Source of the DNA: a bacterium
GTDB lineage: Bacteria > Actinomycetota > Thermoleophilia > Solirubrobacterales > Solirubrobacteraceae
DNA length: 64,000 nt
Direction: 5' to 3'
Assembly: GCA_021323635.1 (NCBI GenBank)
Contig: JAJPKQ010000025.1
Location: 1-64,000 of the forward strand
Shown piece by piece: positions 1 through 64,000 of the stretch. A model generated the notes under the pieces. It ran no database searches, had not been told where the DNA came from, and saw only the letters and a program-made list of their open reading frames with translations. The stretch's first letter is position 1, and each line of letters begins with the position of its first letter. The position numbers were made by a program, and so were the translations under genes.

Positions 1-19
1 CAAAAGCTACTGGCGCAAC

Positions 20-48
20 CAAAACAAACGACCCGGCCGCTGGCCGGG
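20..48 (-). terminator. Intrinsic terminator after tRNA-Thr
   Basis: On the minus strand a perfect 7-bp G+C stem (CCCGGCC/GGCCGGG, arms at 42-48 and 32-38, 3-base loop) is followed by a T-rich run (CGTTTGTTTTGG). It lies about 65 bases past the 3' end of the tRNA and would end that transcript. Confidence 0.7.
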
Positions 49-61
49 CTCCTCAAGCTGA

Positions 62-104
62 GACATATGTCCCGACTCATGTGGGACATATGTCCCGACT
101 CATG
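62..104. repeat. Tandem 20-bp repeat containing a palindrome
   Basis: The 20-mer GACATATGTCCCGACTCATG occurs at 62-81 and again at 85-104. The second copy, with flanking bases, completes the perfect 14-bp palindrome GGGACATATGTCCC (83-96). The repeats sit between the tRNA 3' end and its terminator. Function unknown; they could form RNA hairpins in the tRNA trailer or be a protein-binding site. Confidence 0.8.
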
Positions 105-112
105 ACATGAGA

Positions 113-184
113 GCCGACGCGGGGACTCGAACCCCGGACCCCTTCATTACGAGTGAAGTGCTCTACCAGCTGAGCTACGTCGGC
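113..184 (-). tRNA. tRNA-Thr (anticodon CGU)
   Basis: The minus strand folds as a 72-nt cloverleaf: acceptor stem GCCGACG/CGTCGGC, D arm GCTC-AGCTGGTA-GAGC, anticodon stem CTTCA/TGAAG with loop CTCGTAA (anticodon CGT), and T arm CGGGG-TTCGAGT-CCCCG. CCA is not encoded. The anticodon reads ACG threonine codons. Confidence 0.96.
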
Positions 185-519
185 GCGCGGCTCATGCTAC
201 CGCGGGCTGAATGCGCAGTGGGCCTCGCGGGCGCCGCTCGCGCGCCGCTGCCGCTGCGGCTTTTGTGCGCGCCTGAGCCCTTGCGCTCGCGCTTGGCGCG
301 ATCGTCGCGGCGATGGCGTTCATCGTTGTCGAAGAAGTTGCTCACCGAGTGCTTGACCGCGTGGGCGGCGTGGCCTACCGCGTGGCGCACTTCCGGCGAG
401 ACCGCGTAGGCGAGCGCGGCCGCCGCGATCCCGACCAGGGCGGCAACAAGCACAAGGCGCATCCGGCGCGTCTCGCCGCCGATGCGGGCAGGGGCGGGGC
501 TGAAGGGCGCAAGCGACAT
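175..519 (-). CDS. Small membrane-anchored basic protein, unknown function
   Basis: This 114-residue protein has one hydrophobic segment (about residues 20-40, after Arg-Arg-Met-Arg), a His-rich stretch, then a long Arg/Lys/Ser/Ala-rich tail that looks disordered. An internal Met at residue 20 would give a more typical N-terminal anchor. It follows the NERD gene by 17 bases on the same strand, so the two may be cotranscribed. Its stop codon lies inside the 5' end of tRNA-Thr, giving a 10-base overlap. I recognise no family. The overlap and low-complexity tail leave some doubt that it is translated at full length. Confidence 0.5.
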   Translation of the reverse strand: MSLAPFSPAPARIGGETRRMRLVLVAALVGIAAAALAYAVSPEVRHAVGHAAHAVKHSVSNFFDNDERHRRDDRAKRERKGSGAHKSRSGSGARAAPARPTAHSARGSMSRAPT

Positions 520-536
520 CGTGCTCTCTGACCACG

Positions 537-1331
537 CTAGCGGGGACGCCGCAGCGCCGCGCGCCCCTCGATGATCCCGACGGCGCGCAGCAGGTCGGTG
601 CGCAGGAAGCGCACAAGGCGCGAGGAGAGACGGCGAGGGCGGCCGCGCGCCGACCCGCGGGCGGCCGGGGCAGCATCCTCCTCGCAGGCGGCAAGCACCC
701 TGCGCAGCGCGCGCTGCACCTCCGCCTCGGCAAGGATCACCGGCCGGCGCTCAAGATAGGAGGCAAGCATTCGCGCCGGGACGATGCGGACGCCCTTGCG
801 CCGCGCCAGCGGCCTGTCCACCCAGGCACGGCTGTAGACCAGCAGCGCCTCCACCTCCTCGCCGGTGATGCGCTCAAGCGCTCGCTGCTCAGCGCGCGCC
901 TGCTCGAGCGCGCCGCCGTGAATGGCGCGCACAGAGATCGGCCCGGGGTGGCTCTTGGTCTCGACCGTGAAGATCCCGCCCGGCCCGATCAGCAGGTGGT
1001 CGACGTTGCCGTGGCCGAAGCCCATATCGTGCAGCACCTGCCAGCCCTGGTCCCGGAGGCTCTCGAGCAGCGCACCGACCTCCTCCTCGCCGCTTGCGCC
1101 GCGTTCATGGCGCTCGACCAGCGGGATGATCGAGTGGGTGACAATCAGAATCGCCAGCAGCAGCGTGATCTCGGAGGTCAGATAGATCGGATCGCGGAGC
1201 CCGAAGGTGCGCCCGACGTAGGCGGTGCCAACCGCCAGGGCGCCCAGCAGCAGCAGCGTGCGCAGGCGCAGGCGCTCAACGGTCGCCCGCGCGTGGCCGC
1301 CCGCGCGAGCGCGTGTGGGCCTAGCGGGCAC
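537..1331 (-). CDS. NERD-domain (nuclease-related) membrane protein
   Basis: The 264-residue protein starts at GTG; an in-frame TAA 14 codons upstream leaves no other good start. Two hydrophobic segments near residues 25-42 and 50-70 suggest a membrane hairpin. They are followed by a NERD domain (about 80-190): a GEEEVGALLESL helix, DHLLIGPGGIFTVETKSHPG with the Asp and Glu-x-Lys residues of a PD-(D/E)xK-like fold, and a C-terminal helical part. NERD proteins are predicted nucleases or nucleic-acid processing factors; the substrate is unknown. A TAAGAT hexamer at 1371-1376 could be its -10. It probably shares a transcript with the small membrane protein downstream. Confidence 0.8.
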   Translation of the reverse strand: MPARPTRARAGGHARATVERLRLRTLLLLGALAVGTAYVGRTFGLRDPIYLTSEITLLLAILIVTHSIIPLVERHERGASGEEEVGALLESLRDQGWQVLHDMGFGHGNVDHLLIGPGGIFTVETKSHPGPISVRAIHGGALEQARAEQRALERITGEEVEALLVYSRAWVDRPLARRKGVRIVPARMLASYLERRPVILAEAEVQRALRRVLAACEEDAAPAARGSARGRPRRLSSRLVRFLRTDLLRAVGIIEGRAALRRPR

Positions 1332-1521
1332 AGCCCACGCCCGCGGATCCGCCCAGCGGACGCGATCTCGATCTTATGAGAGCCTTACGCGCCACCATCA
1401 CCGACCAGCATCGGCGCCCATATCCGCCGCCCTTTAGCGATCGCCCTCGCCGCTGCACAAGGCAACCGGCCGCGTCACCCGCTGCAGCCTTGAGCGGCCG
1501 CGTCGTGGCGTCGGCCATCTG

Positions 1522-1998
1522 ATGAAAAAGCGCGAGGCGCAGCCGTTGCGGCTAAAGGCGAGGTCCCGAGCAGACGAAGCCGATCTCAGAGCGGATTTGA
1601 GCGACCGTAACGACCTCACCCTCGCCGAGCCTCCCTCGACCGACGCGCCTCCTGCTCAGCAGCCCTGCTGCGTGACGCTGCTGCTGCGCGCTCACGCCGA
1701 GCAGAGCTTCCTGCGCCGCGAGGTGCTGCCTGTCCTCTCTCAGCTCGAGGAGCCGGGGGAGCTCGACTGCAGCGAGCGCTCCGCTGCGCTCGCCTTCCTC
1801 GAGGTCGCGTGGCTTGAGGCGCAGCTGCGCGCCTTTGCGACGGACCTCACGCGCGCGACCGTGATCGGCGCCGAGCGAGCCCCCAGCGATCCTCTGCAGA
1901 GGCCTGCGGAGCTCTACTACAGAAGCCTGCGCGCGCTGCGTGCCCACGTCGGCGAGCGAGCCAGGCAAGCGCTCTCGCTTGCGCGCGCAAGCGCCTGA
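1522..1998 (+). CDS. Hypothetical protein, mostly helical
   Basis: This 158-residue protein starts at ATG and ends 44 bases before the PHP-domain gene. The N-terminal 50 residues are charged and probably disordered. The remainder has the look of a soluble helical protein, with a Cys pair (QQPCCVTLL), a segment rich in Leu/Glu/Ala, and a C-terminal Tyr-Tyr-Arg helix. No catalytic motif is visible and I do not recognise a family. An open frame on the opposite strand covers much of the same DNA but has much poorer composition. Sharing an operon with the PHP gene is possible, but that gene appears to have its own -10 hexamer. Confidence 0.5.
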   Translation: MKKREAQPLRLKARSRADEADLRADLSDRNDLTLAEPPSTDAPPAQQPCCVTLLLRAHAEQSFLRREVLPVLSQLEEPGELDCSERSAALAFLEVAWLEAQLRAFATDLTRATVIGAERAPSDPLQRPAELYYRSLRALRAHVGERARQALSLARASA

Positions 1999-2026
1999 GC
2001 GCACAGCGAGCGCATCGACTGCGCTA

Positions 2027-2032
2027 TAGGCT
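2027..2032 (+). promoter_or_regulatory. Putative -10 (TAGGCT) of the PHP gene
   Basis: TAGGCT lies 10 bases before the ATG at 2043, so the transcript would have a leader of only a few bases. The same hexamer precedes HU, the riboswitch and the Wzt gene in this window. Confidence 0.45.
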
Positions 2033-2042
2033 CCACATCCCA

Positions 2043-2936
2043 ATGAGCCAAAGCGAACAGGTGCAGCGCTTCGACCTGCAGGCGCACTCGGTCTACTCCG
2101 ACGGCGAACTGCCACCCGAGCAGGTCGTCGAGGCAGCCGCCGCGGCGGGCGTGGAGCTGCTGGCGCTGACCGACCACGACACGATCGAGGGGGTGCCGGC
2201 GGCGCTTGCCGCCGGCGCGATGCACGGCATCCGGGTGATTCCGGCGGTCGAGATCTCCGCGATCGACATCGACCATCAGCCCGCCTGCGAACTGCACATC
2301 CTCGGCTACAACATCGCGCACGACGCGAGCGAGGTCAAGGCGCGGCTGCAGAGCTTCGTCGAAGATCGCCGGCGGCGGACGCTGCGCATGGCCGACGCGT
2401 TGCGCGAGCTTGGCTTCGCCTTGGACGAGGAGGCAATCGAGGCGCGCGTGGCAGCCGGGCGCTCGATCGGCCGCCTCCATCTGGCCGAAGGCGCGCTCGC
2501 GCGGCCGCAGAACGCGGAGCGCCTGCGTGCGGAGGGGATCGCGGATGTCGGCGACTTCATCCGCGCCTACCTCGTCGAGGGCACCCCCGCCTTCCGCATG
2601 CGCGAGACGCCGACGATCGCCGAAGCGGTGGAGATGATCCACTCAGCCGGCGGCGTCGCAATCTGGGCGCATCCCTTCTGGGACTTCGAGGACGCTGCCG
2701 ACGTGGAGGCCACGATCATCCGCTTTCAAGCGCTTGGCATCGACGGCGTCGAGGCCTTCTACATCACCCACACCGCGGAGCAGACAGCGGGCATCGTCAA
2801 GATTTGCGAGGAGCGTCAGCTGCTGATGACCGGCTCGACCGACTTCCACGGCCCCCGCAACAGCATCTTCTCGCGCTTTCTGGGCTTCAAGACCTACGGC
2901 TTCAGGCCCAACCTCGGCCCGCTTGCAGGCTCATAG
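2043..2936 (+). CDS. PHP-domain metal-dependent phosphoesterase (RNase AM/YciV-like)
   Basis: The 297-residue protein is a PHP-superfamily hydrolase of the group that removes 3' phosphate from nucleotide bisphosphates or trims RNA 5' ends. Visible metal-site motifs: DLQAHSVYSDG at the N-terminus, LTDHDTIEG, IPAVEIS, LHILGYNI, AIWAHPFWD, and GSTDFHG near the C-terminus. The first motif is normally HxH, but here the first His is Gln (QAH), so one metal ligand is changed. Length is normal for the family. The 3' end overlaps the convergent holB gene by 35 bases. Cytosolic; the exact substrate cannot be read from sequence. Confidence 0.88.
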   Translation: MSQSEQVQRFDLQAHSVYSDGELPPEQVVEAAAAAGVELLALTDHDTIEGVPAALAAGAMHGIRVIPAVEISAIDIDHQPACELHILGYNIAHDASEVKARLQSFVEDRRRRTLRMADALRELGFALDEEAIEARVAAGRSIGRLHLAEGALARPQNAERLRAEGIADVGDFIRAYLVEGTPAFRMRETPTIAEAVEMIHSAGGVAIWAHPFWDFEDAADVEATIIRFQALGIDGVEAFYITHTAEQTAGIVKICEERQLLMTGSTDFHGPRNSIFSRFLGFKTYGFRPNLGPLAGS

Positions 2937-4062
2937 GCGCCTGTGCGCCACGCGCCAGCGCGCAGAGGCGGTAGTAGAGCGCCTCGCAGGCAAGCTCCTC
3001 CGAGACATTGCGCGACAGCTGCAGGCGCGTCTGCGCAACCGCTTCGATGGCGCGAGCAAGGCGCGCTGCCCCCTGCCGCTGTGGCGAGCCCCAAGCGTCA
3101 GCGAGCGCCTGGTGCGCCGCAGCGCGGTCCGGGGCGTAGAGGATCGCGCCTGCACTCAAGGCAAGCGCCCACGCGTCGCGCAGGCAGCGCTCGAGCAGCG
3201 TGAGCGCCAGGTCGAGGCGCTCGGTCCTGACCCGGCGCTCAAGCCGCCGCTGAGCGTCCGCATGTGCCCGCACGAGCTTCGCGCGCTCGGAGCGAGCAGC
3301 GCTCTCAAGCTCCTGCGCCTGGCGCTCCTTCAGCTCCGCAAGCGCAAGGCTCGCGCGCTCACGCGCGTCGCTGAGCAGCGCCTGCCAGGGCGTGCCGCCC
3401 ATATCCTCTGAAGCACCCTCGGCAAGCGCGCTGACTGCATCGCGCAGCGCACAGCCCGCCGGCTGCGCAAGCTCCCGCGCGAGTGCGAGGTCGCAGTCGG
3501 CAAGCTGCGCGCAGGCGAGCGCTGCCTCACCCTCGGCAAGGCCCTCCGAGGCGAGCCTCGCGGCAACCTCAGGCGCCGGCGCCGGCGCAAAGCGCACCGC
3601 CTGGCAGCGCGATCGCACGGTGGCGATCACCCGCTCAAGGCTGCTTGCAAGCAGGATCAGATGCATCGCGGGCGGCGGCTCCTCGAGCGTCTTCAGCAGC
3701 CGGTTCGCCGCCTCCTCCCCCATCCGCTCAGCTCCCGCGATCACAAACACCCGCCGCCTCCCCTCAAGCGGGGTGAGGCCTGCCGCGCGCACGACCGGGC
3801 GGTCGATGTCCTCCACCAGCAGCTCTGCCGCGCCGGAAGGCTCAACCCAGGTCAGGTCCGCGTGCGCGCCGGCCAGCGCGCGCGCATGCGCCTGCTGATC
3901 GCCATCGGCAAGCAGCGCCGCTGCAAAGGCGCGCGCCGCCGCGCTCTTGCCCGCGCCGGTGGGGCCGTGGAAGAGGTAGGCGTGCGCGACCTGGCCGCCG
4001 GCAAGCGCGGCCCGCAGCAGCGTCCCTGCCTGGTCGCGGCGCTCGATCCCGGTCAGCTCCAT
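2902..4062 (-). CDS. holB: DNA polymerase III delta' subunit
   Basis: The 386-residue AAA+ clamp-loader subunit starts at MELTGIERRD. Motifs: HAYLFHGPTGAGKS (Walker A, residues 33-40), VLVEDIDRPVVR-type segment after the ATPase core, LLKTLEEPPPAMHLILLAS, and the SRC-type sensor in ATVRSRCQAVRF. The start is fixed by a TACGCT -10 hexamer exactly six bases before the ATG; the frame stays open upstream, but that extension is Arg/Ser/Pro-rich and not protein-like. The C-terminal half is long and helical, with a charged stretch near residues 230-280. Divergent from tmk, as is common for these replication genes. Confidence 0.92.
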   Translation of the reverse strand: MELTGIERRDQAGTLLRAALAGGQVAHAYLFHGPTGAGKSAAARAFAAALLADGDQQAHARALAGAHADLTWVEPSGAAELLVEDIDRPVVRAAGLTPLEGRRRVFVIAGAERMGEEAANRLLKTLEEPPPAMHLILLASSLERVIATVRSRCQAVRFAPAPAPEVAARLASEGLAEGEAALACAQLADCDLALARELAQPAGCALRDAVSALAEGASEDMGGTPWQALLSDARERASLALAELKERQAQELESAARSERAKLVRAHADAQRRLERRVRTERLDLALTLLERCLRDAWALALSAGAILYAPDRAAAHQALADAWGSPQRQGAARLARAIEAVAQTRLQLSRNVSEELACEALYYRLCALARGAQAPMSLQAGRGWA

Positions 4063-4068
4063 CGCGCA

Positions 4069-4074
4069 AGCGTA
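4069..4074 (-). promoter_or_regulatory. -10 hexamer of holB (leaderless)
   Basis: TACGCT on the minus strand, six bases before the holB ATG at 4062. Transcription would start at the initiation codon. Confidence 0.6.
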
Positions 4075-4174
4075 GAGGGGCCTGCGATCAGAGGCGATCG
4101 ACCCGCCACCGCAGCGCCTGCGGGCAGGCGCCCCACGGCGGCCCAGCGAGCGCGCGCCCGGCGAGCGCGGCGTG

Positions 4175-4180
4175 TACGGT
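4175..4180 (+). promoter_or_regulatory. -10 hexamer of tmk (leaderless)
   Basis: TACGGT lies six bases before the GTG at 4187 and overlaps codons that follow the alternative GTG at 4172. This favours 4187 as the true tmk start. Confidence 0.5.
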
Positions 4181-4186
4181 CTGGCG

Positions 4187-4843
4187 GTGGCGCAAGGCCG
4201 GCTGATCACGATCGAGGGGATCGACGGTGCAGGCAAGAGCACGCTTGCCGCCCTCCTGCAGGCGCGGCTGCGCGCCGATGGCATCGCGCTCACGCTGCTG
4301 CGCGAGCCCGGGTCTGAGCCGCTCGCGGAGCGCATCAGGGCGCTCGTGCAGTCTCCAAGCGCCGCCGCGGGCGAGCAGGAGATCACGCCGCGCGCCGAGG
4401 CGCTGCTCTACGCGGCAGCCCGCGCGCAGCTGGTGGCGCGGCGCATCAGGCCCCTCCTTGCCGCGGGAGGCTGGGTGCTGCTCGATCGCTTCGTCGACTC
4501 CTCCCTCGCCTATCAGGGAGGCGGGCGAGCGCTTGGCATCGATGCGATCGCGGCGATCAACGACTTCGCGACCGATCACCTGACTCCGGACCGCACGCTG
4601 CTGCTGGTCTGCCCGCTCCAGCGTGCGCGCGAGCGCATCAGCAACCGCCCTGCCGATCGCCTCGAGGGCGCAGGCGAGCAGTTCTTTGCGGCGGTGGCCG
4701 AAGTCTACGACCAGCTCGCCCGCGAAGAGCCCGAGCGCGTGCGCAGCCTTGATGCCACCCAAGCGCCCGAGCAGCTTCTGCAAGCCGCCTTGCAGGAGCT
4801 AGCCGACCTGCTTCCCGCCTCCGCAGCGAGGCACCCCGACTGA
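4187..4843 (+). CDS. tmk: Thymidylate kinase
   Basis: Phosphorylates dTMP to dTDP with ATP, in the cytosol, supplying DNA synthesis. The 218-residue form starts with MAQGRLITIEG. Motifs: P-loop EGIDGAGKST (residues about 10-19), REPG for dTMP binding, DRFVDSSLAYQGGGR as the DR[YF] motif, and the LID-type R-x-x-DRLE segment. I chose GTG 4187 over GTG 4172 because the family usually begins a few residues before the P-loop strand and because a TACGGT hexamer sits at leaderless spacing. Divergent from holB. The Gly/Arg-rich C-terminal tail is not conserved in the family. Confidence 0.93.
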   Translation: MAQGRLITIEGIDGAGKSTLAALLQARLRADGIALTLLREPGSEPLAERIRALVQSPSAAAGEQEITPRAEALLYAAARAQLVARRIRPLLAAGGWVLLDRFVDSSLAYQGGGRALGIDAIAAINDFATDHLTPDRTLLLVCPLQRARERISNRPADRLEGAGEQFFAAVAEVYDQLAREEPERVRSLDATQAPEQLLQAALQELADLLPASAARHPD

Positions 4844-4859
4844 GACGCGGCAGGCCCTC

Positions 4860-4865
4860 TACCAT
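4860..4865 (+). promoter_or_regulatory. -10 hexamer of the 51-residue small gene
   Basis: TACCAT lies seven bases before the ATG at 4873, the same arrangement seen at holB, ctaA and other genes here. Confidence 0.5.
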
Positions 4866-4872
4866 CGCCGCA

Positions 4873-5028
4873 ATGAGAGCGATCGCCAGGTCATCGCGAG
4901 CAGCCCGCACGCGCAGGCGGCAGCGGCCGGGCCTGCGCGAGCGGCTGCGCCTGCTCTTTGCCGAGGCCTCGCTGCATGTCTCAGCCGTGCTCTCCGAACT
5001 GCTTGACATGCTTCGCATCGGCCATTAG
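4873..5028 (+). CDS. 51-residue basic small protein, unknown
   Basis: A short open frame 29 bases after tmk encodes 51 residues: an Arg-rich N-terminus (nine Arg in the first 23 residues) followed by an amphipathic or hydrophobic helix, LRLLFAEASLHVSAVLSELL, ending DMLRIGH. It has high-G+C codon use like its neighbours. Support for reality is a TACCAT hexamer seven bases before the ATG. I recognise no family. An Arg-rich head with a hydrophobic helix could suit a membrane-associated or nucleic-acid-binding small protein, but this is a guess. Confidence 0.5.
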   Translation: MRAIARSSRAARTRRRQRPGLRERLRLLFAEASLHVSAVLSELLDMLRIGH

Positions 5029-5238
5029 CCGCAGATCGAAGGCCCGCCGGCGCCCGCTTTAGCGCTGCGCGCCGACCCACGGCGCAACCTCACTTGCGGT
5101 CTAAAATTAAAACTCAGCAGCTTGCGGTCTTGCAGCGCGCTGGGCGGCCGATCCGTCCGACTAACGCGCAAGGATGTTCGGCCCTATCGAAGCACGCCGA
5201 GGGCGCGCACAGACGCCGGAGAGAAAGGACGCAAGACC

Positions 5239-8200
5239 ATGGAAGAGCAGATCCAAGCCACATCCACTCCCGCGAGCCAGGCGACCCCGGCGGCCGCCGC
5301 GGAAGCGCCTGCGCAGCGCCCTGCGACGGTGCGCCCGGCGGGCGGCGGCGGCGAGGGCCTGCGCGTGGCGCGCCGCTTCACCACCCCCGACACCCACCCC
5401 TATGAGACCGTGCAGTGGGAGCGCCGCGACGCTCGCATCGGCCACGGTGATCGCATCGCCTTCGAGCAGACAGACGTCGAGGTCCCGGCGTCCTGGTCTC
5501 AGAACGCAACCAACATCGTCGCCCAGAAGTACTTCCGCGGCCAGCTGGGCACGCCACAGCGCGAGCGCTCGGTCAAGCAGATGATCAGCCGCGTGGCCTC
5601 GACGATCGCCGCCTGGGGGCGCGAGGGGGGCTACTTCGCCGGCGCGGAGGACGCGCGAGCCTTCGAGGACGAGCTCACCTACATCCTCCTGCACCAGATC
5701 GCCGCCTTCAACTCGCCCGTGTGGTTCAACGTCGGCTTCGAGGAGAGCCCGCAGTGCTCGGCCTGCTTCATCCTCTCCGTCGAGGACACTATGGAGTCGA
5801 TCCTCTCCTGGAACACGAAGGAGGGGATGATCTTTCGCGGCGGCTCCGGCTCGGGCGTCAACCTCTCGAGGATCCGCGGCTCGATGGAGCCGCTTGCAAA
5901 GGGCGGCACGGCGTCCGGGCCGGTCTCCTTCATGCGCGGCGCAGACGCCTGGGCGGGGACGATCAAGTCCGGCGGCAAGACGCGCCGGGCGGCAAAGATG
6001 GTCGTGCTCGACATCGACCACCCCGACATCCGCGAGTTCATCTGGTGCAAGGCCAAGGAGGAGGAGAAGGCCAAGGCGCTGCGCGAAGCGGGCTTTGACA
6101 TGTCGATCGACGGCGAGGGCTTCATCTCGATCCAGTACCAGAACGCGAACAACTCCGTGCGGCTGACGGATGAGTTCATGGAGGCGGTCGCAGAGGACCG
6201 CGAGTGGCGCCTGATCGCCCGCACCACCGGCGAGCCCGTCGGCGAGCCGATCCCCGCGCGGGAGCTGATGCGCGAGATCGCCGAGGCGGCCTGGCGCTGC
6301 GCGGACCCTGGCGTGCAGTTCGATACGACGATCAACCGCTGGCACACCTGCCCCGCCTCCGGGCGCATCAACGCGTCGAATCCTTGCTTTCCTGCGGATG
6401 CGCGCGTTCACACGACCGCGGGGCTGCTGCAGATTGCAGAGCTTGTCGAGCGCGCCGAGGCCGGCGAGACGATACGCGTCTACACCCACCGGGCGACGGC
6501 CACAGTGCCGGCCGAGGGAGTGGTCGCGAGCGAGCCGGTCGCCTTCATGCGCAATGGCGTGCAGCCGATACTGCGCCTGCGCTTTGACAACGGCGGCGAG
6601 CTGCGCTGCACGCCACGCCATCGCATCTGGACCGTCAACCGCGGCTACGTGCGTGCCGAGGACCTCACCGGCGCGGATGTCGTGCAGCTGAATGACACGC
6701 CGACGCCGGCCACCGATGCAACCTGGGCGCTGCCTGTGAAGGTCGCAGCAGCGGCACGATCGTTCTCAAGCGGCTCCACGGTCACATACAAGGAGCTCCC
6801 TGAGCGCTGGAGCGAGGGTCTGGCGGAGCTGACCGGCCATCTGGTCGCTGACGGCTGGCTTACGCAAACACAGACGGGATGGGTATATGGCGCCGATGAC
6901 ATCGCCGACGGCATGCTCGCATCGCACGAAGGGCTTCTGCGCGAGCTCATCGGCAATGTCGCGCATCAGCAGATGCCCGACGGCACGGTGCAGCTGCGTG
7001 CGGGCGCTGAGGCGGTAGGCGAGCTCTTCCGCTCGCTCGGCGTGACCTCGGCGCGAGCGCACGCCACGCGTGTGCCGCGCGCCATCTTCAATGCCCCCAG
7101 TGAGGCTCAGGCAGCCTTTCTTCGCGGCCTCTTTGGAGCCGACGGCGCTCTGTCGCTCCTCGAGCGCGACGGGAAGGCGCGTCGCTACGTGGGGCTTGGC
7201 AGCTGCAGTGAGGCGCTGCTCAAAGACGTGCAGCGCCTGCTCTTCGCATGGGGCATCCGTGCACGGATCTATCAGGTCGAGGGGGAGGGCGCAACAGCCG
7301 TCACCTCTGAGCGCACCGACAGCTCACTCGCGGAGCACAAGCAACATGACACGTTCGAGCTACGCATAAGCGGCAGCGACATCGAGCGCTTCGCAGCATC
7401 GATCGGCTTCTCCGCCCCACGCAAGCAGCGGGCTCTTGAGGAGCTCGTCTCCGAGACCACGGGCTACAAGACGGAGGAGGGAACGCGTCTTGTCTCTCGT
7501 GAGCCCGATGGCCAGGAGCTCGTCTACAACCTGACCGAGCCGCTCCACCACTCCTACATCGTCGACGGCGTCCTCGTCGCCAACTGCTCGGAGTACATGC
7601 ACGTCGACGACTCGGCCTGCAACCTCGCGTCGCTCAACCTGATGAAGTTCCGCCGCCCCGACGGCTCCTTTGACGTGGCAGCCTTCGAGCACGCGGTCGA
7701 GGTCGTCTTCCTGGCTCAGGAGATCATCGTCTCCCCCTCCTCCTACCCGACGCAGCAGATCGGCGAGAACGCCCGCGCCTTTCGTCAGCTTGGCCTCGGC
7801 TACGCCAACCTCGGCGCGCTGCTGATGGCAAACGGCGTGCCGTATGACTCAGACCAGGGACGAGCGCTGGCGGCGGCGATCAGCGCCCTGATGACCGGGC
7901 GCGCCTACCTCGCCTCGGCGCGCTTCGCCGCCGCGATGGGGCCATACGAGCGCTACGCGGAGAACCGCGAGCCCCACAACGCGGTCATGCGGATGCACCG
8001 TGACGCCGCGCGGGCGATCGACGCGGCAGCCTGCGAGGACGGCGAGCTGCTTGCGCGCGCCGCCGCGGTCTGGCAGGAGGCGGTCGCCGAAGGCGAGCGC
8101 CACGGCTACCGCAACGCGCAGGCCAGCGTGATTGCGCCAACTGGCACAATCTCCTTTTTAATGGACTGTGACACGACCGGTATCGAGCCCGACTTCTCGC

Positions 8201-9414
8201 TCGTCAAGTACAAGGAGCTTGTCGGCGGCGGCCAGATGACGATCGTCAACCGCACCGTGCCGCTGGCGCTTGCGCACCTCGGCTACAGCCAGGCGCAGAT
8301 CGAGCAGATCGAGGCCCACCTGCGCGAGCACGGCACGATTCTCGGCGCGCCGGCGCTGCGCGAGGAGCACCTGCCGGTCTTCGATGTCGCAGTCGGCGAG
8401 CGGGCGATCTCCCACCACGGCCACATCCAGATGATGGGCGCGGTGCAGCCCTTCGTCTCCGGAGCGATCTCAAAGACCGTCAACCTGCCCGAGTCCGCGA
8501 CCGTCGAGGACATCGCCGACGCCTACCTCGAGGCCTGGCGGCAGGGGGTCAAGGCGCTTGCGATCTACCGCGACGGCTCAAAGACCGCGCAGGCGCTGCG
8601 CACAAGCGCAAAGGAGCAGGAGCCTATGGCGCAGACGCCAAGCGAGCCCGAGATCGCCGCGCGCATCGAGCAGGCGGTCAGCGAAGCGCTGGCGAGCGCC
8701 CCGCCCCGCCGCCGGCGGATGGGCCGCGAACGGCGCTCGATCACGCACAAGTTCTCGATCGGCGGCCACGAGGGCTACATCACCGCCGGGATGTACGACG
8801 ACGGCTCGGTCGGGGAGATCTTCCTGACCGACATCGGCAAGGAGGGCTCGACGCTGCGCGGGATGATGAACGCCTTCGCAACCGCGATCTCGATCGCGCT
8901 GCAGTACGGCGTGCCACTGGAGACGCTCGTGCGCAAGTTCTCCTACATGCGCTTTGAGCCGGAGGGGATCACGACCAACCCGGAGATCCCCTTTGCGAAG
9001 TCGATGCCCGACTACATCATGCGCTGGCTGGCCTCGCGCTTCCTGGATGCGGATATCCAGGAGGAGCTTGGCATCCTCACGCCGGAGGTGCGCGCCCGCA
9101 AGTCAGCCCAGGAGGCCGCTCAGTCGCTGCTTGCCTCAGACACCGCAGCCCCGCCCGTGCCGGGTGCTCCTGAGAGCGAGGCGCCCACGCCTGCCGGCGA
9201 GGGAGCGAGCGCGCCGCGGGCTGCTGGAGGCAACGGCGTCGGCAACGGGCACAGCGCGCCGACGCAGGCGCTGACAGACACTCCGCCCGTGGTCCCGGCG
9301 CGCCTCTCCGGACTTGACCTCGGCCCGGCCTGCAGCCAGTGCGGCGGGATGATGCAGCGTACCGGCTCCTGCTACACCTGCCCCTCCTGCGGCAACAACA
9401 CCGGCTGCGGATAG
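5239..9414 (+). CDS. nrdJ: Adenosylcobalamin-dependent ribonucleotide reductase with intein
   Basis: Class II reductase converting ribonucleotides to deoxyribonucleotides with coenzyme B12 as radical source. ATG 5239 follows the Shine-Dalgarno-like GAGAAAGGACG at 5221-5231. The precursor is 1391 residues; removing the intein (residues 383-782) leaves 991. Seen in the host protein: NSPVWFNVGFEESPQCSACF, the loop GGSGSGVNLSRIRGS, NASNP/CSEYMHVDDSACNLASLNL around the thiyl-radical Cys, and VIAPTGTISFLMDCDTTGIEP. The C-terminus carries CSQCGG, CYTCPSCGNNTGCG, a Cys-rich tail typical of long actinobacterial NrdJ. An Ala/Pro/Gly-rich linker precedes the tail. A TAAAAT at 5102-5107 may be the -10. 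It converges on a B12 operon that supplies its cofactor. Confidence 0.97.
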   Translation: MEEQIQATSTPASQATPAAAAEAPAQRPATVRPAGGGGEGLRVARRFTTPDTHPYETVQWERRDARIGHGDRIAFEQTDVEVPASWSQNATNIVAQKYFRGQLGTPQRERSVKQMISRVASTIAAWGREGGYFAGAEDARAFEDELTYILLHQIAAFNSPVWFNVGFEESPQCSACFILSVEDTMESILSWNTKEGMIFRGGSGSGVNLSRIRGSMEPLAKGGTASGPVSFMRGADAWAGTIKSGGKTRRAAKMVVLDIDHPDIREFIWCKAKEEEKAKALREAGFDMSIDGEGFISIQYQNANNSVRLTDEFMEAVAEDREWRLIARTTGEPVGEPIPARELMREIAEAAWRCADPGVQFDTTINRWHTCPASGRINASNPCFPADARVHTTAGLLQIAELVERAEAGETIRVYTHRATATVPAEGVVASEPVAFMRNGVQPILRLRFDNGGELRCTPRHRIWTVNRGYVRAEDLTGADVVQLNDTPTPATDATWALPVKVAAAARSFSSGSTVTYKELPERWSEGLAELTGHLVADGWLTQTQTGWVYGADDIADGMLASHEGLLRELIGNVAHQQMPDGTVQLRAGAEAVGELFRSLGVTSARAHATRVPRAIFNAPSEAQAAFLRGLFGADGALSLLERDGKARRYVGLGSCSEALLKDVQRLLFAWGIRARIYQVEGEGATAVTSERTDSSLAEHKQHDTFELRISGSDIERFAASIGFSAPRKQRALEELVSETTGYKTEEGTRLVSREPDGQELVYNLTEPLHHSYIVDGVLVANCSEYMHVDDSACNLASLNLMKFRRPDGSFDVAAFEHAVEVVFLAQEIIVSPSSYPTQQIGENARAFRQLGLGYANLGALLMANGVPYDSDQGRALAAAISALMTGRAYLASARFAAAMGPYERYAENREPHNAVMRMHRDAARAIDAAACEDGELLARAAAVWQEAVAEGERHGYRNAQASVIAPTGTISFLMDCDTTGIEPDFSLVKYKELVGGGQMTIVNRTVPLALAHLGYSQAQIEQIEAHLREHGTILGAPALREEHLPVFDVAVGERAISHHGHIQMMGAVQPFVSGAISKTVNLPESATVEDIADAYLEAWRQGVKALAIYRDGSKTAQALRTSAKEQEPMAQTPSEPEIAARIEQAVSEALASAPPRRRRMGRERRSITHKFSIGGHEGYITAGMYDDGSVGEIFLTDIGKEGSTLRGMMNAFATAISIALQYGVPLETLVRKFSYMRFEPEGITTNPEIPFAKSMPDYIMRWLASRFLDADIQEELGILTPEVRARKSAQEAAQSLLASDTAAPPVPGAPESEAPTPAGEGASAPRAAGGNGVGNGHSAPTQALTDTPPVVPARLSGLDLGPACSQCGGMMQRTGSCYTCPSCGNNTGCG
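6385..7584 (+). other. Intein with LAGLIDADG-type homing endonuclease inside nrdJ
   Basis: A 400-residue in-frame insertion splits the conserved NrdJ motif NASNP/CSEY. It begins with Cys383 (CFPADARVHT, block A), has block B (LRCTPRHRIW with the T-x-x-H pair), two dodecapeptide motifs of the DOD endonuclease (LTGHLVADGWL and FLRGLFGADGAL, each with the catalytic Asp), and ends with block F/G (HHSYIVDGVLVAN) before host Cys783. The residue before the terminal Asn is Ala, not the usual His. Both endonuclease Asp residues are present, so nuclease activity is plausible. The DNA looks slightly lower in G+C than the flanking exteins. Confidence 0.95.
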
Positions 9415-9422
9415 CGCCCGCA

Positions 9423-9472
9423 GGCGCCTGGCGGGGCCACGCTCTACGCCACCCCTAGCCCCGCCAGGCGCC
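9423..9472. terminator. 15-bp inverted repeat between nrdJ and cobS
   Basis: GGCGCCTGGCGGGGC at 9423-9437 is perfectly complementary to 9458-9472, with a 20-base loop. The right arm encodes the last codons of cobS. No T-run follows on either strand, so it is not a classical intrinsic terminator. It could still block read-through or protect the 3' ends of both converging messages. Confidence 0.5.
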
Positions 9473-10246
9473 GAGCAGCGTGACGCAGACAAGCACCTCG
9501 CAGGCGGAGATCGTCGCACCGAGCGTGTCTCCCGTGCGACCGCCAAAGAGCCGCCGCGCGCTGCGCGCGCCGCACGCCCCGAGCGTCGCCGCGAGGACAA
9601 GCGCAAGCGCGCCGCGCAGCGCTCCGCAGAGCGCTGCCGCGAGCGCTGCGGCGCTGAGCGTCGCAGCCAGCATCGGCACTCGGCCGACGCGCAGCGCCGC
9701 ACCCAGCCCCTCCGAGCGCGCGGGTGGCGCTACAAGCGCGTGCACGAGCGCAGCCCAACGCGCCAGCGCGCAGGCCACTGTGAGCGCAATCAGCGCGCGC
9801 ATCGCTGCCAGGGCTCCGACGCTCAAGAGCATCAGCGCCGACCATCCGATCAGCGCAAGCGCCCCGAAGCTGCCGATCGCCGGATCGCGCATCACGGCCA
9901 GGCGCCGTGAGCGCTCGCCACGTGCGCCCAGAGCATCGGCGCTGTCGGCAAGGCCGTCCTGGTGCAGCGCGCCGCAGATCAGGACGAGCGCGACCACCGC
10001 CAGGCCGCTTGCCACCCCGCGCCCGAGCAGCTGCTCGGCGCCGAAGCGCACCGCGCCGGCAAGCGCGCCGATCGCAGCACCGACGAGGGGAAACCAGCCC
10101 ACCGCCCCACTGAGCTCGCCGCTGGCGCCTGAAGCCGGCAACAGGGTGAGGAAGGCAAGCGCCGCCTTCAGCGAGCGCCATGGCGCAAGCAGCCGGTCGC
10201 CGCGCGAGCGGCGCCGACCCTCACCGCGCCCGCAGGCGGCGCTCAT
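9455..10246 (-). CDS. cobS: Adenosylcobinamide-GDP ribazoletransferase
   Basis: Last step of coenzyme B12 assembly: joins alpha-ribazole (phosphate) to adenosylcobinamide-GDP at the membrane. The 263-residue protein has the CobS hallmarks FLTLLP near the N-terminus, GALHQDGLADSADAL (acidic metal-binding motif), MRDPAIGSFGALAL and GGRTGDTLGA near the C-terminus, with about six Ala/Leu-rich membrane segments between. Its ATG overlaps the end of bluB/cobT by 26 bases. It is the final gene of the riboswitch-led operon. Confidence 0.95.
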   Translation of the reverse strand: MSAACGRGEGRRRSRGDRLLAPWRSLKAALAFLTLLPASGASGELSGAVGWFPLVGAAIGALAGAVRFGAEQLLGRGVASGLAVVALVLICGALHQDGLADSADALGARGERSRRLAVMRDPAIGSFGALALIGWSALMLLSVGALAAMRALIALTVACALARWAALVHALVAPPARSEGLGAALRVGRVPMLAATLSAAALAAALCGALRGALALVLAATLGACGARSARRLFGGRTGDTLGATISACEVLVCVTLLGAWRG

Positions 10247-12026
10247 CCTCGGCCTCCACGAAGCTCCCCATCTGCCTGCCGAGGCTGCCCGCCGCGCCGA
10301 TCAGCGAAAGCGCCAGCAGCGCACCGGATGCCTCCCCCAGGCGCAGGCGCAGGTCAAGCAGCGGCTCCAGGCCGAGCTCGTGAAGCAGCAGGCCATGCCC
10401 GACCTCAGCGGAGCGGTGACCGCCAATCAGGATCTCAGCGAGCGCCGGCTTCTCTCGCACCGCCGCAAGCGCCGCGGCGCAGACCGCAAAGCCGTCAAGG
10501 ACCACCGGCAAGCGCAGGTGCGCAGCCGCCGAGATCGCCCCCGCAATCCCAGCAAGCTCGAGCCCACCGAGCGCGCGCAGCGCCGCGCGCCCGTCAAGGC
10601 GCCCACCGTGGCGCTGCAGCGCGCGCGCGACAAGGGCGCGCTTGCGATCGAGGCCCGCTGCGTCAAGGCCGCTGCCGCGCCCGACCATGCGCTCCGGAGG
10701 CTCACCCGTGAGCGCGCAGGCAAGCGCCGCCGCGGTGGTCGTGTTGCCGATGCCGATCTCACCGAGCACAAGGCAGTCGCAGCCGCGGCGCGCCAGCTCG
10801 CCTGCAAGGCTCGCGCCCGCCGCAAGGGCCCGCTCGAGCTGCTCATCATCCAGCGCCTCGCGCTCTGTCATGTCCGCGCTCCCCGGCGCGATCTTCATCT
10901 CTCTCACCCCCGGCGGCGTCGGCGCGGCAAGCCCGAGGTCGGCGACGATCAGCTCGTGCCCCTCGCGCCGCGCGAGCACGGCAACCGCTGACTCGCCGCG
11001 CGCAGCTGCAGCCGCGACCTGCGCCGAGACAGCCTGATCGAAGAGGCTCGTGCCATGGCGCAGATGGCCGTGGTCAGCGGCGCAGACTGCCACGCCCGCA
11101 CGCACGCGCTCCGGCGGCAGAGCGCCGGTGACCCCCGCCCAGCGCTCGATCAGCGCCTCCAGCAGGCCGAGGCTGCCGGCAGGCTTGACCAGCCGATCGA
11201 GGCGGTCGCGGGCGCGCACCGCTGCTTGCCGGTCGAAGCTTGCGACGTGCCCCCCGGGGCGTGCGCCACCCTGCCCGACGGAATCCTGCTCGCGGCCAGG
11301 CTCCCGCCAGCGCTCATCCATCAGCACTGCGGAGAGCGGCACCCGCCGCGACCACCCGCTTGCCTCAAGCGACGGTCTCAGCGGGCGCTCGTCGGGCCAG
11401 CCGAGGCAGAGCCACGCGACCGGGTCGGCACGCTCAGGTATGCCAAGCAGCTCCCGCAGATCCTCGGGCCGGTAGAAGCTGACCCAGCCCACGCCCAGGC
11501 CCTCCGCGCGCGCAGCAAGCCAGAGGTTCTCGATCGCGCAGCAGGTGCTGTAGATGTCGGTCTGCGGAATCGTCGCGCGCCCAAGCACCTCGACCTCACC
11601 GCTGCCGTGGTCGCAGCAGACGCAGATGCCGATCGGCGCCTCCAGCACCCCCTCGATCTTCTTGTCCAGGAACTCCGCTGCGCGCTCGCCGAAGCGCTGA
11701 GCCTGGCGCAGCCGCTCGCGCTGGGCGAGCATGCGCATGGCGCTGCGCGTGGCAGGATCGCGGATCACGATCAAACGCCAGGGCTGCATCAGACCGACGG
11801 AGGGCGCGCGGTGCGCCGCCGCAAGGACACGCTCAAGCACCTCATCCGGCACCTCCTCGGAGCGGAAGCTGCGCACGTCGCGGCGCTCTGCGATCACGCG
11901 GTGGACGGCGCTTCGCTGCTCCTCGGAGAAGCGCCAGCCGGTCGGCTGCGCCGCGCGCTCCAGCGCCCGCGAGCGATCGAAGCCGGCGGGCACAGGCGGG
12001 CGCAGAAAGCGCTCCTGCGCACTCAT
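10221..12026 (-). CDS. bluB/cobT: BluB-CobT fusion: DMB synthase / phosphoribosyltransferase
   Basis: One 601-residue protein joins two steps of lower-ligand synthesis. Residues 1 to about 240 are BluB, the flavin destructase that makes 5,6-dimethylbenzimidazole from FMN: RRDVRSF, APSVGLMQPWRLIVI, GVGWVSFYR, LCLGWPDERPL. After a short linker, about residues 265-601 are CobT, which makes alpha-ribazole phosphate from DMB and nicotinate mononucleotide: KPAGSLG, AADHG, GEIGIGNTTTAAAL, GGHRSAEVGHG and LGEASGA with the catalytic Glu. No stop or frameshift separates them. The ATG is chosen by its four-base overlap (ATGA) with cobC. The open frame continues upstream only as a shadow of cobC. Confidence 0.95.
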   Translation of the reverse strand: MSAQERFLRPPVPAGFDRSRALERAAQPTGWRFSEEQRSAVHRVIAERRDVRSFRSEEVPDEVLERVLAAAHRAPSVGLMQPWRLIVIRDPATRSAMRMLAQRERLRQAQRFGERAAEFLDKKIEGVLEAPIGICVCCDHGSGEVEVLGRATIPQTDIYSTCCAIENLWLAARAEGLGVGWVSFYRPEDLRELLGIPERADPVAWLCLGWPDERPLRPSLEASGWSRRVPLSAVLMDERWREPGREQDSVGQGGARPGGHVASFDRQAAVRARDRLDRLVKPAGSLGLLEALIERWAGVTGALPPERVRAGVAVCAADHGHLRHGTSLFDQAVSAQVAAAAARGESAVAVLARREGHELIVADLGLAAPTPPGVREMKIAPGSADMTEREALDDEQLERALAAGASLAGELARRGCDCLVLGEIGIGNTTTAAALACALTGEPPERMVGRGSGLDAAGLDRKRALVARALQRHGGRLDGRAALRALGGLELAGIAGAISAAAHLRLPVVLDGFAVCAAALAAVREKPALAEILIGGHRSAEVGHGLLLHELGLEPLLDLRLRLGEASGALLALSLIGAAGSLGRQMGSFVEAEDERRLRAR

Positions 12027-13096
12027 CCGCGCGCAGCCCCCTCCGCCGCAGAGGCCATGCCCTCGCCCTCGCCCCCGCCAAGCACGCGGGCGATGGCCGC
12101 AGCGAGCAGCGCGTGCTCGGCAGGCGTGCGCACCGCGATGCGCAGGTGGTCGGAAGAGAGCCCCGGGAAGGAGTCGCAGGGGCGCACAGCGATCCCCTGC
12201 TCGGCAAGGCGCGCGGCCAGGGCGCTCCCCGGCGGCGCCTGCAGGAGAGCGAAGTTTGCCGCCGCCGGCCACGTGCGCAGCCCAGCGATCGCGCCAAGCC
12301 GGCAGAGGAGGTCCGCACGCGACGCGGCTACCGCCTCGGCCACACGCCGTGGCGTCTTCACGTCGGCGAGGCACATTGCGATCGCCGCAAGCGCAGGAGC
12401 GCTGACGCTCCAGGGCTGACGATGAGCCTCAAGGTGCCCAACGACATCCGCTGAGGCGAGCAGGTAGCCGGCGCGCACGCCGGGCAGCGCCCAGAGCTTG
12501 GTCAGACTGCGCAGGACAACCAGGCCCGGGAGGTCCTGCCGCTCGGCAAGGCTCGCCTCAGCGTCGCAGACGAAGTCGATGAAGGACTCATCTAGGAGCA
12601 GCGTGCGCCCGGGGCGCGCAAGGCGCTCGATCTGATCCGGCGAGTCGAGATTGCCGGTCGGGTTGTTGGGGTTGGCGAGCACGACAAAGTCCGCCTCCTC
12701 CGGCACCGCATCCACCTGCAGCGCAAAGTCATCCGAACGGCGCGCAACACGGCTCACCCGCCTGCCCGCCGCCCGCAGCGCCGCCTCAGCCTCGGTGAAG
12801 GAGGGATGAATGCAGACCGCATGGCGGATCGGCAGCGCGTGCGCGAGCAGCCAGAACGCCTCGCACGCCCCGGCGAGCGCCATCGTCTCGGCAAGCGGGC
12901 GGCGGTGTCGAGAGGCGATCGCCGCTCGCGCTGCGTGTTGATCGGGATAGGAGGTCGAGCGAAGGGCCTCTGCCATCGCCGCCAGCAGCCCGGCCTCATG
13001 AGTGCCGCGCCAGACATTCACCGCGAAGTCGAGCATCCCCGCGCGCACGAGCCGGTCGCCGTGCATGCGCAGCTCCTGCGTGGCGGAGGCGCTCAT
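12023..13096 (-). CDS. cobC: Threonine-phosphate decarboxylase (CobC/HisC-like)
   Basis: PLP enzyme that decarboxylates L-threonine O-3-phosphate to (R)-1-amino-2-propanol phosphate, the linker of the nucleotide loop. The 357-residue type I aminotransferase-fold protein shows ANPNNPTG, DESFIDF, and LRSLTKLWALPGVRAGY with the Schiff-base Lys. HisC relatives look similar, but position between cobD and bluB/cobT, with ATGA overlaps at both ends, identifies the B12 enzyme. The start MSASATQELR follows from that overlap with cobD. In Salmonella this decarboxylase is called CobD and CobC is a phosphatase, so the name depends on the scheme used. Confidence 0.9.
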   Translation of the reverse strand: MSASATQELRMHGDRLVRAGMLDFAVNVWRGTHEAGLLAAMAEALRSTSYPDQHAARAAIASRHRRPLAETMALAGACEAFWLLAHALPIRHAVCIHPSFTEAEAALRAAGRRVSRVARRSDDFALQVDAVPEEADFVVLANPNNPTGNLDSPDQIERLARPGRTLLLDESFIDFVCDAEASLAERQDLPGLVVLRSLTKLWALPGVRAGYLLASADVVGHLEAHRQPWSVSAPALAAIAMCLADVKTPRRVAEAVAASRADLLCRLGAIAGLRTWPAAANFALLQAPPGSALAARLAEQGIAVRPCDSFPGLSSDHLRIAVRTPAEHALLAAAIARVLGGGEGEGMASAAEGAARG

Positions 13097-14010
13097 CGAT
13101 CCCTCGCCAGCGCGAGCAGGACGCAGATCGCCAGCGCGCTGTAGCCGACAAGGCGGCACAGGCGCACGGCAGCGTCGATATCGTCGATCTGTGGCACGCG
13201 ACCCTCACCGAGCGTCGGGCGTACCTCGCTGCGGCCGGCGTAGCGGTTGGCGCCGCCCAGGCGCACGCCGAGCGCCCCCGCGTATGCCGCCTCCACCCTG
13301 CCTGCGTTCGGGCTGGGGTGCGCGGCGCCGTCGCGGCGCAGCACCCGCCAGGCACCGCCGACGTCGCCGCCGGCAAGCGGCGCGAGCGCAACGGCAAGCA
13401 GCGCGGCCAACCGCGCGCCGGGCCATCCGAGCAGATCGTCAAGGCGCGCAGCCGCCCAGCCGAAGCGCTCGTAGCGCTCGCAGCGATGGCCGATCATCGC
13501 ATCCAGGGTGTTCGCTGCGCGGTAGAGCGCCGCGCCCGCGGGGCCCGCAAGGCCACCCCAGAGCAGCGCCCCTACGAGGGCGTCGGCGCTGTTCTCCGCG
13601 ACCGACTCGATCGTCGCCCGACAGAGCTCGCCGCAGTCAAGCTCTGCGGTCTGCCGCCCGACGAGCGTCCGGGCGTGGAGGCGTGCAGCGGCCAGATCAC
13701 CCGCGTGGAGCAGCCCCGCCATGTGCCGCGCGGCGCGCTCGAGCGAGCGCCCGCCAAGCGTGACCCAGATGAGCAGCCCATCGCGCAGCGCGCCGCCCCG
13801 TGCAGCGCGGGCAAGCAGCGCGGTGGTCGCAAGCAGGCTTGCGAGGTGCGCCGCCCCGGCGCTGCGCCGCGGCGCCCAGGTGCGGCGCTCAAGCCTCCCG
13901 GCGAGGGCGCCAAAGAGGGCGACCGGGTGCGCCCGGGGCATATCACCAAGCGCGCGGTCGAGCGCAAAGCCGATCAGGAGCGCGCGTGCGTCACGAGCGC
14001 CGCTGCTCAT
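13093..14010 (-). CDS. cobD: Adenosylcobinamide-phosphate synthase (CbiB/CobD)
   Basis: Integral membrane enzyme that attaches aminopropanol (phosphate) to adenosylcobyric acid. The 305-residue protein has GFALDRALGDMPRAHPV, ESVAENSADALVGALLWGGLAGPAGAALYRAANTLDAMIGH, DDLLGWPGARLAALL and HPSPNAGRVEAAYAGALGVRLGG, all typical of CbiB. Several hydrophobic helices are spread through it. Start and stop each overlap the neighbouring gene by four bases, implying tight coupling. Upstream extension of the frame is antisense-like and rejected. Confidence 0.94.
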   Translation of the reverse strand: MSSGARDARALLIGFALDRALGDMPRAHPVALFGALAGRLERRTWAPRRSAGAAHLASLLATTALLARAARGGALRDGLLIWVTLGGRSLERAARHMAGLLHAGDLAAARLHARTLVGRQTAELDCGELCRATIESVAENSADALVGALLWGGLAGPAGAALYRAANTLDAMIGHRCERYERFGWAAARLDDLLGWPGARLAALLAVALAPLAGGDVGGAWRVLRRDGAAHPSPNAGRVEAAYAGALGVRLGGANRYAGRSEVRPTLGEGRVPQIDDIDAAVRLCRLVGYSALAICVLLALARDR

Positions 14011-14585
14011 CGCCTCGTCTCCGGAGCCGGCGCGCGCAGATCCACGGCGGAGGCGAGAGTAATCTCCTCGCCGCGCCCCAGCGCGATCAGCGCACCGGCG
14101 ACGACGAGGTATGCCTGCTCGGCCCGAGCGACCCAGATCGCGTTCACGCGACCGTGCAGATCGCGGAAGCGGCGACTGCAGGGATCGGCGGGCACCAGGC
14201 CCATGCCAAGCTCGTTGCCAACCGCAATCACGGGTGCCGTGCGACGTGCGGCCGCGGCGGCGGCCTCCTGCGCGAGCGCTTCGATCGCGCGCTCGTCGGT
14301 GCCGGAGCCAAGCAGGTTGGCGACCCAGAGCGTCAGGCAGTCGATGATCACCAGCGCCTGCGCCGGGGCACGCGCAAGCGCAGCGGCCAGCGCAAGCGGC
14401 TCCTCGATCGTCAGCCACTCACGTGGACGCTCGGAGCGGTGACGGGCGATCCGCGCGGCCATCTCCGCATCGCCCGCGGTCGCGGTGGCGATCATGCAGA
14501 CAGGCCCGCCGTGGGCGCGGGCGCAGCGCAGCGCAAGCGCGGACTTGCCGGCCCGCGCGCCACCGAGCAGCACGCAGAGCGCCAT
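14007..14585 (-). CDS. cobU: Adenosylcobinamide kinase / guanylyltransferase
   Basis: Bifunctional cytosolic enzyme that phosphorylates adenosylcobinamide and then transfers GMP from GTP. The 192-residue protein has the P-loop LGGARAGKSALA (the family usually shows GGxRSGKS; Ala replaces Ser before Gly), IATATAGDAEMAARIARHRSERP with the guanylylated-His region, IIDCLTLWVANLL, and VGNELGMGLVPADPCSRRFRDLHGRVN. Length matches CobU/CobP. The stop overlaps cobD by four bases and the start overlaps the cobO stop by one. Confidence 0.95.
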   Translation of the reverse strand: MALCVLLGGARAGKSALALRCARAHGGPVCMIATATAGDAEMAARIARHRSERPREWLTIEEPLALAAALARAPAQALVIIDCLTLWVANLLGSGTDERAIEALAQEAAAAAARRTAPVIAVGNELGMGLVPADPCSRRFRDLHGRVNAIWVARAEQAYLVVAGALIALGRGEEITLASAVDLRAPAPETRR

Positions 14586-15172
14586 CAGAAGTCAAGCCCC
14601 CGCTTGGCGCGAACGCCGCGGTCGTAGGCGTGGCGCACCTTCACCATCTCGGTGACCGTCTCGGCGACGTCGATCAGCCCTGCCGGCGCCTCGCGCCCGG
14701 TCAGGATCACGTTCACATGCTCAGGCCTTGACCTGATCGCCTCCAGCACAGGCCCGATCTCAACCCAACCCCAGTTGAGCGGGTATGTGATCTCATCGAG
14801 CACGACAAGCTGGTGGCGCCCGGCGGCAAGGGTCGCCGCCGCAAGCTCCCACGCTGCGCGCGCACGCTCGCGGCTGCGCTGCAGGTCGTCGCTGCACCAG
14901 CTGAAGCCATCGCCGGTTCTCGCCCAATCGACCCCCAGGCGGCGCGCCACCTGTTCCTCGCCGACCTTCCACTTGCCGGACTTGATGAACTGGATCACGG
15001 AGACCTGCCAGCCGCGCGCCACCGCGCGCATGACCACCCCGAAGGCCGCGGTGGACTTGCCCTTGCCCGCGCCGGTGTTGAGAAGCACCAGCGAGCGCGC
15101 GCGAGCGTAGGGCGGGCGCGGCGGGCGACTGCGCCTCGGAGCCGCGTGGCGAGGCTGCTCGGGCGCGCTCAT
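14585..15172 (-). CDS. cobO: Cob(I)yrinic acid a,c-diamide adenosyltransferase
   Basis: Adds the 5'-deoxyadenosyl group from ATP to the corrinoid cobalt, producing the form NrdJ uses. The 195-residue protein has a basic Pro/Arg-rich N-terminus, then LLNTGAGKGKSTAAFG (P-loop), VIQFIKSGKWKVGEE, VVLDEITYPLNWGW, and LTGREAPAGLIDVAETVTEM, all CobO/BtuR signatures. It overlaps btuD by four bases and cobU by one. Cytosolic. Confidence 0.96.
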   Translation of the reverse strand: MSAPEQPRHAAPRRSRPPRPPYARARSLVLLNTGAGKGKSTAAFGVVMRAVARGWQVSVIQFIKSGKWKVGEEQVARRLGVDWARTGDGFSWCSDDLQRSRERARAAWELAAATLAAGRHQLVVLDEITYPLNWGWVEIGPVLEAIRSRPEHVNVILTGREAPAGLIDVAETVTEMVKVRHAYDRGVRAKRGLDF

Positions 15173-16017
15173 CGCAGCCCTCCGATCGCCTCGCCGCCGC
15201 CCGCCTGCAGACGGGCGACCCCAACGCCGGCGTGCGCGCGGCAGACGCCTCTGCGCGAGGGCAGGACACAGACCTCGCCGCCCGAGCGGGCGATGCGCAC
15301 AAGCGCGCCGTAGTGAGCGCTGATGCGCTCTGCGCTCAGCAGCTGCTGCGGCGCCGCGCAGGCGACAAGCTCGCCGCCGTCGAGCAGCGCGAGGCGGTCG
15401 GCGTACTGGGCGGCGAGCGTGAGGTCGTGCATTGCAGAGAGGACGGTCAGGTGCTGAGCGCGCCGCAGCGAGTCGATCAGCTCAAGCGCCTGCTGCGCGT
15501 GACCGAGGTCAAGCGCGCTGGTGGGCTCGTCGAGCAGCAGCAGCAGGGGCTCCTGGGCGAGCGCGCGCGCCAGCGCCACGCGCTGGCGCTCGCCACCGCT
15601 GAGCGTGCCCAGCTGACGGTCCCCGAACGCGCCAAGCTCGAGCTGCGCAAGCGCCCACGCAGCTGCCGCGCGGTCGGCGCGCGACTCGCCCGCAAAGGGC
15701 GCGATGTGCGGCGTGCGACCGAGCAGCACGTATTCGGAGACCGTCAGCTGTGGGGGCATCACCGGGCGCTGGGCGACGAGCGCGACCTGGCGCGCGAGCT
15801 CGCGGCGATTGCTCCGATCAAGCGTGCGCCCCGCAAGCTCGATGCTCCCCGCGCAGCGAATCAGGCCCGCGAGCGCATGCAGCACCGTCGTCTTGCCGGC
15901 CCCGTTAGGACCGATCAGCGCGATCCACTCCCCGTCGTGAGCCTGCAGCGAGAGGCCGCGCAGGACCGCTCGCCTGCCGTAGGTGACCTCAAGGGCGCTC
16001 ACCCGCAGAGCGCTCAT
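15169..16017 (-). CDS. btuD: Cobalamin ABC transporter ATPase
   Basis: ATP-binding subunit of the B12/cobinamide importer. The 282-residue protein has Walker A (GPNGAGKTT, residues about 36-44), Q-loop region (VALVAQRPVMP), signature LSGGERQRVALARAL, Walker B LLLLLDEPTSALD, and the His switch AMHDLTLAAQ. A C-terminal extension of about 40 residues (SGGEVCVLPSRRG..CRAHAGVGVARLQ) goes beyond the ABC domain. Relatives include iron-siderophore ATPases; the operon position assigns it to corrinoids. Start chosen by ATGA overlap with btuC. Confidence 0.92.
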   Translation of the reverse strand: MSALRVSALEVTYGRRAVLRGLSLQAHDGEWIALIGPNGAGKTTVLHALAGLIRCAGSIELAGRTLDRSNRRELARQVALVAQRPVMPPQLTVSEYVLLGRTPHIAPFAGESRADRAAAAWALAQLELGAFGDRQLGTLSGGERQRVALARALAQEPLLLLLDEPTSALDLGHAQQALELIDSLRRAQHLTVLSAMHDLTLAAQYADRLALLDGGELVACAAPQQLLSAERISAHYGALVRIARSGGEVCVLPSRRGVCRAHAGVGVARLQAGGGEAIGGLR

Positions 16018-17132
16018 AGCTCGACATGCGCGGTGCGCAGCAGCACAAGCGCGAAGAAGGGCGCTCCGAAGACAGCGGTCACAACGCCGATCGGCACTTC
16101 CGCTGGGGCCAGCAGCGAGCGCGCGATCACGTCCGCAGCGACGAGAAAGCCACCACCCGCCACCAGCGAGAGCGGGACGATCGCGCGGTAGCTGCCGGAG
16201 ACAAGCCGCCGTATCGCGTGCGGGACGATGATCCCGACAAAGCCGATCAGGCCGCTGACCGACACGGCTGCCGCGGTGCCCGCGGTCGCGGCGATGATCA
16301 GCACGAGCCGCACGCGGGGCACGTTGAGACCTAGCGCTCCCGCCTCCTCGTCGCCGAGCGCAAGCACGTCGAGCATCCGCCGGTGCGCGATGATCACCGC
16401 GCAGCTGAGGGCGATGTAGGGGGCCACCAGCACGACCGAGCGCCATTCGGCGCCCGCAAGCCCACCGAGGATCCACGCATAGACAGCATGCAGCGTCTGT
16501 GAGCGCTGCTGCTGCGCAAAGGTCTGCAGGGCAGTGAGAAACGCTGCGATCGCAACCCCGGCCAAGACAAGCGCTCCGCCGCCAGGAGCGCGCGCGGCAG
16601 CGCGGGCGAGCGCGTAGGCGCCGGCAACCGCGATCAGCGCGCCCGCAAAGGCCGCAAGCGGCAGCGCCGCTCCGCTTGCGGAGGCGCCGGCGTAGGCGAT
16701 CGCGACCGTCGCGCCAAGACCGGCGCCCGCAGCCACCCCGAGCAGATAGGGGTCGGCGAGCGGGTTGCGGAAGACGCCCTGATACGCGGCGCCCGCAGCT
16801 GCCAGCATCGCCCCGACGAGCGCGCCGAGGATCACGCGCGGCGCCCGCACCTGCCAGAGGATCGCTTCGTCGATCGGGGAGAGCCGCGCGCCGAGGTGCA
16901 GAGCCGGCAGATGGGCGAGCGCTGAGCCGATGATCGCCTGCGGCGCAATCGAAACCGGCCCGACCGCAAACCCGAGCAGTAGCGCGCCAAGGGCGAGGAT
17001 CGCGATCAGCGCTCCACGCGCCCGCGGCACGCCGCGGGCGCGCACGAGCGCCTGCGCAGGTGCGCTGAGGGGCCAGGCACCCTCGCCCGGCGATTGCCCC
17101 TCCGCCTCGCACAGACGCTCGGCCGCGCTCAT
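16014..17132 (-). CDS. btuC: Cobalamin ABC transporter permease (FecCD family)
   Basis: Membrane subunit of the B12 importer, 372 residues with a 60-residue hydrophilic N-terminus and about nine to ten hydrophobic helices. FecCD/BtuC signatures are present: RAPRVILGALVGAMLAAAGAAYQGVFRNPLADPYLLGVAAGAGLGA, WILGGLAG, LGLNVPRVR, GLIGFVGIIVPHAIR. (R)LVSGSYRAIVPLSLVAGGGFLVAADVIAR near the C-terminus is the usual ATPase-coupling and exit region. The start ATG shares one base with the btuF stop. Confidence 0.93.
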   Translation of the reverse strand: MSAAERLCEAEGQSPGEGAWPLSAPAQALVRARGVPRARGALIAILALGALLLGFAVGPVSIAPQAIIGSALAHLPALHLGARLSPIDEAILWQVRAPRVILGALVGAMLAAAGAAYQGVFRNPLADPYLLGVAAGAGLGATVAIAYAGASASGAALPLAAFAGALIAVAGAYALARAAARAPGGGALVLAGVAIAAFLTALQTFAQQQRSQTLHAVYAWILGGLAGAEWRSVVLVAPYIALSCAVIIAHRRMLDVLALGDEEAGALGLNVPRVRLVLIIAATAGTAAAVSVSGLIGFVGIIVPHAIRRLVSGSYRAIVPLSLVAGGGFLVAADVIARSLLAPAEVPIGVVTAVFGAPFFALVLLRTAHVEL

Positions 17133-18079
17133 CAGGAGTGCTCGCGCGCCTGCAGCGACCGCACAGCTGCAGCGATCTTCTCCACAAAGTGCACGATCCG
17201 CGGGCCCCACTGCGAGGCGATCGAGTCCTCGACGGGGACGATCGCGCCGTCTTTGACGGCCGCGATGTTGCGCCAGCCCGCTCGCGCCGCGACGGTTGCC
17301 GCGCTCTGCTTGCAGCAGACCGTGTCGGCGAGGACGATCAGGTTGGGGTTCGCGGCGATGATGAACTCGTCTGAGAGCTGGGGATAGGGGCCGGCGCCGT
17401 GCGCGGAGTCGGCGATGTTCTGCAATCCGAAGAGCGAGTAGATCTGGCCGATGAAGGTGTGCGAGGTTGCCGAGTAGAGGGTCGGTTCAAGCTCGTGGTA
17501 TACGCGCAGCGCGCGCCGCGGGCGAGGCGTCGAGCGCACGATCGCGGCGATTTCCGCGGCGATGCGCTTCGCGACGCGCGCCGCCTGCTCGCTGTGTCCG
17601 GTCGCCTGACCGAGCTGCTCGATCTCGCTGTAGGCGCCGGCCAGATTCGCCGGCGCGGGCTCTCTCAGCACCGGGATGCCAAGCCTGCGCAGCTGCGCAT
17701 CGATGTGGTTCGTGTCTTCAGCGATGACAACGAGATCGGGGTGGTAGGCAGCGACCGCTTCGGCGCTTGCGGTCGTTTCGGTCAGCCGCGTGCGCGGCGC
17801 TTGCGGTGGAAAGGTCGAGTAGGCGTCAACTGCAGTGACCTGTGATCCGGCGCCGATCGCGTAGAGATCTTCGGTCGCGCTCGCGGAGAGCGAGAGGATC
17901 CGATGCGGCTGCTCCTCGATCCTGACCGGCCCGTCCGCCGCGGCGACCGTCGTCGGAAACCCTGCGGCGCGGGCGTGTGCTGCGTGGCCTGCGGGCGTCG
18001 CCCCCGCACAGGCTGCGAGCGGGATCGACAGGAGCGAGAGTGCAAGCGCGCGAGCGATGCGCGCCCTGGTTGTGGACAT
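17132..18079 (-). CDS. btuF: Cobalamin-binding lipoprotein of the ABC importer
   Basis: Extracytoplasmic solute-binding protein of the B12 importer, 315 residues. A signal peptide ends in the lipobox IPLAAC, making Cys24 the lipidated residue. The mature part is a class III binding protein: RILSLSASATEDLYAIGAGSQVTAVD, HPDLVVIAEDTNHI, PRRALRVYHEL, NPNLIVLADTVCCKQS. It is the first gene after the cobalamin riboswitch. The ATG follows directly on the six-T run of the terminator, and the only good ribosome-binding sequence (GGAGG) lies in that terminator's 3' arm. Confidence 0.93.
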   Translation of the reverse strand: MSTTRARIARALALSLLSIPLAACAGATPAGHAAHARAAGFPTTVAAADGPVRIEEQPHRILSLSASATEDLYAIGAGSQVTAVDAYSTFPPQAPRTRLTETTASAEAVAAYHPDLVVIAEDTNHIDAQLRRLGIPVLREPAPANLAGAYSEIEQLGQATGHSEQAARVAKRIAAEIAAIVRSTPRPRRALRVYHELEPTLYSATSHTFIGQIYSLFGLQNIADSAHGAGPYPQLSDEFIIAANPNLIVLADTVCCKQSAATVAARAGWRNIAAVKDGAIVPVEDSIASQWGPRIVHFVEKIAAAVRSLQAREHS

Positions 18080-18103
18080 AAAAAACCTCCGCGTAGGCGG
18101 AGG
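18080..18103 (-). terminator. Riboswitch expression platform: terminator overlapping btuF ribosome-binding site
   Basis: On the minus strand CCTCCGC (18103-18097) pairs with GCGGAGG (18092-18086) across a 4-base loop, followed by TTTTTT (18085-18080) and then the btuF ATG. The 3' arm contains GGAGG at Shine-Dalgarno distance from the ATG. Forming the hairpin would both end transcription and hide the ribosome-binding site. Confidence 0.85.
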
Positions 18104-18275
18104 GGGTCGGATCGGGCAGCTTGCGCGCCACGAACCGCCCTTCCTCCGAGGGCTTGTTCGTTCGGCGCAGGGCAGTCGACCTGGCTCAGCTCAATGGAGC
18201 ATCACAGTTGCGGGACAGCACCGGATTTGCACCGGTTTCGCTGCTACCGCGCCGGCCGGGGAATATGTGCCCGGC
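18104..18275 (-). promoter_or_regulatory. Cobalamin (B12) riboswitch aptamer
   Basis: The minus strand carries the conserved core ACCGGTGCAAATCCGGTGCTG followed by TCCCGCAACTGTGATGC (within 18196-18238) and the B12 box AGCCAGGTCGACTGCCCTGC (18186-18167). A further hairpin, GCGCC..ACGAAC/GTTCGT..GGCGC (18168-18125), lies between the B12 box and the terminator and may be part of the kissing-loop or switching region. High adenosylcobalamin is expected to shut off the nine-gene uptake and synthesis operon. The boundary at 18275 is estimated from the likely promoter. Confidence 0.93.
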
Positions 18276-18281
18276 GCGCGC

Positions 18282-18287
18282 AGCCTA
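18282..18287 (-). promoter_or_regulatory. Extended -10 of the riboswitch operon
   Basis: TGCTAGGCT on the minus strand gives an extended -10 (TGnTAGGCT) a few bases before the aptamer. No convincing -35 is visible, as for most promoters in this window. Confidence 0.5.
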
Positions 18288-18319
18288 GCATGCCCGGCGC
18301 GCGCCTGCAGCTCGCCGCG

Positions 18320-19204
18320 CTATGCCGCCGAGAGCGCTCCGATCGGGAGCTCATGCGCGGGCAGGCCCGGATCCTCGACGGCAGCGGGGTGAAGCAGGTG
18401 CGCAAGCTGACGGACGCCCTCCGCGATCCTTGGCGCCGGGCGCGAGTAGTAGGAGTCGCCGTCGACCACGACGGAGCGCACGGGCAGCCGCAGCGAGGCG
18501 CAGTGCGCGAGCGCCTGCTCGATCCCAAAGCCGCAGCAGGCCAGGACGATCAGCTTCGGGTCGGTCGCGAGAACCGCCTCCCAGCTTGTCGGAAAGGAGT
18601 ACTCGCCCGGGCGGCTGAGCAGGTTGCGCCCGCCGGCCGCCTCCACCATCTCAGGCAGCCAGTGGCCGCAGCCATAGGGCGGGTCGACCCACTCCGCGAC
18701 GAAGACGGGCACCGGTTGGCGCCGGGCGACTGCGGCGCGCACCGAGTCGATCTTGGCGCGCATCGCCGCCGCGAGCGAGCGGCCACGCTCTTCGACGCCC
18801 AGGCGCGCCGCCAGCTCGACGACGCTCACGATCACATCCTCGAGGCTGTGCGGGTTCATCGAGTAGACCTCGGCGCCGAGCGGGCAGGCGCTCTCCAGGT
18901 CACCGCTTGAGACCGCGCAGACCGTGCAGAGGTCCTGCGTGATGATTAGGTCGGGCGCGAGGGCGTCGATCAGCTCGCGATCGAGCGCCCAGAGCGAGTG
19001 CGTCTCGCTTGCTGCAGCGCTGACGAGCCGATCGATCTCAGCTGCGCTGAGGCCCTTCAGATCGATGCGGGTGCGCGCGACCTGCGGCTTCTTCCTGACC
19101 TCCGGCGGCCAGTTGCAGTCCTCTGAGACGCCCACGACCTGCTCGAGCAGGCCAAGCTCGGCGATGATGTCCGTTGCGCTCGGCAGCAGCGAGACGATCC
19201 GCAT
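18320..19204 (-). CDS. Signal-less BtuF-like cobalamin-binding protein
   Basis: The 294-residue protein begins directly with the class III binding-protein fold (MRIVSLLPSATDIIAELGL) and has no signal peptide, so it should stay in the cytosol. It contains SEDCNWPPEV, QDLCTVCAV, PYGCGHWLPEMVEAAGG and VLACCGFG; the Cys-rich motifs are unlike those of exported BtuF. Such proteins are often annotated as cobalamin-binding and sit near B12 genes. It ends just before the riboswitch promoter and runs on the same strand, but has its own promoter, TACACT six bases before the ATG. A role in holding or handing over corrinoid inside the cell is inference. Confidence 0.82.
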   Translation of the reverse strand: MRIVSLLPSATDIIAELGLLEQVVGVSEDCNWPPEVRKKPQVARTRIDLKGLSAAEIDRLVSAAASETHSLWALDRELIDALAPDLIITQDLCTVCAVSSGDLESACPLGAEVYSMNPHSLEDVIVSVVELAARLGVEERGRSLAAAMRAKIDSVRAAVARRQPVPVFVAEWVDPPYGCGHWLPEMVEAAGGRNLLSRPGEYSFPTSWEAVLATDPKLIVLACCGFGIEQALAHCASLRLPVRSVVVDGDSYYSRPAPRIAEGVRQLAHLLHPAAVEDPGLPAHELPIGALSAA

Positions 19205-19210
19205 CGCGCG

Positions 19211-19216
19211 AGTGTA
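19211..19216 (-). promoter_or_regulatory. -10 hexamer of the cytosolic BtuF-like gene (leaderless)
   Basis: TACACT on the minus strand, six bases before the ATG at 19204. Confidence 0.6.
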
Positions 19217-19283
19217 GTTGCGAGCGCCGTGCGATGGCGGGGCGCCCGAGCGGCAAGCGCTCCCCTGTATGTTTGCCGGCCAC

Positions 19284-20678
19284 ATGGGACAGGACCAAGT
19301 GCACGCGGAGGACGGCGCCCTGGCGGCCGCGCTGATCGCGGGGACGCACAGTGGCGTCGGCAAGACGACCGTCACACTGGGCCTGATCGGGGCGCTTCTT
19401 CGGCGCGGGCTTGCCGTGCAGCCGTTCAAGGTCGGCCCGGACTTCATCGACCCGCTGCACCACACGCAGGTGGCCGGCCGAGGCTCGCGCAACCTCGATG
19501 GCTGGATGCTTGACGCGGATACCAACCGCGCGCGCTTTGCGCGAGCGCTCGCCGGCGCAGATGTCGCGCTGATCGAGGGCGTGATGGGTCTATTTGACGG
19601 CAGCGAGGGAGGGAGCGAGCGGGGCTCGAGCGCGCAGATGGCAAAGCTTTTGGGGGTGCCCGTCGTGCTCGTTCTCGACGCCTCGGCGATGGCGCGCAGC
19701 GCCGCGGCGCTCATCCACGGCTTTCAGACCTTTGACGCAGAGCTGGACATCGCCGGCGTGATCCTCAACCGGGTCGGCAGCGAGAGCCACGCGCGGATGA
19801 TCGCTGAAGCAGTCGGCGAGCGCGCTCAGATCCTTGGCGCGATCCCGCAAAGCGCTCAGGCACGCGTGCCTGAGCGCCATCTGGGACTGCACCTGCCGCA
19901 CGAGACTAGCGCTGACCATCGCGAGCAGCTTGCCTCGCTCGTGGAGGAGCACGTCGACATCGCGGCCTTGCTCGCAGCGGCGCGGATCGCGAGGCCGGCT
20001 GCGCCGGCGAGGGGCTCGCGGGCACCCGCGGGAGTGCGGATCGCGATCGCGCACGATGAGGCGTTCTGCTTCTACTACCCTGACAACCTCGAGCTGCTCA
20101 GCGACTGCGGCGCCGAGCTGATCGAGTACTCGCCGCTGCGCGACCCCTTCCCGGCGGACGTGGATGGCCTCTACATCGGCGGCGGCTACCCGGAGCTGCA
20201 CGCAGCGCAGCTTGCCGCAAACAGCCCAGCGATCGAGGGCCTGCGCGAGCTCTGCCGACGCGGCGGCGCGCTCTACGCCGAGTGCGGCGGGCTGATGTAT
20301 CTAGGCAAGACGCTCACGGTCGAGGGCAGGAGCCATGCGCTCGCGGGCGTGCTTGCACTCAGCACGCGCTTTCCTGCCAAGCTCAACATCGGCTACGCCG
20401 AGGTCGCCACGACGGGCGGGCTCTTCGGCGCCGGGGTGCATGCGCGCGGGCATGTCTACCACCACTCCGAGCTCACCTGCGCGCCTGCGGGCTTGGAGCG
20501 CTGCTTTGTGGTGCGCAGCGCCCGCGGCGTGAGCACCCGCGAGGGCTACGCGCAGGGCAACACGCTGGCGAGCTACATCCATCTGGACTTTGCAAGCGCT
20601 CCGGAGCTCGCAGCGCGCTTTGTAGAGCGCTGCCGCCAGGCAAGCGCGAGCAGCCTCACCGGCGCCGACCGCAGATGA
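19284..20678 (+). CDS. cobB: Cobyrinic acid a,c-diamide synthase
   Basis: Glutamine- and ATP-dependent amidation of the a and c side chains of the corrin ring. The 464-residue protein has an N-terminal DTBS-like ATPase domain (GTHSGVGKTTVTLGL P-loop, FKVGPDFIDPLHH, SRNLDGWML, GVMGLFDG) and a C-terminal class I amidotransferase domain (GGGYPELHAAQLAAN, YAECGGLMYLG with the nucleophilic Cys, SYIHLDFAS with the partner His). It is CobB/CbiA, not CobQ. I use ATG 19284 because TATGTT (19268-19273) overlaps the alternative ATG at 19269. Divergent from the BtuF-like gene and outside the riboswitch operon. Confidence 0.94.
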   Translation: MGQDQVHAEDGALAAALIAGTHSGVGKTTVTLGLIGALLRRGLAVQPFKVGPDFIDPLHHTQVAGRGSRNLDGWMLDADTNRARFARALAGADVALIEGVMGLFDGSEGGSERGSSAQMAKLLGVPVVLVLDASAMARSAAALIHGFQTFDAELDIAGVILNRVGSESHARMIAEAVGERAQILGAIPQSAQARVPERHLGLHLPHETSADHREQLASLVEEHVDIAALLAAARIARPAAPARGSRAPAGVRIAIAHDEAFCFYYPDNLELLSDCGAELIEYSPLRDPFPADVDGLYIGGGYPELHAAQLAANSPAIEGLRELCRRGGALYAECGGLMYLGKTLTVEGRSHALAGVLALSTRFPAKLNIGYAEVATTGGLFGAGVHARGHVYHHSELTCAPAGLERCFVVRSARGVSTREGYAQGNTLASYIHLDFASAPELAARFVERCRQASASSLTGADRR

Positions 20679-20733
20679 TCGGCGCCTGATTGATCGGCGC
20701 GCCCCTCCCACCCACGGGGCGCACCGATCGCAG

Positions 20734-21009
20734 CTAGCCGTTCAGACGCTGCTTGAGCGCGCTTGCCGCTGAGAACTTCGCCGCGTTGCTCGCAGCGATC
20801 TGGATCGTCTCGCCGGTCGCTGGGTTTCTGCCTGTACGCGCCGAGCGCTTGCTGACGCTGAACTTGCCGAAGCCCGCAAGCGAGACCTCGCCGCCCCTGG
20901 CAAGCTCGTCGGAGACGGTCTCGAACACGCTCTCGAGCACCTCGCGCGCCTGCCCGATGCCCAAGCCGACACGCTCGGCGACGCGCTCGGCCAGATCGTT
21001 CTTGGTCAT
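20734..21009 (-). CDS. hup: HU-family DNA-binding protein
   Basis: The 91-residue histone-like protein bends and compacts DNA as a dimer. The sequence is a standard HU: MTKNDLAERVAERVGL, EVSLAGFGKFSVSKRSARTGRNP (the beta-arm with the DNA-intercalating Pro in GRNPATGE), and a C-terminal helix. No Lys/Ala-rich tail is present, unlike mycobacterial HU. A good Shine-Dalgarno (GAGGAGGTG) precedes the ATG, unusual here where many genes are leaderless, and a TAGGCT at 21062-21067 may be the -10. Confidence 0.96.
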   Translation of the reverse strand: MTKNDLAERVAERVGLGIGQAREVLESVFETVSDELARGGEVSLAGFGKFSVSKRSARTGRNPATGETIQIAASNAAKFSAASALKQRLNG

Positions 21010-21061
21010 GACACCTCCTCGCCGTGATGGGTTTGGTGGGAATGCTCCCCGAACGCCGCGG

Positions 21062-21067
21062 AGCCTA
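21062..21067 (-). promoter_or_regulatory. Putative -10 (TAGGCT) of HU
   Basis: TAGGCT on the minus strand, just beyond the ctaA stop codon, giving a leader of about 45 bases that contains the Shine-Dalgarno. Confidence 0.4.
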
Positions 21068-21072
21068 GCGCT

Positions 21073-22113
21073 TCAGGCGGATGCGGGAGAGCGCGCCTGC
21101 AGCGCGGCAGGGACGCCGACCGCCTCTATGCGCTCCTGATCCGCCGCAGCGCGACCCTCTCCGCTCCTGCTCGCCGCCATGCCCGCGACGGGCGGACTTA
21201 GCGCTCGCGCCGCGCACCACAGCGCCGCAAGCCACGTGAAGGTCGCAAGCGCGACGTGAACCCAGACAAGCTCGGTGGGCAGATGCGTCTCGTATTGGAC
21301 GGCTCCCACCAAGCCCTGCAGAGCGATGAGAATGCAGAGCGCACCTGCCTGCCGCAGCAGGGTACGATCGGCTGCGCGCCGGCGCACAAGCCACCAGAAG
21401 AGCACCGCAATGAGGCCGAAGGCGATCGCCACCTCGGCGTGGCGGTGGATCACGAAATCCATCGTGTGCGCCCCTTCGAAGTCGAGTCGGCTGATCGGCT
21501 GACCCGGTTCGCCGCCGGAGTGCGGCCCCGCTGCCGTCGCGGCGGTGCCCGCGAAGATCGTCAGGCCGCAGAGAAAGACCAGGACCCAGGCAAGCCGCCG
21601 CAGCAGCCCGTCCGCTTGTCGTCCCAGCTCTGCGGGCTCATGGCGGGCCCGGTAGACCAGCGCGACGGCGGCGATCAGGGTCACCATCGAGAGGGCGAAG
21701 TGGCCCATCACCCAGCCGTAAGCGAGCTTGCCCTCGACGGTCAGACCACCGAGGATCGCCTGCGCGAGCACGCCGAGCGGCAGCAGCAGCGAGGTCCACA
21801 TCAGATCGCGGCGGTAGGGGCGGCGGCGGTATGCAGCAAGCCATGCGACAATCGCAGCGAGCGACACGGGGACGGTTATGGTGCGGTTGGAGAACTCGAT
21901 CAGGGCGTGGCTTGAGAGCGGCGGGTAGAGCTTGCCGTAGCACTTGGGCCATTCCGGGCAGCCGAGACCGGAGCCGGTCAGGCGCACCGCGGCGCCAGTC
22001 AGCACGATCAGCGTCAGCGCGCCCAGCGCCACCCAGGCGATGCGGGTGTACTGGGAGGGAGTGAGTGTGTAGTTGTTGGTACGAGCTTTGAAGCGCTGCA
22101 GCCGTGCAGACAT
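21073..22113 (-). CDS. ctaA: Heme A synthase (COX15/CtaA)
   Basis: Integral membrane enzyme oxidising heme O to heme A for aa3-type cytochrome oxidase. The 346-residue protein has about eight hydrophobic helices. Visible are the extracytoplasmic Cys pair GLGCPEWPKC (Cys52, Cys58), IEFSNRTITV (usually EXXHR; His is Asn here), GHFALSM, DFVIHRHAEVAIAF and VHVALATFTWLAALW with heme-ligand His residues. The last 35 residues are hydrophilic and not conserved. TACCTT seven bases before the ATG suggests a leaderless transcript. No other oxidase gene is in the window. Confidence 0.93.
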   Translation of the reverse strand: MSARLQRFKARTNNYTLTPSQYTRIAWVALGALTLIVLTGAAVRLTGSGLGCPEWPKCYGKLYPPLSSHALIEFSNRTITVPVSLAAIVAWLAAYRRRPYRRDLMWTSLLLPLGVLAQAILGGLTVEGKLAYGWVMGHFALSMVTLIAAVALVYRARHEPAELGRQADGLLRRLAWVLVFLCGLTIFAGTAATAAGPHSGGEPGQPISRLDFEGAHTMDFVIHRHAEVAIAFGLIAVLFWWLVRRRAADRTLLRQAGALCILIALQGLVGAVQYETHLPTELVWVHVALATFTWLAALWCAARALSPPVAGMAASRSGEGRAAADQERIEAVGVPAALQARSPASA

Positions 22114-22120
22114 CCGCTAT

Positions 22121-22126
22121 AAGGTA
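22121..22126 (-). promoter_or_regulatory. -10 hexamer of ctaA (leaderless)
   Basis: TACCTT on the minus strand, seven bases before the ATG at 22113. Confidence 0.55.
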
Positions 22127-22410
22127 GCCGAGAGCGCCAAATCCTGGTGTCGGACCGGCGCAAAGGGCCTCCCGACATCCAGGCTCGCGGCCAGCAACTG
22201 GTTGCAGCTCGCCTCCGTCTCGCGACGCAGACAAGATCCCAGGACCTTTGCAAGAGCACATAGCTGCCTGCATGCAGAAAGCCATCCTCGTCGGCCTCTT
22301 CCTCCACGCCCGACCTATCACCAGCTCGGGTTGCCCCCTCAGCGGCCGATGCCCTCTGGGAACTTCCGACAAAGCTTCACCCCGGATTCAACACTGCACC
22401 TTGACTGAAC

Positions 22411-22416
22411 TACAAT
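22411..22416 (+). promoter_or_regulatory. -10 hexamer of the DegT aminotransferase (leaderless)
   Basis: TACAAT lies six bases before the GTG at 22423. A weak -35 (TTCAAC, 22387-22392) is 18 bases upstream. Confidence 0.6.
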
Positions 22417-22422
22417 AGCACT

Positions 22423-23598
22423 GTGGTCCCATTTCAGCGTCCAAGCCTTCCTAGCAACGAACATATCGCGCACTACTTTGAACTCTCACGCCAAGGCAAC
22501 TGGTACAGCAACGACGGGCCATGCTGTCGCCTACTGGCGTCAAGGCTCGAAGATCGCGGAAATGCGTACTGCATCCCGGTAGCGAGCGGTACGGCTGGCC
22601 TAATCGTCGCCATCGCTGCACTTCGGCACCTACAGCGCATACCTTCGACGAGCGCTGGTGCCTCCGCGTATCTCCCAAGTTTCACATTTCCTGCGACCGC
22701 TCAGGCCGCACTGTGGAATGGGCTTACCCCACATCTCGGTGATATAGCTGCTGACCACTGGCACCTCGACCCGAACCTACTCGACTCCGCTATTCACCAC
22801 AATCCATCACTTTCCCTAATCATCGCAGTATCGACATTCGGGACACCTCCTCCGCCGGACATACGACACGCCTGGGAATATGCATCGCGCGATCATCGCT
22901 TGCCGTTGGTTATTGACTCCGCCGCTGGTTTTGGCGCGTACGCCAGAGACGGCTTGGCCATCGGCGGCCAGGGAGACATTGAGGTGGTCTCATTCCACGC
23001 TACTAAGCCGATGGCCGTAGGGGAGGGTGGCGCAGTCTTCACCCGCGATGCGGCGGTGCGCGACACCGTCGCACAGCTTATCAACTTCGGCCTCGCTCCA
23101 AACCGCCAAGATGCACTGCCCCTAGGCCTAAACGCAAAACTCAGCGAGCTCTCAGCAGCGACTGCACTGGCATCCCTCGACACCCTCGATTCTCATCTCC
23201 AACAACGCCGAAGGCACGCCGCCACTCTGCGGGCATCCGCTACGACCGCGATAGGGTGGCAAACCGAATGCGAGTTGTCGACCTGGCAATTCCTACCACT
23301 TGCATTGCCGACACCAGCTCACCGCGATGCGCTCGTTGGTCGCTCAAATGCAATTGTAGACGTTCGCTCCTACTATCGTCCACTCCATCTTCATCACCTC
23401 CTCACTCCCCATCTTTATGCACCTGACGCACTGCCTGCGACTGACAGTCTTTACAGTCGCATTCTATGTTTTCCCATGGCAGTTGACCTAACTAGTCAGG
23501 AGATAGCTATTTGCAAGTCACTGTTAGCAACAGCGGGATCATCGCCCACCGCTCCACGGGGCGCTGACTCCGTATCGACGTCCCCCACACGCCCTTAG
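22423..23598 (+). CDS. DegT/DnrJ/EryC1-family sugar aminotransferase
   Basis: PLP-dependent enzyme that transfers an amino group to a keto-sugar nucleotide, 391 residues from a GTG start. Motifs: PVASGTAGLIVAIAAL (cofactor phosphate-binding loop), YLPSFTFPATAQAALWNGLTP, PLVIDSAAGFGAY, and SFHATKPMAVGEGGAVFT with the Schiff-base Lys. The last 25 residues are Ser/Thr/Pro-rich and poorly folded. Codon use is A/T-richer than the B12 region, and this gene opens the low-G+C segment. With the adjoining convergent NeuD-like acyltransferase it could make an N-acylated amino sugar. Its substrate cannot be told from sequence. Confidence 0.88.
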   Translation: MVPFQRPSLPSNEHIAHYFELSRQGNWYSNDGPCCRLLASRLEDRGNAYCIPVASGTAGLIVAIAALRHLQRIPSTSAGASAYLPSFTFPATAQAALWNGLTPHLGDIAADHWHLDPNLLDSAIHHNPSLSLIIAVSTFGTPPPPDIRHAWEYASRDHRLPLVIDSAAGFGAYARDGLAIGGQGDIEVVSFHATKPMAVGEGGAVFTRDAAVRDTVAQLINFGLAPNRQDALPLGLNAKLSELSAATALASLDTLDSHLQQRRRHAATLRASATTAIGWQTECELSTWQFLPLALPTPAHRDALVGRSNAIVDVRSYYRPLHLHHLLTPHLYAPDALPATDSLYSRILCFPMAVDLTSQEIAICKSLLATAGSSPTAPRGADSVSTSPTRP

Positions 23599-23622
23599 CC
23601 TCACCGCCACAACCTCCACCTC

Positions 23623-24288
23623 CTATAACATCTGATCCACGTCACACCTGCTCGACCTGCCCACAGCTCTTGCCGGTACGCCAGCGACGATCGCCCCTGC
23701 CACCACGTTTGCCGTCACAACCGCGCCCGCACCCACCACCGCCCCATCGCCGACACTAACGTCCGGAAGAACGACTGCTCCGGCGCCGATTTCTACCTCC
23801 AAGCCAATTCTCACTCTGCCCGCAAGTATTGCTCCGGGGCCGGCTACTGAGCCATCCCCAAGATACACATCGTGCTCAAGTGTCGCTCTCGTGTTGACCA
23901 AACACGCACTTCCGACGCGAACGCCGGGCCCGAGATACGACATTGCCAGCATCTGTGATCCTTCGCCCACCACGACATCTCGCTCCACAACCGCCGACGA
24001 ATGTCTCAATATCGGGAGCTTCAATGCAGCGGCCCTGGCTGCTTCAGCAACTCTAAGTCTACCGCGCGCTGCGCCAAACCCCAGCACTGCTGCCGATATC
24101 CCTTGCCCGGCGAGCCGAGGCAAATCGGCAGTGCTCCCAATCACTGAATAAGGCCCGATCGAATTGCCCTTATTCCCGGACACGTCATCCAACAACCCGG
24201 CAACCTCGAACTCGGAGCAATCGAGCAGCGTCTCGAGCACAACCCTCGCGTGCCCGTCTGCTCTGGACCCAACTAATGCTACCAACAC
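23623..24288 (-). CDS. NeuD/PglD-type sugar O/N-acyltransferase
   Basis: The 221-residue protein (GTG start) has an N-terminal Rossmann-like PglD domain (LVALVGSRADGHARVVLETLL, residues 2-22) followed by a left-handed beta-helix of hexapeptide repeats (about residues 95-205: VVVGEGSQML, GPGVRVGSACLVNTRATLEHDVYLGDGS, AGPGAILAGRVRIG, GAGAVVLPDVSVGDGAVVGAGAVV). The EHDVYLGDG His matches the catalytic His of PglD-type acetyltransferases. It probably acetylates an amino sugar made by the convergent aminotransferase, 24 bases away. Divergent from the next glycosyltransferase, with an A/T-rich promoter region between them. Confidence 0.88.
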   Translation of the reverse strand: MLVALVGSRADGHARVVLETLLDCSEFEVAGLLDDVSGNKGNSIGPYSVIGSTADLPRLAGQGISAAVLGFGAARGRLRVAEAARAAALKLPILRHSSAVVERDVVVGEGSQMLAMSYLGPGVRVGSACLVNTRATLEHDVYLGDGSVAGPGAILAGRVRIGLEVEIGAGAVVLPDVSVGDGAVVGAGAVVTANVVAGAIVAGVPARAVGRSSRCDVDQML

Positions 24289-24340
24289 CTACTCGCACCC
24301 CACTATATAATCGTCAATCGCCATCGCCAATCCCCTACCA

Positions 24341-24346
24341 TAGCCT
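24341..24346 (+). promoter_or_regulatory. -10 hexamer of the GT2 gene (leaderless); upstream TATAAT
   Basis: TAGCCT is seven bases before the ATG at 24354. A perfect TATAAT at 24306-24311 is an alternative -10 that would give a leader of about 36 bases. Confidence 0.45.
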
Positions 24347-24353
24347 ATCCTGC

Positions 24354-25220
24354 ATGACCACACAATCCGGAACTGAAGCCGCCCTCTCTGCCATCGCCGC
24401 ACGCCTCGACGCAATCGAGAATGACGTCCGCATCATTCGGGAGATGACCGAGTCTGTGCGAGACCAGTCGCTGCTGATGGCCGAGCTTCTTCGTCGCGCA
24501 CGCCGAACGAGCTCCTACACGGCGGCTTACACGCAGAGACCGCTGGTGAGCGTACGATTGGGGTACTTCCGAGATCATGAGGCACTTTGCAAACGAGCGA
24601 TACCTTCGATTCTCAATCAGACCTACGACAACTTTGAGGTCCTCATCGTCGCCGACGGCATCGATTCGGATGCCGAGACAAGGCTCGCTCAATTTGACGA
24701 TCCGCGGATACGTTACTTCAGCCGTCCTCAGAACGGCCCCTATCCTTCAGACTCAGCCGCGTCCTGGCTAGTGGCCGGATCGCATGCATTTAATGAGGCG
24801 GTAGCTCACGCTTCTGGCGCCTGGATCGCACCGATCGATCAGGATGACGAATGGACGACCGACCACCTACGCGTCCTCCTTTCCCGGGCACTTGACTCCG
24901 GCGCCGAGCTCACTTACGGGATTGGCAGAGCGCACGTGGAAGACGTAGGCGACACCACTTTTGGCACCTGGCCTCCCGCCCAGGGAGATTTTGGCTTTCA
25001 ATGCGCTATCTACCATGCAGCTTTGGCATTTTTTTCATACGCAGCCGACTCCTATCTACTGCAGCGGCCTGCCGACTGGGACATGTTGCAGCGGATGTGC
25101 GTTGCTGGCGTCCGCCTCGACTTCGTGGACCGTGTGGTAACCAACTATTACGTGCCGCGGACAGCGCGAAGCTTTAGGTGGTGGGTCGAGCGGGCGCGAG
25201 CACGTCCTGCGCTCAATTGA
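24354..25220 (+). CDS. Family 2 glycosyltransferase
   Basis: The 288-residue protein starts at MTTQSGTEAAL. The first 60 residues form a coiled coil (SAIAARLDAIENDVRIIREM). The GT-A domain follows: PLVSVRLGYFRDHEALCKRAIPSILNQTYDNFEVLIVADG, DPRIRYFSRPQNGPY, and APIDQDDEWTTDHL with the acidic DxDD metal-binding motif. The acceptor part contains FGFQCAIYHAAL and a PADWDMLQRMCVAGVRLDFVDRVVTNYY end. It is shorter than most GT2 enzymes but appears intact. G+C is low compared with the flanking chromosome. Donor and acceptor are unknown. Confidence 0.87.
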   Translation: MTTQSGTEAALSAIAARLDAIENDVRIIREMTESVRDQSLLMAELLRRARRTSSYTAAYTQRPLVSVRLGYFRDHEALCKRAIPSILNQTYDNFEVLIVADGIDSDAETRLAQFDDPRIRYFSRPQNGPYPSDSAASWLVAGSHAFNEAVAHASGAWIAPIDQDDEWTTDHLRVLLSRALDSGAELTYGIGRAHVEDVGDTTFGTWPPAQGDFGFQCAIYHAALAFFSYAADSYLLQRPADWDMLQRMCVAGVRLDFVDRVVTNYYVPRTARSFRWWVERARARPALN

Positions 25221-25556
25221 CTCGATGCACGATCCGGCTGACCTGCACAATCCTACCGCCTATGCTCCCGTCGCAGCACGCCACTTCGCCTACCCCGTAC
25301 AGGCCGATCGCGCAACGCCCCAATCCAAACTCTGCGCTGGCCTTGCATTTCCGTTTTGCTCTCCGCCGCGGCGGTACGCTGAGCGCTCCGCTGTGCCCCT
25401 GCACGGCTTCCCACAACGCCGTCCTCGCATAACTTCGATACATTCGTGCTCGCGGCGCCTATCGCGCCCGCTCATCTGACCCGAGAGCGCCACCGTCGAC
25501 TACGTTGCCCCTGAACTGCCAACATTGACCAGTCCTCCACCGACATTCGATCATCC
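25221..25556. other. 336-base gap, no supported gene
   Basis: Short open frames on both strands here (up to 84 codons) have Pro/Ser/Arg/His-rich translations without protein-like patterning. A TTGACC at 25525-25530 and GACATT at 25542-25547 lie before the next gene but are too close together to be a normal -35/-10 pair. The region may be remnant DNA from assembly of the island; I cannot identify what it came from. Confidence 0.4.
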
Positions 25557-26756
25557 ATGAGCGCCACAGAGAGCATTCCAGAGCGCTTCGACCCGCAAAC
25601 CATGACCGGCACGTCTATGCGATCGGAGCATTTCGCGCGCTACTATTGGATTGCCCCGCTTGTGAAGCATCAACGCGTGCTCGATGCCGCCACAGGCACA
25701 GGATACGGAGCGGCTATCCTCGCGAATGCTGGTGCCAAGTCTGTTGCCGCGTGTGACATCCGTCGTGATGTCATTGACGATGCTCGCGAGCGATACTCAA
25801 ATAGTGGGATTAGCTTCTCTACTGCCAATATAGCTGAATTGCCATATGATGATGCTGCCTTTGACATCATCACTGCATTCGAGATCATTGAGCATCTCGA
25901 GGACGCAAAATCGGCTCTTGCCGAGCTTCGCCGCGTCCTCGCGCCCGACGGCCGCCTGATCCTTTCCACACCCAACTCACTAACGTACCCAAAGGGCAAT
26001 CCCCACCACGTACGCGAATATAGCCTCCGAGAAGCGGTACAGCTCGTCCGCTCACTGTTTCCGCATACTAGCGTCTATGAACAGCATAGCTGGGTCGCCT
26101 CCACCATAACCACCTCAAAAGGCGCTGACTCAGAAGAGCCATGGTCACTAGATGCAGCACGCGTAGTTGGCACTGAAGCCATTGGTCAAGAAGCGCATCT
26201 CTATTCACTGATTGTGGCGTCGCTCGAGGAGCAGGCATCATCTCTCGCGCCCGTTGTTGCCCTGAGCGTTCCGATAGAGCTTCGAAGATGGGATGAGGTC
26301 TGGCACGAGCAGCAGGATGTTGCTCGCAAACAGGCGCGCCACATCGACGATCAAGCAGAACAGCTTACAGCTCTTCAGAAAGAGATTGAGTCAAGGCAGT
26401 TGACGCTCGAGGCCAAGGATCAGCAGCTGCGTCAGTTAGAAGAGGCGGCCGTCGCCGAAGAGCGCCTAAACGCTCAACTGCAGCTGGAGCTCCGATCGCT
26501 CCGCGCACACTTGGCCCAGCATGAGGCTGAGCTCGTGAAATATCTTGAACTCAAACGGCTTGTTGACGAGCTGACTGATTTGAATCACACGTTGCTAACT
26601 GCAGCAGACTCCGCGCAGATGTCCCGTAGCTTTGCGGAAATGTACCATGTCGTCGTAACTTCAAAGAGCTGGCGCCTTACTGCGCCGCTTCGGGCAATAG
26701 CTTCACTTGCAAGGCGGTTGCGAGGCGTTTTAGCAAGACGAGCTTCGTCGGGGTAG
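25557..26756 (+). CDS. SAM-dependent methyltransferase with C-terminal coiled coil
   Basis: The 399-residue protein has a class I methyltransferase domain in residues about 15-170: RVLDAATGTGYGAAILANAGA (SAM motif I), VAACDIRRD, FDIITAFEIIEHLEDAKSALAELRRVLAPDGRLILSTPN. From about residue 235 comes a long Gln/Glu/Leu-rich coiled coil, then the end motif VVVTSKSWRLTAPLR. That short SKSWRLTAPLR motif is frequent in glycan-cluster glycosyltransferases and methyltransferases and suggests shared scaffolding or membrane placement. Low-G+C codon use. Three bases separate it from the next gene. Likely methylates a glycan residue or chain end; inference. Confidence 0.87.
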   Translation: MSATESIPERFDPQTMTGTSMRSEHFARYYWIAPLVKHQRVLDAATGTGYGAAILANAGAKSVAACDIRRDVIDDARERYSNSGISFSTANIAELPYDDAAFDIITAFEIIEHLEDAKSALAELRRVLAPDGRLILSTPNSLTYPKGNPHHVREYSLREAVQLVRSLFPHTSVYEQHSWVASTITTSKGADSEEPWSLDAARVVGTEAIGQEAHLYSLIVASLEEQASSLAPVVALSVPIELRRWDEVWHEQQDVARKQARHIDDQAEQLTALQKEIESRQLTLEAKDQQLRQLEEAAVAEERLNAQLQLELRSLRAHLAQHEAELVKYLELKRLVDELTDLNHTLLTAADSAQMSRSFAEMYHVVVTSKSWRLTAPLRAIASLARRLRGVLARRASSG

Positions 26757-26759
26757 TCG

Positions 26760-28700
26760 ATGCCTGAATTGCCAGAGCTTGTCTTCCTCCTTGCTCCTGG
26801 ACAGAATGCGTTCTTTGTCGAGCTTGCTGAGGCATTTGCTTTCGAGCTAAATGTTCTAGGGGTCCCCGTACGGATTCACGAAGGTCCACCGCCGGCGTTT
26901 GAGCCCAGCTGTGTCTACATACTGCTTCCACCTCATGAGTATGTGGCATTGATGGGACATATGATTCCAGATGCCATATTGGAAAGATCGATCACGATTT
27001 CTGCCGAGCAGCCCGAGAGCTCGTTTTTCCAGTCCAATCTAGATATTGTGTCCCGTGCCGGAGCTGTGTTTGATATAAATCGTCGTGCGACAGAGGCTTA
27101 CATCGCCAATGCCGTCGACGCCAAATATCTGCCACTTGGATACTCGCAGTTTTGGGCAAGCAGGCAGTCACAGCCCGAACGAGATATTGATGTAGTGTTC
27201 TTGGGTCGATTCACGCCGCGGCGCAGCGCGGCGCTGGCCAAGTACGCTGATATTTTGGAACGTTTTGAGTGTAGGCTGATGTTCTCCGATAATTCGAAGC
27301 CGAACACCGCTACCTCCGGATCTTTCGTATCCTCTCATGCGAAACACGAATTGCTGCGCAGGTCGAAGGTGTTGCTCAACATTCACGGCGATGGCGAGCC
27401 TTACGTTGAGTGGCTTCGCATCGTCGAGGCCGCGAGCGCAGGCTGTGCCATTGTTTCGGAGAACTCGACTCATACCGAGCCATTTGTCGCTGGTCGTCAT
27501 TTTGTGAGTGGCAGAATATCGAGTCTCGGGCATTTGGTCGCGTTCCTGGTAGAGGACTCGGCTGCCCGACAGTCATATGCGAATTCCGCACTCGACGCAT
27601 TGAAGAAACAGCCACTGGCTCATGCTGCCCGTGAGCTCTGGTGCAGCGCTGAGTCACTTGTCGCCCGCACTCCGAGACGCACCGTGAGCTTGTGGGTCCG
27701 TCACTATACAGCGCTTTACGACGCTGCTAGATGCCAACTCAGCGGCAAGCAGGCCTTGTCGCCACTCTCCCAACTCACGGCAGGCGGGGATCCGGCGTTG
27801 CGGGCGCTAAAGCGACTCCATCTTGGTACTCTAGACCTCAGACGGCGCCTTGAGGGACTCGAACTCCTGGTGCAAGCTCCCGGACGAACGGCTTCAGATG
27901 TATATGCAACTATCGAGATGTCGAGAACATCCGCCTGGGACAATAAGTCGAGTCGTGCAGTAGCGATCGTCATCCCAGTCTACAATCACGCTGACGCTAT
28001 TTCGTCGGCGCTGGCATCTCTCGAGCGCCTGCACATGACGGACTGGGAGGCTGTGATTGTAGACGACGGGTCTAAAGATAATCTGCTTGACACTGTGACT
28101 GGGTGGATGGAGCGTCGTGATGATCTAGCAGTCAAGCTGGTTCGACACCCGGTGAACCGAGGGCTCGGTGCAGCTCGGAACACTGGTGTGAGCTGTTGCA
28201 GCAGTGACATGATATTGATGCTTGATGCTGACAACGAGCTGCGACCAGCCGGCCTGGGGCGTCTCGTTCGCGCCCTTGAGTCGCAGCCGAGTGCCGCATT
28301 TGCCTACGGCATTCTGGATACATTCGACAGCGACGGGCCTAAGGGCTTGCTGAGTATCTACGGATGGGAGCCATCGCGATTGGCTGCGGGCAACTATATT
28401 GACGCATTGGCGTTGGTGCGACGAAGCGCGCTCGAAGCCGTAGGTGGATACACAACCGACTCAAGGCTATATGGCTGGGAGGATTACGATTTATGGGTGC
28501 GGCTCGCGGATCGGGGATGTGCCGCTGTATTTGTGCCCCAAATTGTGGCGAGGTACCATTGCGGGGATGGCTCAATGATCTCGGAAACTAATGTCTCGGC
28601 GGTGGACGCCGTGATTGCCCTAAAGGAACGTGCGCCGCAGCTGATGATGGGCGACTTACGGCGATCGAGTGATCGGGCCGCATCGAGTAGTGCGGGCTAA
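26760..28700 (+). CDS. Two-domain glycosyltransferase (GT-B-like + GT2)
   Basis: The 646-residue protein has two parts. Residues 1 to about 350 resemble CgeB/GT1-type glycosyltransferases: ERDIDVVFLGRFTPRRSAALAKY, LLRRSKVLLNIHGDGEPYVEWLRIVEAASAGCAIVSENS with the nucleotide-sugar-binding Glu. Residues about 395-646 are a GT2 domain: AVAIVIPVYNHADAISSALASL, VDDGSKDN, GLGAARNTGV, MLDADNE (DxD), and LYGWEDYDLWVRLADRG. It starts three bases after the methyltransferase stop. It ends the low-G+C segment. Bifunctional chain elongation is plausible. Confidence 0.88.
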   Translation: MPELPELVFLLAPGQNAFFVELAEAFAFELNVLGVPVRIHEGPPPAFEPSCVYILLPPHEYVALMGHMIPDAILERSITISAEQPESSFFQSNLDIVSRAGAVFDINRRATEAYIANAVDAKYLPLGYSQFWASRQSQPERDIDVVFLGRFTPRRSAALAKYADILERFECRLMFSDNSKPNTATSGSFVSSHAKHELLRRSKVLLNIHGDGEPYVEWLRIVEAASAGCAIVSENSTHTEPFVAGRHFVSGRISSLGHLVAFLVEDSAARQSYANSALDALKKQPLAHAARELWCSAESLVARTPRRTVSLWVRHYTALYDAARCQLSGKQALSPLSQLTAGGDPALRALKRLHLGTLDLRRRLEGLELLVQAPGRTASDVYATIEMSRTSAWDNKSSRAVAIVIPVYNHADAISSALASLERLHMTDWEAVIVDDGSKDNLLDTVTGWMERRDDLAVKLVRHPVNRGLGAARNTGVSCCSSDMILMLDADNELRPAGLGRLVRALESQPSAAFAYGILDTFDSDGPKGLLSIYGWEPSRLAAGNYIDALALVRRSALEAVGGYTTDSRLYGWEDYDLWVRLADRGCAAVFVPQIVARYHCGDGSMISETNVSAVDAVIALKERAPQLMMGDLRRSSDRAASSSAG

Positions 28701-28736
28701 GTCGAGCGGCTGAGTAAGCGACGTCGCCGGAGTCCC

Positions 28737-29804
28737 GTGCCGCAGGATCACCATCGTAAGACCCGCCGACTCGTCGAGCGCGCCGCCGCGCGCGCGCTGC
28801 GCGCTGCGCGCTCGGCCTACGAGCTCCAACCAAGGTGGCGACCGCTCGGCCTTGCCCGCCAGCAGCGGTCGCTCGACGCTGCCGGCTATATCGACCACCC
28901 AGCGCCTGTGACAAGGCTGCTCGCCGCACGGCTCGACGAGGCCGACGTCAGCGAGATCAAGGATGCCATCGGCCGCGCGCCCAAGCTTGCCGGGCAGTTT
29001 GCCTCCGCCGGCGGCACCCCAAGCGAGCAGCGCCTGCTGCTCTCCTTCGGGATCTGGCTCGGCGTTGACGCAGCGTGCCAGAAGACCGGCCTTCGCCCGC
29101 TCCAGCCCCCACCGGAGGTCCACGCGATGGCCCGCGGCCCGCTTGCCGCCGCCGGCGGCCTCTACGAGGCAGACATGGTCGTCGAAACGCTTGCCACCGC
29201 CGAGATCGACTTCGCGGACATGCGCTCAGTGCTTGACTTCGGCTGCTCCTCCGGGCGCGTCCTGAGCGTGCTTGCAGCCGCATATCCCCAGGTGCGCCTG
29301 AGCGGCTGCGACCCCAACTCCGGCGCGATCGCCTGGGCGTCCGAGCATCTGCCCGCGGCCAGCTTCTTCGTCAGCCCCCAGCATCCCCCGCTTGACCTAC
29401 CGGACGGCTCGCTCGACCTGGTCTACGCGATCTCGATCTGGTCGCACTTTGCGCCTGCGCTCGGCCTGCGCTGGCTGGAGGAGATGCACAGGCTGCTGCG
29501 TCCCGGCGGCTTGCTCCTCCTCACCACCCACGGACTGACCTCGCTCCATCACTATCTGGCGAGCGGCGAGCGGCTTCCAACGCAGGTCGAGGAGATCATG
29601 GCCGCCCTCTATCGGCACGGCACCTGGTACGCAAACGAGTTCGGCGAGGACGGCGACTGGGGCGTCAAGGACCCCGAATGGGGCACCGCATTCCTCACCG
29701 CCGAGTGGCTGCTCGCCCACCTCTGCCCACGCTTTCACGTGCTTGCCTTCCTGCCCGGCCGCAACCAGGGCAACCAGGACGTCTATCTGCTCCGCCGCTC
29801 CTGA
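28737..29804 (+). CDS. SAM-dependent methyltransferase
   Basis: High-G+C codon use resumes here. The 355-residue protein (GTG start, GGAG seven bases upstream) has a helical N-terminal region, then a class I methyltransferase core from about residue 160: SVLDFGCSSGRVLSVLAAAYP, LSGCDPNSGAIAWASEHLPAA, LPDGSLDLVYAISIWSHFAPALGLRWLEEMHRLLRPGGLLLLTTHG. The C-terminus (GDWGVKDPEWGTAFLTAEWL, FLPGRNQGNQDVYLLRR) is typical of glycan-locus methyltransferases. Substrate unknown; it precedes the Wzt/Wzm exporter and may cap the O-chain. Confidence 0.85.
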   Translation: MPQDHHRKTRRLVERAAARALRAARSAYELQPRWRPLGLARQQRSLDAAGYIDHPAPVTRLLAARLDEADVSEIKDAIGRAPKLAGQFASAGGTPSEQRLLLSFGIWLGVDAACQKTGLRPLQPPPEVHAMARGPLAAAGGLYEADMVVETLATAEIDFADMRSVLDFGCSSGRVLSVLAAAYPQVRLSGCDPNSGAIAWASEHLPAASFFVSPQHPPLDLPDGSLDLVYAISIWSHFAPALGLRWLEEMHRLLRPGGLLLLTTHGLTSLHHYLASGERLPTQVEEIMAALYRHGTWYANEFGEDGDWGVKDPEWGTAFLTAEWLLAHLCPRFHVLAFLPGRNQGNQDVYLLRRS

Positions 29805-29859
29805 ACGGTTGACCAGCGGCGCCCGAGAGCGCCCGCAACTTCCCGGCATTGCTAGCGTT

Positions 29860-29865
29860 TAGGCT
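29860..29865 (+). promoter_or_regulatory. Putative -10 (TAGGCT) of the Wzt-Wzm operon
   Basis: TAGGCT lies about 57 bases before the TTG start at 29923, in the only noncoding gap of this part of the locus. Confidence 0.4.
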
Positions 29866-29922
29866 CGGATATCAGGCCCTTCGGCTGCCCGCTGCGCCGC
29901 GCCAATCTCCAGGCCCAACACC

Positions 29923-31185
29923 TTGTCCACGACCGCATCGACCCCGACGTCAATCGAGCCGCCGGCGCGCGCGCGCCCGCATCGCCGCCGGCCGGCCGTG
30001 ATCGTCGATCACGTCTCCAAGACCTTCCGCATCCCCCATCAGCAGTACTCCACGCTGAAGGAGCGCGCGCTGCATCCGCTGCGGCGCACGACCTTCGATC
30101 AGCTACGCGCCGTGCAGGACATCTCGATCGAGATCGCCCAGGGCGAATTCTTCGGGATCGTCGGGCGCAACGGCTCGGGCAAGAGCACTTTGCTTAAGTG
30201 CATCGCCGGGATCTACAACGTCGATCGCGGGCGCATCCTCGTAGCGGGACGGCTCTCGCCCTTCATCGAGCTTGGCGTCGGCTTCAACCCCGACCTCAAC
30301 GCCCGCGACAACGTCATCATCAACGCCATCATCCTCGGCCTCACGCAGAAGGAAGCGATGGCCCGCTTTGAGCGCGTCGTCGATTTCGCTGAGCTGCACG
30401 ACTTCATGGACCTGCGCCTGAAGAACTACTCCTCGGGGATGATGGTGCGGCTCGCCTTTGCCACCGCGATCCAGGTCGATGCCGACGTGCTCCTGATCGA
30501 CGAGGTCCTGGCGGTCGGCGACGCCGCCTTCCAGCAGAAGTGCTTCGAGCAGTTCTTCAGGCTCAAGCGCGAAGGCAAGACGATCGTCTTCGTCTCGCAC
30601 GACATGCACTCGGTCGAGCGCTTCTGCGATCGGGCGATGCTGATGGAGCACGGGAAGGTGATCCAGCTGGGCGACCCGCGAGCGGTCGGCCGCGCCTACC
30701 ACGAGATGAACTTCGGCCAGCTCGCGCACGAGGCGCCCGCTCTGGATGACGCCGCGCCAGGCGAGGGCACCCGCATCGTCGATGCCTGGTTTGAGAACGA
30801 GGCAGGAGAGCGGGTGAGCGCGGCAAGCCAGGAGGAGCGGCTTGCGCTCTGCTTCGAGGTGCTCTTCGGCGCCGATGTCGAGCAGCCGGTCTTCGCCGCG
30901 ACCCTGCGCACCGAGCTCGGCCACACGATCATCGTCGCGCGCTCCGATCAGCACGACATGCAGACCGAGAGCTACAGCTCAGGGGAGCGGGCGATCGCCC
31001 GCTTTGCGATCCCCAACTGGCTGACCCCTAGCCGCTACCTTCTGACGCCCTCGATCGCCAGCGCGGGCACAGGCGAGAAGGCGCTCGCCCTGGTCGAGGA
31101 CATGGCCTCGATCGTGGTCCACGGCAGCTCGGTGAGCGGCGGCATCCTCGAGCCGCCCGTCGACCTCACGGTGGAGCGGATCTGA
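29923..31185 (+). CDS. wzt: Polysaccharide ABC exporter ATPase (Wzt-like)
   Basis: ATP-binding subunit of an O-antigen or teichoic-acid-type exporter, 420 residues from a TTG start. Residues about 27-265 form the ABC domain: FFGIVGRNGSGKSTLLKCIAGI (Walker A), GRLSPFIELGVGFNPDLNARDNV (signature of the Wzt/TagH group), YSSGMMVRLAFATAI (signature), DVLLIDEVLAVGDAAFQQKC (Walker B), FVSHDM. A C-terminal beta-rich domain of about 150 residues resembles Wzt domains that recognise the glycan end. One base overlaps the permease gene start (TGATG). The start may be further in, since the first 25 residues are Ala/Pro/Arg-rich. Confidence 0.93.
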   Translation: MSTTASTPTSIEPPARARPHRRRPAVIVDHVSKTFRIPHQQYSTLKERALHPLRRTTFDQLRAVQDISIEIAQGEFFGIVGRNGSGKSTLLKCIAGIYNVDRGRILVAGRLSPFIELGVGFNPDLNARDNVIINAIILGLTQKEAMARFERVVDFAELHDFMDLRLKNYSSGMMVRLAFATAIQVDADVLLIDEVLAVGDAAFQQKCFEQFFRLKREGKTIVFVSHDMHSVERFCDRAMLMEHGKVIQLGDPRAVGRAYHEMNFGQLAHEAPALDDAAPGEGTRIVDAWFENEAGERVSAASQEERLALCFEVLFGADVEQPVFAATLRTELGHTIIVARSDQHDMQTESYSSGERAIARFAIPNWLTPSRYLLTPSIASAGTGEKALALVEDMASIVVHGSSVSGGILEPPVDLTVERI

Positions 31186-32087
31186 TGGCGGTGGAGCTGG
31201 CCGGCGAGGCAGTGGAGCTCGAACAGCACGCGCTGCACGCTCCGCATCGCGTCTACGGGCCCTCGGCGCTCGGCGGCGGGCTGCAGCGCTTCTGGTCGCT
31301 CACCTTCATGCTTGCCAAGACCGAATTCAAGCTGCGCTTCTTCGGCTCGGTGCTCGGCTATCTCTGGACGCTCGTGCGCCCGCTGCTGCTCTTCGGCGTG
31401 ACGCTGTTCGTCTTCACCGACATCCTTGAAGTCAACAAGGGCACCCACGAGCCCCACTACGCCGAGTACCTGCTGCAGTCGATCATCCTCTTCACCTACT
31501 TCCAGGAAGCGACCGGTGGAGCCGTGCCGAGCCTGGTCGCTCGTGAGAACATCCTGCGCCGCGTGCGCTTCCCGCGCTTGGTGATCCCGCTCTCCGTGGC
31601 TCTGAACTCGCTCTTCAACCTTGGGCTCAACCTGGTCGTGGTCTTCATCTTCATCCTCGCCAGCGGCATCTCGCCCCAGCTCTCCTGGCTTGAGCTGCTG
31701 CTCTTCATACCCTGGCTTGTCGTCCTCTCCGTCGGCACCGGCATGCTGCTCTCCGCGCTCTACGTGCGCTTCCGCGACATGCAGCCGATCTGGGAAGTCT
31801 CGCTTCAGCTCCTCTACTACGGATCGCCGATCATCTACACGGTGACCTCAGCGGCCAAGCACCACTTCTTTGGCATCTCCTTTGCGAAGCTGCTGGTGGC
31901 CAATCCCTTCGCGGTGATCGTCACGCAGGCACGCAAGGCGCTGCTTGAACCCTCCGCGCCCTCGGCCGTACAGGCCTTCGGCGGCTACGCGCATCTGGCA
32001 ATCCCGCTCGGCCTCACCGCGGCGATCTTCATCCTCGGCCTCTGGTACTTCAACCATGAGGCACCGCTGATATCTGAGAAGCTGTGA
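31185..32087 (+). CDS. wzm: Polysaccharide ABC exporter permease (Wzm-like)
   Basis: ABC-2 type membrane subunit, 300 residues with six hydrophobic helices after a 40-residue hydrophilic N-terminus. Typical Wzm/TagG features: LAKTEFKLRFFGSVLGYLWTLVRPLLLFGVTLFVFTDI, LFTYFQEATGGAVPSLVARENILRRVRFPRLVIPLS (coupling region), LYVRFRDMQPIWEVSLQLLYYGSPIIYTV, NPFAVIVTQARKALL. It moves completed, lipid-linked glycan across the membrane with Wzt. The stop overlaps the next gene by four bases. Confidence 0.93.
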   Translation: MAVELAGEAVELEQHALHAPHRVYGPSALGGGLQRFWSLTFMLAKTEFKLRFFGSVLGYLWTLVRPLLLFGVTLFVFTDILEVNKGTHEPHYAEYLLQSIILFTYFQEATGGAVPSLVARENILRRVRFPRLVIPLSVALNSLFNLGLNLVVVFIFILASGISPQLSWLELLLFIPWLVVLSVGTGMLLSALYVRFRDMQPIWEVSLQLLYYGSPIIYTVTSAAKHHFFGISFAKLLVANPFAVIVTQARKALLEPSAPSAVQAFGGYAHLAIPLGLTAAIFILGLWYFNHEAPLISEKL

Positions 32088-32395
32088 GCATGGAGCCCGC
32101 GACCACATCCCATTCGGCCGACACGGGCGACGTGGAGGCGCTGCGCGGCGAGAACGAGCGCCTGCGGGCGCGGCTTGCTGAGCTCGAGCGCGAGCTGGTC
32201 GAGGTCCAAGCGCGCGCCGATGCCCAGGTCGCCCACTGGCAGGAGCGCGCCTACTGGCTCGATCGCTGGCATCTTGACCTCAACGCGATCATGCGCCGGC
32301 CGGCGGCCCAGCGCGCGCTTGCGGCGCTGAAGGGAGCACGCGCGGTCTACCGGGCGCTCAAGCGCGCCAAGCGCACCCTGCGGCGAGAAGCCTGA
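32084..32395 (+). CDS. Small coiled-coil protein coupled to the exporter
   Basis: The 103-residue protein (GTG start overlapping the wzm stop; an internal ATG at 32090 is possible) is dominated by a heptad coiled coil, VEALRGENERLRARLAELERELVEVQARADAQ, followed by an aromatic patch (HWQERAYWLDRWHLDLNAIM) and a Lys/Arg-rich end. No catalytic motif. Coiled-coil proteins are used as molecular rulers or scaffolds with ABC-exported glycans (WbdD is the known case), which fits its place between the exporter and a large glycosyltransferase. That role is inference. Confidence 0.75.
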   Translation: MSMEPATTSHSADTGDVEALRGENERLRARLAELERELVEVQARADAQVAHWQERAYWLDRWHLDLNAIMRRPAAQRALAALKGARAVYRALKRAKRTLRREA

Positions 32396-32400
32396 GCGCC

Positions 32401-34551
32401 TTGAGCACAGTATCGGCGATCATCCCGGTCAAGGATGGCGAGCGCTACCTGCGCGAGCTGCTTGAGGCGCTCGCGCGCGAGGAGATCGACGAGGTGATCG
32501 TGATCGACTCCGGCTCGCGCGACTCCTCTATGCAGATCGCCCGCGCGGCAGGTGCGCACCTGCTCGAGATCGCCCCGGAGGAGTTCGGCCACGGGGTCAC
32601 GCGCAACCTCGGCGCCCAGGAGAGCAGAGGCGAGCTGATCTGCTTCTTGACCCAGGACTCCACGCCTTGCCCGGGCTGGCTTGCCGCCTACCGCGAGGCC
32701 TTCGCGCTCGATGAGCGCATCGGCGCCGCCTACGGCCCACACCTGCCCCGTCCCGACACCAGCCCGATGATCGCACGCGAGCTGGAGGAGTTCTTCGCCA
32801 CCTTCTCGCCGACGGGCGAGCCCGTGATCCAGGGCCCCGGCGACCCGCCCTTCCTCTCCAACGTCAACGCCTGCTACCGGCGCAGCTGCTGGCAGGAGAT
32901 CCGCTTTCGACAGGTCGCCTACGCCGAGGACCAGGCCTTTGGAGCCGACATGCTAGCCGCAGGCTGGCTGAAGGCCTACCACCCCCGCGCGGCGGTCTAC
33001 CACGCCCACGACTACCCGCCGCTCGATTTCATGCGCCGCTACTTCGACGAGTACCGCGGCCTGCGCGAGAGCGCGGGGCACATCGAGCGCCTGGCGCCGC
33101 TGCAGGCGCTGCGCCAGACCGCCACGGCGGTCGCCGCCGATCGGCGCTGGATGGCAGCTCGGCAGATGAGCGCACGCGAGCAGCTGCGCTGGAGCGCCCG
33201 CTCGGCCGCCCACCATGGCGGGCGGCGGATCTTCTCCGCCTTGGGCTCGCACGCCGCAGCGCTGCCGCCGGCGCTCGAGCGTGCGCTCTCGCTGGAGGCG
33301 CGCGACTCGCGCTCCAACGGTGGCACACCACACAACGATCGGCCGCGCACCGAGAAGGCGCCGCCGCAGCTGCCCGCGCCTGAGCGCCACCCGGCACGCC
33401 TGGAGAGCGAAAGCTACGAGGAGATGATGCGCGTCATCCACGACGGGCCCGTCCCACTCGAGGAGCCGGTCCCCGGCATGAGCGCACGCGAGCGCTTGCG
33501 GCTGGCGCTGCTGATCCCGCCCTTCAGTCGCGGCAGCGGCGGCCACAACACCCTCTTTCAGCTGCTCACGCGCCTGGAGGCGCGCGGCCACACCTGCTCG
33601 GTGTGGCTGGTTGACCCCCACAACCACCAGCGCGATGCCCGGCCTGCGCGCCTGCGCCAGGAAGTGCGCGAATACTTCGCGCCCTTGCGCGGCCCCTTCT
33701 ACAAGGGCCTCGATGCCTGGCAGGGCGCGGACATCGCGATCGCGACAGGCTGGCAGACAGTTCACGCGGCGCTCTCGCTGCCGCGCTGCCGCGCGCGCGC
33801 ATACATCGTCAACGACCACGAGCCCGACTTCTTCCCCGCCTCCGTCGAGCGCGTCCTTGCTGAGGACACCTACCGCCACGGAATCCATTGCATCGCCGCA
33901 AGCCCCTGGCTGCGCGATCTGCTGATCGAGCGCTACGGCGCAAGCGCCGACTCCTTCGAGCTTGGCGTCGACCACGGCCTCTACCGCCCGCTCGATGTCC
34001 CCCGGCGCGAGGACACCGTCATCTACTACGCACGACACGCAACGCCACGACGCGCAACACCGGTGGGGCTGATGGCGCTGGGCGAGCTCAAGCGCCGCCG
34101 GCCGCAGACCCGCATCGTCCTCTTTGGCTCAAACGAGCGCCCGCACACCACCTTCGACTACGAGCACTACCCCGTCCTCACCCTCCCTCAGCTCGCTCGC
34201 CTCTACTGCGAGGCGACGGTCGGCCTGTGCCTCTCGCTGACCAACTTCTCGCTGATGCCCAAGGAGATGCTGGCGTGCGGACTACCCTGCGTAGAGCTCG
34301 CGGGCATCAGCGCCGAGTCGATCTTCGGAGCCGACGGCGGGCCGCTTGAGCTGGCCCCGCTTGACCCCCTGCTGTTGGCGGACGCCATCGAGCGGCTGCT
34401 CGCGGATCGGGAGCTGCGCGCCCGGCGCTCGCGCCAAGGCGTCGACTTCGTAGCCTCGCACACCTGGGAGCGGGCGACCGAGGAAGTCGAGGCGGGGCTG
34501 CGCCGAGCCCTCAAAGCAAGCGAGCAAGCCCTCGCCGGGGAGCGAAGGTGA
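32401..34551 (+). CDS. Bifunctional glycosyltransferase (GT2 rhamnosyltransferase-like + GT4)
   Basis: The 716-residue protein (TTG start) carries two catalytic domains. Residues 1 to about 270 are GT2: VSAIIPVKDGERYLRELLEAL, IDSGSRDSSMQIARAAG, FGHGVTRNLGAQESRGELICFLTQDSTPC, and YAEDQAFGADML, most like rhamnosyltransferases. A disordered Pro/Arg/Glu-rich linker covers about 300-355. Residues about 360-716 are a GT-B domain like the WsaF group: LIPPFSRGSGGHNTLFQLLTRL, NDHEPDFFP, and SLTNFSLMPKEMLACGLPCVEL with the nucleotide-binding Glu. It starts five bases after the coiled-coil gene. Probably adds two or more sugars to the exported chain. Confidence 0.9.
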   Translation: MSTVSAIIPVKDGERYLRELLEALAREEIDEVIVIDSGSRDSSMQIARAAGAHLLEIAPEEFGHGVTRNLGAQESRGELICFLTQDSTPCPGWLAAYREAFALDERIGAAYGPHLPRPDTSPMIARELEEFFATFSPTGEPVIQGPGDPPFLSNVNACYRRSCWQEIRFRQVAYAEDQAFGADMLAAGWLKAYHPRAAVYHAHDYPPLDFMRRYFDEYRGLRESAGHIERLAPLQALRQTATAVAADRRWMAARQMSAREQLRWSARSAAHHGGRRIFSALGSHAAALPPALERALSLEARDSRSNGGTPHNDRPRTEKAPPQLPAPERHPARLESESYEEMMRVIHDGPVPLEEPVPGMSARERLRLALLIPPFSRGSGGHNTLFQLLTRLEARGHTCSVWLVDPHNHQRDARPARLRQEVREYFAPLRGPFYKGLDAWQGADIAIATGWQTVHAALSLPRCRARAYIVNDHEPDFFPASVERVLAEDTYRHGIHCIAASPWLRDLLIERYGASADSFELGVDHGLYRPLDVPRREDTVIYYARHATPRRATPVGLMALGELKRRRPQTRIVLFGSNERPHTTFDYEHYPVLTLPQLARLYCEATVGLCLSLTNFSLMPKEMLACGLPCVELAGISAESIFGADGGPLELAPLDPLLLADAIERLLADRELRARRSRQGVDFVASHTWERATEEVEAGLRRALKASEQALAGERR

Positions 34552-34579
34552 CCGCCCAACGGAAGGCGCGATACCGCTC

Positions 34580-37009
34580 TTGACGAGCCCTTGGGGAAAC
34601 ATTGTCGCGATCGCGGCGACGCCGATCGCAATAGCGCTGCTTGCGGGTGGGAATGGCCTGCTTGTGCAGCGAATCAGCGGCGGCCGGATCTCATCGAAGC
34701 TGGCCATCCCCAGCGGCTACTGCCTGGCAATCGTCCTCTCGCTCGCCGCGTTCAGCGCACATCTGGGCGACGAGCTCGCGCTGCCCGTGGTGATCGCATG
34801 CGCGCTGCTTGGTTTCCTCCTCGGCCGCGCTCGCCTGCGCTCGCTCTTTGCCGAGCCCGCGCCACTGCTGGTCGGGGCTGCGACGTATGTCCTCTTCAAC
34901 GCCAGCGTGATCCTCTCCGGCCACTGGACCTGGACCGGGTACAACTTCTCAAACGACTCGGCAGCCGAGCTGCTGCTCACGGTCCACCTGCAGGCGCACG
35001 GCACAGTCTCCGCCCCAGGGCTGCCCGGTACGGCAGGTAAGACAATCAGCGACTACCTTGCCAGCGGCTACCCCCTTGGCTCGCAGTCGCTCCTCGGTGT
35101 CGTCAGCGGGGCTCTTGGCGTGCCACCTCTCGTCGACTGGCAGGCCTTCATCTCCTCAAGCCTCGCAGTCGCAGCCATGGCCGCATCGACGCTCTCGGAG
35201 CGCACTATGGGCAAGCTGCTCTCGGCGCTGGCCGGATTCGCGGCCGTGGCGAGCGCCTTGGTCTACCAATATGCCCTCCAGGGGGAGATCAAGGAGCTCG
35301 CAACTCTGACCGGCATCATCTGCGCAATCGCGGTCCTGCGCGAGGCGCTCATCGCCGATGAGCCGCATCCAATCCGCCTAGCTGTGGTCGGACTGCCGCT
35401 TGCCGCCATTTTGGCGACCTACAGCGCGGCTGGAATCCCCTACGTGGGAGCGATCGCTGCGGCGGCGCTCGTCGGGCTGCTCGTCGCGCATCCGCCGCCT
35501 TGGCTGCTCGCGGCTGCGCGCCCGCTTCTGCTCGGGGCGCTTGCCGCCCTCGCCCTGCTGGCCGTTCTGGCCATCCCGACTCTGCTCTCCATAGCGACCT
35601 TCATCCACACGGCGGTGAGCGGCTACAGCGGACCAGCTGCGAGCGCGCCCGCTCTCGGACCGCTGCTGAGGCCACTGCCGCTGAGCGAGATCAGCGGCAT
35701 CTGGCTCTTCGGCGATTTTCGCGTGCCTGTGCCAAGCGGAGCTGCGGGGACGCTCACGACGCTCCTCACCGTGATCGTGCTGCTGGCGATGATCCCGGGC
35801 GTCATGCGAGCGGTGGAGGCTCGCGAGCCCGGTCCCGTGATGGGGGCTGTGGCCAACGGTCTGGTGCTGGCGATCATCTACCCGCGGGTGGTGCCCTACG
35901 CCCAGGCAAAGATACTGATGATCGCAAGTCCCGTGGTTCTGCTCATCGCGCTGCAGGCATTCACAGCGGCAGGCAGGGCACACTGGCGGCTGCTCGCGGC
36001 GGCGGGCGCGACCGGAGTCCTTGCCGCGATCCTCGCCTCGGACGCGTTCGCCTACCATCTGTGGCCCCTCGGACCGACGGCGCGAATGACCGCACTGAGC
36101 AGCCTGAGCAAGCGTGTGCAGGGGCGAGGGCCGGTCCTCGACAGCGAGTTCGAGCAGTTCGCCAAGCTCGTCACCACCCCCATCGATCTCATCGATGGGC
36201 CCGACCCGGAATCTCCGCTTCCGCTCGAACTGACTGCACCGCAGCCGGAGTACGACCATTCTTTCGATCTCAGCGAAGAGAAGCTCTCCTACGTTGAGTC
36301 TTTTCCCTACATCATCATCCGCCGCTCGCCTGTCGCCAGTCGACCTCCTGCCAACTTCAGGCTCGTAGCTCGCAATCGATATTACGAACTGTGGAAGCGT
36401 TATGAAGCCCTCAAGGTCATCGCCCAGCGGCCGCTCGTCGCGCATCAGGAGAGCTCGATCCAGGCAGCTCGGCTGCCGGAGTGCAGCGAAGTGAGCAAGA
36501 TCGCCCAAGCGGCACCGGCCGACAGCAACCTCGTAGCCGCCGTCCCCCCTCCGAGCAGCGGTTTTGCAATTGCATCTGTCTCCCATTCACCCGGCTGGGT
36601 GGCGGGCGGAGAATTTCCCGGCGGAGTGGCAACCACCACTCCGGGACGGGCAGAGGGCAGCTTGACGCTGAGTGATGGCGGAAGCTACAGGCTCTGGCTA
36701 CAGGGGAATTTTCCACGACGCGTTGCAGTTCTGGTCGATGGCCACAGAGTCGGAGCGGTACAGGAAACCGACAGCCCGATGGGATGGCTGAGCGTCGGAG
36801 TGACCGACTTGCAGCCGGGTCGGCACATCCTCACCATTGTTCGCCCCGGCGGAGGGCTCGGTCCCGGAAACGGAGACACGCAGGCGACAATCGGGGCTCT
36901 GGTCGCCATCCGCTCGCCTGAAGCTCCACGGCTTGTGCGGGTCTCAAAGAGCGACTGGCGCTCGCTCTGCGCCCTTCCTGCGGAGTGGATCGAGACCGTC
37001 TACCCGTGA
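34580..37009 (+). CDS. Large membrane protein with C-terminal sugar-binding-like domain
   Basis: The 809-residue protein (TTG start, weak GGAAGG upstream) has about 12-14 hydrophobic helices in residues 1-500, then a soluble extracytoplasmic region of about 300 residues. The first exterior loop carries ASVILSGHWTWTGYNFSNDSAAELLLTVHLQAHG, with acidic residues placed as in GT-C glycosyltransferases. The C-terminal part (GFAIASVSHSPGWVAGGEFPGGVATTTPGRAEGSLTLSD...) looks like a beta-sandwich carbohydrate-binding module. I cannot name a family. Codon use is less G+C-rich than its neighbours. A role as polyprenyl-phosphate-dependent glycosyltransferase acting outside the cell is a reasonable guess only. 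Confidence 0.8.
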   Translation: MTSPWGNIVAIAATPIAIALLAGGNGLLVQRISGGRISSKLAIPSGYCLAIVLSLAAFSAHLGDELALPVVIACALLGFLLGRARLRSLFAEPAPLLVGAATYVLFNASVILSGHWTWTGYNFSNDSAAELLLTVHLQAHGTVSAPGLPGTAGKTISDYLASGYPLGSQSLLGVVSGALGVPPLVDWQAFISSSLAVAAMAASTLSERTMGKLLSALAGFAAVASALVYQYALQGEIKELATLTGIICAIAVLREALIADEPHPIRLAVVGLPLAAILATYSAAGIPYVGAIAAAALVGLLVAHPPPWLLAAARPLLLGALAALALLAVLAIPTLLSIATFIHTAVSGYSGPAASAPALGPLLRPLPLSEISGIWLFGDFRVPVPSGAAGTLTTLLTVIVLLAMIPGVMRAVEAREPGPVMGAVANGLVLAIIYPRVVPYAQAKILMIASPVVLLIALQAFTAAGRAHWRLLAAAGATGVLAAILASDAFAYHLWPLGPTARMTALSSLSKRVQGRGPVLDSEFEQFAKLVTTPIDLIDGPDPESPLPLELTAPQPEYDHSFDLSEEKLSYVESFPYIIIRRSPVASRPPANFRLVARNRYYELWKRYEALKVIAQRPLVAHQESSIQAARLPECSEVSKIAQAAPADSNLVAAVPPPSSGFAIASVSHSPGWVAGGEFPGGVATTTPGRAEGSLTLSDGGSYRLWLQGNFPRRVAVLVDGHRVGAVQETDSPMGWLSVGVTDLQPGRHILTIVRPGGGLGPGNGDTQATIGALVAIRSPEAPRLVRVSKSDWRSLCALPAEWIETVYP

Positions 37010-37057
37010 TCGGCCGATCGAAGCGCCCGGCTGCCGGCCCTCATGCTCCCCGACTCG

Positions 37058-38308
37058 CTACCGCCTCAGCCCGATGATGCTGAGCAAAAACGACGAGAAG
37101 ATGATCTGGATGCCCACGATCAGCAGCGTCGCGCCGACCAGGGCGATGCGTTCATCGGAGAGCGAGCCGAAGCCGTGGGAAATCCAGGTTGCAAGCATCA
37201 GCCCTCCGAGCGCCAGCCCGGCGAGTATGAACAGGCTTCCGAGCATCAGCCCGTGCTCGAGGCGCAGACGTGAACGAGCCCAGTCGAACCATTGCTCGCG
37301 CTCGCCCATGAAGTAGGTGCCGTAGGCGTGCGCGCAGAGCCCAAGCGCAAGCACCTGGATGCCTACTATCGTCAGCAGCGCGCCGCCGATCAGCGCGTGT
37401 ATGCCCCACGCACGGCCGAAGACGTCAAGACCGCCGCCCACGACGCCCATGATCAGCGCGCCGAGGATCGCCAGCAGCAGCCCTGGGAGGATGAACAGGT
37501 GCGTCGGGCTGTGCACGAGCAGGTAGCGCAGATGCCGCCAGCCATCGCGGAAGGAGGAGAGCTTGGACTCCCCCCCGCGCGGATGGTAGGTGATCGGCAC
37601 CTCCGCGATCCGCAGGCGCTCCTTGGACGCTCGCACCACCATCTCGGAGGCAAACTCCATGCCCGTGGCGCGCAGGTCCAGCCGCGGCAGGACATCACTG
37701 CGCAGCGCGCGCATCCCGCAGTGGGCATCGCTCACGCCCGTCTTGAAGAAGAGGTTGAGGATGCCCGTCAGAATCGGGTTGCCGATGTAGCGATGAAGCC
37801 ACGGCATCGCGCCGGGCTGGATGTCATCCATGCGATCGCCCATCACCAGCTCCGCGCCCTCATCGAGCTGCGCGATGAAGCGCGGGATGTCACCGAAGTC
37901 ATAGGTCAGGTCGGCATCGGCCATCACGATGTAGCGGCCGCGCGCCTCGGCGAAGCCCGTCAGGTAGGCGCGGCCGTAGCCGCGCCGGGGCTCCGCCACC
38001 ACGCGCGCCCCAGCCTCGCGGGCCAGCCGCGCGGAGTCATCCTCAGAGCCGTTGTCCACCACGATCACCTCCGCCGTGCGCCGCCCTCGCCCACCCCCTG
38101 CGTCCGGCGTCTCGCCGTGGCCCGCTCTATTACAAGCGCCGTCGCTCGCAAGGCCCATCCGCTCGAGCGCCGCCCAGGCGGCGCCCACGCAGCGCTCGAT
38201 GTTCTGCTCCTCATTGAGGCAGGGGATCACGACAGAGACCAGCGGCGCGGAGTCCTCCTCCTGCGCGCTCCCCGCTGATCGGGCCTGCTCGTGCGTTTCT
38301 GTGCTCAT
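37058..38308 (-). CDS. GT2 dolichyl-phosphate-mannose-synthase-like membrane glycosyltransferase
   Basis: The 416-residue protein has a GT-A domain: PLVSVVIPCLNEEQNIERCVGAAW, VIVVDNGSEDDSARLAREAGARVVAEPRRGYGRAYLTGF, IVMADADLTYDFGD (DxD), AELVMGDRM, SDAHCGMRALRSDVL, and the GGESKLSSFRDGWRHLRYLL segment. An insertion of about 25 Gly/Arg-rich residues interrupts the domain near residue 60. Four hydrophobic helices follow at the C-terminus. It likely transfers a sugar to polyprenyl phosphate on the inner face of the membrane, making a donor for membrane glycosyltransferases. Start alternatives are ATG 38308 or 38323. Convergent with the 809-residue membrane protein. Confidence 0.9.
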   Translation of the reverse strand: MSTETHEQARSAGSAQEEDSAPLVSVVIPCLNEEQNIERCVGAAWAALERMGLASDGACNRAGHGETPDAGGGRGRRTAEVIVVDNGSEDDSARLAREAGARVVAEPRRGYGRAYLTGFAEARGRYIVMADADLTYDFGDIPRFIAQLDEGAELVMGDRMDDIQPGAMPWLHRYIGNPILTGILNLFFKTGVSDAHCGMRALRSDVLPRLDLRATGMEFASEMVVRASKERLRIAEVPITYHPRGGESKLSSFRDGWRHLRYLLVHSPTHLFILPGLLLAILGALIMGVVGGGLDVFGRAWGIHALIGGALLTIVGIQVLALGLCAHAYGTYFMGEREQWFDWARSRLRLEHGLMLGSLFILAGLALGGLMLATWISHGFGSLSDERIALVGATLLIVGIQIIFSSFLLSIIGLRR

Positions 38309-38488
38309 CTGTTTCACGGCCATCCTCTGCCGGGCATGGTCGCGCCCACTCGGCAGCAGTCTACGCGGGCACTCTCCGGCATCGACACCCTCTAAACACT
38401 TCCGCCGCCCGATGGTGGCGCAATGCCGGCGCGCCGCAGCTGCCGGGTGCGCCCGGCGCACACATGCGATCTGACACTCTACCGCCAA

Positions 38489-39655
38489 ATGCGCATCTGC
38501 ATCGTCTATGACTGCCTCTACCCCTACACCGTCGGCGGCGCCGAGCGCTGGTATCGCGAGCTTGCCGAGCGCCTTGTGGCAGAAGGGCACGATGTCACCT
38601 ACCTCACGCTGCGCCAGTGGGAGCGCGGGGCGAGGCTCGATCTGGACCCGCGCATCTCGGTCCACGCTGTGGGCCCACGGATGGCCCTTTATACGGGCGA
38701 TCGCCGGCGCATCCTGCCGCCGCTGCGGTTCGGGAGCGGCGTGCTCGCGCACCTCCTGCGCCACGGTCACCGCTATGAGGTCGTCTACACCGCCTCCTTC
38801 CCCTACTTCTCGCTGCTTGCCGCGGGAGTCGCTGCCCGCCTGTACCGCTACCGGTTGGTGGTCGACTGGCACGAGGTCTGGAGCGAGGCCTACTGGCGCG
38901 AGTATCTCGGCCCGCTCGGTGGGCGCATCGGTCATGCCGTGCAGCGCCTCTGCGCGCGCATCCCTCAACGCGCTTTCTGCTTCTCGCGCCTCTATGCGCA
39001 GCGCCTCCGCGCCGAGGGCATGCGCGGCGAGCTGACGATCCTGCGCGGCCAGTATCAGCCAAGCGGCCGGACGCCTTCAGCGCCCGCGAGCACCACCGAC
39101 GAGCAGGGGGCGGGCGCGCCCGTGCTCTTCGCAGGGCGCATGATCCCGGAGAAGCAGGTGCTGCTGGGACTCGAGGCCGTCGCGATCGCCCGCGCGCGCC
39201 TGCCCGAGCTGCAGGCGTGCTTCTTCGGCGAGGGTCCCCAGCGCCGGGCGCTGCTTGCGCGAATCGAGCGGCTCGGGCTCGCCGATTGCGTCAGCGCCCC
39301 GGGCTTCGTCTCGGCGGAGGTCCTTGCCGCAGCGATGCGAGGCGCCCTCTGCCTGCTGCTGCCCTCGCGCCGCGAGGGCTACGGCAAGGTCGTTGTCGAG
39401 GCCGCAGCGTTTGGAACGCCCAGCATCGTCGTCGCAGGGCAAGACAATGCTGCAACCGAGCTGATCGAGGATGGTGTCAACGGCTTCCTCGTCACAGCCG
39501 CCGACCCGCACCAGCTCTCCGGCGCGATCATCCGCGTCAAAGAGCTCGGAGCCGGGCTGCGAGGCTCCACGCGGCGGTGGTTTAGCGAAAATGAGTCAGA
39601 GCTGGCGCTCGAGAGCTCGCTTGAGCGCGTGCTTGCGAGCTTTCGCTCAAGCTGA
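38489..39655 (+). CDS. Family 4 glycosyltransferase
   Basis: The 388-residue GT-B enzyme starts at MRICIVYDCLYPYTVGGAERWYRELAERL. The C-terminal nucleotide-sugar domain is clear: APVLFAGRMIPEKQVLLGLEAVAIARARLPELQACFFGEGPQ, CVSAPGFVSAEVLAAAMRGALCLLLPSRREGYGKVVVEAAAFGTPSIVV, with the EX7E motif (E in REGYG and E in VEAAAFG). Further upstream residues in the open frame are Arg/Cys-rich and not protein-like. Convergent with the DegT gene, 20 bases away. Donor unknown. Confidence 0.9.
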   Translation: MRICIVYDCLYPYTVGGAERWYRELAERLVAEGHDVTYLTLRQWERGARLDLDPRISVHAVGPRMALYTGDRRRILPPLRFGSGVLAHLLRHGHRYEVVYTASFPYFSLLAAGVAARLYRYRLVVDWHEVWSEAYWREYLGPLGGRIGHAVQRLCARIPQRAFCFSRLYAQRLRAEGMRGELTILRGQYQPSGRTPSAPASTTDEQGAGAPVLFAGRMIPEKQVLLGLEAVAIARARLPELQACFFGEGPQRRALLARIERLGLADCVSAPGFVSAEVLAAAMRGALCLLLPSRREGYGKVVVEAAAFGTPSIVVAGQDNAATELIEDGVNGFLVTAADPHQLSGAIIRVKELGAGLRGSTRRWFSENESELALESSLERVLASFRSS

Positions 39656-39675
39656 GCCCACCGGCGCGCGGGAGC

Positions 39676-40800
39676 TCACCGCAGCGCCTCCGCGACACAG
39701 CCGCTCACCGCAGCGGCCTGCTCGGCTGAGAGCACAGGGCTGATCGGGATCGCCAGGTGGGTGCGAGCGGCCTCGTCGGTCCCGGGCAGGCTGGCGCCCG
39801 CCGCATAGGCGGCCATCGCCGGCTGGCGATGGACGGGCGTGCGGTAGTAGGCCCGCTGGCCGTGGCCGGCCGCAGCAAGTGCGCCTGCCACCTGCTGCAC
39901 CCTGTCTGAGCGAATCACATAGAGATGCCATGCGGGCTCGGCCCCGGGTGTCGGCTCGGGCAATGCGACCAGCTCGCCCAGCCCCGCCTGCTCGTAATGG
40001 CGCGCGGCCTCTCGCCGGCCTTCAGCCCAGGCCTCTAGATGGGGCAGCTGCACGCGCAGCACCGCCGCCTGCAGCTCATCCAGTCGTGAGTTGTAGCCGA
40101 TCGCCTCGTAGCTCTGCTTGTCGCGCGAGCCGTGGAAGCGAAGCATCCGCGCGCGCTCGGCGAGCTCGTCGTCGCCGGTTGTGATCGCGCCCCCGTCGCC
40201 GATGCAGCCGAGGTTCTTTGAGGGGAAGAAGCTGAAGGTCGCGATGCGCCCGATCGCGCCCGCGCGTCCCTGTGTCGAGCGCGAGCCGGCAGCCTGCGCT
40301 GCGTCCTCTACCACCGGCACCCCAAGCGCTTCGATCTCGCGCACAGGGGCGATGTTGCCGAACAGGTGCACGGCGATGACCGCCTTCGTGCGGCTGCTCA
40401 TCACAGCGCGGACGCTCTCGGCCGTCAGGCAGAAGGTCTCGGGGTCGATGTCGCAGAAGACCGGTGTGGCTCCGGTCGGTGGAATCGCCTCCGCGCTCGC
40501 ATAGAAGGTGAAGGAGGGCACGATCACCTCGTCGCCCGGGCCGACGCCGAGCGCGCGCAGGGCGATCGTGATGGCGTCGGTCCCATTGGCGACGCCGATC
40601 GCGTGGCGAACGCCGCAGTAGTCGGCAAGCTCGCGCTCGAAGGCCTCCACATTGGGGCCGAGGATGAAACGCCCGGAGTCGAGCACGCCGAGCATCGCCG
40701 CGCGAAGCTGATCGCGCAGCGCAGCACGCGGCGTCTCGGTGTCAAAGAGCGGCACGCCTTCGCGTCTCTGATCTTCATCACTCCGCGCAGCGCCAGACAT
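39676..40800 (-). CDS. DegT/DnrJ/EryC1-family sugar aminotransferase (second copy)
   Basis: The 374-residue PLP enzyme has GVANGTDAITIALRALGVGPGDEVIVPSFTFYASAEAI, CDIDPETFCL, PVVEDAAQAAGS, and SFFPSKNLGCIGDGGAITT with the Schiff-base Lys. The sequence is much closer to standard DegT sugar aminotransferases (3- or 4-keto-sugar type) than the copy at 22.4 kb, and its codon use matches the high-G+C chromosome. MSGAARSDED is the chosen start, with TATAAC nine bases upstream (40810-40815); an upstream in-frame GTG/ATG is less likely. It implies an amino-sugar in the native glycan. Confidence 0.92.
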   Translation of the reverse strand: MSGAARSDEDQRREGVPLFDTETPRAALRDQLRAAMLGVLDSGRFILGPNVEAFERELADYCGVRHAIGVANGTDAITIALRALGVGPGDEVIVPSFTFYASAEAIPPTGATPVFCDIDPETFCLTAESVRAVMSSRTKAVIAVHLFGNIAPVREIEALGVPVVEDAAQAAGSRSTQGRAGAIGRIATFSFFPSKNLGCIGDGGAITTGDDELAERARMLRFHGSRDKQSYEAIGYNSRLDELQAAVLRVQLPHLEAWAEGRREAARHYEQAGLGELVALPEPTPGAEPAWHLYVIRSDRVQQVAGALAAAGHGQRAYYRTPVHRQPAMAAYAAGASLPGTDEAARTHLAIPISPVLSAEQAAAVSGCVAEALR

Positions 40801-40863
40801 ATGCCGCGGGTTATACCTGGCCGTCGGGGCGATCCGCGCACCCGCGCGCGATGGCAAGAGACG

Positions 40864-42033
40864 CTATGGCCCCTCCAGCCAGCTCCCCGGCACGCCGCCT
40901 AAGCCAAGCGCGCGCGCATAGCTTGCCAGCGTAAGCTCCGCGGTCCGCCGCCAGGAGAAGAGCGCAGCGCGCGCCCGACCGGCACCGCGCAGGCGCTCGC
41001 GCAGCCGCTCGTCCCAGATCAGCGCTTCGACCGCGCCTGCGATCGCATCGACATCGCGCGGATCAAAGAGGATCGCCGCATCACCTGCGACCTCCGGCAG
41101 CGACGAGGCCGTCGAGCAGGCCACCGGAACCCCGCGGGCCATCGCTTCGAGCACAGGCAGCCCGAAGCCCTCATACAGCGACGGAAAGATGAAGCCGGCG
41201 CTCGCCGACCACAGACCCTCCAGCTCCTGCGCCGACAGCCACCCGAGCAGACGCAGGTCCTCCGCCACGCCAAGGGAGCGCGCTCGCTGCAGCAGCTGCT
41301 CCTCAAGCCAGGTGCGGTAGCCCGGCACGATCAGCAGCGGGCGGCGCCCTGCCTCGATGCGCTCAAGCGCCTCGATCAGCGCCAGCAGGTTCTTGTGCGG
41401 ACGCTTTGCCGAGAGCGAGAGCAGCAGGCGTCGCTCGCCGAGGTCAAAGCGCCTCCGCAGCTCCTGCTCGGGCATCGGCTCCTGGCGCTGCACCGAGCCG
41501 ATGCCGAGCGGAACGACATCGATGCGCTCTGAGCCGATGCCGATCAGCTCCTCGATGTCGCGTTTGGTGCTCTGGGAGTCCGCGATCACGCGCCCTGAGC
41601 GCCGCGCGGCCAGCGGCACGAGCACGCGCATGCCGGCCGCCAGCATGCCCGCATGCGCTTCGGGATAGCGCGCGTAGATCAGGTCGTGGATCGTGGTCAG
41701 CCGCACGCAGCGCGAGAGGGCGGGAGCGGTCGAGCCGAGGCTGTGCATGAGGTCGAGCCGCGCCCGTCCGGCGGCGATCGGCAGCAGCATCTGCTCGCCC
41801 AGCGCCCACTGCCAGCGGGCGCGCGCGCGGATCGGCAGCGGCCACACCGCCACTCCTGGTGGCAGCAGCTCGCCGCCCTCCGCCACGTGCGCAGCCGCCT
41901 CGCGGTTCACGAACGCGGTAAGCGCCAGCCCGGGCGCAAGCTCGGCGATCGCACGGATCTGCTCGCGGGCGGCAACCTCCATGCCGCCCGTCTCCCCCGG
42001 AACGAGAAAGATCAGGTTGAAGCCCACGTGCAT
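40864..42033 (-). CDS. Family 4 glycosyltransferase
   Basis: The 389-residue enzyme begins MHVGFNLIFLVPGETGGMEVAAREQIRAI. Features: HSLGSTAPALSRCVRLTTIHDLIY, IADSQSTKRDIEELIGIGSERIDVVPLGIG, LLLSLSAKRPHKNLLALIEALERI, and SAGFIFPSLYEGFGLPVLEAMARGVPVACSTASSLPEVAGDAAILFDPRD with the EX7E motif. Similar to mannosyltransferases of the WbaZ type. ATG 42033 is preferred to GTG 42042 because TAGCCT (42043-42048) directly abuts the latter and sits nine bases from the ATG. Divergent from a paralogous GT4 gene. Confidence 0.92.
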   Translation of the reverse strand: MHVGFNLIFLVPGETGGMEVAAREQIRAIAELAPGLALTAFVNREAAAHVAEGGELLPPGVAVWPLPIRARARWQWALGEQMLLPIAAGRARLDLMHSLGSTAPALSRCVRLTTIHDLIYARYPEAHAGMLAAGMRVLVPLAARRSGRVIADSQSTKRDIEELIGIGSERIDVVPLGIGSVQRQEPMPEQELRRRFDLGERRLLLSLSAKRPHKNLLALIEALERIEAGRRPLLIVPGYRTWLEEQLLQRARSLGVAEDLRLLGWLSAQELEGLWSASAGFIFPSLYEGFGLPVLEAMARGVPVACSTASSLPEVAGDAAILFDPRDVDAIAGAVEALIWDERLRERLRGAGRARAALFSWRRTAELTLASYARALGLGGVPGSWLEGP

Positions 42034-42129
42034 CGCAGCCACAGGCTAGGCTCAAGCTCGCATCGGCGTGGCGAGGACATCTGCGAAGCTTTGCCGGCCT
42101 TGCCCGCCCTGCGCCCCGGAGGACCAGCC

Positions 42130-43251
42130 GTGATCGGCATCGACGCGCGCGCCGCAGCGGAGGTGCCGGCCGGTCGCGGGCGCCTCGTGCGCGAGCTCTT
42201 GCTGGCGCTCGCAGCTCGCGAGGACCGCCTCCTCTACCGCCTCTACGCACGCCGGCGCTGGGAGGAAGCCGAGCTTGACGATCGCTTCTCCTGGCAGCTG
42301 CGCAGCGGCCCCGACGCACTCTGGCACCCGCTGGCGGCGATCGACGCAAACCGATCCTGCGTCGCATATCTGGCGACCAACTCCTACCTCACGCCATGGC
42401 TTCTACGCATCCCGACGGTGCTGATCGTCTACGACCTCGTTCCCTTCGAGCAGCCCGAGCTGGCCAATCGCCGCTCGCTGGTCGTCGAGCGCCTGACCGC
42501 GGCGGGCGCGCTGCGCCGCGCGGCCGGCATCGTCGCGATCAGCGAGGCCACCGCGCGCTCGCTTGCAGCGCACTTCGGCGCAGCCGCAGAGAAGTGCACG
42601 GTCGCACCGCTCGGAGTGCGGCTGCCGGGGGCCGCCGCGCCTGATCGCTCCGGGCTGGAGGGCCTGCCGCAGCCGGGCTTCGTGCTCTCGGTGGGAACGC
42701 TTGAGCCACGCAAGAACATCCCGCGGCTGATTGCCGCCTACAAGCGCCTGGAGCCGGCGCTGCAGGAGGCCCACCCGCTCGTGCTGGTCGGCCCGCAGGG
42801 CTGGCAGATGGGCGAGACATGGGAATCGATCAGGGCGCTTGGCAAGCGCTGCCTGGTGCTCGGGCACGTCTCCGATCGCGCCCTCGCCGAGCTCTACCGG
42901 CGCTGCGCGGCCTTCTGCTACCCCTCGCTCGGCGAGGGCTTCGGGCTGCCCGTGCTCGAGGCGATGGCTGCCGGCGCGGCGGTGATCACCTCTGATCTCT
43001 CATCGCTGCCGGAGGTCGGCGGCGACGCGGTCGAGTATGTCGACCCGCGCGAGGTCGCGAGCATCGCCGCGGGCATCGAGCGGATCCTGCGCGATCCTCT
43101 CCGCCGCGAGGAGCTCGGCAAGCGTGCGCGCGAGCGCGCCCTCAGCTTCACCTGGGAGCGCTTTGCCGAGCGTGTGCTGGAGGCAATCAGCGCGACGATC
43201 GCGCCTTCCGCGGCGGCGCTCGGCGGCGCTCACACACGTGAGCGGCGATGA
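42130..43251 (+). CDS. Family 4 glycosyltransferase
   Basis: The 373-residue GT-B enzyme starts at GTG 42130 with GGAGG nine bases upstream. It shows VIGIDARAAAEVPAGRGRLVRELLLAL, TVLIVYDLVPFEQPELAN, GIVAISEATARSLAAHFG, GFVLSVGTLEPRKNIPRLIAAYKRL, and FCYPSLGEGFGLPVLEAMAAGAAVITSDLSSLPEVGGDAVEYVDPRE. It resembles the divergent GT4 at 40.9-42.0 kb, suggesting an old duplication in which the two add neighbouring, perhaps mannose or rhamnose, residues. Confidence 0.92.
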   Translation: MIGIDARAAAEVPAGRGRLVRELLLALAAREDRLLYRLYARRRWEEAELDDRFSWQLRSGPDALWHPLAAIDANRSCVAYLATNSYLTPWLLRIPTVLIVYDLVPFEQPELANRRSLVVERLTAAGALRRAAGIVAISEATARSLAAHFGAAAEKCTVAPLGVRLPGAAAPDRSGLEGLPQPGFVLSVGTLEPRKNIPRLIAAYKRLEPALQEAHPLVLVGPQGWQMGETWESIRALGKRCLVLGHVSDRALAELYRRCAAFCYPSLGEGFGLPVLEAMAAGAAVITSDLSSLPEVGGDAVEYVDPREVASIAAGIERILRDPLRREELGKRARERALSFTWERFAERVLEAISATIAPSAAALGGAHTRERR

Positions 43252-43294
43252 GGGGGCGTGTTGGGCCACCGTGCCCTCCTGGCACAATCCAGCG

Positions 43295-44005
43295 GTGCAA
43301 GTGAGCGCTCACGCAATACTGACCGGCGCGCGGCGGCGCTTCTATGAGCTCGATGGCCCGTGGCACCGATGCCGGCTGCTCGAGCGGCTTGGATCGCAGC
43401 GCTACTCGCGACCGGCGCTCTTCAACATGGACGTGCGCCTGGCCGAGCTGATGCCCTGGCGGGACGGCACCTTCTTTGAAGCGGGCGCCCACGACGGCTA
43501 CACCCAGTCAAACACCTACTATCTAGAACGATACCGCGGTTGGAGCGGCATCCTTGTGGAGCCGATACCGCAGCTGCGGCGCAAGTGCGAACGTCGCCGC
43601 CCGCGCTCACGCGTGTTTGGATGCGCGCTTGTGGGGCAGGAGGACGGCGAAGGCAGAGTGACCATCCGCGTCAACGACCTGATGTCGCACGTCAGCCGGG
43701 CGGATCGCGCCGGCGATGGCGGCGCGGCGGGCGATGGCTTCATCTCAGTTCCCGCTCGCACGCTGACCTCGGTGCTGGATGCGGCTGCGGCGCGGGACAT
43801 CGATCTGATGGTGCTGGACTTGGAGGGTCAGGAGAGCGAGGTCCTGCGCGGGCTTGACCTCGACCGCCTGCATCCGCGCTACATGCTGATCGAGGCGCTC
43901 GAGCGAGCTCGCCAGCAGGGCGCGATCGACGCCGCCCTGGCAAGCCACTACGAGTTTGTCGAGCCGCTCTCTGACTACGACCTGCTCTACAAGCTCCGCG
44001 ACTGA
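43295..44005 (+). CDS. FkbM-family methyltransferase
   Basis: The 236-residue protein has the FkbM pattern: TFFEAGAHDGYTQSNTYYLERYRGWSGILVEPIPQL (SAM-binding motif followed by the acidic residue after strand 2), VFGCALVGQEDGEGRVTI, VPARTLTSVLDAAAARDIDLMVLDLEGQESEVLRGLDLDRLHPRYMLIEAL. Start is GTG 43295 (or 43301); CACAAT lies six bases before 43295, consistent with a leaderless message. Upstream residues in frame are antisense-like. FkbM enzymes O-methylate sugars or related hydroxyls, so this may modify the glycan. Confidence 0.88.
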   Translation: MQVSAHAILTGARRRFYELDGPWHRCRLLERLGSQRYSRPALFNMDVRLAELMPWRDGTFFEAGAHDGYTQSNTYYLERYRGWSGILVEPIPQLRRKCERRRPRSRVFGCALVGQEDGEGRVTIRVNDLMSHVSRADRAGDGGAAGDGFISVPARTLTSVLDAAAARDIDLMVLDLEGQESEVLRGLDLDRLHPRYMLIEALERARQQGAIDAALASHYEFVEPLSDYDLLYKLRD

Positions 44006-44009
44006 TCCC

Positions 44010-45026
44010 TTGCCGAGAGTCCTCATCGTCAACCCCAACCACGAGGACTACCTCGCCGACGGCGTCTTTCACGGGCTGCGCACGCTGCTGGGCGCAGACG
44101 CGGTCGACTTTCCCAAGGCCGAGTACATGTATGACACGGCAAGCGCCTCCGCGCTCGGGCGCGTGCGCGGAGGCGCCTTCACCCTCTACGGCCTGCTTCC
44201 GGACCTGCCCATCGATCGCGATCACATCCTGCCGCGGGCGCTTGCAGGGGAGTTCGACCTTGTCGTCTTTGCAGACATCTGGCGCACCTTCGGCCTGTGG
44301 ACCGAATGGGGACCCCAGCTCCATGATGCCGGGGTGCGCCTTGCGGTCCTCGACGGCGCCGACCGCGTCGAGCCCTACCCCTACTCCGGGCTGTGGTGGC
44401 GAGTGCGCGCGTGGTGGTTCCTGCCGCGCGCACACAACCGCGCAGCCTACTTCAAGCGCGAGATCACCCCGCTGAGCCGGTGGTTTGCCTCCTATCTGCT
44501 GCTGCCGCCCGCGATCGGTCGCAGGCTTGACATGCGCCCGATCTCCTTCTCGATCCCGCCTGAGCGGATCCTCGCCGAGGCGCCACGCAAGGAGAGAGAC
44601 TTTCCCTCCCACATCGTCGATCGCGAAGTCGCCGATCGCCTCGGCGGCCAGCTCAGCCATGTCTTCGCCGCCGAGGAGGACTACCGCGCCGATCTGATGC
44701 GCTCGCGCTTTGGCATCACGACAAAGCGCGCGGGCTGGGACGCGCTCAGGCACTACGAGATCGCAGCCTGCGGAGCGGTTCCCTGCTTCCGGGAGCTCGA
44801 GCGCAAGCCCGCAGGCTGCGCGCCCTTCGGCCTGGATGCCACGAACTCGATCTCCTACCGCAGCGTAGATGACCTGCTTGCGCAGGTGGCCGACCTCAGC
44901 GCCGAGCAGTACGCGCGTCTGCAGGCCGGTGCGCTCAGCTGGGCTCGTCGCAACTCGACCGTCGTGCGAGCGCGCGAGCTGCTTGACGCCCTCGGCATCG
45001 CAGTCGAGCAGGCAGGCGCAGGATGA
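44010..45026 (+). CDS. Probable glycosyltransferase, unassigned family
   Basis: The 338-residue protein (TTG start, four bases after the FkbM stop) begins PRVLIVNPNHEDYLADGVFHGLRTLLGADAVDFPKAEYMYD. The N-terminal domain looks Rossmann-like (FDLVVFADIW, VRLAVLDGADRV). The C-terminal portion has the layout of CgeB-type GT-B enzymes: DLMRSRFGITTKRAGWDALRHYEIAACGAVPCF, where the Glu before IAACGAVP resembles the nucleotide-sugar-binding Glu. No confident family. Its position within a run of overlapping glycan genes supports a transferase role. The stop overlaps the next gene by four bases. Confidence 0.7.
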   Translation: MPRVLIVNPNHEDYLADGVFHGLRTLLGADAVDFPKAEYMYDTASASALGRVRGGAFTLYGLLPDLPIDRDHILPRALAGEFDLVVFADIWRTFGLWTEWGPQLHDAGVRLAVLDGADRVEPYPYSGLWWRVRAWWFLPRAHNRAAYFKREITPLSRWFASYLLLPPAIGRRLDMRPISFSIPPERILAEAPRKERDFPSHIVDREVADRLGGQLSHVFAAEEDYRADLMRSRFGITTKRAGWDALRHYEIAACGAVPCFRELERKPAGCAPFGLDATNSISYRSVDDLLAQVADLSAEQYARLQAGALSWARRNSTVVRARELLDALGIAVEQAGAG

Positions 45027-45790
45027 GCTCCGCCACGACCATGATCTCGCTCTGCGTCGCCGTCTACCGCGATCACGGCGAGCCGAACCTCGCAAGCCTC
45101 CAGCGCGATCTGCCCGCGGCGCTGGCGGGGCAGGCGGGGGAGCTGGTCGCTGCCCTGAACGGCATCGACGCAGAGCTGGCCGGCGTCAGCGCGGGTGCGA
45201 TCACGGTCGATCTGGGGATCAACCGCGGCGTCGCCCCGGCGTGGAACGCGGCCGCGCGAGCCGCCCGGGGAGAGATCCTCGTCTTCTGCAACGACGACGT
45301 CAAGCTCGGCTCCGGGGCGCTCGCGAGGCTCGCCGGCGCGCTGGATGAGAATCCCCGCGCAGGCGTGGTCGGCCCGCTCGGCTCGCGCTGGGACCTTGCA
45401 GGCGCAAAGCACCTCAGCTGGGTGAAGCCCGCAAGCGCGGATGAGCTTGCAAGCTGCGACGTCGTCTCGGGGTTTCTCTTCGCCTGCCACCGGGAGACTT
45501 GGGTCGAGGTCGCGGGCTTCGATGAGCGCTACGCCCCCGCATCGTGGGAGGAGGTCGACTTCTGCACGGCGGTGCGCGCCAGCGGGCGCGAGTGCTATGC
45601 GGTCGGCGGCGTCGCCTGCGCCCACGAGTGGGGAGTGTCGCGCCGTCAGCCCCCGTGGGCACGCGCGCACTGGTGCGGGCGCTCAGAGACGTGGCGATCG
45701 ATTCACCGCCGCAATCGCCGACGCTTCCTCCAGAAGTGGTCCGAGCATCCCCTCGCGCGCGCACAGACAAGCGCAGGAGGGGGCGCGTGA
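45023..45790 (+). CDS. Family 2 glycosyltransferase-like protein
   Basis: The 255-residue protein has a compact GT-A fold: MISLCVAVYRDHGEPNLASLQ, DLGINRGVAPAWNAAARAARGEILVFCNDDVKLGSGALARL (acidic NDDV metal-binding motif), AGVVGPLGSRWDL, VSGFLFACHRETWVEVAGFDERYAPASWEEVDFCTAVRASG (acceptor-site ED-like Glu-Glu). The early strand motif after the first beta-strand is degenerate compared with classical GT2. ATGA overlap upstream and a GTGA overlap downstream place it in one transcript with neighbours. Confidence 0.85.
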   Translation: MSSATTMISLCVAVYRDHGEPNLASLQRDLPAALAGQAGELVAALNGIDAELAGVSAGAITVDLGINRGVAPAWNAAARAARGEILVFCNDDVKLGSGALARLAGALDENPRAGVVGPLGSRWDLAGAKHLSWVKPASADELASCDVVSGFLFACHRETWVEVAGFDERYAPASWEEVDFCTAVRASGRECYAVGGVACAHEWGVSRRQPPWARAHWCGRSETWRSIHRRNRRRFLQKWSEHPLARAQTSAGGGA

Positions 45791-46416
45791 GCAGAGTGAT
45801 CGTCTCGCTCGGGAGCGGGCGGCAGGCGCACCTGCTGCAGATCGCAGCTCGCTCCTTCCGCCGCTATGCAGAGCGCCACGGCTACGAGCTGGCGCTGCAC
45901 ACGGAGGTTGCGGACCCCACCCGCCCGGCGCCCTGGTCGAAGATCGTGCTGCTGCGGCGGTTGGCGAAGAAGCACGAGCTGCTCCTGTGGCTGGACGCCG
46001 ACGCGGTGATCGTCGACGGGTCGGTGGACATCGCCAGCGAGCTTGAGGAGGGGCGCTTCCTGCACCTGGTCGAGCACGAGACCAAGGAGGGCAGGATGCC
46101 GAACTCGGGCGTGATGCTGATCCGCGGCGGCGCGGAGTCGATCTCCTTCTTCGACGATGTTTACGCCCAGGAGGATCTGATCGAGCACCGCTGGTGGGAG
46201 AACGCCGCGATCTGTCGACTGCTCGGCTATCAGCTCGACCCACCCGCGCCAGCTGCGCCCACGCCGCTGCTCGTGGAGCAGACCAAGCTGATCTCGCCAC
46301 GCTGGAACTCGATCCCTGACGCACCCGCCGCCAGTCCACGCATCCGCCACTATCCCGGCTACTCCCTCAAGGTCAGAGCGGCGCTGATGCTGCGCGACGA
46401 GCTCCTGCGTCGCTGA
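45787..46416 (+). CDS. Probable glycosyltransferase (GT-A, GMA12/MNN10-like)
   Basis: The 209-residue protein starts at GTG 45787, overlapping the previous stop. It has SRVIVSLGSGRQAHLLQIAARSFRRYAERHGYEL, PWSKIVLLRRLAKKHELLLWLDADAVIVDGSVDIASEL (DxD motif LDADAV), and GRMPNSGVMLIRGGAESISFFDDVY, a pattern shared with GMA12/MNN10 galactosyl/mannosyltransferases and related nucleotide-diphospho-sugar transferases. It is short for that group but has the full core. Last gene of the 43.3-46.4 kb run. Confidence 0.8.
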   Translation: MSRVIVSLGSGRQAHLLQIAARSFRRYAERHGYELALHTEVADPTRPAPWSKIVLLRRLAKKHELLLWLDADAVIVDGSVDIASELEEGRFLHLVEHETKEGRMPNSGVMLIRGGAESISFFDDVYAQEDLIEHRWWENAAICRLLGYQLDPPAPAAPTPLLVEQTKLISPRWNSIPDAPAASPRIRHYPGYSLKVRAALMLRDELLRR

Positions 46417-46554
46417 GGCGCGAGCGATGCGACTCCGCGCGCTCAGCGGCCCCACCATGGCTATGTTCTCACTGATGCATGCGACCGCCCGAGCGACGCG
46501 CACCGGCCGCTCGCCGGCGATCGGCGAGGGGGGCGCGGGAAGCGGTCGGCCGGC

Positions 46555-48030
46555 ATGAGCGAGAGCGAAGCGCTGATCTCGCCGACACGGCTGGACGCCG
46601 CCGACCCCTACGCCCCCGGTGCAGCGGGCAGCCGGGTGATCCGCGGCGGCAGCCTGCGCGTGGCGGCAACGCTTGCGGGCGTGCTTGCGGGCGCCCTCAG
46701 CGCCCCCCTGGTCGTCCGGCACCTGGGAGTAGTCGACTACGGGCGCTACCTGACCGTCGCAAGCGTGATCTTCGTCGTGACCGCGCTCAGCGAGGGTGGC
46801 CTCGCCAACGTCGCCGTGCGCGCCTTCAGCGTCGGCTCGGCTGCGCAGCGGCGCACCCTGATCGCGAACTTGACCGGCCTGCGGCTTGCCCTGGGCGCGG
46901 CGGGCACGATCGGCGCACTCGGCTTCGGCCTGCTTGCCGGCTACGACCACGTGCTCATCATCGGCCTTGCGCTCGGCGCGGCCGGCTACGTCGCAGCCGC
47001 CGTCCAGGGCTCCTACAGCGTCGCGCTCTCGGGCACGCTGCGGCTGCGGCAGCTCGCCGCGATCGATCTGCTGCGCTCGCTGCTGACGACGATCTTCCTG
47101 ATCGCGCTTGTGCTGGCAGGAAGCCCCCTGACGGGCTTCTTCACCGTCGCCGTAGTCGTGCAGGGGCTGGCGCTCACGGTCACGGCAAGGCTCGTGCGGC
47201 GCGAGGTGCCGCTGCGTCCCGCATTCGAGTGGGCACGCTGGCGCGCGCTGCTTGGAGAAACGGCGATCTACGCCGTCGCCAGCGCGCTCGGCGCCGCGTA
47301 CTTCCAGATCGCGCTCATTTCGATGTCCCTGCTTGACCCCGGCCGGCAGACCGGCTACTACGCGATCTCCTTCCGCATCGTCGAAATCATCAACGGCGTG
47401 CCGTGGCTGCTGGCAGCGTCGGTGCTGCCCGTCTTTGCGGTCGCCGCCAGCGATGCCCAGCGCTTTCGCTACATCGCCGCGCGGGCGTTTGAGGGCGCGG
47501 TCATCGCAGGGGGCTGGTTTGCGATCATCGTCGTGCTCGGCGCCAAGTTTGCGATCGAGGTGATCGCGGGCGCCAAGGGCGCTCCGGCGGCGAGCGTGCT
47601 GCAGATAATGGGGATCGGCGTGACCGCCACCTTCCTGGTGTCGGCGCTTGGCTTCGCGCTGTTGGCACAGCGCATGCATCGCGCCCTGTTGATCGCAAAT
47701 GCGGCGGTGCTTGCGCTCGCTCTCACGCTCAGCCTGACGCTGATCCCAGCGCTCCACGCCAGGGGCGGCGCGGCGACGACCGCGGCGCTCGAGCTCTCCC
47801 TGGCGAGCGCATATGTCGTGATCCTCTGGCGGCAGGGCGTTGCGCCGCCGGCGCCCTTCATCCTCCGCTTCCTGCCCGCGCTCGCGATCGCGCTCGCGCT
47901 TGGCGCGCTGGCGCTGAGCGTCCATCCGGTGCTTGCTGTCGCGGTTGCAAGCGCCGTCTACTTCCTCTTGCTCCGGGGCTCAGGCGCGATCCCCCAGGAG
48001 CTGATCGACGCGCTGCCGTGGCGTCGCTGA
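46555..48030 (+). CDS. Polysaccharide flippase (Wzx-like, MATE/MOP superfamily)
   Basis: The 491-residue membrane protein has about 12-14 hydrophobic helices and the Wzx start pattern: RVAATLAGVLAGALSAPLVVRHLGVVDYGRYLTVASVIFVVTALSEGGLANVAVRAF. Further typical elements are RQTGYYAISFRIVEIINGVPWLLAASVLPVFA and AASVLQIMGIG. It would flip lipid-linked oligosaccharide units across the membrane, in contrast to the Wzm/Wzt route in the same locus. TATGTT at 46462-46467 may be its -10. The 3' end overlaps the convergent methyltransferase by 51 bases. A long open frame on the opposite strand is a codon-bias artefact. Confidence 0.9.
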   Translation: MSESEALISPTRLDAADPYAPGAAGSRVIRGGSLRVAATLAGVLAGALSAPLVVRHLGVVDYGRYLTVASVIFVVTALSEGGLANVAVRAFSVGSAAQRRTLIANLTGLRLALGAAGTIGALGFGLLAGYDHVLIIGLALGAAGYVAAAVQGSYSVALSGTLRLRQLAAIDLLRSLLTTIFLIALVLAGSPLTGFFTVAVVVQGLALTVTARLVRREVPLRPAFEWARWRALLGETAIYAVASALGAAYFQIALISMSLLDPGRQTGYYAISFRIVEIINGVPWLLAASVLPVFAVAASDAQRFRYIAARAFEGAVIAGGWFAIIVVLGAKFAIEVIAGAKGAPAASVLQIMGIGVTATFLVSALGFALLAQRMHRALLIANAAVLALALTLSLTLIPALHARGGAATTAALELSLASAYVVILWRQGVAPPAPFILRFLPALAIALALGALALSVHPVLAVAVASAVYFLLLRGSGAIPQELIDALPWRR

Positions 48031-48852
48031 GCGCCGGGCGATCGCCCGCAGCAGCTCGTGGCCCCAGGGATGCTCGCTGCGCCCGTCGCGAAGCCAATAG
48101 GCGGCCTTTGCGCGCCCGGCCAGGTGACGGGGATCGAGTCGCGCTCGCAGCGGCAGATACGGGGTGATCGCCGTCGTGCGCAGATCGCAGACCTCCAGAC
48201 CGGCGCGCTCCAGGGCACGGCGCAGGCTGGCGGGCGTGAACTGGCAGACGTGGACGTCCGGCTCAAGCGAGGGCCACTGCGGGCCCATCCGCGCCGCGCT
48301 GAGGCCGCCTGCGTTCGGAACCTCCAGAGCGATCGCCCCGCCGGGCGCAAGCGCCTCGGCAAGGCGGCGCAGCTTGGCGACCGGCTCGACGAGGTGCTCG
48401 AGCACGTGCCACAGCGTCACCGCCTGGTAGCGCCCGGAGGCAAGCGCAAGATCCTCGATCCGCGAGCAGCGCACAGCGACGCCGAGATGCTCCCTGGCGG
48501 CGCGCGCGAAGCTCTCCACGGGCTCGATGCCGCTGGCGTCAAAGCCCCAGGCCGCGGCCTCCGCGACGAACGCCCCGCCCGCGGCGCCGACGTCCAGCAG
48601 CCGCCCACGGCTGACCCACGGGCGCATGTAGCGCAGCCGCACGCGCGCGTCACGGCGACGCGCGGGGAGCTCACGCAGGTAGTGATCGCCGCGGATGCCC
48701 TCGTAGTCGCCCCCGGCGTAGACGCGCGCGAGCGCCGCCTCGTCGAGATCGGGGCGGAAGGCAAAGCCGCAGCGCGTGCAGGCCAGGAAGGGCGCGGGCG
48801 CAAACTGCGTGCAGGGCTCAAGGTCGCCCTCGCAGATCCAGCAGCTGCTCAC
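47980..48852 (-). CDS. Class I methyltransferase with N-terminal zinc ribbon
   Basis: The 290-residue protein begins with a Cys4 ribbon (SSCWICEGD..FLACTRCGFAF), then a helical ARVYAGGDYEGIRGDHYLRE segment, and a SAM domain: RGRLLDVGAAGGAFVAEAAAWGFDASGIEPVESFARAARE, YQAVTLWHVLEHLVEPVAKLRRLAEALAPGGAIALEVPN. This layout is the same as sugar C-methyltransferase-like proteins in glycan clusters, though the ribbon alone does not prove that reaction. The start GTG 48852 is set by TACCAT seven bases upstream. Divergent from another methyltransferase. Confidence 0.88.
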   Translation of the reverse strand: MSSCWICEGDLEPCTQFAPAPFLACTRCGFAFRPDLDEAALARVYAGGDYEGIRGDHYLRELPARRRDARVRLRYMRPWVSRGRLLDVGAAGGAFVAEAAAWGFDASGIEPVESFARAAREHLGVAVRCSRIEDLALASGRYQAVTLWHVLEHLVEPVAKLRRLAEALAPGGAIALEVPNAGGLSAARMGPQWPSLEPDVHVCQFTPASLRRALERAGLEVCDLRTTAITPYLPLRARLDPRHLAGRAKAAYWLRDGRSEHPWGHELLRAIARRSATPRQRVDQLLGDRA

Positions 48853-48859
48853 GCTCCGG

Positions 48860-48865
48860 ATGGTA
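48860..48865 (-). promoter_or_regulatory. -10 hexamer of the zinc-ribbon methyltransferase (leaderless)
   Basis: TACCAT on the minus strand, seven bases before GTG 48852. On the plus strand TATGCT at 48877-48882 is nine bases before the divergent gene's ATG. Confidence 0.55.
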
Positions 48866-48891
48866 GGCCACGCCTCTATGCTGGCGCCTCG

Positions 48892-49719
48892 ATGCACCTC
48901 CGCCGTAAGCTCACCGAGCTTCGCTGGCGCGCGGCAGGCCACTACACCCGACCCCTGCCCGAGCGCTTCACGCGCCCGCTCGCCGGCCTGCGGGCGCTTG
49001 AGATCGGCGGGCCGAGCGCGGTGTTCGCAAGCGGCGGGCTGCTTGCGCTCTACCCGCTGCTGGGTCGCATCGACGGCGTGCAGTGGGCCGCGCAGACGGC
49101 CTGGCACACGCTCGACCCCGCGCAGGGCTACCGACCCGAAGGGGAGCGGCGCGGCGACCTTCACCTGCTCGATGACGTCGGCCTCAACGTGCTTGGGGAT
49201 GGCGCATATGAGCTCGTCCTCTGCTCGCACGTGATCGAGCACATCGCAAACCCGCTGCGGGCGCTGCGCGCCTGGCGGCGCGTCACGCAGCCCGGGGGCT
49301 ACCTGCTGATGGTCGCGCCCCATATGTGCGGCACCTTCGACCATCGCAGAGCGCTCACGCCGCTCAGCCACATGATCGAAGACTTCAAGCGTGATATCGG
49401 CGAGGACGACCTCACGCACCTGGAGGAGTCGATCCGCCTGCACGACCGCGCGCTCGATGCCGACTCAAGCGACGCGGCGACGTGGGCGCGGCTGCGCAGG
49501 GAAAACGTCAGCACCCGCCTGCTTCACCATCACACCTTCACGACACGCTCCCTGCTCGCGCTGCTCGACCATGCCGGCCTCGCCCTGATCGCCTGCGAGA
49601 CGCGCCATCCACATGACATCTACGTCCTCGGCCGCTGGCCGCCCGCCGGCGAGGCCCCCGACAACGCGTGGCTGCTGCGCGCACGCACGCCAAGCCCCTT
49701 CCGCGCCGACCGTCGATGA
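48892..49719 (+). CDS. SAM-dependent methyltransferase-like protein
   Basis: The 275-residue protein starts MHLRRKLTELRWRAAGHY. The methyltransferase fold is present but motif I is unusual (LRALEIGGPSAVFASGG); later parts are clearer: AYELVLCSHVIEHIANPLRALRAWRRVTQPGGYLLMVAPH, then THLEESIRLHDRALDADSS and RLLHHHTFTTRSLLALLDHAGL. This EIGGPS-type variant is common in polysaccharide loci. TATGCT nine bases before the ATG gives a nearly leaderless start. Target unknown. Confidence 0.8.
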   Translation: MHLRRKLTELRWRAAGHYTRPLPERFTRPLAGLRALEIGGPSAVFASGGLLALYPLLGRIDGVQWAAQTAWHTLDPAQGYRPEGERRGDLHLLDDVGLNVLGDGAYELVLCSHVIEHIANPLRALRAWRRVTQPGGYLLMVAPHMCGTFDHRRALTPLSHMIEDFKRDIGEDDLTHLEESIRLHDRALDADSSDAATWARLRRENVSTRLLHHHTFTTRSLLALLDHAGLALIACETRHPHDIYVLGRWPPAGEAPDNAWLLRARTPSPFRADRR

Positions 49720-49744
49720 GCGTCCCTGGGCGCCGACACCCTCC

Positions 49745-50575
49745 TCACAGCGCCCGGCAGCAGCGGCGTTTGACGGGCGCGCGGCGAACGGCGGCGATCA
49801 GCGCGCGATTGACGAGCGAGCGCGCCCGCTCGCGGGGCGAGCGCCGCGGATAGCCCTCGCCGATCTCATCCGGATGCGCGTAGGTGGCCAGCAGGTAGTT
49901 GGCCCGCAGGCGCTCGTTGTGTCGCATCCAGGCGTCGACGCGCGCCTCGAAGCTAACCCCGACGTTTGCCATCGGATAGCGCCTTGAGGCCAGGCAGCGC
50001 TGCTTGTAGATGGGCGCCGCCAGCTCCGAGCGTCGGCCCAGAAAGAGCTGGTCGCTGAAGCCCAGGCCGAGCGCAAAGTTGCCGCGTCGCTCGAGCGTCG
50101 TGCGCGCCAGCGTGTCGTGACGCGGGGTGGGCGCATACCAGCGCGGATTGGCGATCATCACGCGCCGCTCGCGCTCCATCAGCTCGATCGAGGGCGTGAC
50201 CCAGTCGTGCGGCTCGAGCAGGCGCACCTCAGCGTCGCAGTGGAGCACCCAGTCGGGCCCCGGGATGCTCACGAGCACCAGGCCCCAGTCGGTGAAATGT
50301 GGCGCACGGCCGAGATCTGAGCGCGACGTCGCGGTGGCGCGCAGCGCCTGCTCGATGTGATCCTCGACGAACAGCCATGCGTCCACGGCGCCCGCCTGGC
50401 GCAGCTGCTCGGCGCGCCCTTCCGCATCGTCGCGGTCCTCGACGTTGTTGATGATCACGGTGCGACGGGCGAACTCAAAGCGATGAGCGGCCGCCAGCTC
50501 GTCGATGAACCCGCTCTTCAGGACGCGACGGTATGTGCGCTCGTAGCAGTTGACGCAGAAGTCGACGGCGGTCAT
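49745..50575 (-). CDS. Glycan-locus protein, possible GT-A transferase
   Basis: The 276-residue protein begins TAVDFCVNCYERTYRRVLKSGFIDELAA and continues FARRTVIINNVEDRDDAEGRAEQLRQAGAVDAWLFVEDHIEQAL, WGLVLVSIPGPDWVLHCDAEVRLLEPHDWVTPSIELM. The HCDAEV segment in the middle sits where a GT-A DxD-type motif would be. The C-terminal half (RRGNFALGLGFSDQLFLGRR...ANVGVSFEARVDAWMRHNERLRANY) shows no known motif. I cannot assign a family; it is a candidate divergent glycosyltransferase. The start overlaps the next upstream gene's stop by four bases. Confidence 0.7.
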   Translation of the reverse strand: MTAVDFCVNCYERTYRRVLKSGFIDELAAAHRFEFARRTVIINNVEDRDDAEGRAEQLRQAGAVDAWLFVEDHIEQALRATATSRSDLGRAPHFTDWGLVLVSIPGPDWVLHCDAEVRLLEPHDWVTPSIELMERERRVMIANPRWYAPTPRHDTLARTTLERRGNFALGLGFSDQLFLGRRSELAAPIYKQRCLASRRYPMANVGVSFEARVDAWMRHNERLRANYLLATYAHPDEIGEGYPRRSPRERARSLVNRALIAAVRRAPVKRRCCRAL

Positions 50576-51339
50576 CGCGGGCGCATGTGGGCCCAGCGCA
50601 TCGGCCCGGGACGGTGCTCGGAAAGCAGCGCAGCGCGTTGGCGGGCTGTCGCGAAGGCGAGCTCAGGCAGCATCTCGGCGCTGCGGTCCTCACCTTCGAT
50701 CAGCTCGATCTCATGCGTCGCTTCAAAGCGCCCGCAGAGCGTCTCGGTGATCGTCGGATCGAGGAAGTCGTGCAGCTCGACGAGCAGCGGCCACGCGCGC
50801 AGGCGCGGCGCCAGCTGCGGGTCGAGCAGCTCCCGCTCAGCGCCCTCGCAGTCTGAGAGCAGTGCGACGCCGCGCTCGGGAAAGCTCTCGAGAGCGGCCG
50901 GGGTGCACTCCGCGCCCACCGACACCCGCTCGCTGACGCCGTTGCGCTCAGCCAGCGCCGCGCAGCGCTCGCGCGCCCCGCGGTCGATGTCGAAGGCGTG
51001 CACGATCGCCTGCGGCACCCTGACCGCAAAGCCGACCGCGTAGTAGCCCTCCGCGGCGCCGATGTCGATCAGCTGATCGATCCCCAGCGCGACCCACTCC
51101 TCGACAACAGGGGCCAGCTCGCGCTCGTAGGTGCCAAGCAGCTTTGCGACAAGGTCGCCCGAGCTGCTCTCAAGCCCCTCGATGTACTGCATGCCCGCAA
51201 ACGGCCCGTGGCGCACGCCCAGCCCGTAGCGGCGCACGTACTCGATCGTCGCCGGCGTCGTGACCGAAAGGAAGCGACGCGCGCGCAGACGATCGATCTC
51301 GCGCAGGATCCGATCCGGCAGCAGTCCGGAGGGCCGCAT
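50572..51339 (-). CDS. Methyltransferase-like protein
   Basis: The 255-residue protein (MRPSGLLPDRILREIDRL start, one-base overlap with the upstream SDR gene) has a SAM-type Rossmann core: DQLIDIGAAEGYYAVGFAVRVPQAIVHAFDIDRGARERCAALAERNG, VSVGAECTPAAL, GVALLSDCEGAERELLDPQ, PLLVELHDFLDPTITETLCGRF. It is like FkbM/class I enzymes of glycan clusters, with the acidic SDCEGAE motif after strand 4. An N-terminal region of about 70 residues precedes the SAM domain. Substrate unknown. Confidence 0.8.
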   Translation of the reverse strand: MRPSGLLPDRILREIDRLRARRFLSVTTPATIEYVRRYGLGVRHGPFAGMQYIEGLESSSGDLVAKLLGTYERELAPVVEEWVALGIDQLIDIGAAEGYYAVGFAVRVPQAIVHAFDIDRGARERCAALAERNGVSERVSVGAECTPAALESFPERGVALLSDCEGAERELLDPQLAPRLRAWPLLVELHDFLDPTITETLCGRFEATHEIELIEGEDRSAEMLPELAFATARQRAALLSEHRPGPMRWAHMRPR

Positions 51340-52319
51340 CACGATCGGGAGGCTAGCGATCGCAGATCGGCGTCGACCATCCTCGCCACAAGGCCCTCGA
51401 AGGAGAGCTCCGGGCGCCATCCCAGCCTCTCTCTGGCGCGCGCGGGGTCGCCGACCGGGGCGACGGGCTCAGGCGCGCGGCGCAGCGACTCGTCGATCGC
51501 GATGTGCTCCTCGGCGGCGAGGCCGAGGTGCGCAAAGGCCGCCTCGGCGAACTCGCGCACGGTGCGCCCGCTACCGCTGGCGAAGATGTAGTCATCGGGC
51601 CGGTCGGCCTGCAGCGCAAGCCATGCTCCGCGCATCACGTCGCCCGCAAAGGACCAGTCGCGCACCGCATCGAGGTCGCCCAGCGTCACCTGATCGGCGA
51701 GCCCCGCCTTGATCGCCGCCGCCGCCTTGGTGATCTTGCGCGTCACAAAGCTCTCCGGCCGGCGCTCGGACTCGTGGTTGTAGAGGATCCCGCAGGAGAT
51801 GTAGAGGCCATCGTGGCAGCGCAGCTGGGCGCCCAGCTGCCGCACGGCAAGCTTCGCGGCAGCGTAGGGGCTCGCGGGGAAGCACGGCGTCTGCTCGCGC
51901 TGGGGACTCTCCGGTGCGGCGCCGAAGATCGCCGCGGAGCTGGCAAGGAAGGTGCGCGTGTGCGGGCTGCTCTCGCGCACCGCCTCGAGCAGCGCTGCCG
52001 TGGCCACCGCGATCTCCGTGAAGGTCTGAGCGGGCTGCTGCCAGGAGCGCGGGACGAACGATGGCGCGGCAAGGTGGTAGAGCTCATCGGGGCGTAGCTC
52101 CGCCACCGCGCGCGCAAGGCTCTCGCGGTCAGCGAGCTCGCAGCCGATCGTCGCGACCTCCCCGCGCAGGTGCTCGGCGCAGCCGAGGTCCGCCCGCTCG
52201 TCGCGGATCAGACCGGTGACCGCATAGCCGTGTTGCAGCAGCAGCTCAGCGAGAAAGGAGCCGTCCTGACCGCTCAGGCCCGTGATCAGGGCGCTGCGGC
52301 CCTTGGCTGCCCCGCCCAC
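51339..52319 (-). CDS. GMD-like NAD-dependent SDR with altered active site
   Basis: The 326-residue short-chain dehydrogenase (GTG start two bases after gmd) is a paralogue of the preceding gmd: ALITGLSGQDGSFLAELLL (NAD(P) binding), ILYNHESERRPESFVTRKITKAAAAIKAG, GDLDAVRDWSFAGDVMRG. The catalytic Tyr-x-x-x-Lys is kept (SPYAAAKLA), but where gmd has SSSEMFG, with the Glu that abstracts a proton in dehydration, this protein has SSAAIFG. It therefore probably does not dehydrate GDP-mannose. Adjacency to gmd suggests a reductase or epimerase acting on GDP-4-keto-6-deoxymannose, for example to GDP-D-rhamnose. Reaction is inference. Confidence 0.85.
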   Translation of the reverse strand: MGGAAKGRSALITGLSGQDGSFLAELLLQHGYAVTGLIRDERADLGCAEHLRGEVATIGCELADRESLARAVAELRPDELYHLAAPSFVPRSWQQPAQTFTEIAVATAALLEAVRESSPHTRTFLASSAAIFGAAPESPQREQTPCFPASPYAAAKLAVRQLGAQLRCHDGLYISCGILYNHESERRPESFVTRKITKAAAAIKAGLADQVTLGDLDAVRDWSFAGDVMRGAWLALQADRPDDYIFASGSGRTVREFAEAAFAHLGLAAEEHIAIDESLRRAPEPVAPVGDPARARERLGWRPELSFEGLVARMVDADLRSLASRS

Positions 52320-52321
52320 GC

Positions 52322-54429
<2,108 letters not shown>

Positions 54430-54448
54430 CGGCGCTCGGCGCAGGCGC

Positions 54449-55228
54449 TCACGCGCGTTCGTCCCAGATCCGCCACGGCGGCGAGCCGCCCGCCCACAGC
54501 GACTCCAGGTGGCGGCGATCGCGCAGCGTGTCCATCGCCTCCCAGAAGCCCTCGTGGCGGTAGGCGGCAAGCTCGCCAGCGGCCGCCAGCGCGCGCAGCG
54601 GCTCGCGCTCGAAGACGCTCTGATCGGAGTCCAGGTACTCGCCGATGCGCGGCGAGAGGACGAAGAAGCCGCCGTTCACCCAGCGCCCGTCGCCGCGGGG
54701 CTTCTCCTCGAAGGAGCTCACACGCGCGCGCTCCAGCTCGATCGCCCCGTAGCGCCCGCGCGGCTGCACCGCGGTGACGGTCGCGATCCGCCCCTCGCGG
54801 CGGTGGCAGGCAAGCAGCGCCCCAAGGTCGATGTCGGCGAGGCCATCGCCGTAGGTGAAGCAGAACTCCTCCTCGCCGAGCAGCGGCAGCACGCGGCGCA
54901 GCCGCCCTCCCGTCTGGGTGTGCTCGCCCGTGTCGATCACCGCGACCCGCCAGCGCTCGCGCGGGTCGCCCGCAAGCTCGATCGTGCCCGCGCCAAGGTC
55001 GAAGGTCGCATCGGCGCTGTGCAGGCGATAGTTGGCAAAGTACTCCTTGATCACGTAGCCCTTGTAGCCGGCGCAGATCACAAACTCCTCGATCCCCTGC
55101 GCGGCGTAGATCTTCATGATGTGCCAGAGGATCGGCCGCCCCCCGATCTCGACCATCGGCTTGGGCCTCAGCGCGGTCTCCTCCGCCAGGCGCGAGCCGC
55201 TTCCGCCCGCAAGGATCACTGCCTTCAC
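54449..55228 (-). CDS. rfbF: Glucose-1-phosphate cytidylyltransferase
   Basis: Forms CDP-glucose from glucose-1-phosphate and CTP. The 259-residue nucleotidyltransferase has MKAVILAGGSGSRLAEETALRPKPMVEIGG (the SRL(A/S)EET and KPMVEIGG motifs define the RfbF group), RPILWHIMKIYAAQGI, FCFTYGDGLADIDL (metal-binding Asp) and GFWEAMDTLRDRRHLE. It starts leaderless: TACGCT lies six bases before the ATG. First gene of the leftward rfbF-rfbG-gmd-SDR-methyltransferase run. Confidence 0.96.
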   Translation of the reverse strand: MKAVILAGGSGSRLAEETALRPKPMVEIGGRPILWHIMKIYAAQGIEEFVICAGYKGYVIKEYFANYRLHSADATFDLGAGTIELAGDPRERWRVAVIDTGEHTQTGGRLRRVLPLLGEEEFCFTYGDGLADIDLGALLACHRREGRIATVTAVQPRGRYGAIELERARVSSFEEKPRGDGRWVNGGFFVLSPRIGEYLDSDQSVFEREPLRALAAAGELAAYRHEGFWEAMDTLRDRRHLESLWAGGSPPWRIWDERA

Positions 55229-55234
55229 GCGCGC

Positions 55235-55240
55235 AGCGTA
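55235..55240 (-). promoter_or_regulatory. -10 hexamer of rfbF (leaderless)
   Basis: TACGCT on the minus strand, six bases before ATG 55228. The plus strand has a matching TACGCT at 55274-55279 for the divergent monooxygenase; together they form an 8-bp inverted repeat, AGCGTAGC/GCTACGCT. Confidence 0.6.
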
Positions 55241-55309
55241 GCTGCCTGCCGCTGTCGGCGTGGCGGCGAGCGCTACGCTGGCCGGGAGGACGTCTGGTCA
55301 GGCACGAGA

Positions 55310-56896
55310 ATGTCAGCGGCAAGCGAGCACCACCGGATCGTGATCCTTGGCGCCGGCTTTGCCGGGCTCGCCGCGGCGATCCGCTGCAAGCGCGCGGGGA
55401 TCGATGACTTCGTGGTCCTCGAGCGCGCCGCGCAGCTGGGTGGGACCTGGCGCGACAACACATACCCGGGCTGCGCCTGCGATGTGCCCTCCCACCTCTA
55501 CTCGCTCTCGCGCGCGACCAAGGGGGACTGGTCGCAGAAGTACTCCTCCGGCGCTGAGATCCGCGCCTACCTGCAGGACGTTGCAGAGCGCGAGGGGCTG
55601 ATCCCCCACATCCGCTTCGGCGCTGAGGTGAGCGCGGCGCGCTACCTGCGCTCGCGCTGCCGCTGGCAGATCGACGCCGCGGGGCAGCGCTATGAGGCGC
55701 AGGTGTTCATCGCCGCGCCAGGGCCGCTCAGCGACCCGCGCATCCCTCAAATCGAGGGCATCGAGCGCTTCTCCGGCGAGCTCTTCCACAGCGCTCGCTA
55801 CCGCCACGACGTGCCCATCGCAGGCAGGCGGGTCGCGGTGGTGGGAACCGGCGCGACCGCGGTCCAGCTGGTGCCGCGCCTGGCGCTCAGCGCCGGCGAG
55901 CTGCTCGTCTTCCAGCGCACGCCCGCGTGGGTGCTGCCGGTGCGAAACCACCCGATCCCGCCGCTCGCCCGCGCGCTGCTCTCGCGCCTGCCGCCGCTGC
56001 GATACGCCCTGCGCGCGCAGATCTACTGCAGCCGCGAGCTGCTCGTGCCGCTGCTGCTGCATCCACGGCTCGGGCGCCTCGCCGAGCGCAGCGCCCGGCG
56101 CCATCTCCACGAGCAGGTCGCAGATCCCGCGCTGCGCGCCGCCCTTACGCCGAGCTTCCCGATCGGCTGCAAGCGGATCCTGCTCTCAAACGACTACTAC
56201 CCCGCGCTCGGGCGCCCGAACGTAGCGCTTGTGAGCGATCCGATCGTCGCCTTCACCAGCGACGGCCTGCGCACGCGCGCCGAGGGCGGCCGCGAGCGCG
56301 AGCACCAGCTCGACGTGGTGATCCTCGCAACGGGCTTTCGCGCAACGGAGATCCCGCTTGCGCAGCACATCTACGGCAGCGACGGGCGCAGCCTCGCGGA
56401 GGTCTGGGCGGGCAGCCCGCGCGCCTACCTCGGCGCCTGCGTGCCCGGCTTCCCCTCCCTCTACCTGCTCTACGGCCCCAACACCAACCTCGGCCACACA
56501 TCTGTCATCTTCATGATCGAGTCCCAGCTCAACCACCTGATGGGCGCGATCGCCGCGATGGGCCGCCGGGGCGCCGAGGGCTTCGACGTGCGTGAGGACG
56601 TCTACGCCCGCTACAACGCCCGCCTGCAGCGCGCCTTTGCGGGCACCGCTTGGTCGCAGGGCGCCTGTCGCTCCTGGTATATCGATGCGAACGGCACGAA
56701 CTCCTCGATCTGGCCGCACTCCACGCTGCTCTTCCACCTGCGCACGCGTCGCTTCGACCCCCGTGCCTACACCTTCCTGCAACGCTCGGCCACGGACGAC
56801 GCTCAGGGGATCGAGCGTCAAGCCACAATCCGTGCAGAGGCATTAGCGACCGGCGCCTCTGCTAAACGTCTGTTCGATCCCCATACCTCCAGCTAA
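55310..56896 (+). CDS. Flavin-containing (Baeyer-Villiger-type) monooxygenase
   Basis: The 528-residue FAD/NADPH enzyme has two dinucleotide-binding motifs (VILGAGFAGLAAAI near residue 12; VAVVGTGATAVQLVP near 180), GTWRDNTYPGCACDVPSHLYSLS, and GPNTNLGHTSVIFMIESQLNHL typical of 4-hydroxyacetophenone/cyclohexanone-type oxygenases. The BVMO fingerprint FxGxxxHxxxW appears as FSGELFHSARY, with Tyr replacing Trp. ATG 55310 is chosen because upstream codons read as antisense of rfbF. The substrate could be a ketone, a steroid-like compound or a xenobiotic. It is not evidently part of the glycan pathway. Confidence 0.88.
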   Translation: MSAASEHHRIVILGAGFAGLAAAIRCKRAGIDDFVVLERAAQLGGTWRDNTYPGCACDVPSHLYSLSRATKGDWSQKYSSGAEIRAYLQDVAEREGLIPHIRFGAEVSAARYLRSRCRWQIDAAGQRYEAQVFIAAPGPLSDPRIPQIEGIERFSGELFHSARYRHDVPIAGRRVAVVGTGATAVQLVPRLALSAGELLVFQRTPAWVLPVRNHPIPPLARALLSRLPPLRYALRAQIYCSRELLVPLLLHPRLGRLAERSARRHLHEQVADPALRAALTPSFPIGCKRILLSNDYYPALGRPNVALVSDPIVAFTSDGLRTRAEGGREREHQLDVVILATGFRATEIPLAQHIYGSDGRSLAEVWAGSPRAYLGACVPGFPSLYLLYGPNTNLGHTSVIFMIESQLNHLMGAIAAMGRRGAEGFDVREDVYARYNARLQRAFAGTAWSQGACRSWYIDANGTNSSIWPHSTLLFHLRTRRFDPRAYTFLQRSATDDAQGIERQATIRAEALATGASAKRLFDPHTSS

Positions 56897-57027
56897 GGCG
56901 AGTCGGCCGGCCGGCCGACGCAAGCTCAGAGCACGATCTGCGTTTGCGGTCTGCCAGGTCTGCGCGGCAAGCCCGCGCAGATCCGTCCCCTTCCCCACAG
57001 AGAGCATCCCAACAGGAGGTTCGTCCA

Positions 57028-57438
57028 ATGCCAAGCCCCGTCGATCTCGACAAGGAGTCCGGCCGAGCCGCCAGCGGCGTGCCGATTCGCGTCGCCGAGC
57101 GCGAGCTAGACGAGCGCACAGTCGAGGTTGCGGTGGCGGGCGAGCTTGACCTTGCAACCGCTCCGCACCTGAAGTGGCCGCTGCTTGACGCTCTGCGCGC
57201 CGGGCGCACGAACCTGCTCGTCAACCTCTCCCAGGTGACCTTCATCGACTCGACCGCGCTGAGCGTGCTGGTGGGGGTCAAGCGCAAGCTGCCGATCAGC
57301 ACGCGGATGGCGCTCGTCTGCACGAATGAGTCTGTCCTGCGCATCTTCACGATCGCGGGCCTCGACGGCGTCTTTGCGATCTTCCCGAGCGTCGAAGACG
57401 CGCTCGAGCACCTGCGCGGCGACTCCGATCGCAGCTGA
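57028..57438 (+). CDS. STAS-domain anti-sigma factor antagonist
   Basis: The 136-residue protein (AGGAGG eight bases before the ATG) is an RsbV/SpoIIAA-type antagonist. The STAS core includes VEVAVAGELDLATAPHLKWPLLDALRAGRTNLLVNLSQVTFIDSTALSVLVGVKRKL, with the phosphorylatable Ser in the DSTAL motif, and VFAIFPSVEDALEHL at the C-terminus. When unphosphorylated it would bind the kinase encoded two genes downstream and release its sigma factor. It heads a four-gene operon with a PP2C phosphatase 12 bases on. The partner sigma factor is not in the window. Confidence 0.92.
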   Translation: MPSPVDLDKESGRAASGVPIRVAERELDERTVEVAVAGELDLATAPHLKWPLLDALRAGRTNLLVNLSQVTFIDSTALSVLVGVKRKLPISTRMALVCTNESVLRIFTIAGLDGVFAIFPSVEDALEHLRGDSDRS

Positions 57439-57450
57439 GGCGACCGCGCG

Positions 57451-59463
57451 ATGCCCGCCCGCCCAAGCCGCCAGGAGCAGAGCCCCGAGCGCGACGCCCG
57501 CCACAGTGAGCGCAGCGGGCTGCGCACTGGGCGGCTGCGGAGGCTCGCGCGCGGGCGCGCCTTGACGGGCCTGCTGCTCGCTGCCGCGGCGCTGAACGCG
57601 ACAAGCGCGCTGGCGGCGCCACACAGCGCCCCCGGCGAAGGGATCTCCTCGGGCAGCCCCCACGGCGCCCAGGAAGCCGGACAGAGCGCGCCTGCAAGCG
57701 CCCCGCACAGCGCCCCCGGCGAAGGCGAAGGTGCCGCGGTCGCGCCGACGCCGGTGAGCCAGCAGGGCGCAGCGCCAGCGGGCGAAGCGCAGGTCGCCGC
57801 CTCGACGCCGGGCGCCGGCGCCGAAAGCCGAGCTGCCGCAGCCGGCGAGCCAGCCGGCGCCGGCTCCTCAGCGCCAGCCGGTCACGGTCGCGCCAGCGAT
57901 GAATCGACGCTGCCGACCGCGCCGAGCGGCCCTTCTGCAAGCGGCAGCAGCGCCGCTGCGCCGTCAGGCTCTGCGTCCAGCAGCGGCCCTGCGCCGGCGC
58001 CGCCGGCAGCCCCGACAGCGACCCAGCCAGGAACAGCTGCCTCGACGACCGCCAGCAGCCATCACGCCGCCCGCGCCGGCGCCCGCAGGCGCGGCGCCTC
58101 CGCCGCCGGCGCCTCCGCTCTCAGCGGTCGCCGGTCGCGCCGTGTGCAGGCACACCCCGCAACGCTGACTGCGACTGCGGCCGGCCCGGTCGCGAGCGCA
58201 GGCGCCGCCCAGCAGCGCGGCGAGTCCGCGCAGCGCGACACCCATCAGGCCCGGCAGCCCAGCGGGCTCAACCCGATACCGACCGTCGAACGGATCGTGC
58301 ACTCCGTTCCGCGCCCGATCTGGCTGATGATGGCGATCCTCGCCGCCCTCTCGGCGCTGCTTGGCATGCGCTCCATCCTGGCAAACGTCCGTGCCCGGCG
58401 CAGCGAGCGCGAGCGCGAGCTGTTGGCCCGCGCCGTGGGCACCCTGCAGGGAGCGCTGCTGCCAGCGGTGCCCGAGAGCGTCGCGGGCATCGGCACCTCA
58501 GTCGCCTACCGCCCCGCCGAAGGACCGGGCGCCGGCGGGGACTTCTACGACATCTTCGCGCTGCCGGACGGGCGGCTGGGCGTGATCGTGGGCGATGTCG
58601 CCGGCCACGGCGAGGAGGCGCTGCCCAAGACCGCGCTCCTGCGCTACACCCTGCGCACCTATCTGGACAGCGGCCTGCCGCCGCGCTCGGCGCTTGCGGC
58701 CGCCGCCGCCGGCCTCGACGAGCGCCTGGAGGGAGCGATCGCCACCGCGCTGCTCGCCGTGCTGGACGCGCGCACCGGGCTGCTCGTCTACGCATCCGCG
58801 GGCCACCCGCCGCCGCTGATCGTGGGCGCCCCGGAGATCGAGCCGCTGCTTGCCGCCGCGGCGCCACCGATCGGCACAGGCGTGCGCACCGGCATGCGCC
58901 AGACGGAGCTGCAGCTTGCGCCAGGCGCCCAGATCTGCTTCTACACCGATGGGCTCGTCGAGGCGCGCAGCCGCGGCGAGCTGCTCGGCGTGACCCGCGT
59001 CAGGGAGGAGCTGGAAGCGCTCGGCGAGGCTGCAAGCGCGCCTGCGCTGCTCGAGCGCGTCGCCGCGCTCGCCGATCAGCGCCCCGACGACATGGCAACC
59101 TGCCTGCTCACCCTGCCCGGCAACACCGCCGCAGCGCGCGCAAGCGGCCCGCTGCGACGCACAGAGGAGCTCGAGGTCGACCGCAGCGCGGCCGCAAGCT
59201 CGCGACCGGCGCTGTTCCTGACCGCCGCCGGGCTCTCAGCCGAGCGCTCCGCTGAAGCGCTCAGCGCCCTGCGCCTGGTCCTGCGCGAGGCCTCGAGCGC
59301 GTTGCTGCGTGTCAGCGCGCCGGCCGCTGCCGGCACGGAGGTTGAGATCTTCCCGATCGCAGGCTCGATCGTTCAGCTCAATCCCGGCGCCACCGCCACG
59401 TGGCTGCTCGATGGCGCCCTCGCCGCACAGCCGGCAGCCGCGCTCGAGGAGGGCCTCTCGTGA
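57451..59463 (+). CDS. Membrane-anchored PP2C (SpoIIE-type) phosphatase
   Basis: The 670-residue protein has a basic cytosolic head, a first hydrophobic segment (about 39-56), an Ala/Pro/Ser/Gly-rich disordered stretch (about 57-285) presumably outside the cell, a second membrane helix (about 290-311), then a PP2C/RsbU domain (about 345-560): YRPAEGPGAGGDFYDIF, GRLGVIVGDVAGHGEEA, YASAGHPPPLIV, ICFYTDGLVEAR, RPDDMATCLLTLPG. These carry the acidic metal-binding residues. A further 100-residue C-terminal part resembles a histidine-kinase-like ATPase remnant. It would dephosphorylate the STAS protein upstream. A 20-bp exact direct repeat (57622-57641 and 57706-57725) lies in the disordered region. 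Confidence 0.9.
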   Translation: MPARPSRQEQSPERDARHSERSGLRTGRLRRLARGRALTGLLLAAAALNATSALAAPHSAPGEGISSGSPHGAQEAGQSAPASAPHSAPGEGEGAAVAPTPVSQQGAAPAGEAQVAASTPGAGAESRAAAAGEPAGAGSSAPAGHGRASDESTLPTAPSGPSASGSSAAAPSGSASSSGPAPAPPAAPTATQPGTAASTTASSHHAARAGARRRGASAAGASALSGRRSRRVQAHPATLTATAAGPVASAGAAQQRGESAQRDTHQARQPSGLNPIPTVERIVHSVPRPIWLMMAILAALSALLGMRSILANVRARRSERERELLARAVGTLQGALLPAVPESVAGIGTSVAYRPAEGPGAGGDFYDIFALPDGRLGVIVGDVAGHGEEALPKTALLRYTLRTYLDSGLPPRSALAAAAAGLDERLEGAIATALLAVLDARTGLLVYASAGHPPPLIVGAPEIEPLLAAAAPPIGTGVRTGMRQTELQLAPGAQICFYTDGLVEARSRGELLGVTRVREELEALGEAASAPALLERVAALADQRPDDMATCLLTLPGNTAAARASGPLRRTEELEVDRSAAASSRPALFLTAAGLSAERSAEALSALRLVLREASSALLRVSAPAAAGTEVEIFPIAGSIVQLNPGATATWLLDGALAAQPAAALEEGLS

Positions 59464-60080
59464 GACGCGCAGGGGCACCGACCAAGCCGCGGCAGGCTGC
59501 GATCAGCGACCTCGAATCCCAGGTGCGCCGCTTTCTGCCGCACCGCGAGCGACCGCGCAGCGTGCTTCCAGAGCACCCTCACGAGCCCGATCAGGGGCTC
59601 GATCACAGCCAGGCGGGAGCGGTGCTTGCCGAGCTGCAGCTGCGCCTGCCCGCACGCGCCGAGCGCATCGCCTACGTGCGATCGTGCGTGCGCTCGCTCG
59701 GCGAGGCGCTTGAGCTCGAGGAGCAGTCGATCGCGGACATCGGCCTGGCCGTAACCGAGGCCTGCACCAACGTCGTCCTGCACGCCTACCCCGGCGATCG
59801 CAGCGAGGGCCCGCTCTGCCTGCACGCCCGCGCCACGCGCCGCGAACGCGGCGGCATCGAGCTGACGGTGTGCGTCCGCGACAGCGGCCGCGGCCTGCAG
59901 GCGCGGCCTGAGCGGGCGCTTCCGGTCGGCCATCCTGAGCGTACCGGTCTGGGCGTCGGCATCCGCCTGATGCGCGCGCTCGCCAAGAGCGTCAGCCTGC
60001 GCAGCGACCACAGCGGCGCGACCGAGGTGGCGATGACCTTTCTGCCGCGCGAGCGCGTCGCTGCCGGGAGGGTGATCTAG
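59460..60080 (+). CDS. Anti-sigma factor serine kinase (RsbW-like HATPase)
   Basis: The 206-residue protein starts at GTG 59460, overlapping the phosphatase stop by four bases. The first 60 residues are basic and disordered. The GHKL ATPase fold follows: RIAYVRSCVRSLGEALELEEQSIADIGLAVTEACTNVVLHAYP (N-box, with the Mg-coordinating Asn), LTVCVRDSGRGL (G1), GLGVGIRLMRALAKSVSL (G2). Such kinases phosphorylate a STAS antagonist and sequester a sigma factor. With its neighbours it makes a full partner-switching set minus the sigma gene. Confidence 0.92.
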   Translation: MRRAGAPTKPRQAAISDLESQVRRFLPHRERPRSVLPEHPHEPDQGLDHSQAGAVLAELQLRLPARAERIAYVRSCVRSLGEALELEEQSIADIGLAVTEACTNVVLHAYPGDRSEGPLCLHARATRRERGGIELTVCVRDSGRGLQARPERALPVGHPERTGLGVGIRLMRALAKSVSLRSDHSGATEVAMTFLPRERVAAGRVI

Positions 60081-60082
60081 CG

Positions 60083-60550
60083 ATGGCGAAGGTTGCGCTC
60101 TCCAGCGAGGCGACGATGGTGCTCGGCCTTGCCGGCACCGCGCTCCCCTTCGCAGGCAGCCGCACCGAGGAGGCCGAGCGCTGGCTGCGCGTGCTGCGCC
60201 TGCACGGCTCGGTGAGCGCGCCGCTGCAGGCGGTCGGGATCGGCGAGGAGCCCGTCGAGGCTCCCGAGCGCCCCGCGATCGAGCGCCCCCCGGCGGAGCA
60301 GGCGCCCGCCCCACAAGATGCGGGCAGCCAGCAGCGGGTGATCGAGATCGTCACAGCGCGCGCGCTTGCGCGGGCGCAGCAGCGCGGCGCGAGCGTCGCG
60401 CAGACCACCGACATCCTCGTCGGAGCGATCGAGCACTATCGCCAGGACTTCGACCGCGTGCTCGAGGCCTTCGGGACCGACCGCGAGGAGGTGCTCGCAA
60501 GCGTCGCCGCCCACGAGCGCAGCGGCGCACAGGAGCGCACCGAGGTCTGA
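60083..60550 (+). CDS. Clp-R (ClpN)-like domain protein in the partner-switching operon
   Basis: The 155-residue protein starts two bases after the kinase stop. Residues about 86-145 (RVIEIVTARALARAQQRGASVAQTTDILVGAIEHYRQDFDRVLEAFGTDREEVLA) match the Clp-R repeat pattern: paired helices, then a conserved hL-L region and a gvD-x-x-x-L end. The N-terminal half contains SRTEEAERWLRVLRLHG and a Pro/Glu-rich linker and may be a second, degenerate repeat. There is no AAA+ ATPase. It could be an adaptor or a decoy for Clp proteases, or bind one of the operon's proteins; function unknown. Confidence 0.65.
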   Translation: MAKVALSSEATMVLGLAGTALPFAGSRTEEAERWLRVLRLHGSVSAPLQAVGIGEEPVEAPERPAIERPPAEQAPAPQDAGSQQRVIEIVTARALARAQQRGASVAQTTDILVGAIEHYRQDFDRVLEAFGTDREEVLASVAAHERSGAQERTEV

Positions 60551-60558
60551 GAGGGCGC

Positions 60559-61356
60559 TCAGCTGCCGCGTTCGGCGCTGCGCAGGCCGAGGCGCGCCCA
60601 GAGCGAGAAGAGGCCGATCAGCACGAGCGCCAAGCCGAAGGCGAGCGCCAGCTGCGTCGGGCGTCCCGCGATCAGGCCGCGTCCGGCCTCCAGGAAGAAC
60701 GTTGCCGGGTTGACGCTCGCGACCGCGTGAATCCACCCCTTGAGCAGGCCCAGCGGAACGTAGACCGGGGCCAGGAAGAGGATCAGGAAGACCGGCGTCT
60801 GCATCAGCGGCCCCGCCTGGATGCTGCGAAAGCGAAACGCGATCCCCGCCGCCCAGCCATAGCCTACGAAGACCAGCAGCGCCGCCAGGCCGTAGAGGCC
60901 GAAGACCTCGACGCCATCACCGGTCACCTGCATTCCGGCGGCGAGCGCCACGCCGGTCACGACCGTGAGGGTGACGGTCGCGCGCGTCAGCGCCACCAGG
61001 GCGTAGCCGAGCGCGATCCCGCGCCGATCAGCGGCCGCGATCATCAGCCGCCGCGCAAAGCCGCTCTCGAAGTCGAAGGCAAGCGAGAAGCCGGTGAACA
61101 ATCCCGCGAACATCGCCGACTGCAGCAGCACGAAGACGAACTGAAAGGCGGTGTAGCCGGCTGGGAAGTGGAAGCCGGGAGCACCGCCGAGCGCTGAGAG
61201 CCCGCCCGCAAAGGCAGCCAGGAAGATGAGCGGGAAGACAAGCGAGGGCACGAACAGCTCGGGTCGGCGCACATAGGTTCTGAGGTTGCGCCAGGCGATC
61301 GCCCGCGCGACCGCCCAGATCCCGCCCTGCGAGCTCTGCGCCGCGCTCCCGCTCAC
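60559..61356 (-). CDS. ABC-2 type exporter permease
   Basis: The 265-residue membrane protein has a hydrophilic N-terminus then six hydrophobic helices: RRPELFVPSLVFPLIFLAAFAGGL, FVFVLLQSAMFAGLFTGFSLAFDFESGFARRLMIAAADRRGIALGYAL, and FLILFLAPVYVPLGLLKGWIHAVASVNPATFFLEAGRGLIAG. The FARRL(M) coupling segment and C-terminal NPATFFLEA motif are typical of DrrB-type permeases. Its start overlaps the other permease stop by four bases. The two permeases probably form a heterodimer with the ATPase at 62-63 kb. Confidence 0.9.
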   Translation of the reverse strand: MSGSAAQSSQGGIWAVARAIAWRNLRTYVRRPELFVPSLVFPLIFLAAFAGGLSALGGAPGFHFPAGYTAFQFVFVLLQSAMFAGLFTGFSLAFDFESGFARRLMIAAADRRGIALGYALVALTRATVTLTVVTGVALAAGMQVTGDGVEVFGLYGLAALLVFVGYGWAAGIAFRFRSIQAGPLMQTPVFLILFLAPVYVPLGLLKGWIHAVASVNPATFFLEAGRGLIAGRPTQLALAFGLALVLIGLFSLWARLGLRSAERGS

Positions 61357-62132
61357 GTGCGCTGCATCCTCCCCCGCAGGGCAAGGATCATCACGCCCAT
61401 GAACAGCGTCGCGAAGCCCGCGAGCACAGCCAGGCAGCGCAGCAGGGCGGTCTGATCGAAGCCGTAGATGTAGAGGCTGCGAAAGCCCTCGAGCAGATAG
61501 GAGATCGGGTTCCAGGTCGCGACCGTGTGGAACCAGCCCGCCTTCAGCAGGTTGCGAGGCAGGTTCGACGAGGAGAGGAAGAGAAAGACGAAGAAGAGCG
61601 GGAAGAGCCCCTGCACCGCCTCGCCCGAGCCGGTCTTCAGCGCAGCGGAGATGCCGAGCGCGCCAAAGACCGCCGCCGCGATGGCGCCAAGAGCGATCAG
61701 CAGCGCAGCGCCGCCGATCCCGGCGTGCAGATGCGCGCCGCCGATCTCCCCGACCAGGACGTAGGCGGCCGACTGCAGCGCGCCCATCAGGCCGACGCCG
61801 ATCAAGAGCCCCCCGATCAGCGCGCTCCGGCGCATCGGCGTGAGCGCGAGGCGCTCGAAGAAGCCGCTCTCGATGTCTTCAGCGAGGTTGGTGCCGGTGT
61901 TCACGAGCGAGAACATCGCCCCCTGGATGAAGGCGGTCGCGATCGCAAAGGTGAGATATGAGCGGGTCGGAAACCCCGGCAGGCGTGTTGCCGCCGCCAG
62001 CCCGCTTGCGTTGACCGCAAGCAGGATCACCGGGAAGAAGATCACCGGGAAGAGCTGGAAGGGCTGGCGCAGCGTCTTGACCAGCGCGCGGCGCGCAAGC
62101 GCATAGAGCTGATGGGCGAAGGCGCCGCTCAC
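61353..62132 (-). CDS. ABC-2 type exporter permease
   Basis: The 259-residue DrrB-like permease has LVKTLRQPFQLFPVIFFPVILLAVNASGLAAATRLPGFP, FIQGAMFSLVNTGTNLAEDIESGFFERLALTPMRRSALIGGLLIGVG (coupling region) and FHTVATWNPISYLLEGFRSLYIYGFD. Six hydrophobic helices are evident. Overlaps both neighbours by four bases, coupling it to the ATPase upstream and the second permease downstream. Substrates for such exporters are hydrophobic compounds such as antibiotics or lipids; not readable here. Confidence 0.92.
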   Translation of the reverse strand: MSGAFAHQLYALARRALVKTLRQPFQLFPVIFFPVILLAVNASGLAAATRLPGFPTRSYLTFAIATAFIQGAMFSLVNTGTNLAEDIESGFFERLALTPMRRSALIGGLLIGVGLMGALQSAAYVLVGEIGGAHLHAGIGGAALLIALGAIAAAVFGALGISAALKTGSGEAVQGLFPLFFVFLFLSSSNLPRNLLKAGWFHTVATWNPISYLLEGFRSLYIYGFDQTALLRCLAVLAGFATLFMGVMILALRGRMQRT

Positions 62133-63199
62133 GCTCGCACGCTCCCGCCCGTCTGCCCGCCGGCGGCCGCAGCGCCCTCCTGCTGCGCCTCCTCTCGATC
62201 GCCCCCGCCCTCGAGCGAGCGGCCGGTCTTGGCGAGGAAGACGTCATCGAGCGTCGGCGCGTGCAGGCGCAGCTCGGCAAGGGATATGCCCTCGGCATCC
62301 AGCGCGCGCACCACCTCGGCCAGGTCGCGCGCGCCCGCGGGCAGGCGCACCGCGACCGCTCCGCCGGCTGCAGCGGGCAGCAGCTCGCCGATGCGCGCAA
62401 GCACGCCCGCCAGGCGCTCGCGCTGGGCCGGGTCCTCCGGAAGCGCCTCCACGGCGGGTCGACCGATCTCTGCCTTCAGGTCGGCCGGGGCGCCCTCCGC
62501 GACGATCCGCCCGCGGTCGATGATGCCCACGCGGTCGGCGAGCACATCGGCCTCCTCCAGGTACTGGGTGGTCAGGAACACCGTCACCCCCTCGTCCGCG
62601 AGGCGCCTGACCTCCTCCCAGAGGGCAGTGCGGCTCTGCACGTCCAGGCCGGTCGTCGGCTCATCGAGGAACAGCAGGCGCGGATGATGGATCAGCGCCA
62701 GCGCCAGGTCCAGCCGCCGCTTCATGCCGCCCGAGTAGCCCTTGACCTTCCGCTCGGCGGCCTCGCTCAATCCGACGCGCTCGAGCAGCTCCTCGCCGCG
62801 TGCGCGCGCGGCTGCGCGCGAGAGCCCGTGCAGGGCACCCTGCAGGAGCATGTGCTCGCGCGCTGAGAGATAGGGATCGAGCGCCGACTCCTGCAGTGAG
62901 GCGCCGATCGCGCGACGCACGGCCGCGCCTTCGCGGACCACGTCGTGCCCGGCGACCGTGGCGTGGCCTGCGCTCGGCGGCAGCAGCGTGCTCAGCATCA
63001 GCACGGTCGTCGACTTGCCCGCGCCGTTGGGGCCGAGGAAGCCGTAGATCTCGCCCTCTGAGACCACCAGGTCGATGCCCGCCACCGCACGCACGCCGCC
63101 CTTGAAGTCGCGCACCAGTCCGCGCGCCTCGATCCCGGCAGGCCGGCCACGGGCCGCCGAGGCAGCGACGATGCGATTGCGTTCGTAATCGTTCTGCAT
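62129..63199 (-). CDS. ABC exporter ATPase (DrrA-type)
   Basis: The 356-residue ATPase has IYGFLGPNGAGKSTTVLMLSTLLPPSAGHATVAGHDVV (Walker A and the DrrA GHDV segment), RRAIGASLQESALDPYLSARE, YSGGMKRRLDLALALIHHPRLLFLDEPTTGLDVQSR (signature and Walker B), VFLTTQYLEEADVLADRVGIIDRGRIVAEG, and a C-terminal DUF4162-like part ending APTLDDVFLAKTGRSLEG. ATG 63199 is set by TATAAA seven bases upstream. Divergent from a MarR regulator that may repress the operon. Likely drug or toxic-compound efflux. Confidence 0.94.
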   Translation of the reverse strand: MQNDYERNRIVAASAARGRPAGIEARGLVRDFKGGVRAVAGIDLVVSEGEIYGFLGPNGAGKSTTVLMLSTLLPPSAGHATVAGHDVVREGAAVRRAIGASLQESALDPYLSAREHMLLQGALHGLSRAAARARGEELLERVGLSEAAERKVKGYSGGMKRRLDLALALIHHPRLLFLDEPTTGLDVQSRTALWEEVRRLADEGVTVFLTTQYLEEADVLADRVGIIDRGRIVAEGAPADLKAEIGRPAVEALPEDPAQRERLAGVLARIGELLPAAAGGAVAVRLPAGARDLAEVVRALDAEGISLAELRLHAPTLDDVFLAKTGRSLEGGGDREEAQQEGAAAAGGQTGGSVRA

Positions 63200-63244
63200 C
63201 GAATGATTTATAGCACAACTTGTTCGCTGCGGTAACATCTGGCT
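63200..63244. promoter_or_regulatory. Divergent promoters and probable MarR operator
   Basis: The 45-base gap carries two facing-away -10 hexamers: TATAAA on the minus strand (63212-63207), seven bases before the exporter ATG, and TAACAT on the plus strand (63233-63238), six bases before the marR GTG. The plus -10 overlaps the expected minus -35 (TTACCG, 63235-63230). A MarR dimer could block both at once. Only a loose inverted repeat (ATGATTTATAGC..GCGGTAACAT) is visible. Confidence 0.55.
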
Positions 63245-63805
63245 GTGAGCACACGCGAGCAGGCCACGGTGAAGCAGGGCGCGGCGATCGGCGGCCACGC
63301 CTCCCCCTTCCGAGCGGTCGGCTTCGTGGTCTCATCGGTCGGCTACGCCGCCGCGCGGCGCTTCAGGGAGGTGCTCGCCCCGCTCGATTTGGAGCCGCGC
63401 GAGTTTGCGCTGCTGCGTGCGCTTGGCGCCGCCCAGGGCGACTCCCAGCAGGCGATCGCCGAGCGGCTGATGATCCCGCCCAGTCGCATGGTCGCGCATG
63501 TCGATGAGCTCGAGCAGCGCGGGCTGGTCCGCCGCCGGGCCAATCCCGCCGACCGTCGCTCCTGGTCGCTGCATCTGACGGCAAAGGGGCGCCGGCTGCT
63601 CGAGCGCGCCCTGCAGCTCGCGATGGCGCTCGAGCGCGAGCTCTGCGCCGACCTCAGCGCGGCAGAGCGCGCGCAGCTGCTCGAGCTGCTGGGGCGTGTC
63701 GGCGCGCGCGCAGGCGTGCGCGAGGGCGTGCATGACGCTCACGCCCACCCCGCGCTAGGCCGGGCGGGGGGCGACTGCGGCGGAGGCATCGATGGCGCGC
63801 GGTGA
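63245..63805 (+). CDS. MarR-family transcriptional regulator
   Basis: The 186-residue winged-helix protein (GTG start, leaderless) has a typical MarR core: FREVLAPLDLEPREFALLRALGAAQGDSQQAIAERLMIPPSRMVAHVDELEQRGLVRRRANPADRRSWSLHLTAKGRRLLERA, with the wing DRRS. The N-terminus of about 40 residues and Gly/Ala-rich C-terminus are variable. It lies divergent from a DrrAB-type exporter, which suits control of efflux by a small-molecule ligand. Its 3' end overlaps the next gene by 14 bases. Confidence 0.93.
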   Translation: MSTREQATVKQGAAIGGHASPFRAVGFVVSSVGYAAARRFREVLAPLDLEPREFALLRALGAAQGDSQQAIAERLMIPPSRMVAHVDELEQRGLVRRRANPADRRSWSLHLTAKGRRLLERALQLAMALERELCADLSAAERAQLLELLGRVGARAGVREGVHDAHAHPALGRAGGDCGGGIDGAR

Positions 63806-64000
63806 GCACCTCGGCCTCGGCGCCGCAAGCGGCGCCGGTGGCAGCGGCGGGATGCGCGCGCTGCGCGCATCCACCCGCAGGGAGCCGCCCCTGCTCGATC
63901 CCTCGCGCAAGCGCGACACGCGGCGCATCCTTGCGCTCTTTGCCCCCTACCGCGCTCGGCTGGCGCTCGTGATCCTCCTGATCATGATCTCTGCCGGCCT
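63792..64000 (+). CDS. ABC exporter, N-terminal part (cut by window end)
   Basis: A reading frame from ATG 63792, overlapping the marR stop, runs to the window end without a stop (69 full codons). The Gly-rich start is followed by REPPLLDPSRKRDTRRILALFAPYRARLALVILLIMISAG, the typical start of a fused ABC multidrug exporter: a short cytosolic helix then the first transmembrane segment. No ATPase part is in view, so the assignment rests on this pattern and the marR context. Confidence 0.65.
   Translation, partial: MARGEHLGLGAASGAGGSGGMRALRASTRREPPLLDPSRKRDTRRILALFAPYRARLALVILLIMISAG

Follow-up and report, generated by a model that had tools for sequence, protein, structure and literature searches.

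A candidate corrinoid-sensing leader of btuF with a Shine-Dalgarno hairpin of terminator-like form and a competing P13 loop

Organization of the btuF leader

The window analyzed here, a 64-kb stretch of DNA with a GC content of 69%, carries on its minus strand genes for B12 uptake and salvage in the order btuF-btuC-btuD-cobO-cobU-cobD. The first of these, btuF (17132 to 18079), encodes a 315 aa lipoprotein-type binding protein with a PF01497 domain, interpreted as the substrate-binding protein of a corrinoid ABC transporter; BtuF is among the best NCBIfam names for this product, with a score below its cut-off. The ATG at 18079 is a credible start codon because a lipobox (lipoprotein) signal peptide begins exactly there. 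The five genes downstream, which form a putative operon with btuF (13093 to 17132), were assigned through the Pfam domains FecCD, ABC_tran, CobA_CobO_BtuR, CobU, and CobD_Cbib. Upstream of the leader, a second gene for a PF01497 binding protein (18320 to 19183, minus strand) ends approximately 30 bp before the aptamer; this neighborhood is conserved, as the DNA upstream of the riboswitch in three other genomes (G019, G444, and G409) codes for a similar C-terminus.

The whole leader lies on the minus strand as well, where an aptamer, the hairpin P13, a spacer, a further hairpin, a U6 tract, and the AUG of btuF follow each other. The aptamer (18154 to 18289; 136 nt) belongs to the cobalamin riboswitch family RF00174, with a cmscan covariance-model score of 42.7 bits (E = 2.1e-7), above the gathering threshold of 31.5 bits; a first-pass annotation had placed a riboswitch at 18080 to 18275, and while the riboswitch is real, its aptamer reaches slightly beyond that range. 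Loop L5 (UCCCG; 18211 to 18215), the predicted kissing-loop partner of L13, matches the published L5 consensus (PMC10653944) and is without variation across a 17-sequence alignment, and the B12 box (GAGCCAGGTCGACTGCC; 18171 to 18187), located by Rfam alignment, is kept in relatives. With regard to ligand class, neither P8-P12 nor the large P6 extension that marks class I (AdoCbl) aptamers (PMC11260477) is present, the P6 arm being a short hairpin; as the aptamer is short and lacks this extension, AdoCbl is a plausible but assumed ligand.

The hexamer TAGGCT (18282 to 18287) is a putative -10 element of the leader's own promoter. About 40 of 47 related leaders have a TANNNT hexamer at a nearly constant distance from L5 and the aptamer, and in the window the Rfam-defined 5' end of the aptamer overlaps this hexamer; a scan for sigma-70 consensus promoter pairs found none. 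The position of this putative -10 element suggests that the transcript may start near 18276, which would give a terminated leader of approximately 195 nt.

The hairpin P13 (18131 to 18160), delineated by folds and conservation, consists of an outer stem (CGAAC..GUUCG), an inner stem (GCCCU/AGGGC), and loop L13 (CGGAGGA; 18142 to 18148). L13 starts with CGG, so that L5 and L13 have the potential for a kissing interaction according to the published consensus (PMC10653944). The hairpin in front of btuF (CCUCCGC-CUAC-GCGGAGG; 18103 to 18086) has 7 bp and a predicted energy of -12.4 kcal/mol. Its 5' arm CCUCCGC (18097 to 18103) is the anti-Shine-Dalgarno (anti-SD) arm, and its 3' arm GCGGAGG (18086 to 18092) contains the btuF SD, GGAGG, which ends exactly 6 nt upstream of the AUG (18079 to 18077); no second SD was found near the btuF start. 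The intervening U6 tract (18080 to 18085) is the SD-AUG spacer and, by prediction, the tail of a terminator. The earlier description of GCGGAGG as both the 3' stem of a hairpin and the sole SD of btuF, with a T6 run (18085 to 18080) directly adjoining the ATG, thus holds, with all of these elements on the minus strand.

The background against which this hairpin was judged was drawn from the 64-kb window and from pattern searches. Within the window, it is the single hairpin directly followed by an unbroken U-tract, no comparable intrinsic terminator was seen elsewhere, and a T run of at least 4 is found in 1 of 43 SD-to-start spacers of long ORFs. The pattern CCTCCGN{3,9}CGGAGGTTTT had two matches in 36 genomes (the window's own genome, G000, and G019), both at a btuF start. 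A second GGAGGTTTTGATG site is present in the genome (G000 C34:12591-12603; L117). Of the 77 cobalamin riboswitches read in the order (61 genomes), 75 lacked a terminator-like hairpin between aptamer and gene, the two exceptions being the window element and its G019 copy; a hairpin in G016 was rejected as a riboswitch terminator, as it sits inside a coding region. In most of these 77 riboswitches P13 is short and its 3' part is the SD itself. The second cobalamin riboswitch of the genome (G000 C45:14712-14928; L001, L036), which precedes a gene for a secreted protein, has its SD in the 3' part of P13 and appears to be purely translational.

Related leaders and their variation

The copy in G019 (L003), CCTCCGC..GCGGAGG followed by T7 and ATG, is a version of the same element in which the loop differs. 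Two further families were found to carry the platform when BtuF was searched for class-wide and the leaders were inspected. From 12 of these leaders a covariance model was built, which had matches in 36 of 399 class genomes and 23 of 396 phylum genomes. BtuF-like proteins are encoded downstream of 34 of the 47 leaders, and the others (about a dozen) precede cobO-like, ribonucleotide-reductase-like, transporter-like, and other genes, where gene names in relatives are given by sequence resemblance. Ahead of ribonucleotide-reductase-like genes, the platform was found without a U-tract at five loci (L156, L157, L161, L166, and L168).

L13 repeats the sequence of the SD arm (CGGAGG) and can therefore pair with the 5' arm of the hairpin (CCUCCG); this competing partner, predicted to serve as antiterminator and anti-sequestor strand, is the half of the switch that was absent from the first-pass annotation. 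Seven sequence classes of L13 occur (including CGGAGGA, CGAAGGA, CGGAUGA, CGGGUGA, CGGAAGA, and CGAGGCA), and each of the seven pairs best with its own hairpin arm. As MAFFT misaligned the hairpin arms of one family (f5), duplex energies calculated for each locus served as the measure of co-variation; by class, pairing with the own partner gave -15.7 kcal/mol compared to a mean of -13.0 kcal/mol after permutation. Of 20000 permutations, 9 did equally well, a value close to the best possible since seven classes allow only 5040 arrangements. These comparisons support a hairpin of terminator-like form that conceals the btuF SD, with an exclusive pairing between L13 and its 5' arm that is kept by co-variation across the seven classes.

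The U-tract is more variable than the hairpin. Immediately behind the SD arm, 16 of the 47 leaders have at least 4 consecutive U, with versions of U5 to U7 in G420, G384, G446, G315, G444, G409, and G347, and none of the 47 has such a run of A, C, or G. Leaders free of a U-tract keep the SD hairpin (e.g., UUCUCG in G174, AGCGAAG in G120, and UUCCG in G267), and predicted SD sequestration is the conserved core common to nearly all 47 leaders. When the presence of U runs was mapped on the BtuF tree, parsimony required 6 changes, 4 of them forced by well-supported branches. In G755 and G496, which belong to a different family outside the class, a U6 tract follows a different stem (CCUCCUCG/CGAGGAGG), and this version is independent of the one in the window.

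The proposed switch and its alternatives

Folding was consistent with two mutually exclusive states. The isolated platform folds as an antiterminator, in which L13 pairs with CCUCCG, and the longer leader folds as P13 plus the terminator hairpin; for the 88-nt platform, the SD-free (ON) form was calculated at -32.0 kcal/mol and the L13-free (OFF) form at -35.5 kcal/mol, both values leaving out ligand, kissing loop, and co-transcriptional folding. As the ON and OFF folds are exclusive and within a few kcal/mol of each other, a ligand could decide between them. We consider it likely that the leader is an OFF switch that responds to a corrinoid and whose dual expression platform acts on both transcription and translation. 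The anatomy of the leader, its conservation, and the co-variation between L13 and the hairpin arm are directly observed; we infer the ligand, the kissing contact, the direction of the switch, its block of translation, and the efficiency of termination. When no ligand is present, P13 would be weak, and its loop and 3' arm (CGGAGG-AA-GGG..) would pair with the ACCCCCUCCG strand to form the antiterminator, which would also free the GGAGG SD and hence allow for transcription and translation of btuF and the downstream salvage genes. When ligand is bound, L5 would kiss L13 and keep it inside P13, so that CCUCCGC would pair with GCGGAGG and RNA polymerase would terminate in the U6 tract; in transcripts that are read through, the SD would be locked in the same hairpin. 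Dual control would explain a tight shut-off of the B12 uptake and salvage genes in the window.

Each element of this leader has precedent. A dual class of transcription and translation attenuation was defined by Barrick and Breaker in 2007 (PMC2258182), after Rodionov in 2002, by a terminator hairpin that lies within 10 nt of the start codon and has the RBS in its 3' side; the btuF hairpin is 6 nt from the ATG with GGAGG in its 3' arm. While that class is a computed category, here a single lineage was followed, which adds the L13 anti-strand and the changes in the U-tract. The Priestia megaterium metE corrinoid riboswitch (PMC10653944) shares the kissing loop between L5 UCCCG and L13 CGG, of which the L13 CGG is functional, as well as the competition between P13 and an antiterminator formed by the 3' side of P13 and the 5' arm of the terminator; folds and co-variation point to the same arrangement in the btuF leader, i.e., an antiterminator from a P13 strand and the terminator 5' arm that is exclusive with P13. 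The P. megaterium riboswitch is described as transcriptional, whereas L13 of the btuF leader is itself a copy of the SD arm, and the SD lies within the hairpin as well. In the metE leader of Mycobacterium tuberculosis (PMC11260477), a member of the same phylum, the hairpin that kisses L5 likewise provides the anti-anti-SD strand and the ligand-bound form hides the SD; that leader differs in having a class I aptamer with a long P6 extension and in being translational, with no intrinsic terminator found. Finally, the pT181 repC attenuator (PMC5435934) uses one hairpin as both terminator and RBS occluder, a dual action that was measured in E. coli, and a kissing interaction holds its anti-terminator when OFF; by contrast, its ligand is an antisense RNA and its context a plasmid. 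Neither the btuF element nor a graded U series was found in the open-access literature, with subscription literature largely outside the search.

The main alternative, which we regard as unlikely, is a switch that acts on translation only, in which the hairpin does no more than sequester the SD, while the U-rich stretch serves as an unstructured spacer and causes little or no termination. SD sequestration in nearly all 47 leaders, most of them without a U-tract, fits such a switch, as do the 75 of 77 cobalamin riboswitches of relatives that lack a terminator-like hairpin and the translational use of the same logic by M. tuberculosis metE (PMC11260477). The 6-nt length of the U-tract and the lack of another such hairpin in the 64-kb window also count against the termination half of the dual reading, and since the platforms without a U-tract (in G174, G120, G267, and others) presumably work, termination is not needed for control. 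A mere spacer, however, does not account for the finding that all spacer runs of 4 or more consist of U and none of A, though A would be equally unstructured, nor for U-tracts that sit right next to the hairpin in GC-rich genomes and are met repeatedly, on separate branches. A chance hairpin that only looks like a terminator, with btuF controlled by other means, is extremely improbable; a genome of 69% GC has many GC-rich hairpins, but the layout is conserved, L13 and the hairpin arm co-vary, and the pattern is rare.

Control through a leader peptide is also very unlikely. A GUG at 18131, 11 nt behind the GGAGG of L13, could start a peptide whose translation melts the hairpin or is coupled to it; in relatives with short translational platforms, the start codon of the gene falls at the position of this GUG in the alignment, and uORFs modulate B12 riboswitches in M. 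tuberculosis (PMC11260477). Most homologues that share the platform nevertheless have no start codon at this position, and even G000 and G019 differ in reading frame (101 and 12 codons, respectively); this uORF was rejected since neither its start codon nor its frame is conserved.

With regard to the dual reading, the proposal that one hairpin could exert two controls is supported by the comparisons. Predicted SD sequestration is the part conserved across relatives, while the U-tract is lineage-specific, making the "riboswitch terminator" a derived and less certain feature. As the SD sequestor is conserved and the U-tract variable (at least 4 changes), termination would be an add-on to a translational switch. 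We somewhat favor the view that a platform in which L13 copies the SD arm is widespread in Actinobacteria and that several lineages independently made the sequestor a terminator by means of a U-tract spacer. If this is true, a few substitutions in the spacer turn a translational riboswitch into a dual one, so that only a short series of mutations separates two riboswitch modes in GC-rich Gram-positive bacteria, a group in which intrinsic terminators are considered scarce, as stated for mycobacteria (PMC11260477). The natural series from no U through broken U to U4 to U7, in otherwise matched riboswitches, would also make the added cost or benefit of termination measurable.

With regard to distribution, just 5 of the 232 genomes searched from the order had a BtuF, and the BtuF of the window (13093 to 18289 for the module; L084, L088-L090) clusters with the BtuF of another family with support of 98/98, which looks as if riboswitch and btuF had been transferred together as a module. 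Most BtuF leaders in another family of the class (L091-L113, L120-L132) have a long cobalamin riboswitch with the P13 CCCTCGCGGAAGGAGGATTCGTG and no SD hairpin, so that the same gene is under a different platform. At one locus (L151, G254), a riboswitch of the kind found in the window, with U6 and GUG as the start codon, lies ahead of an ATP-pyrophosphatase-like gene (SGGKDS motif) instead of btuF, a possible unexpected corrinoid-regulated gene.
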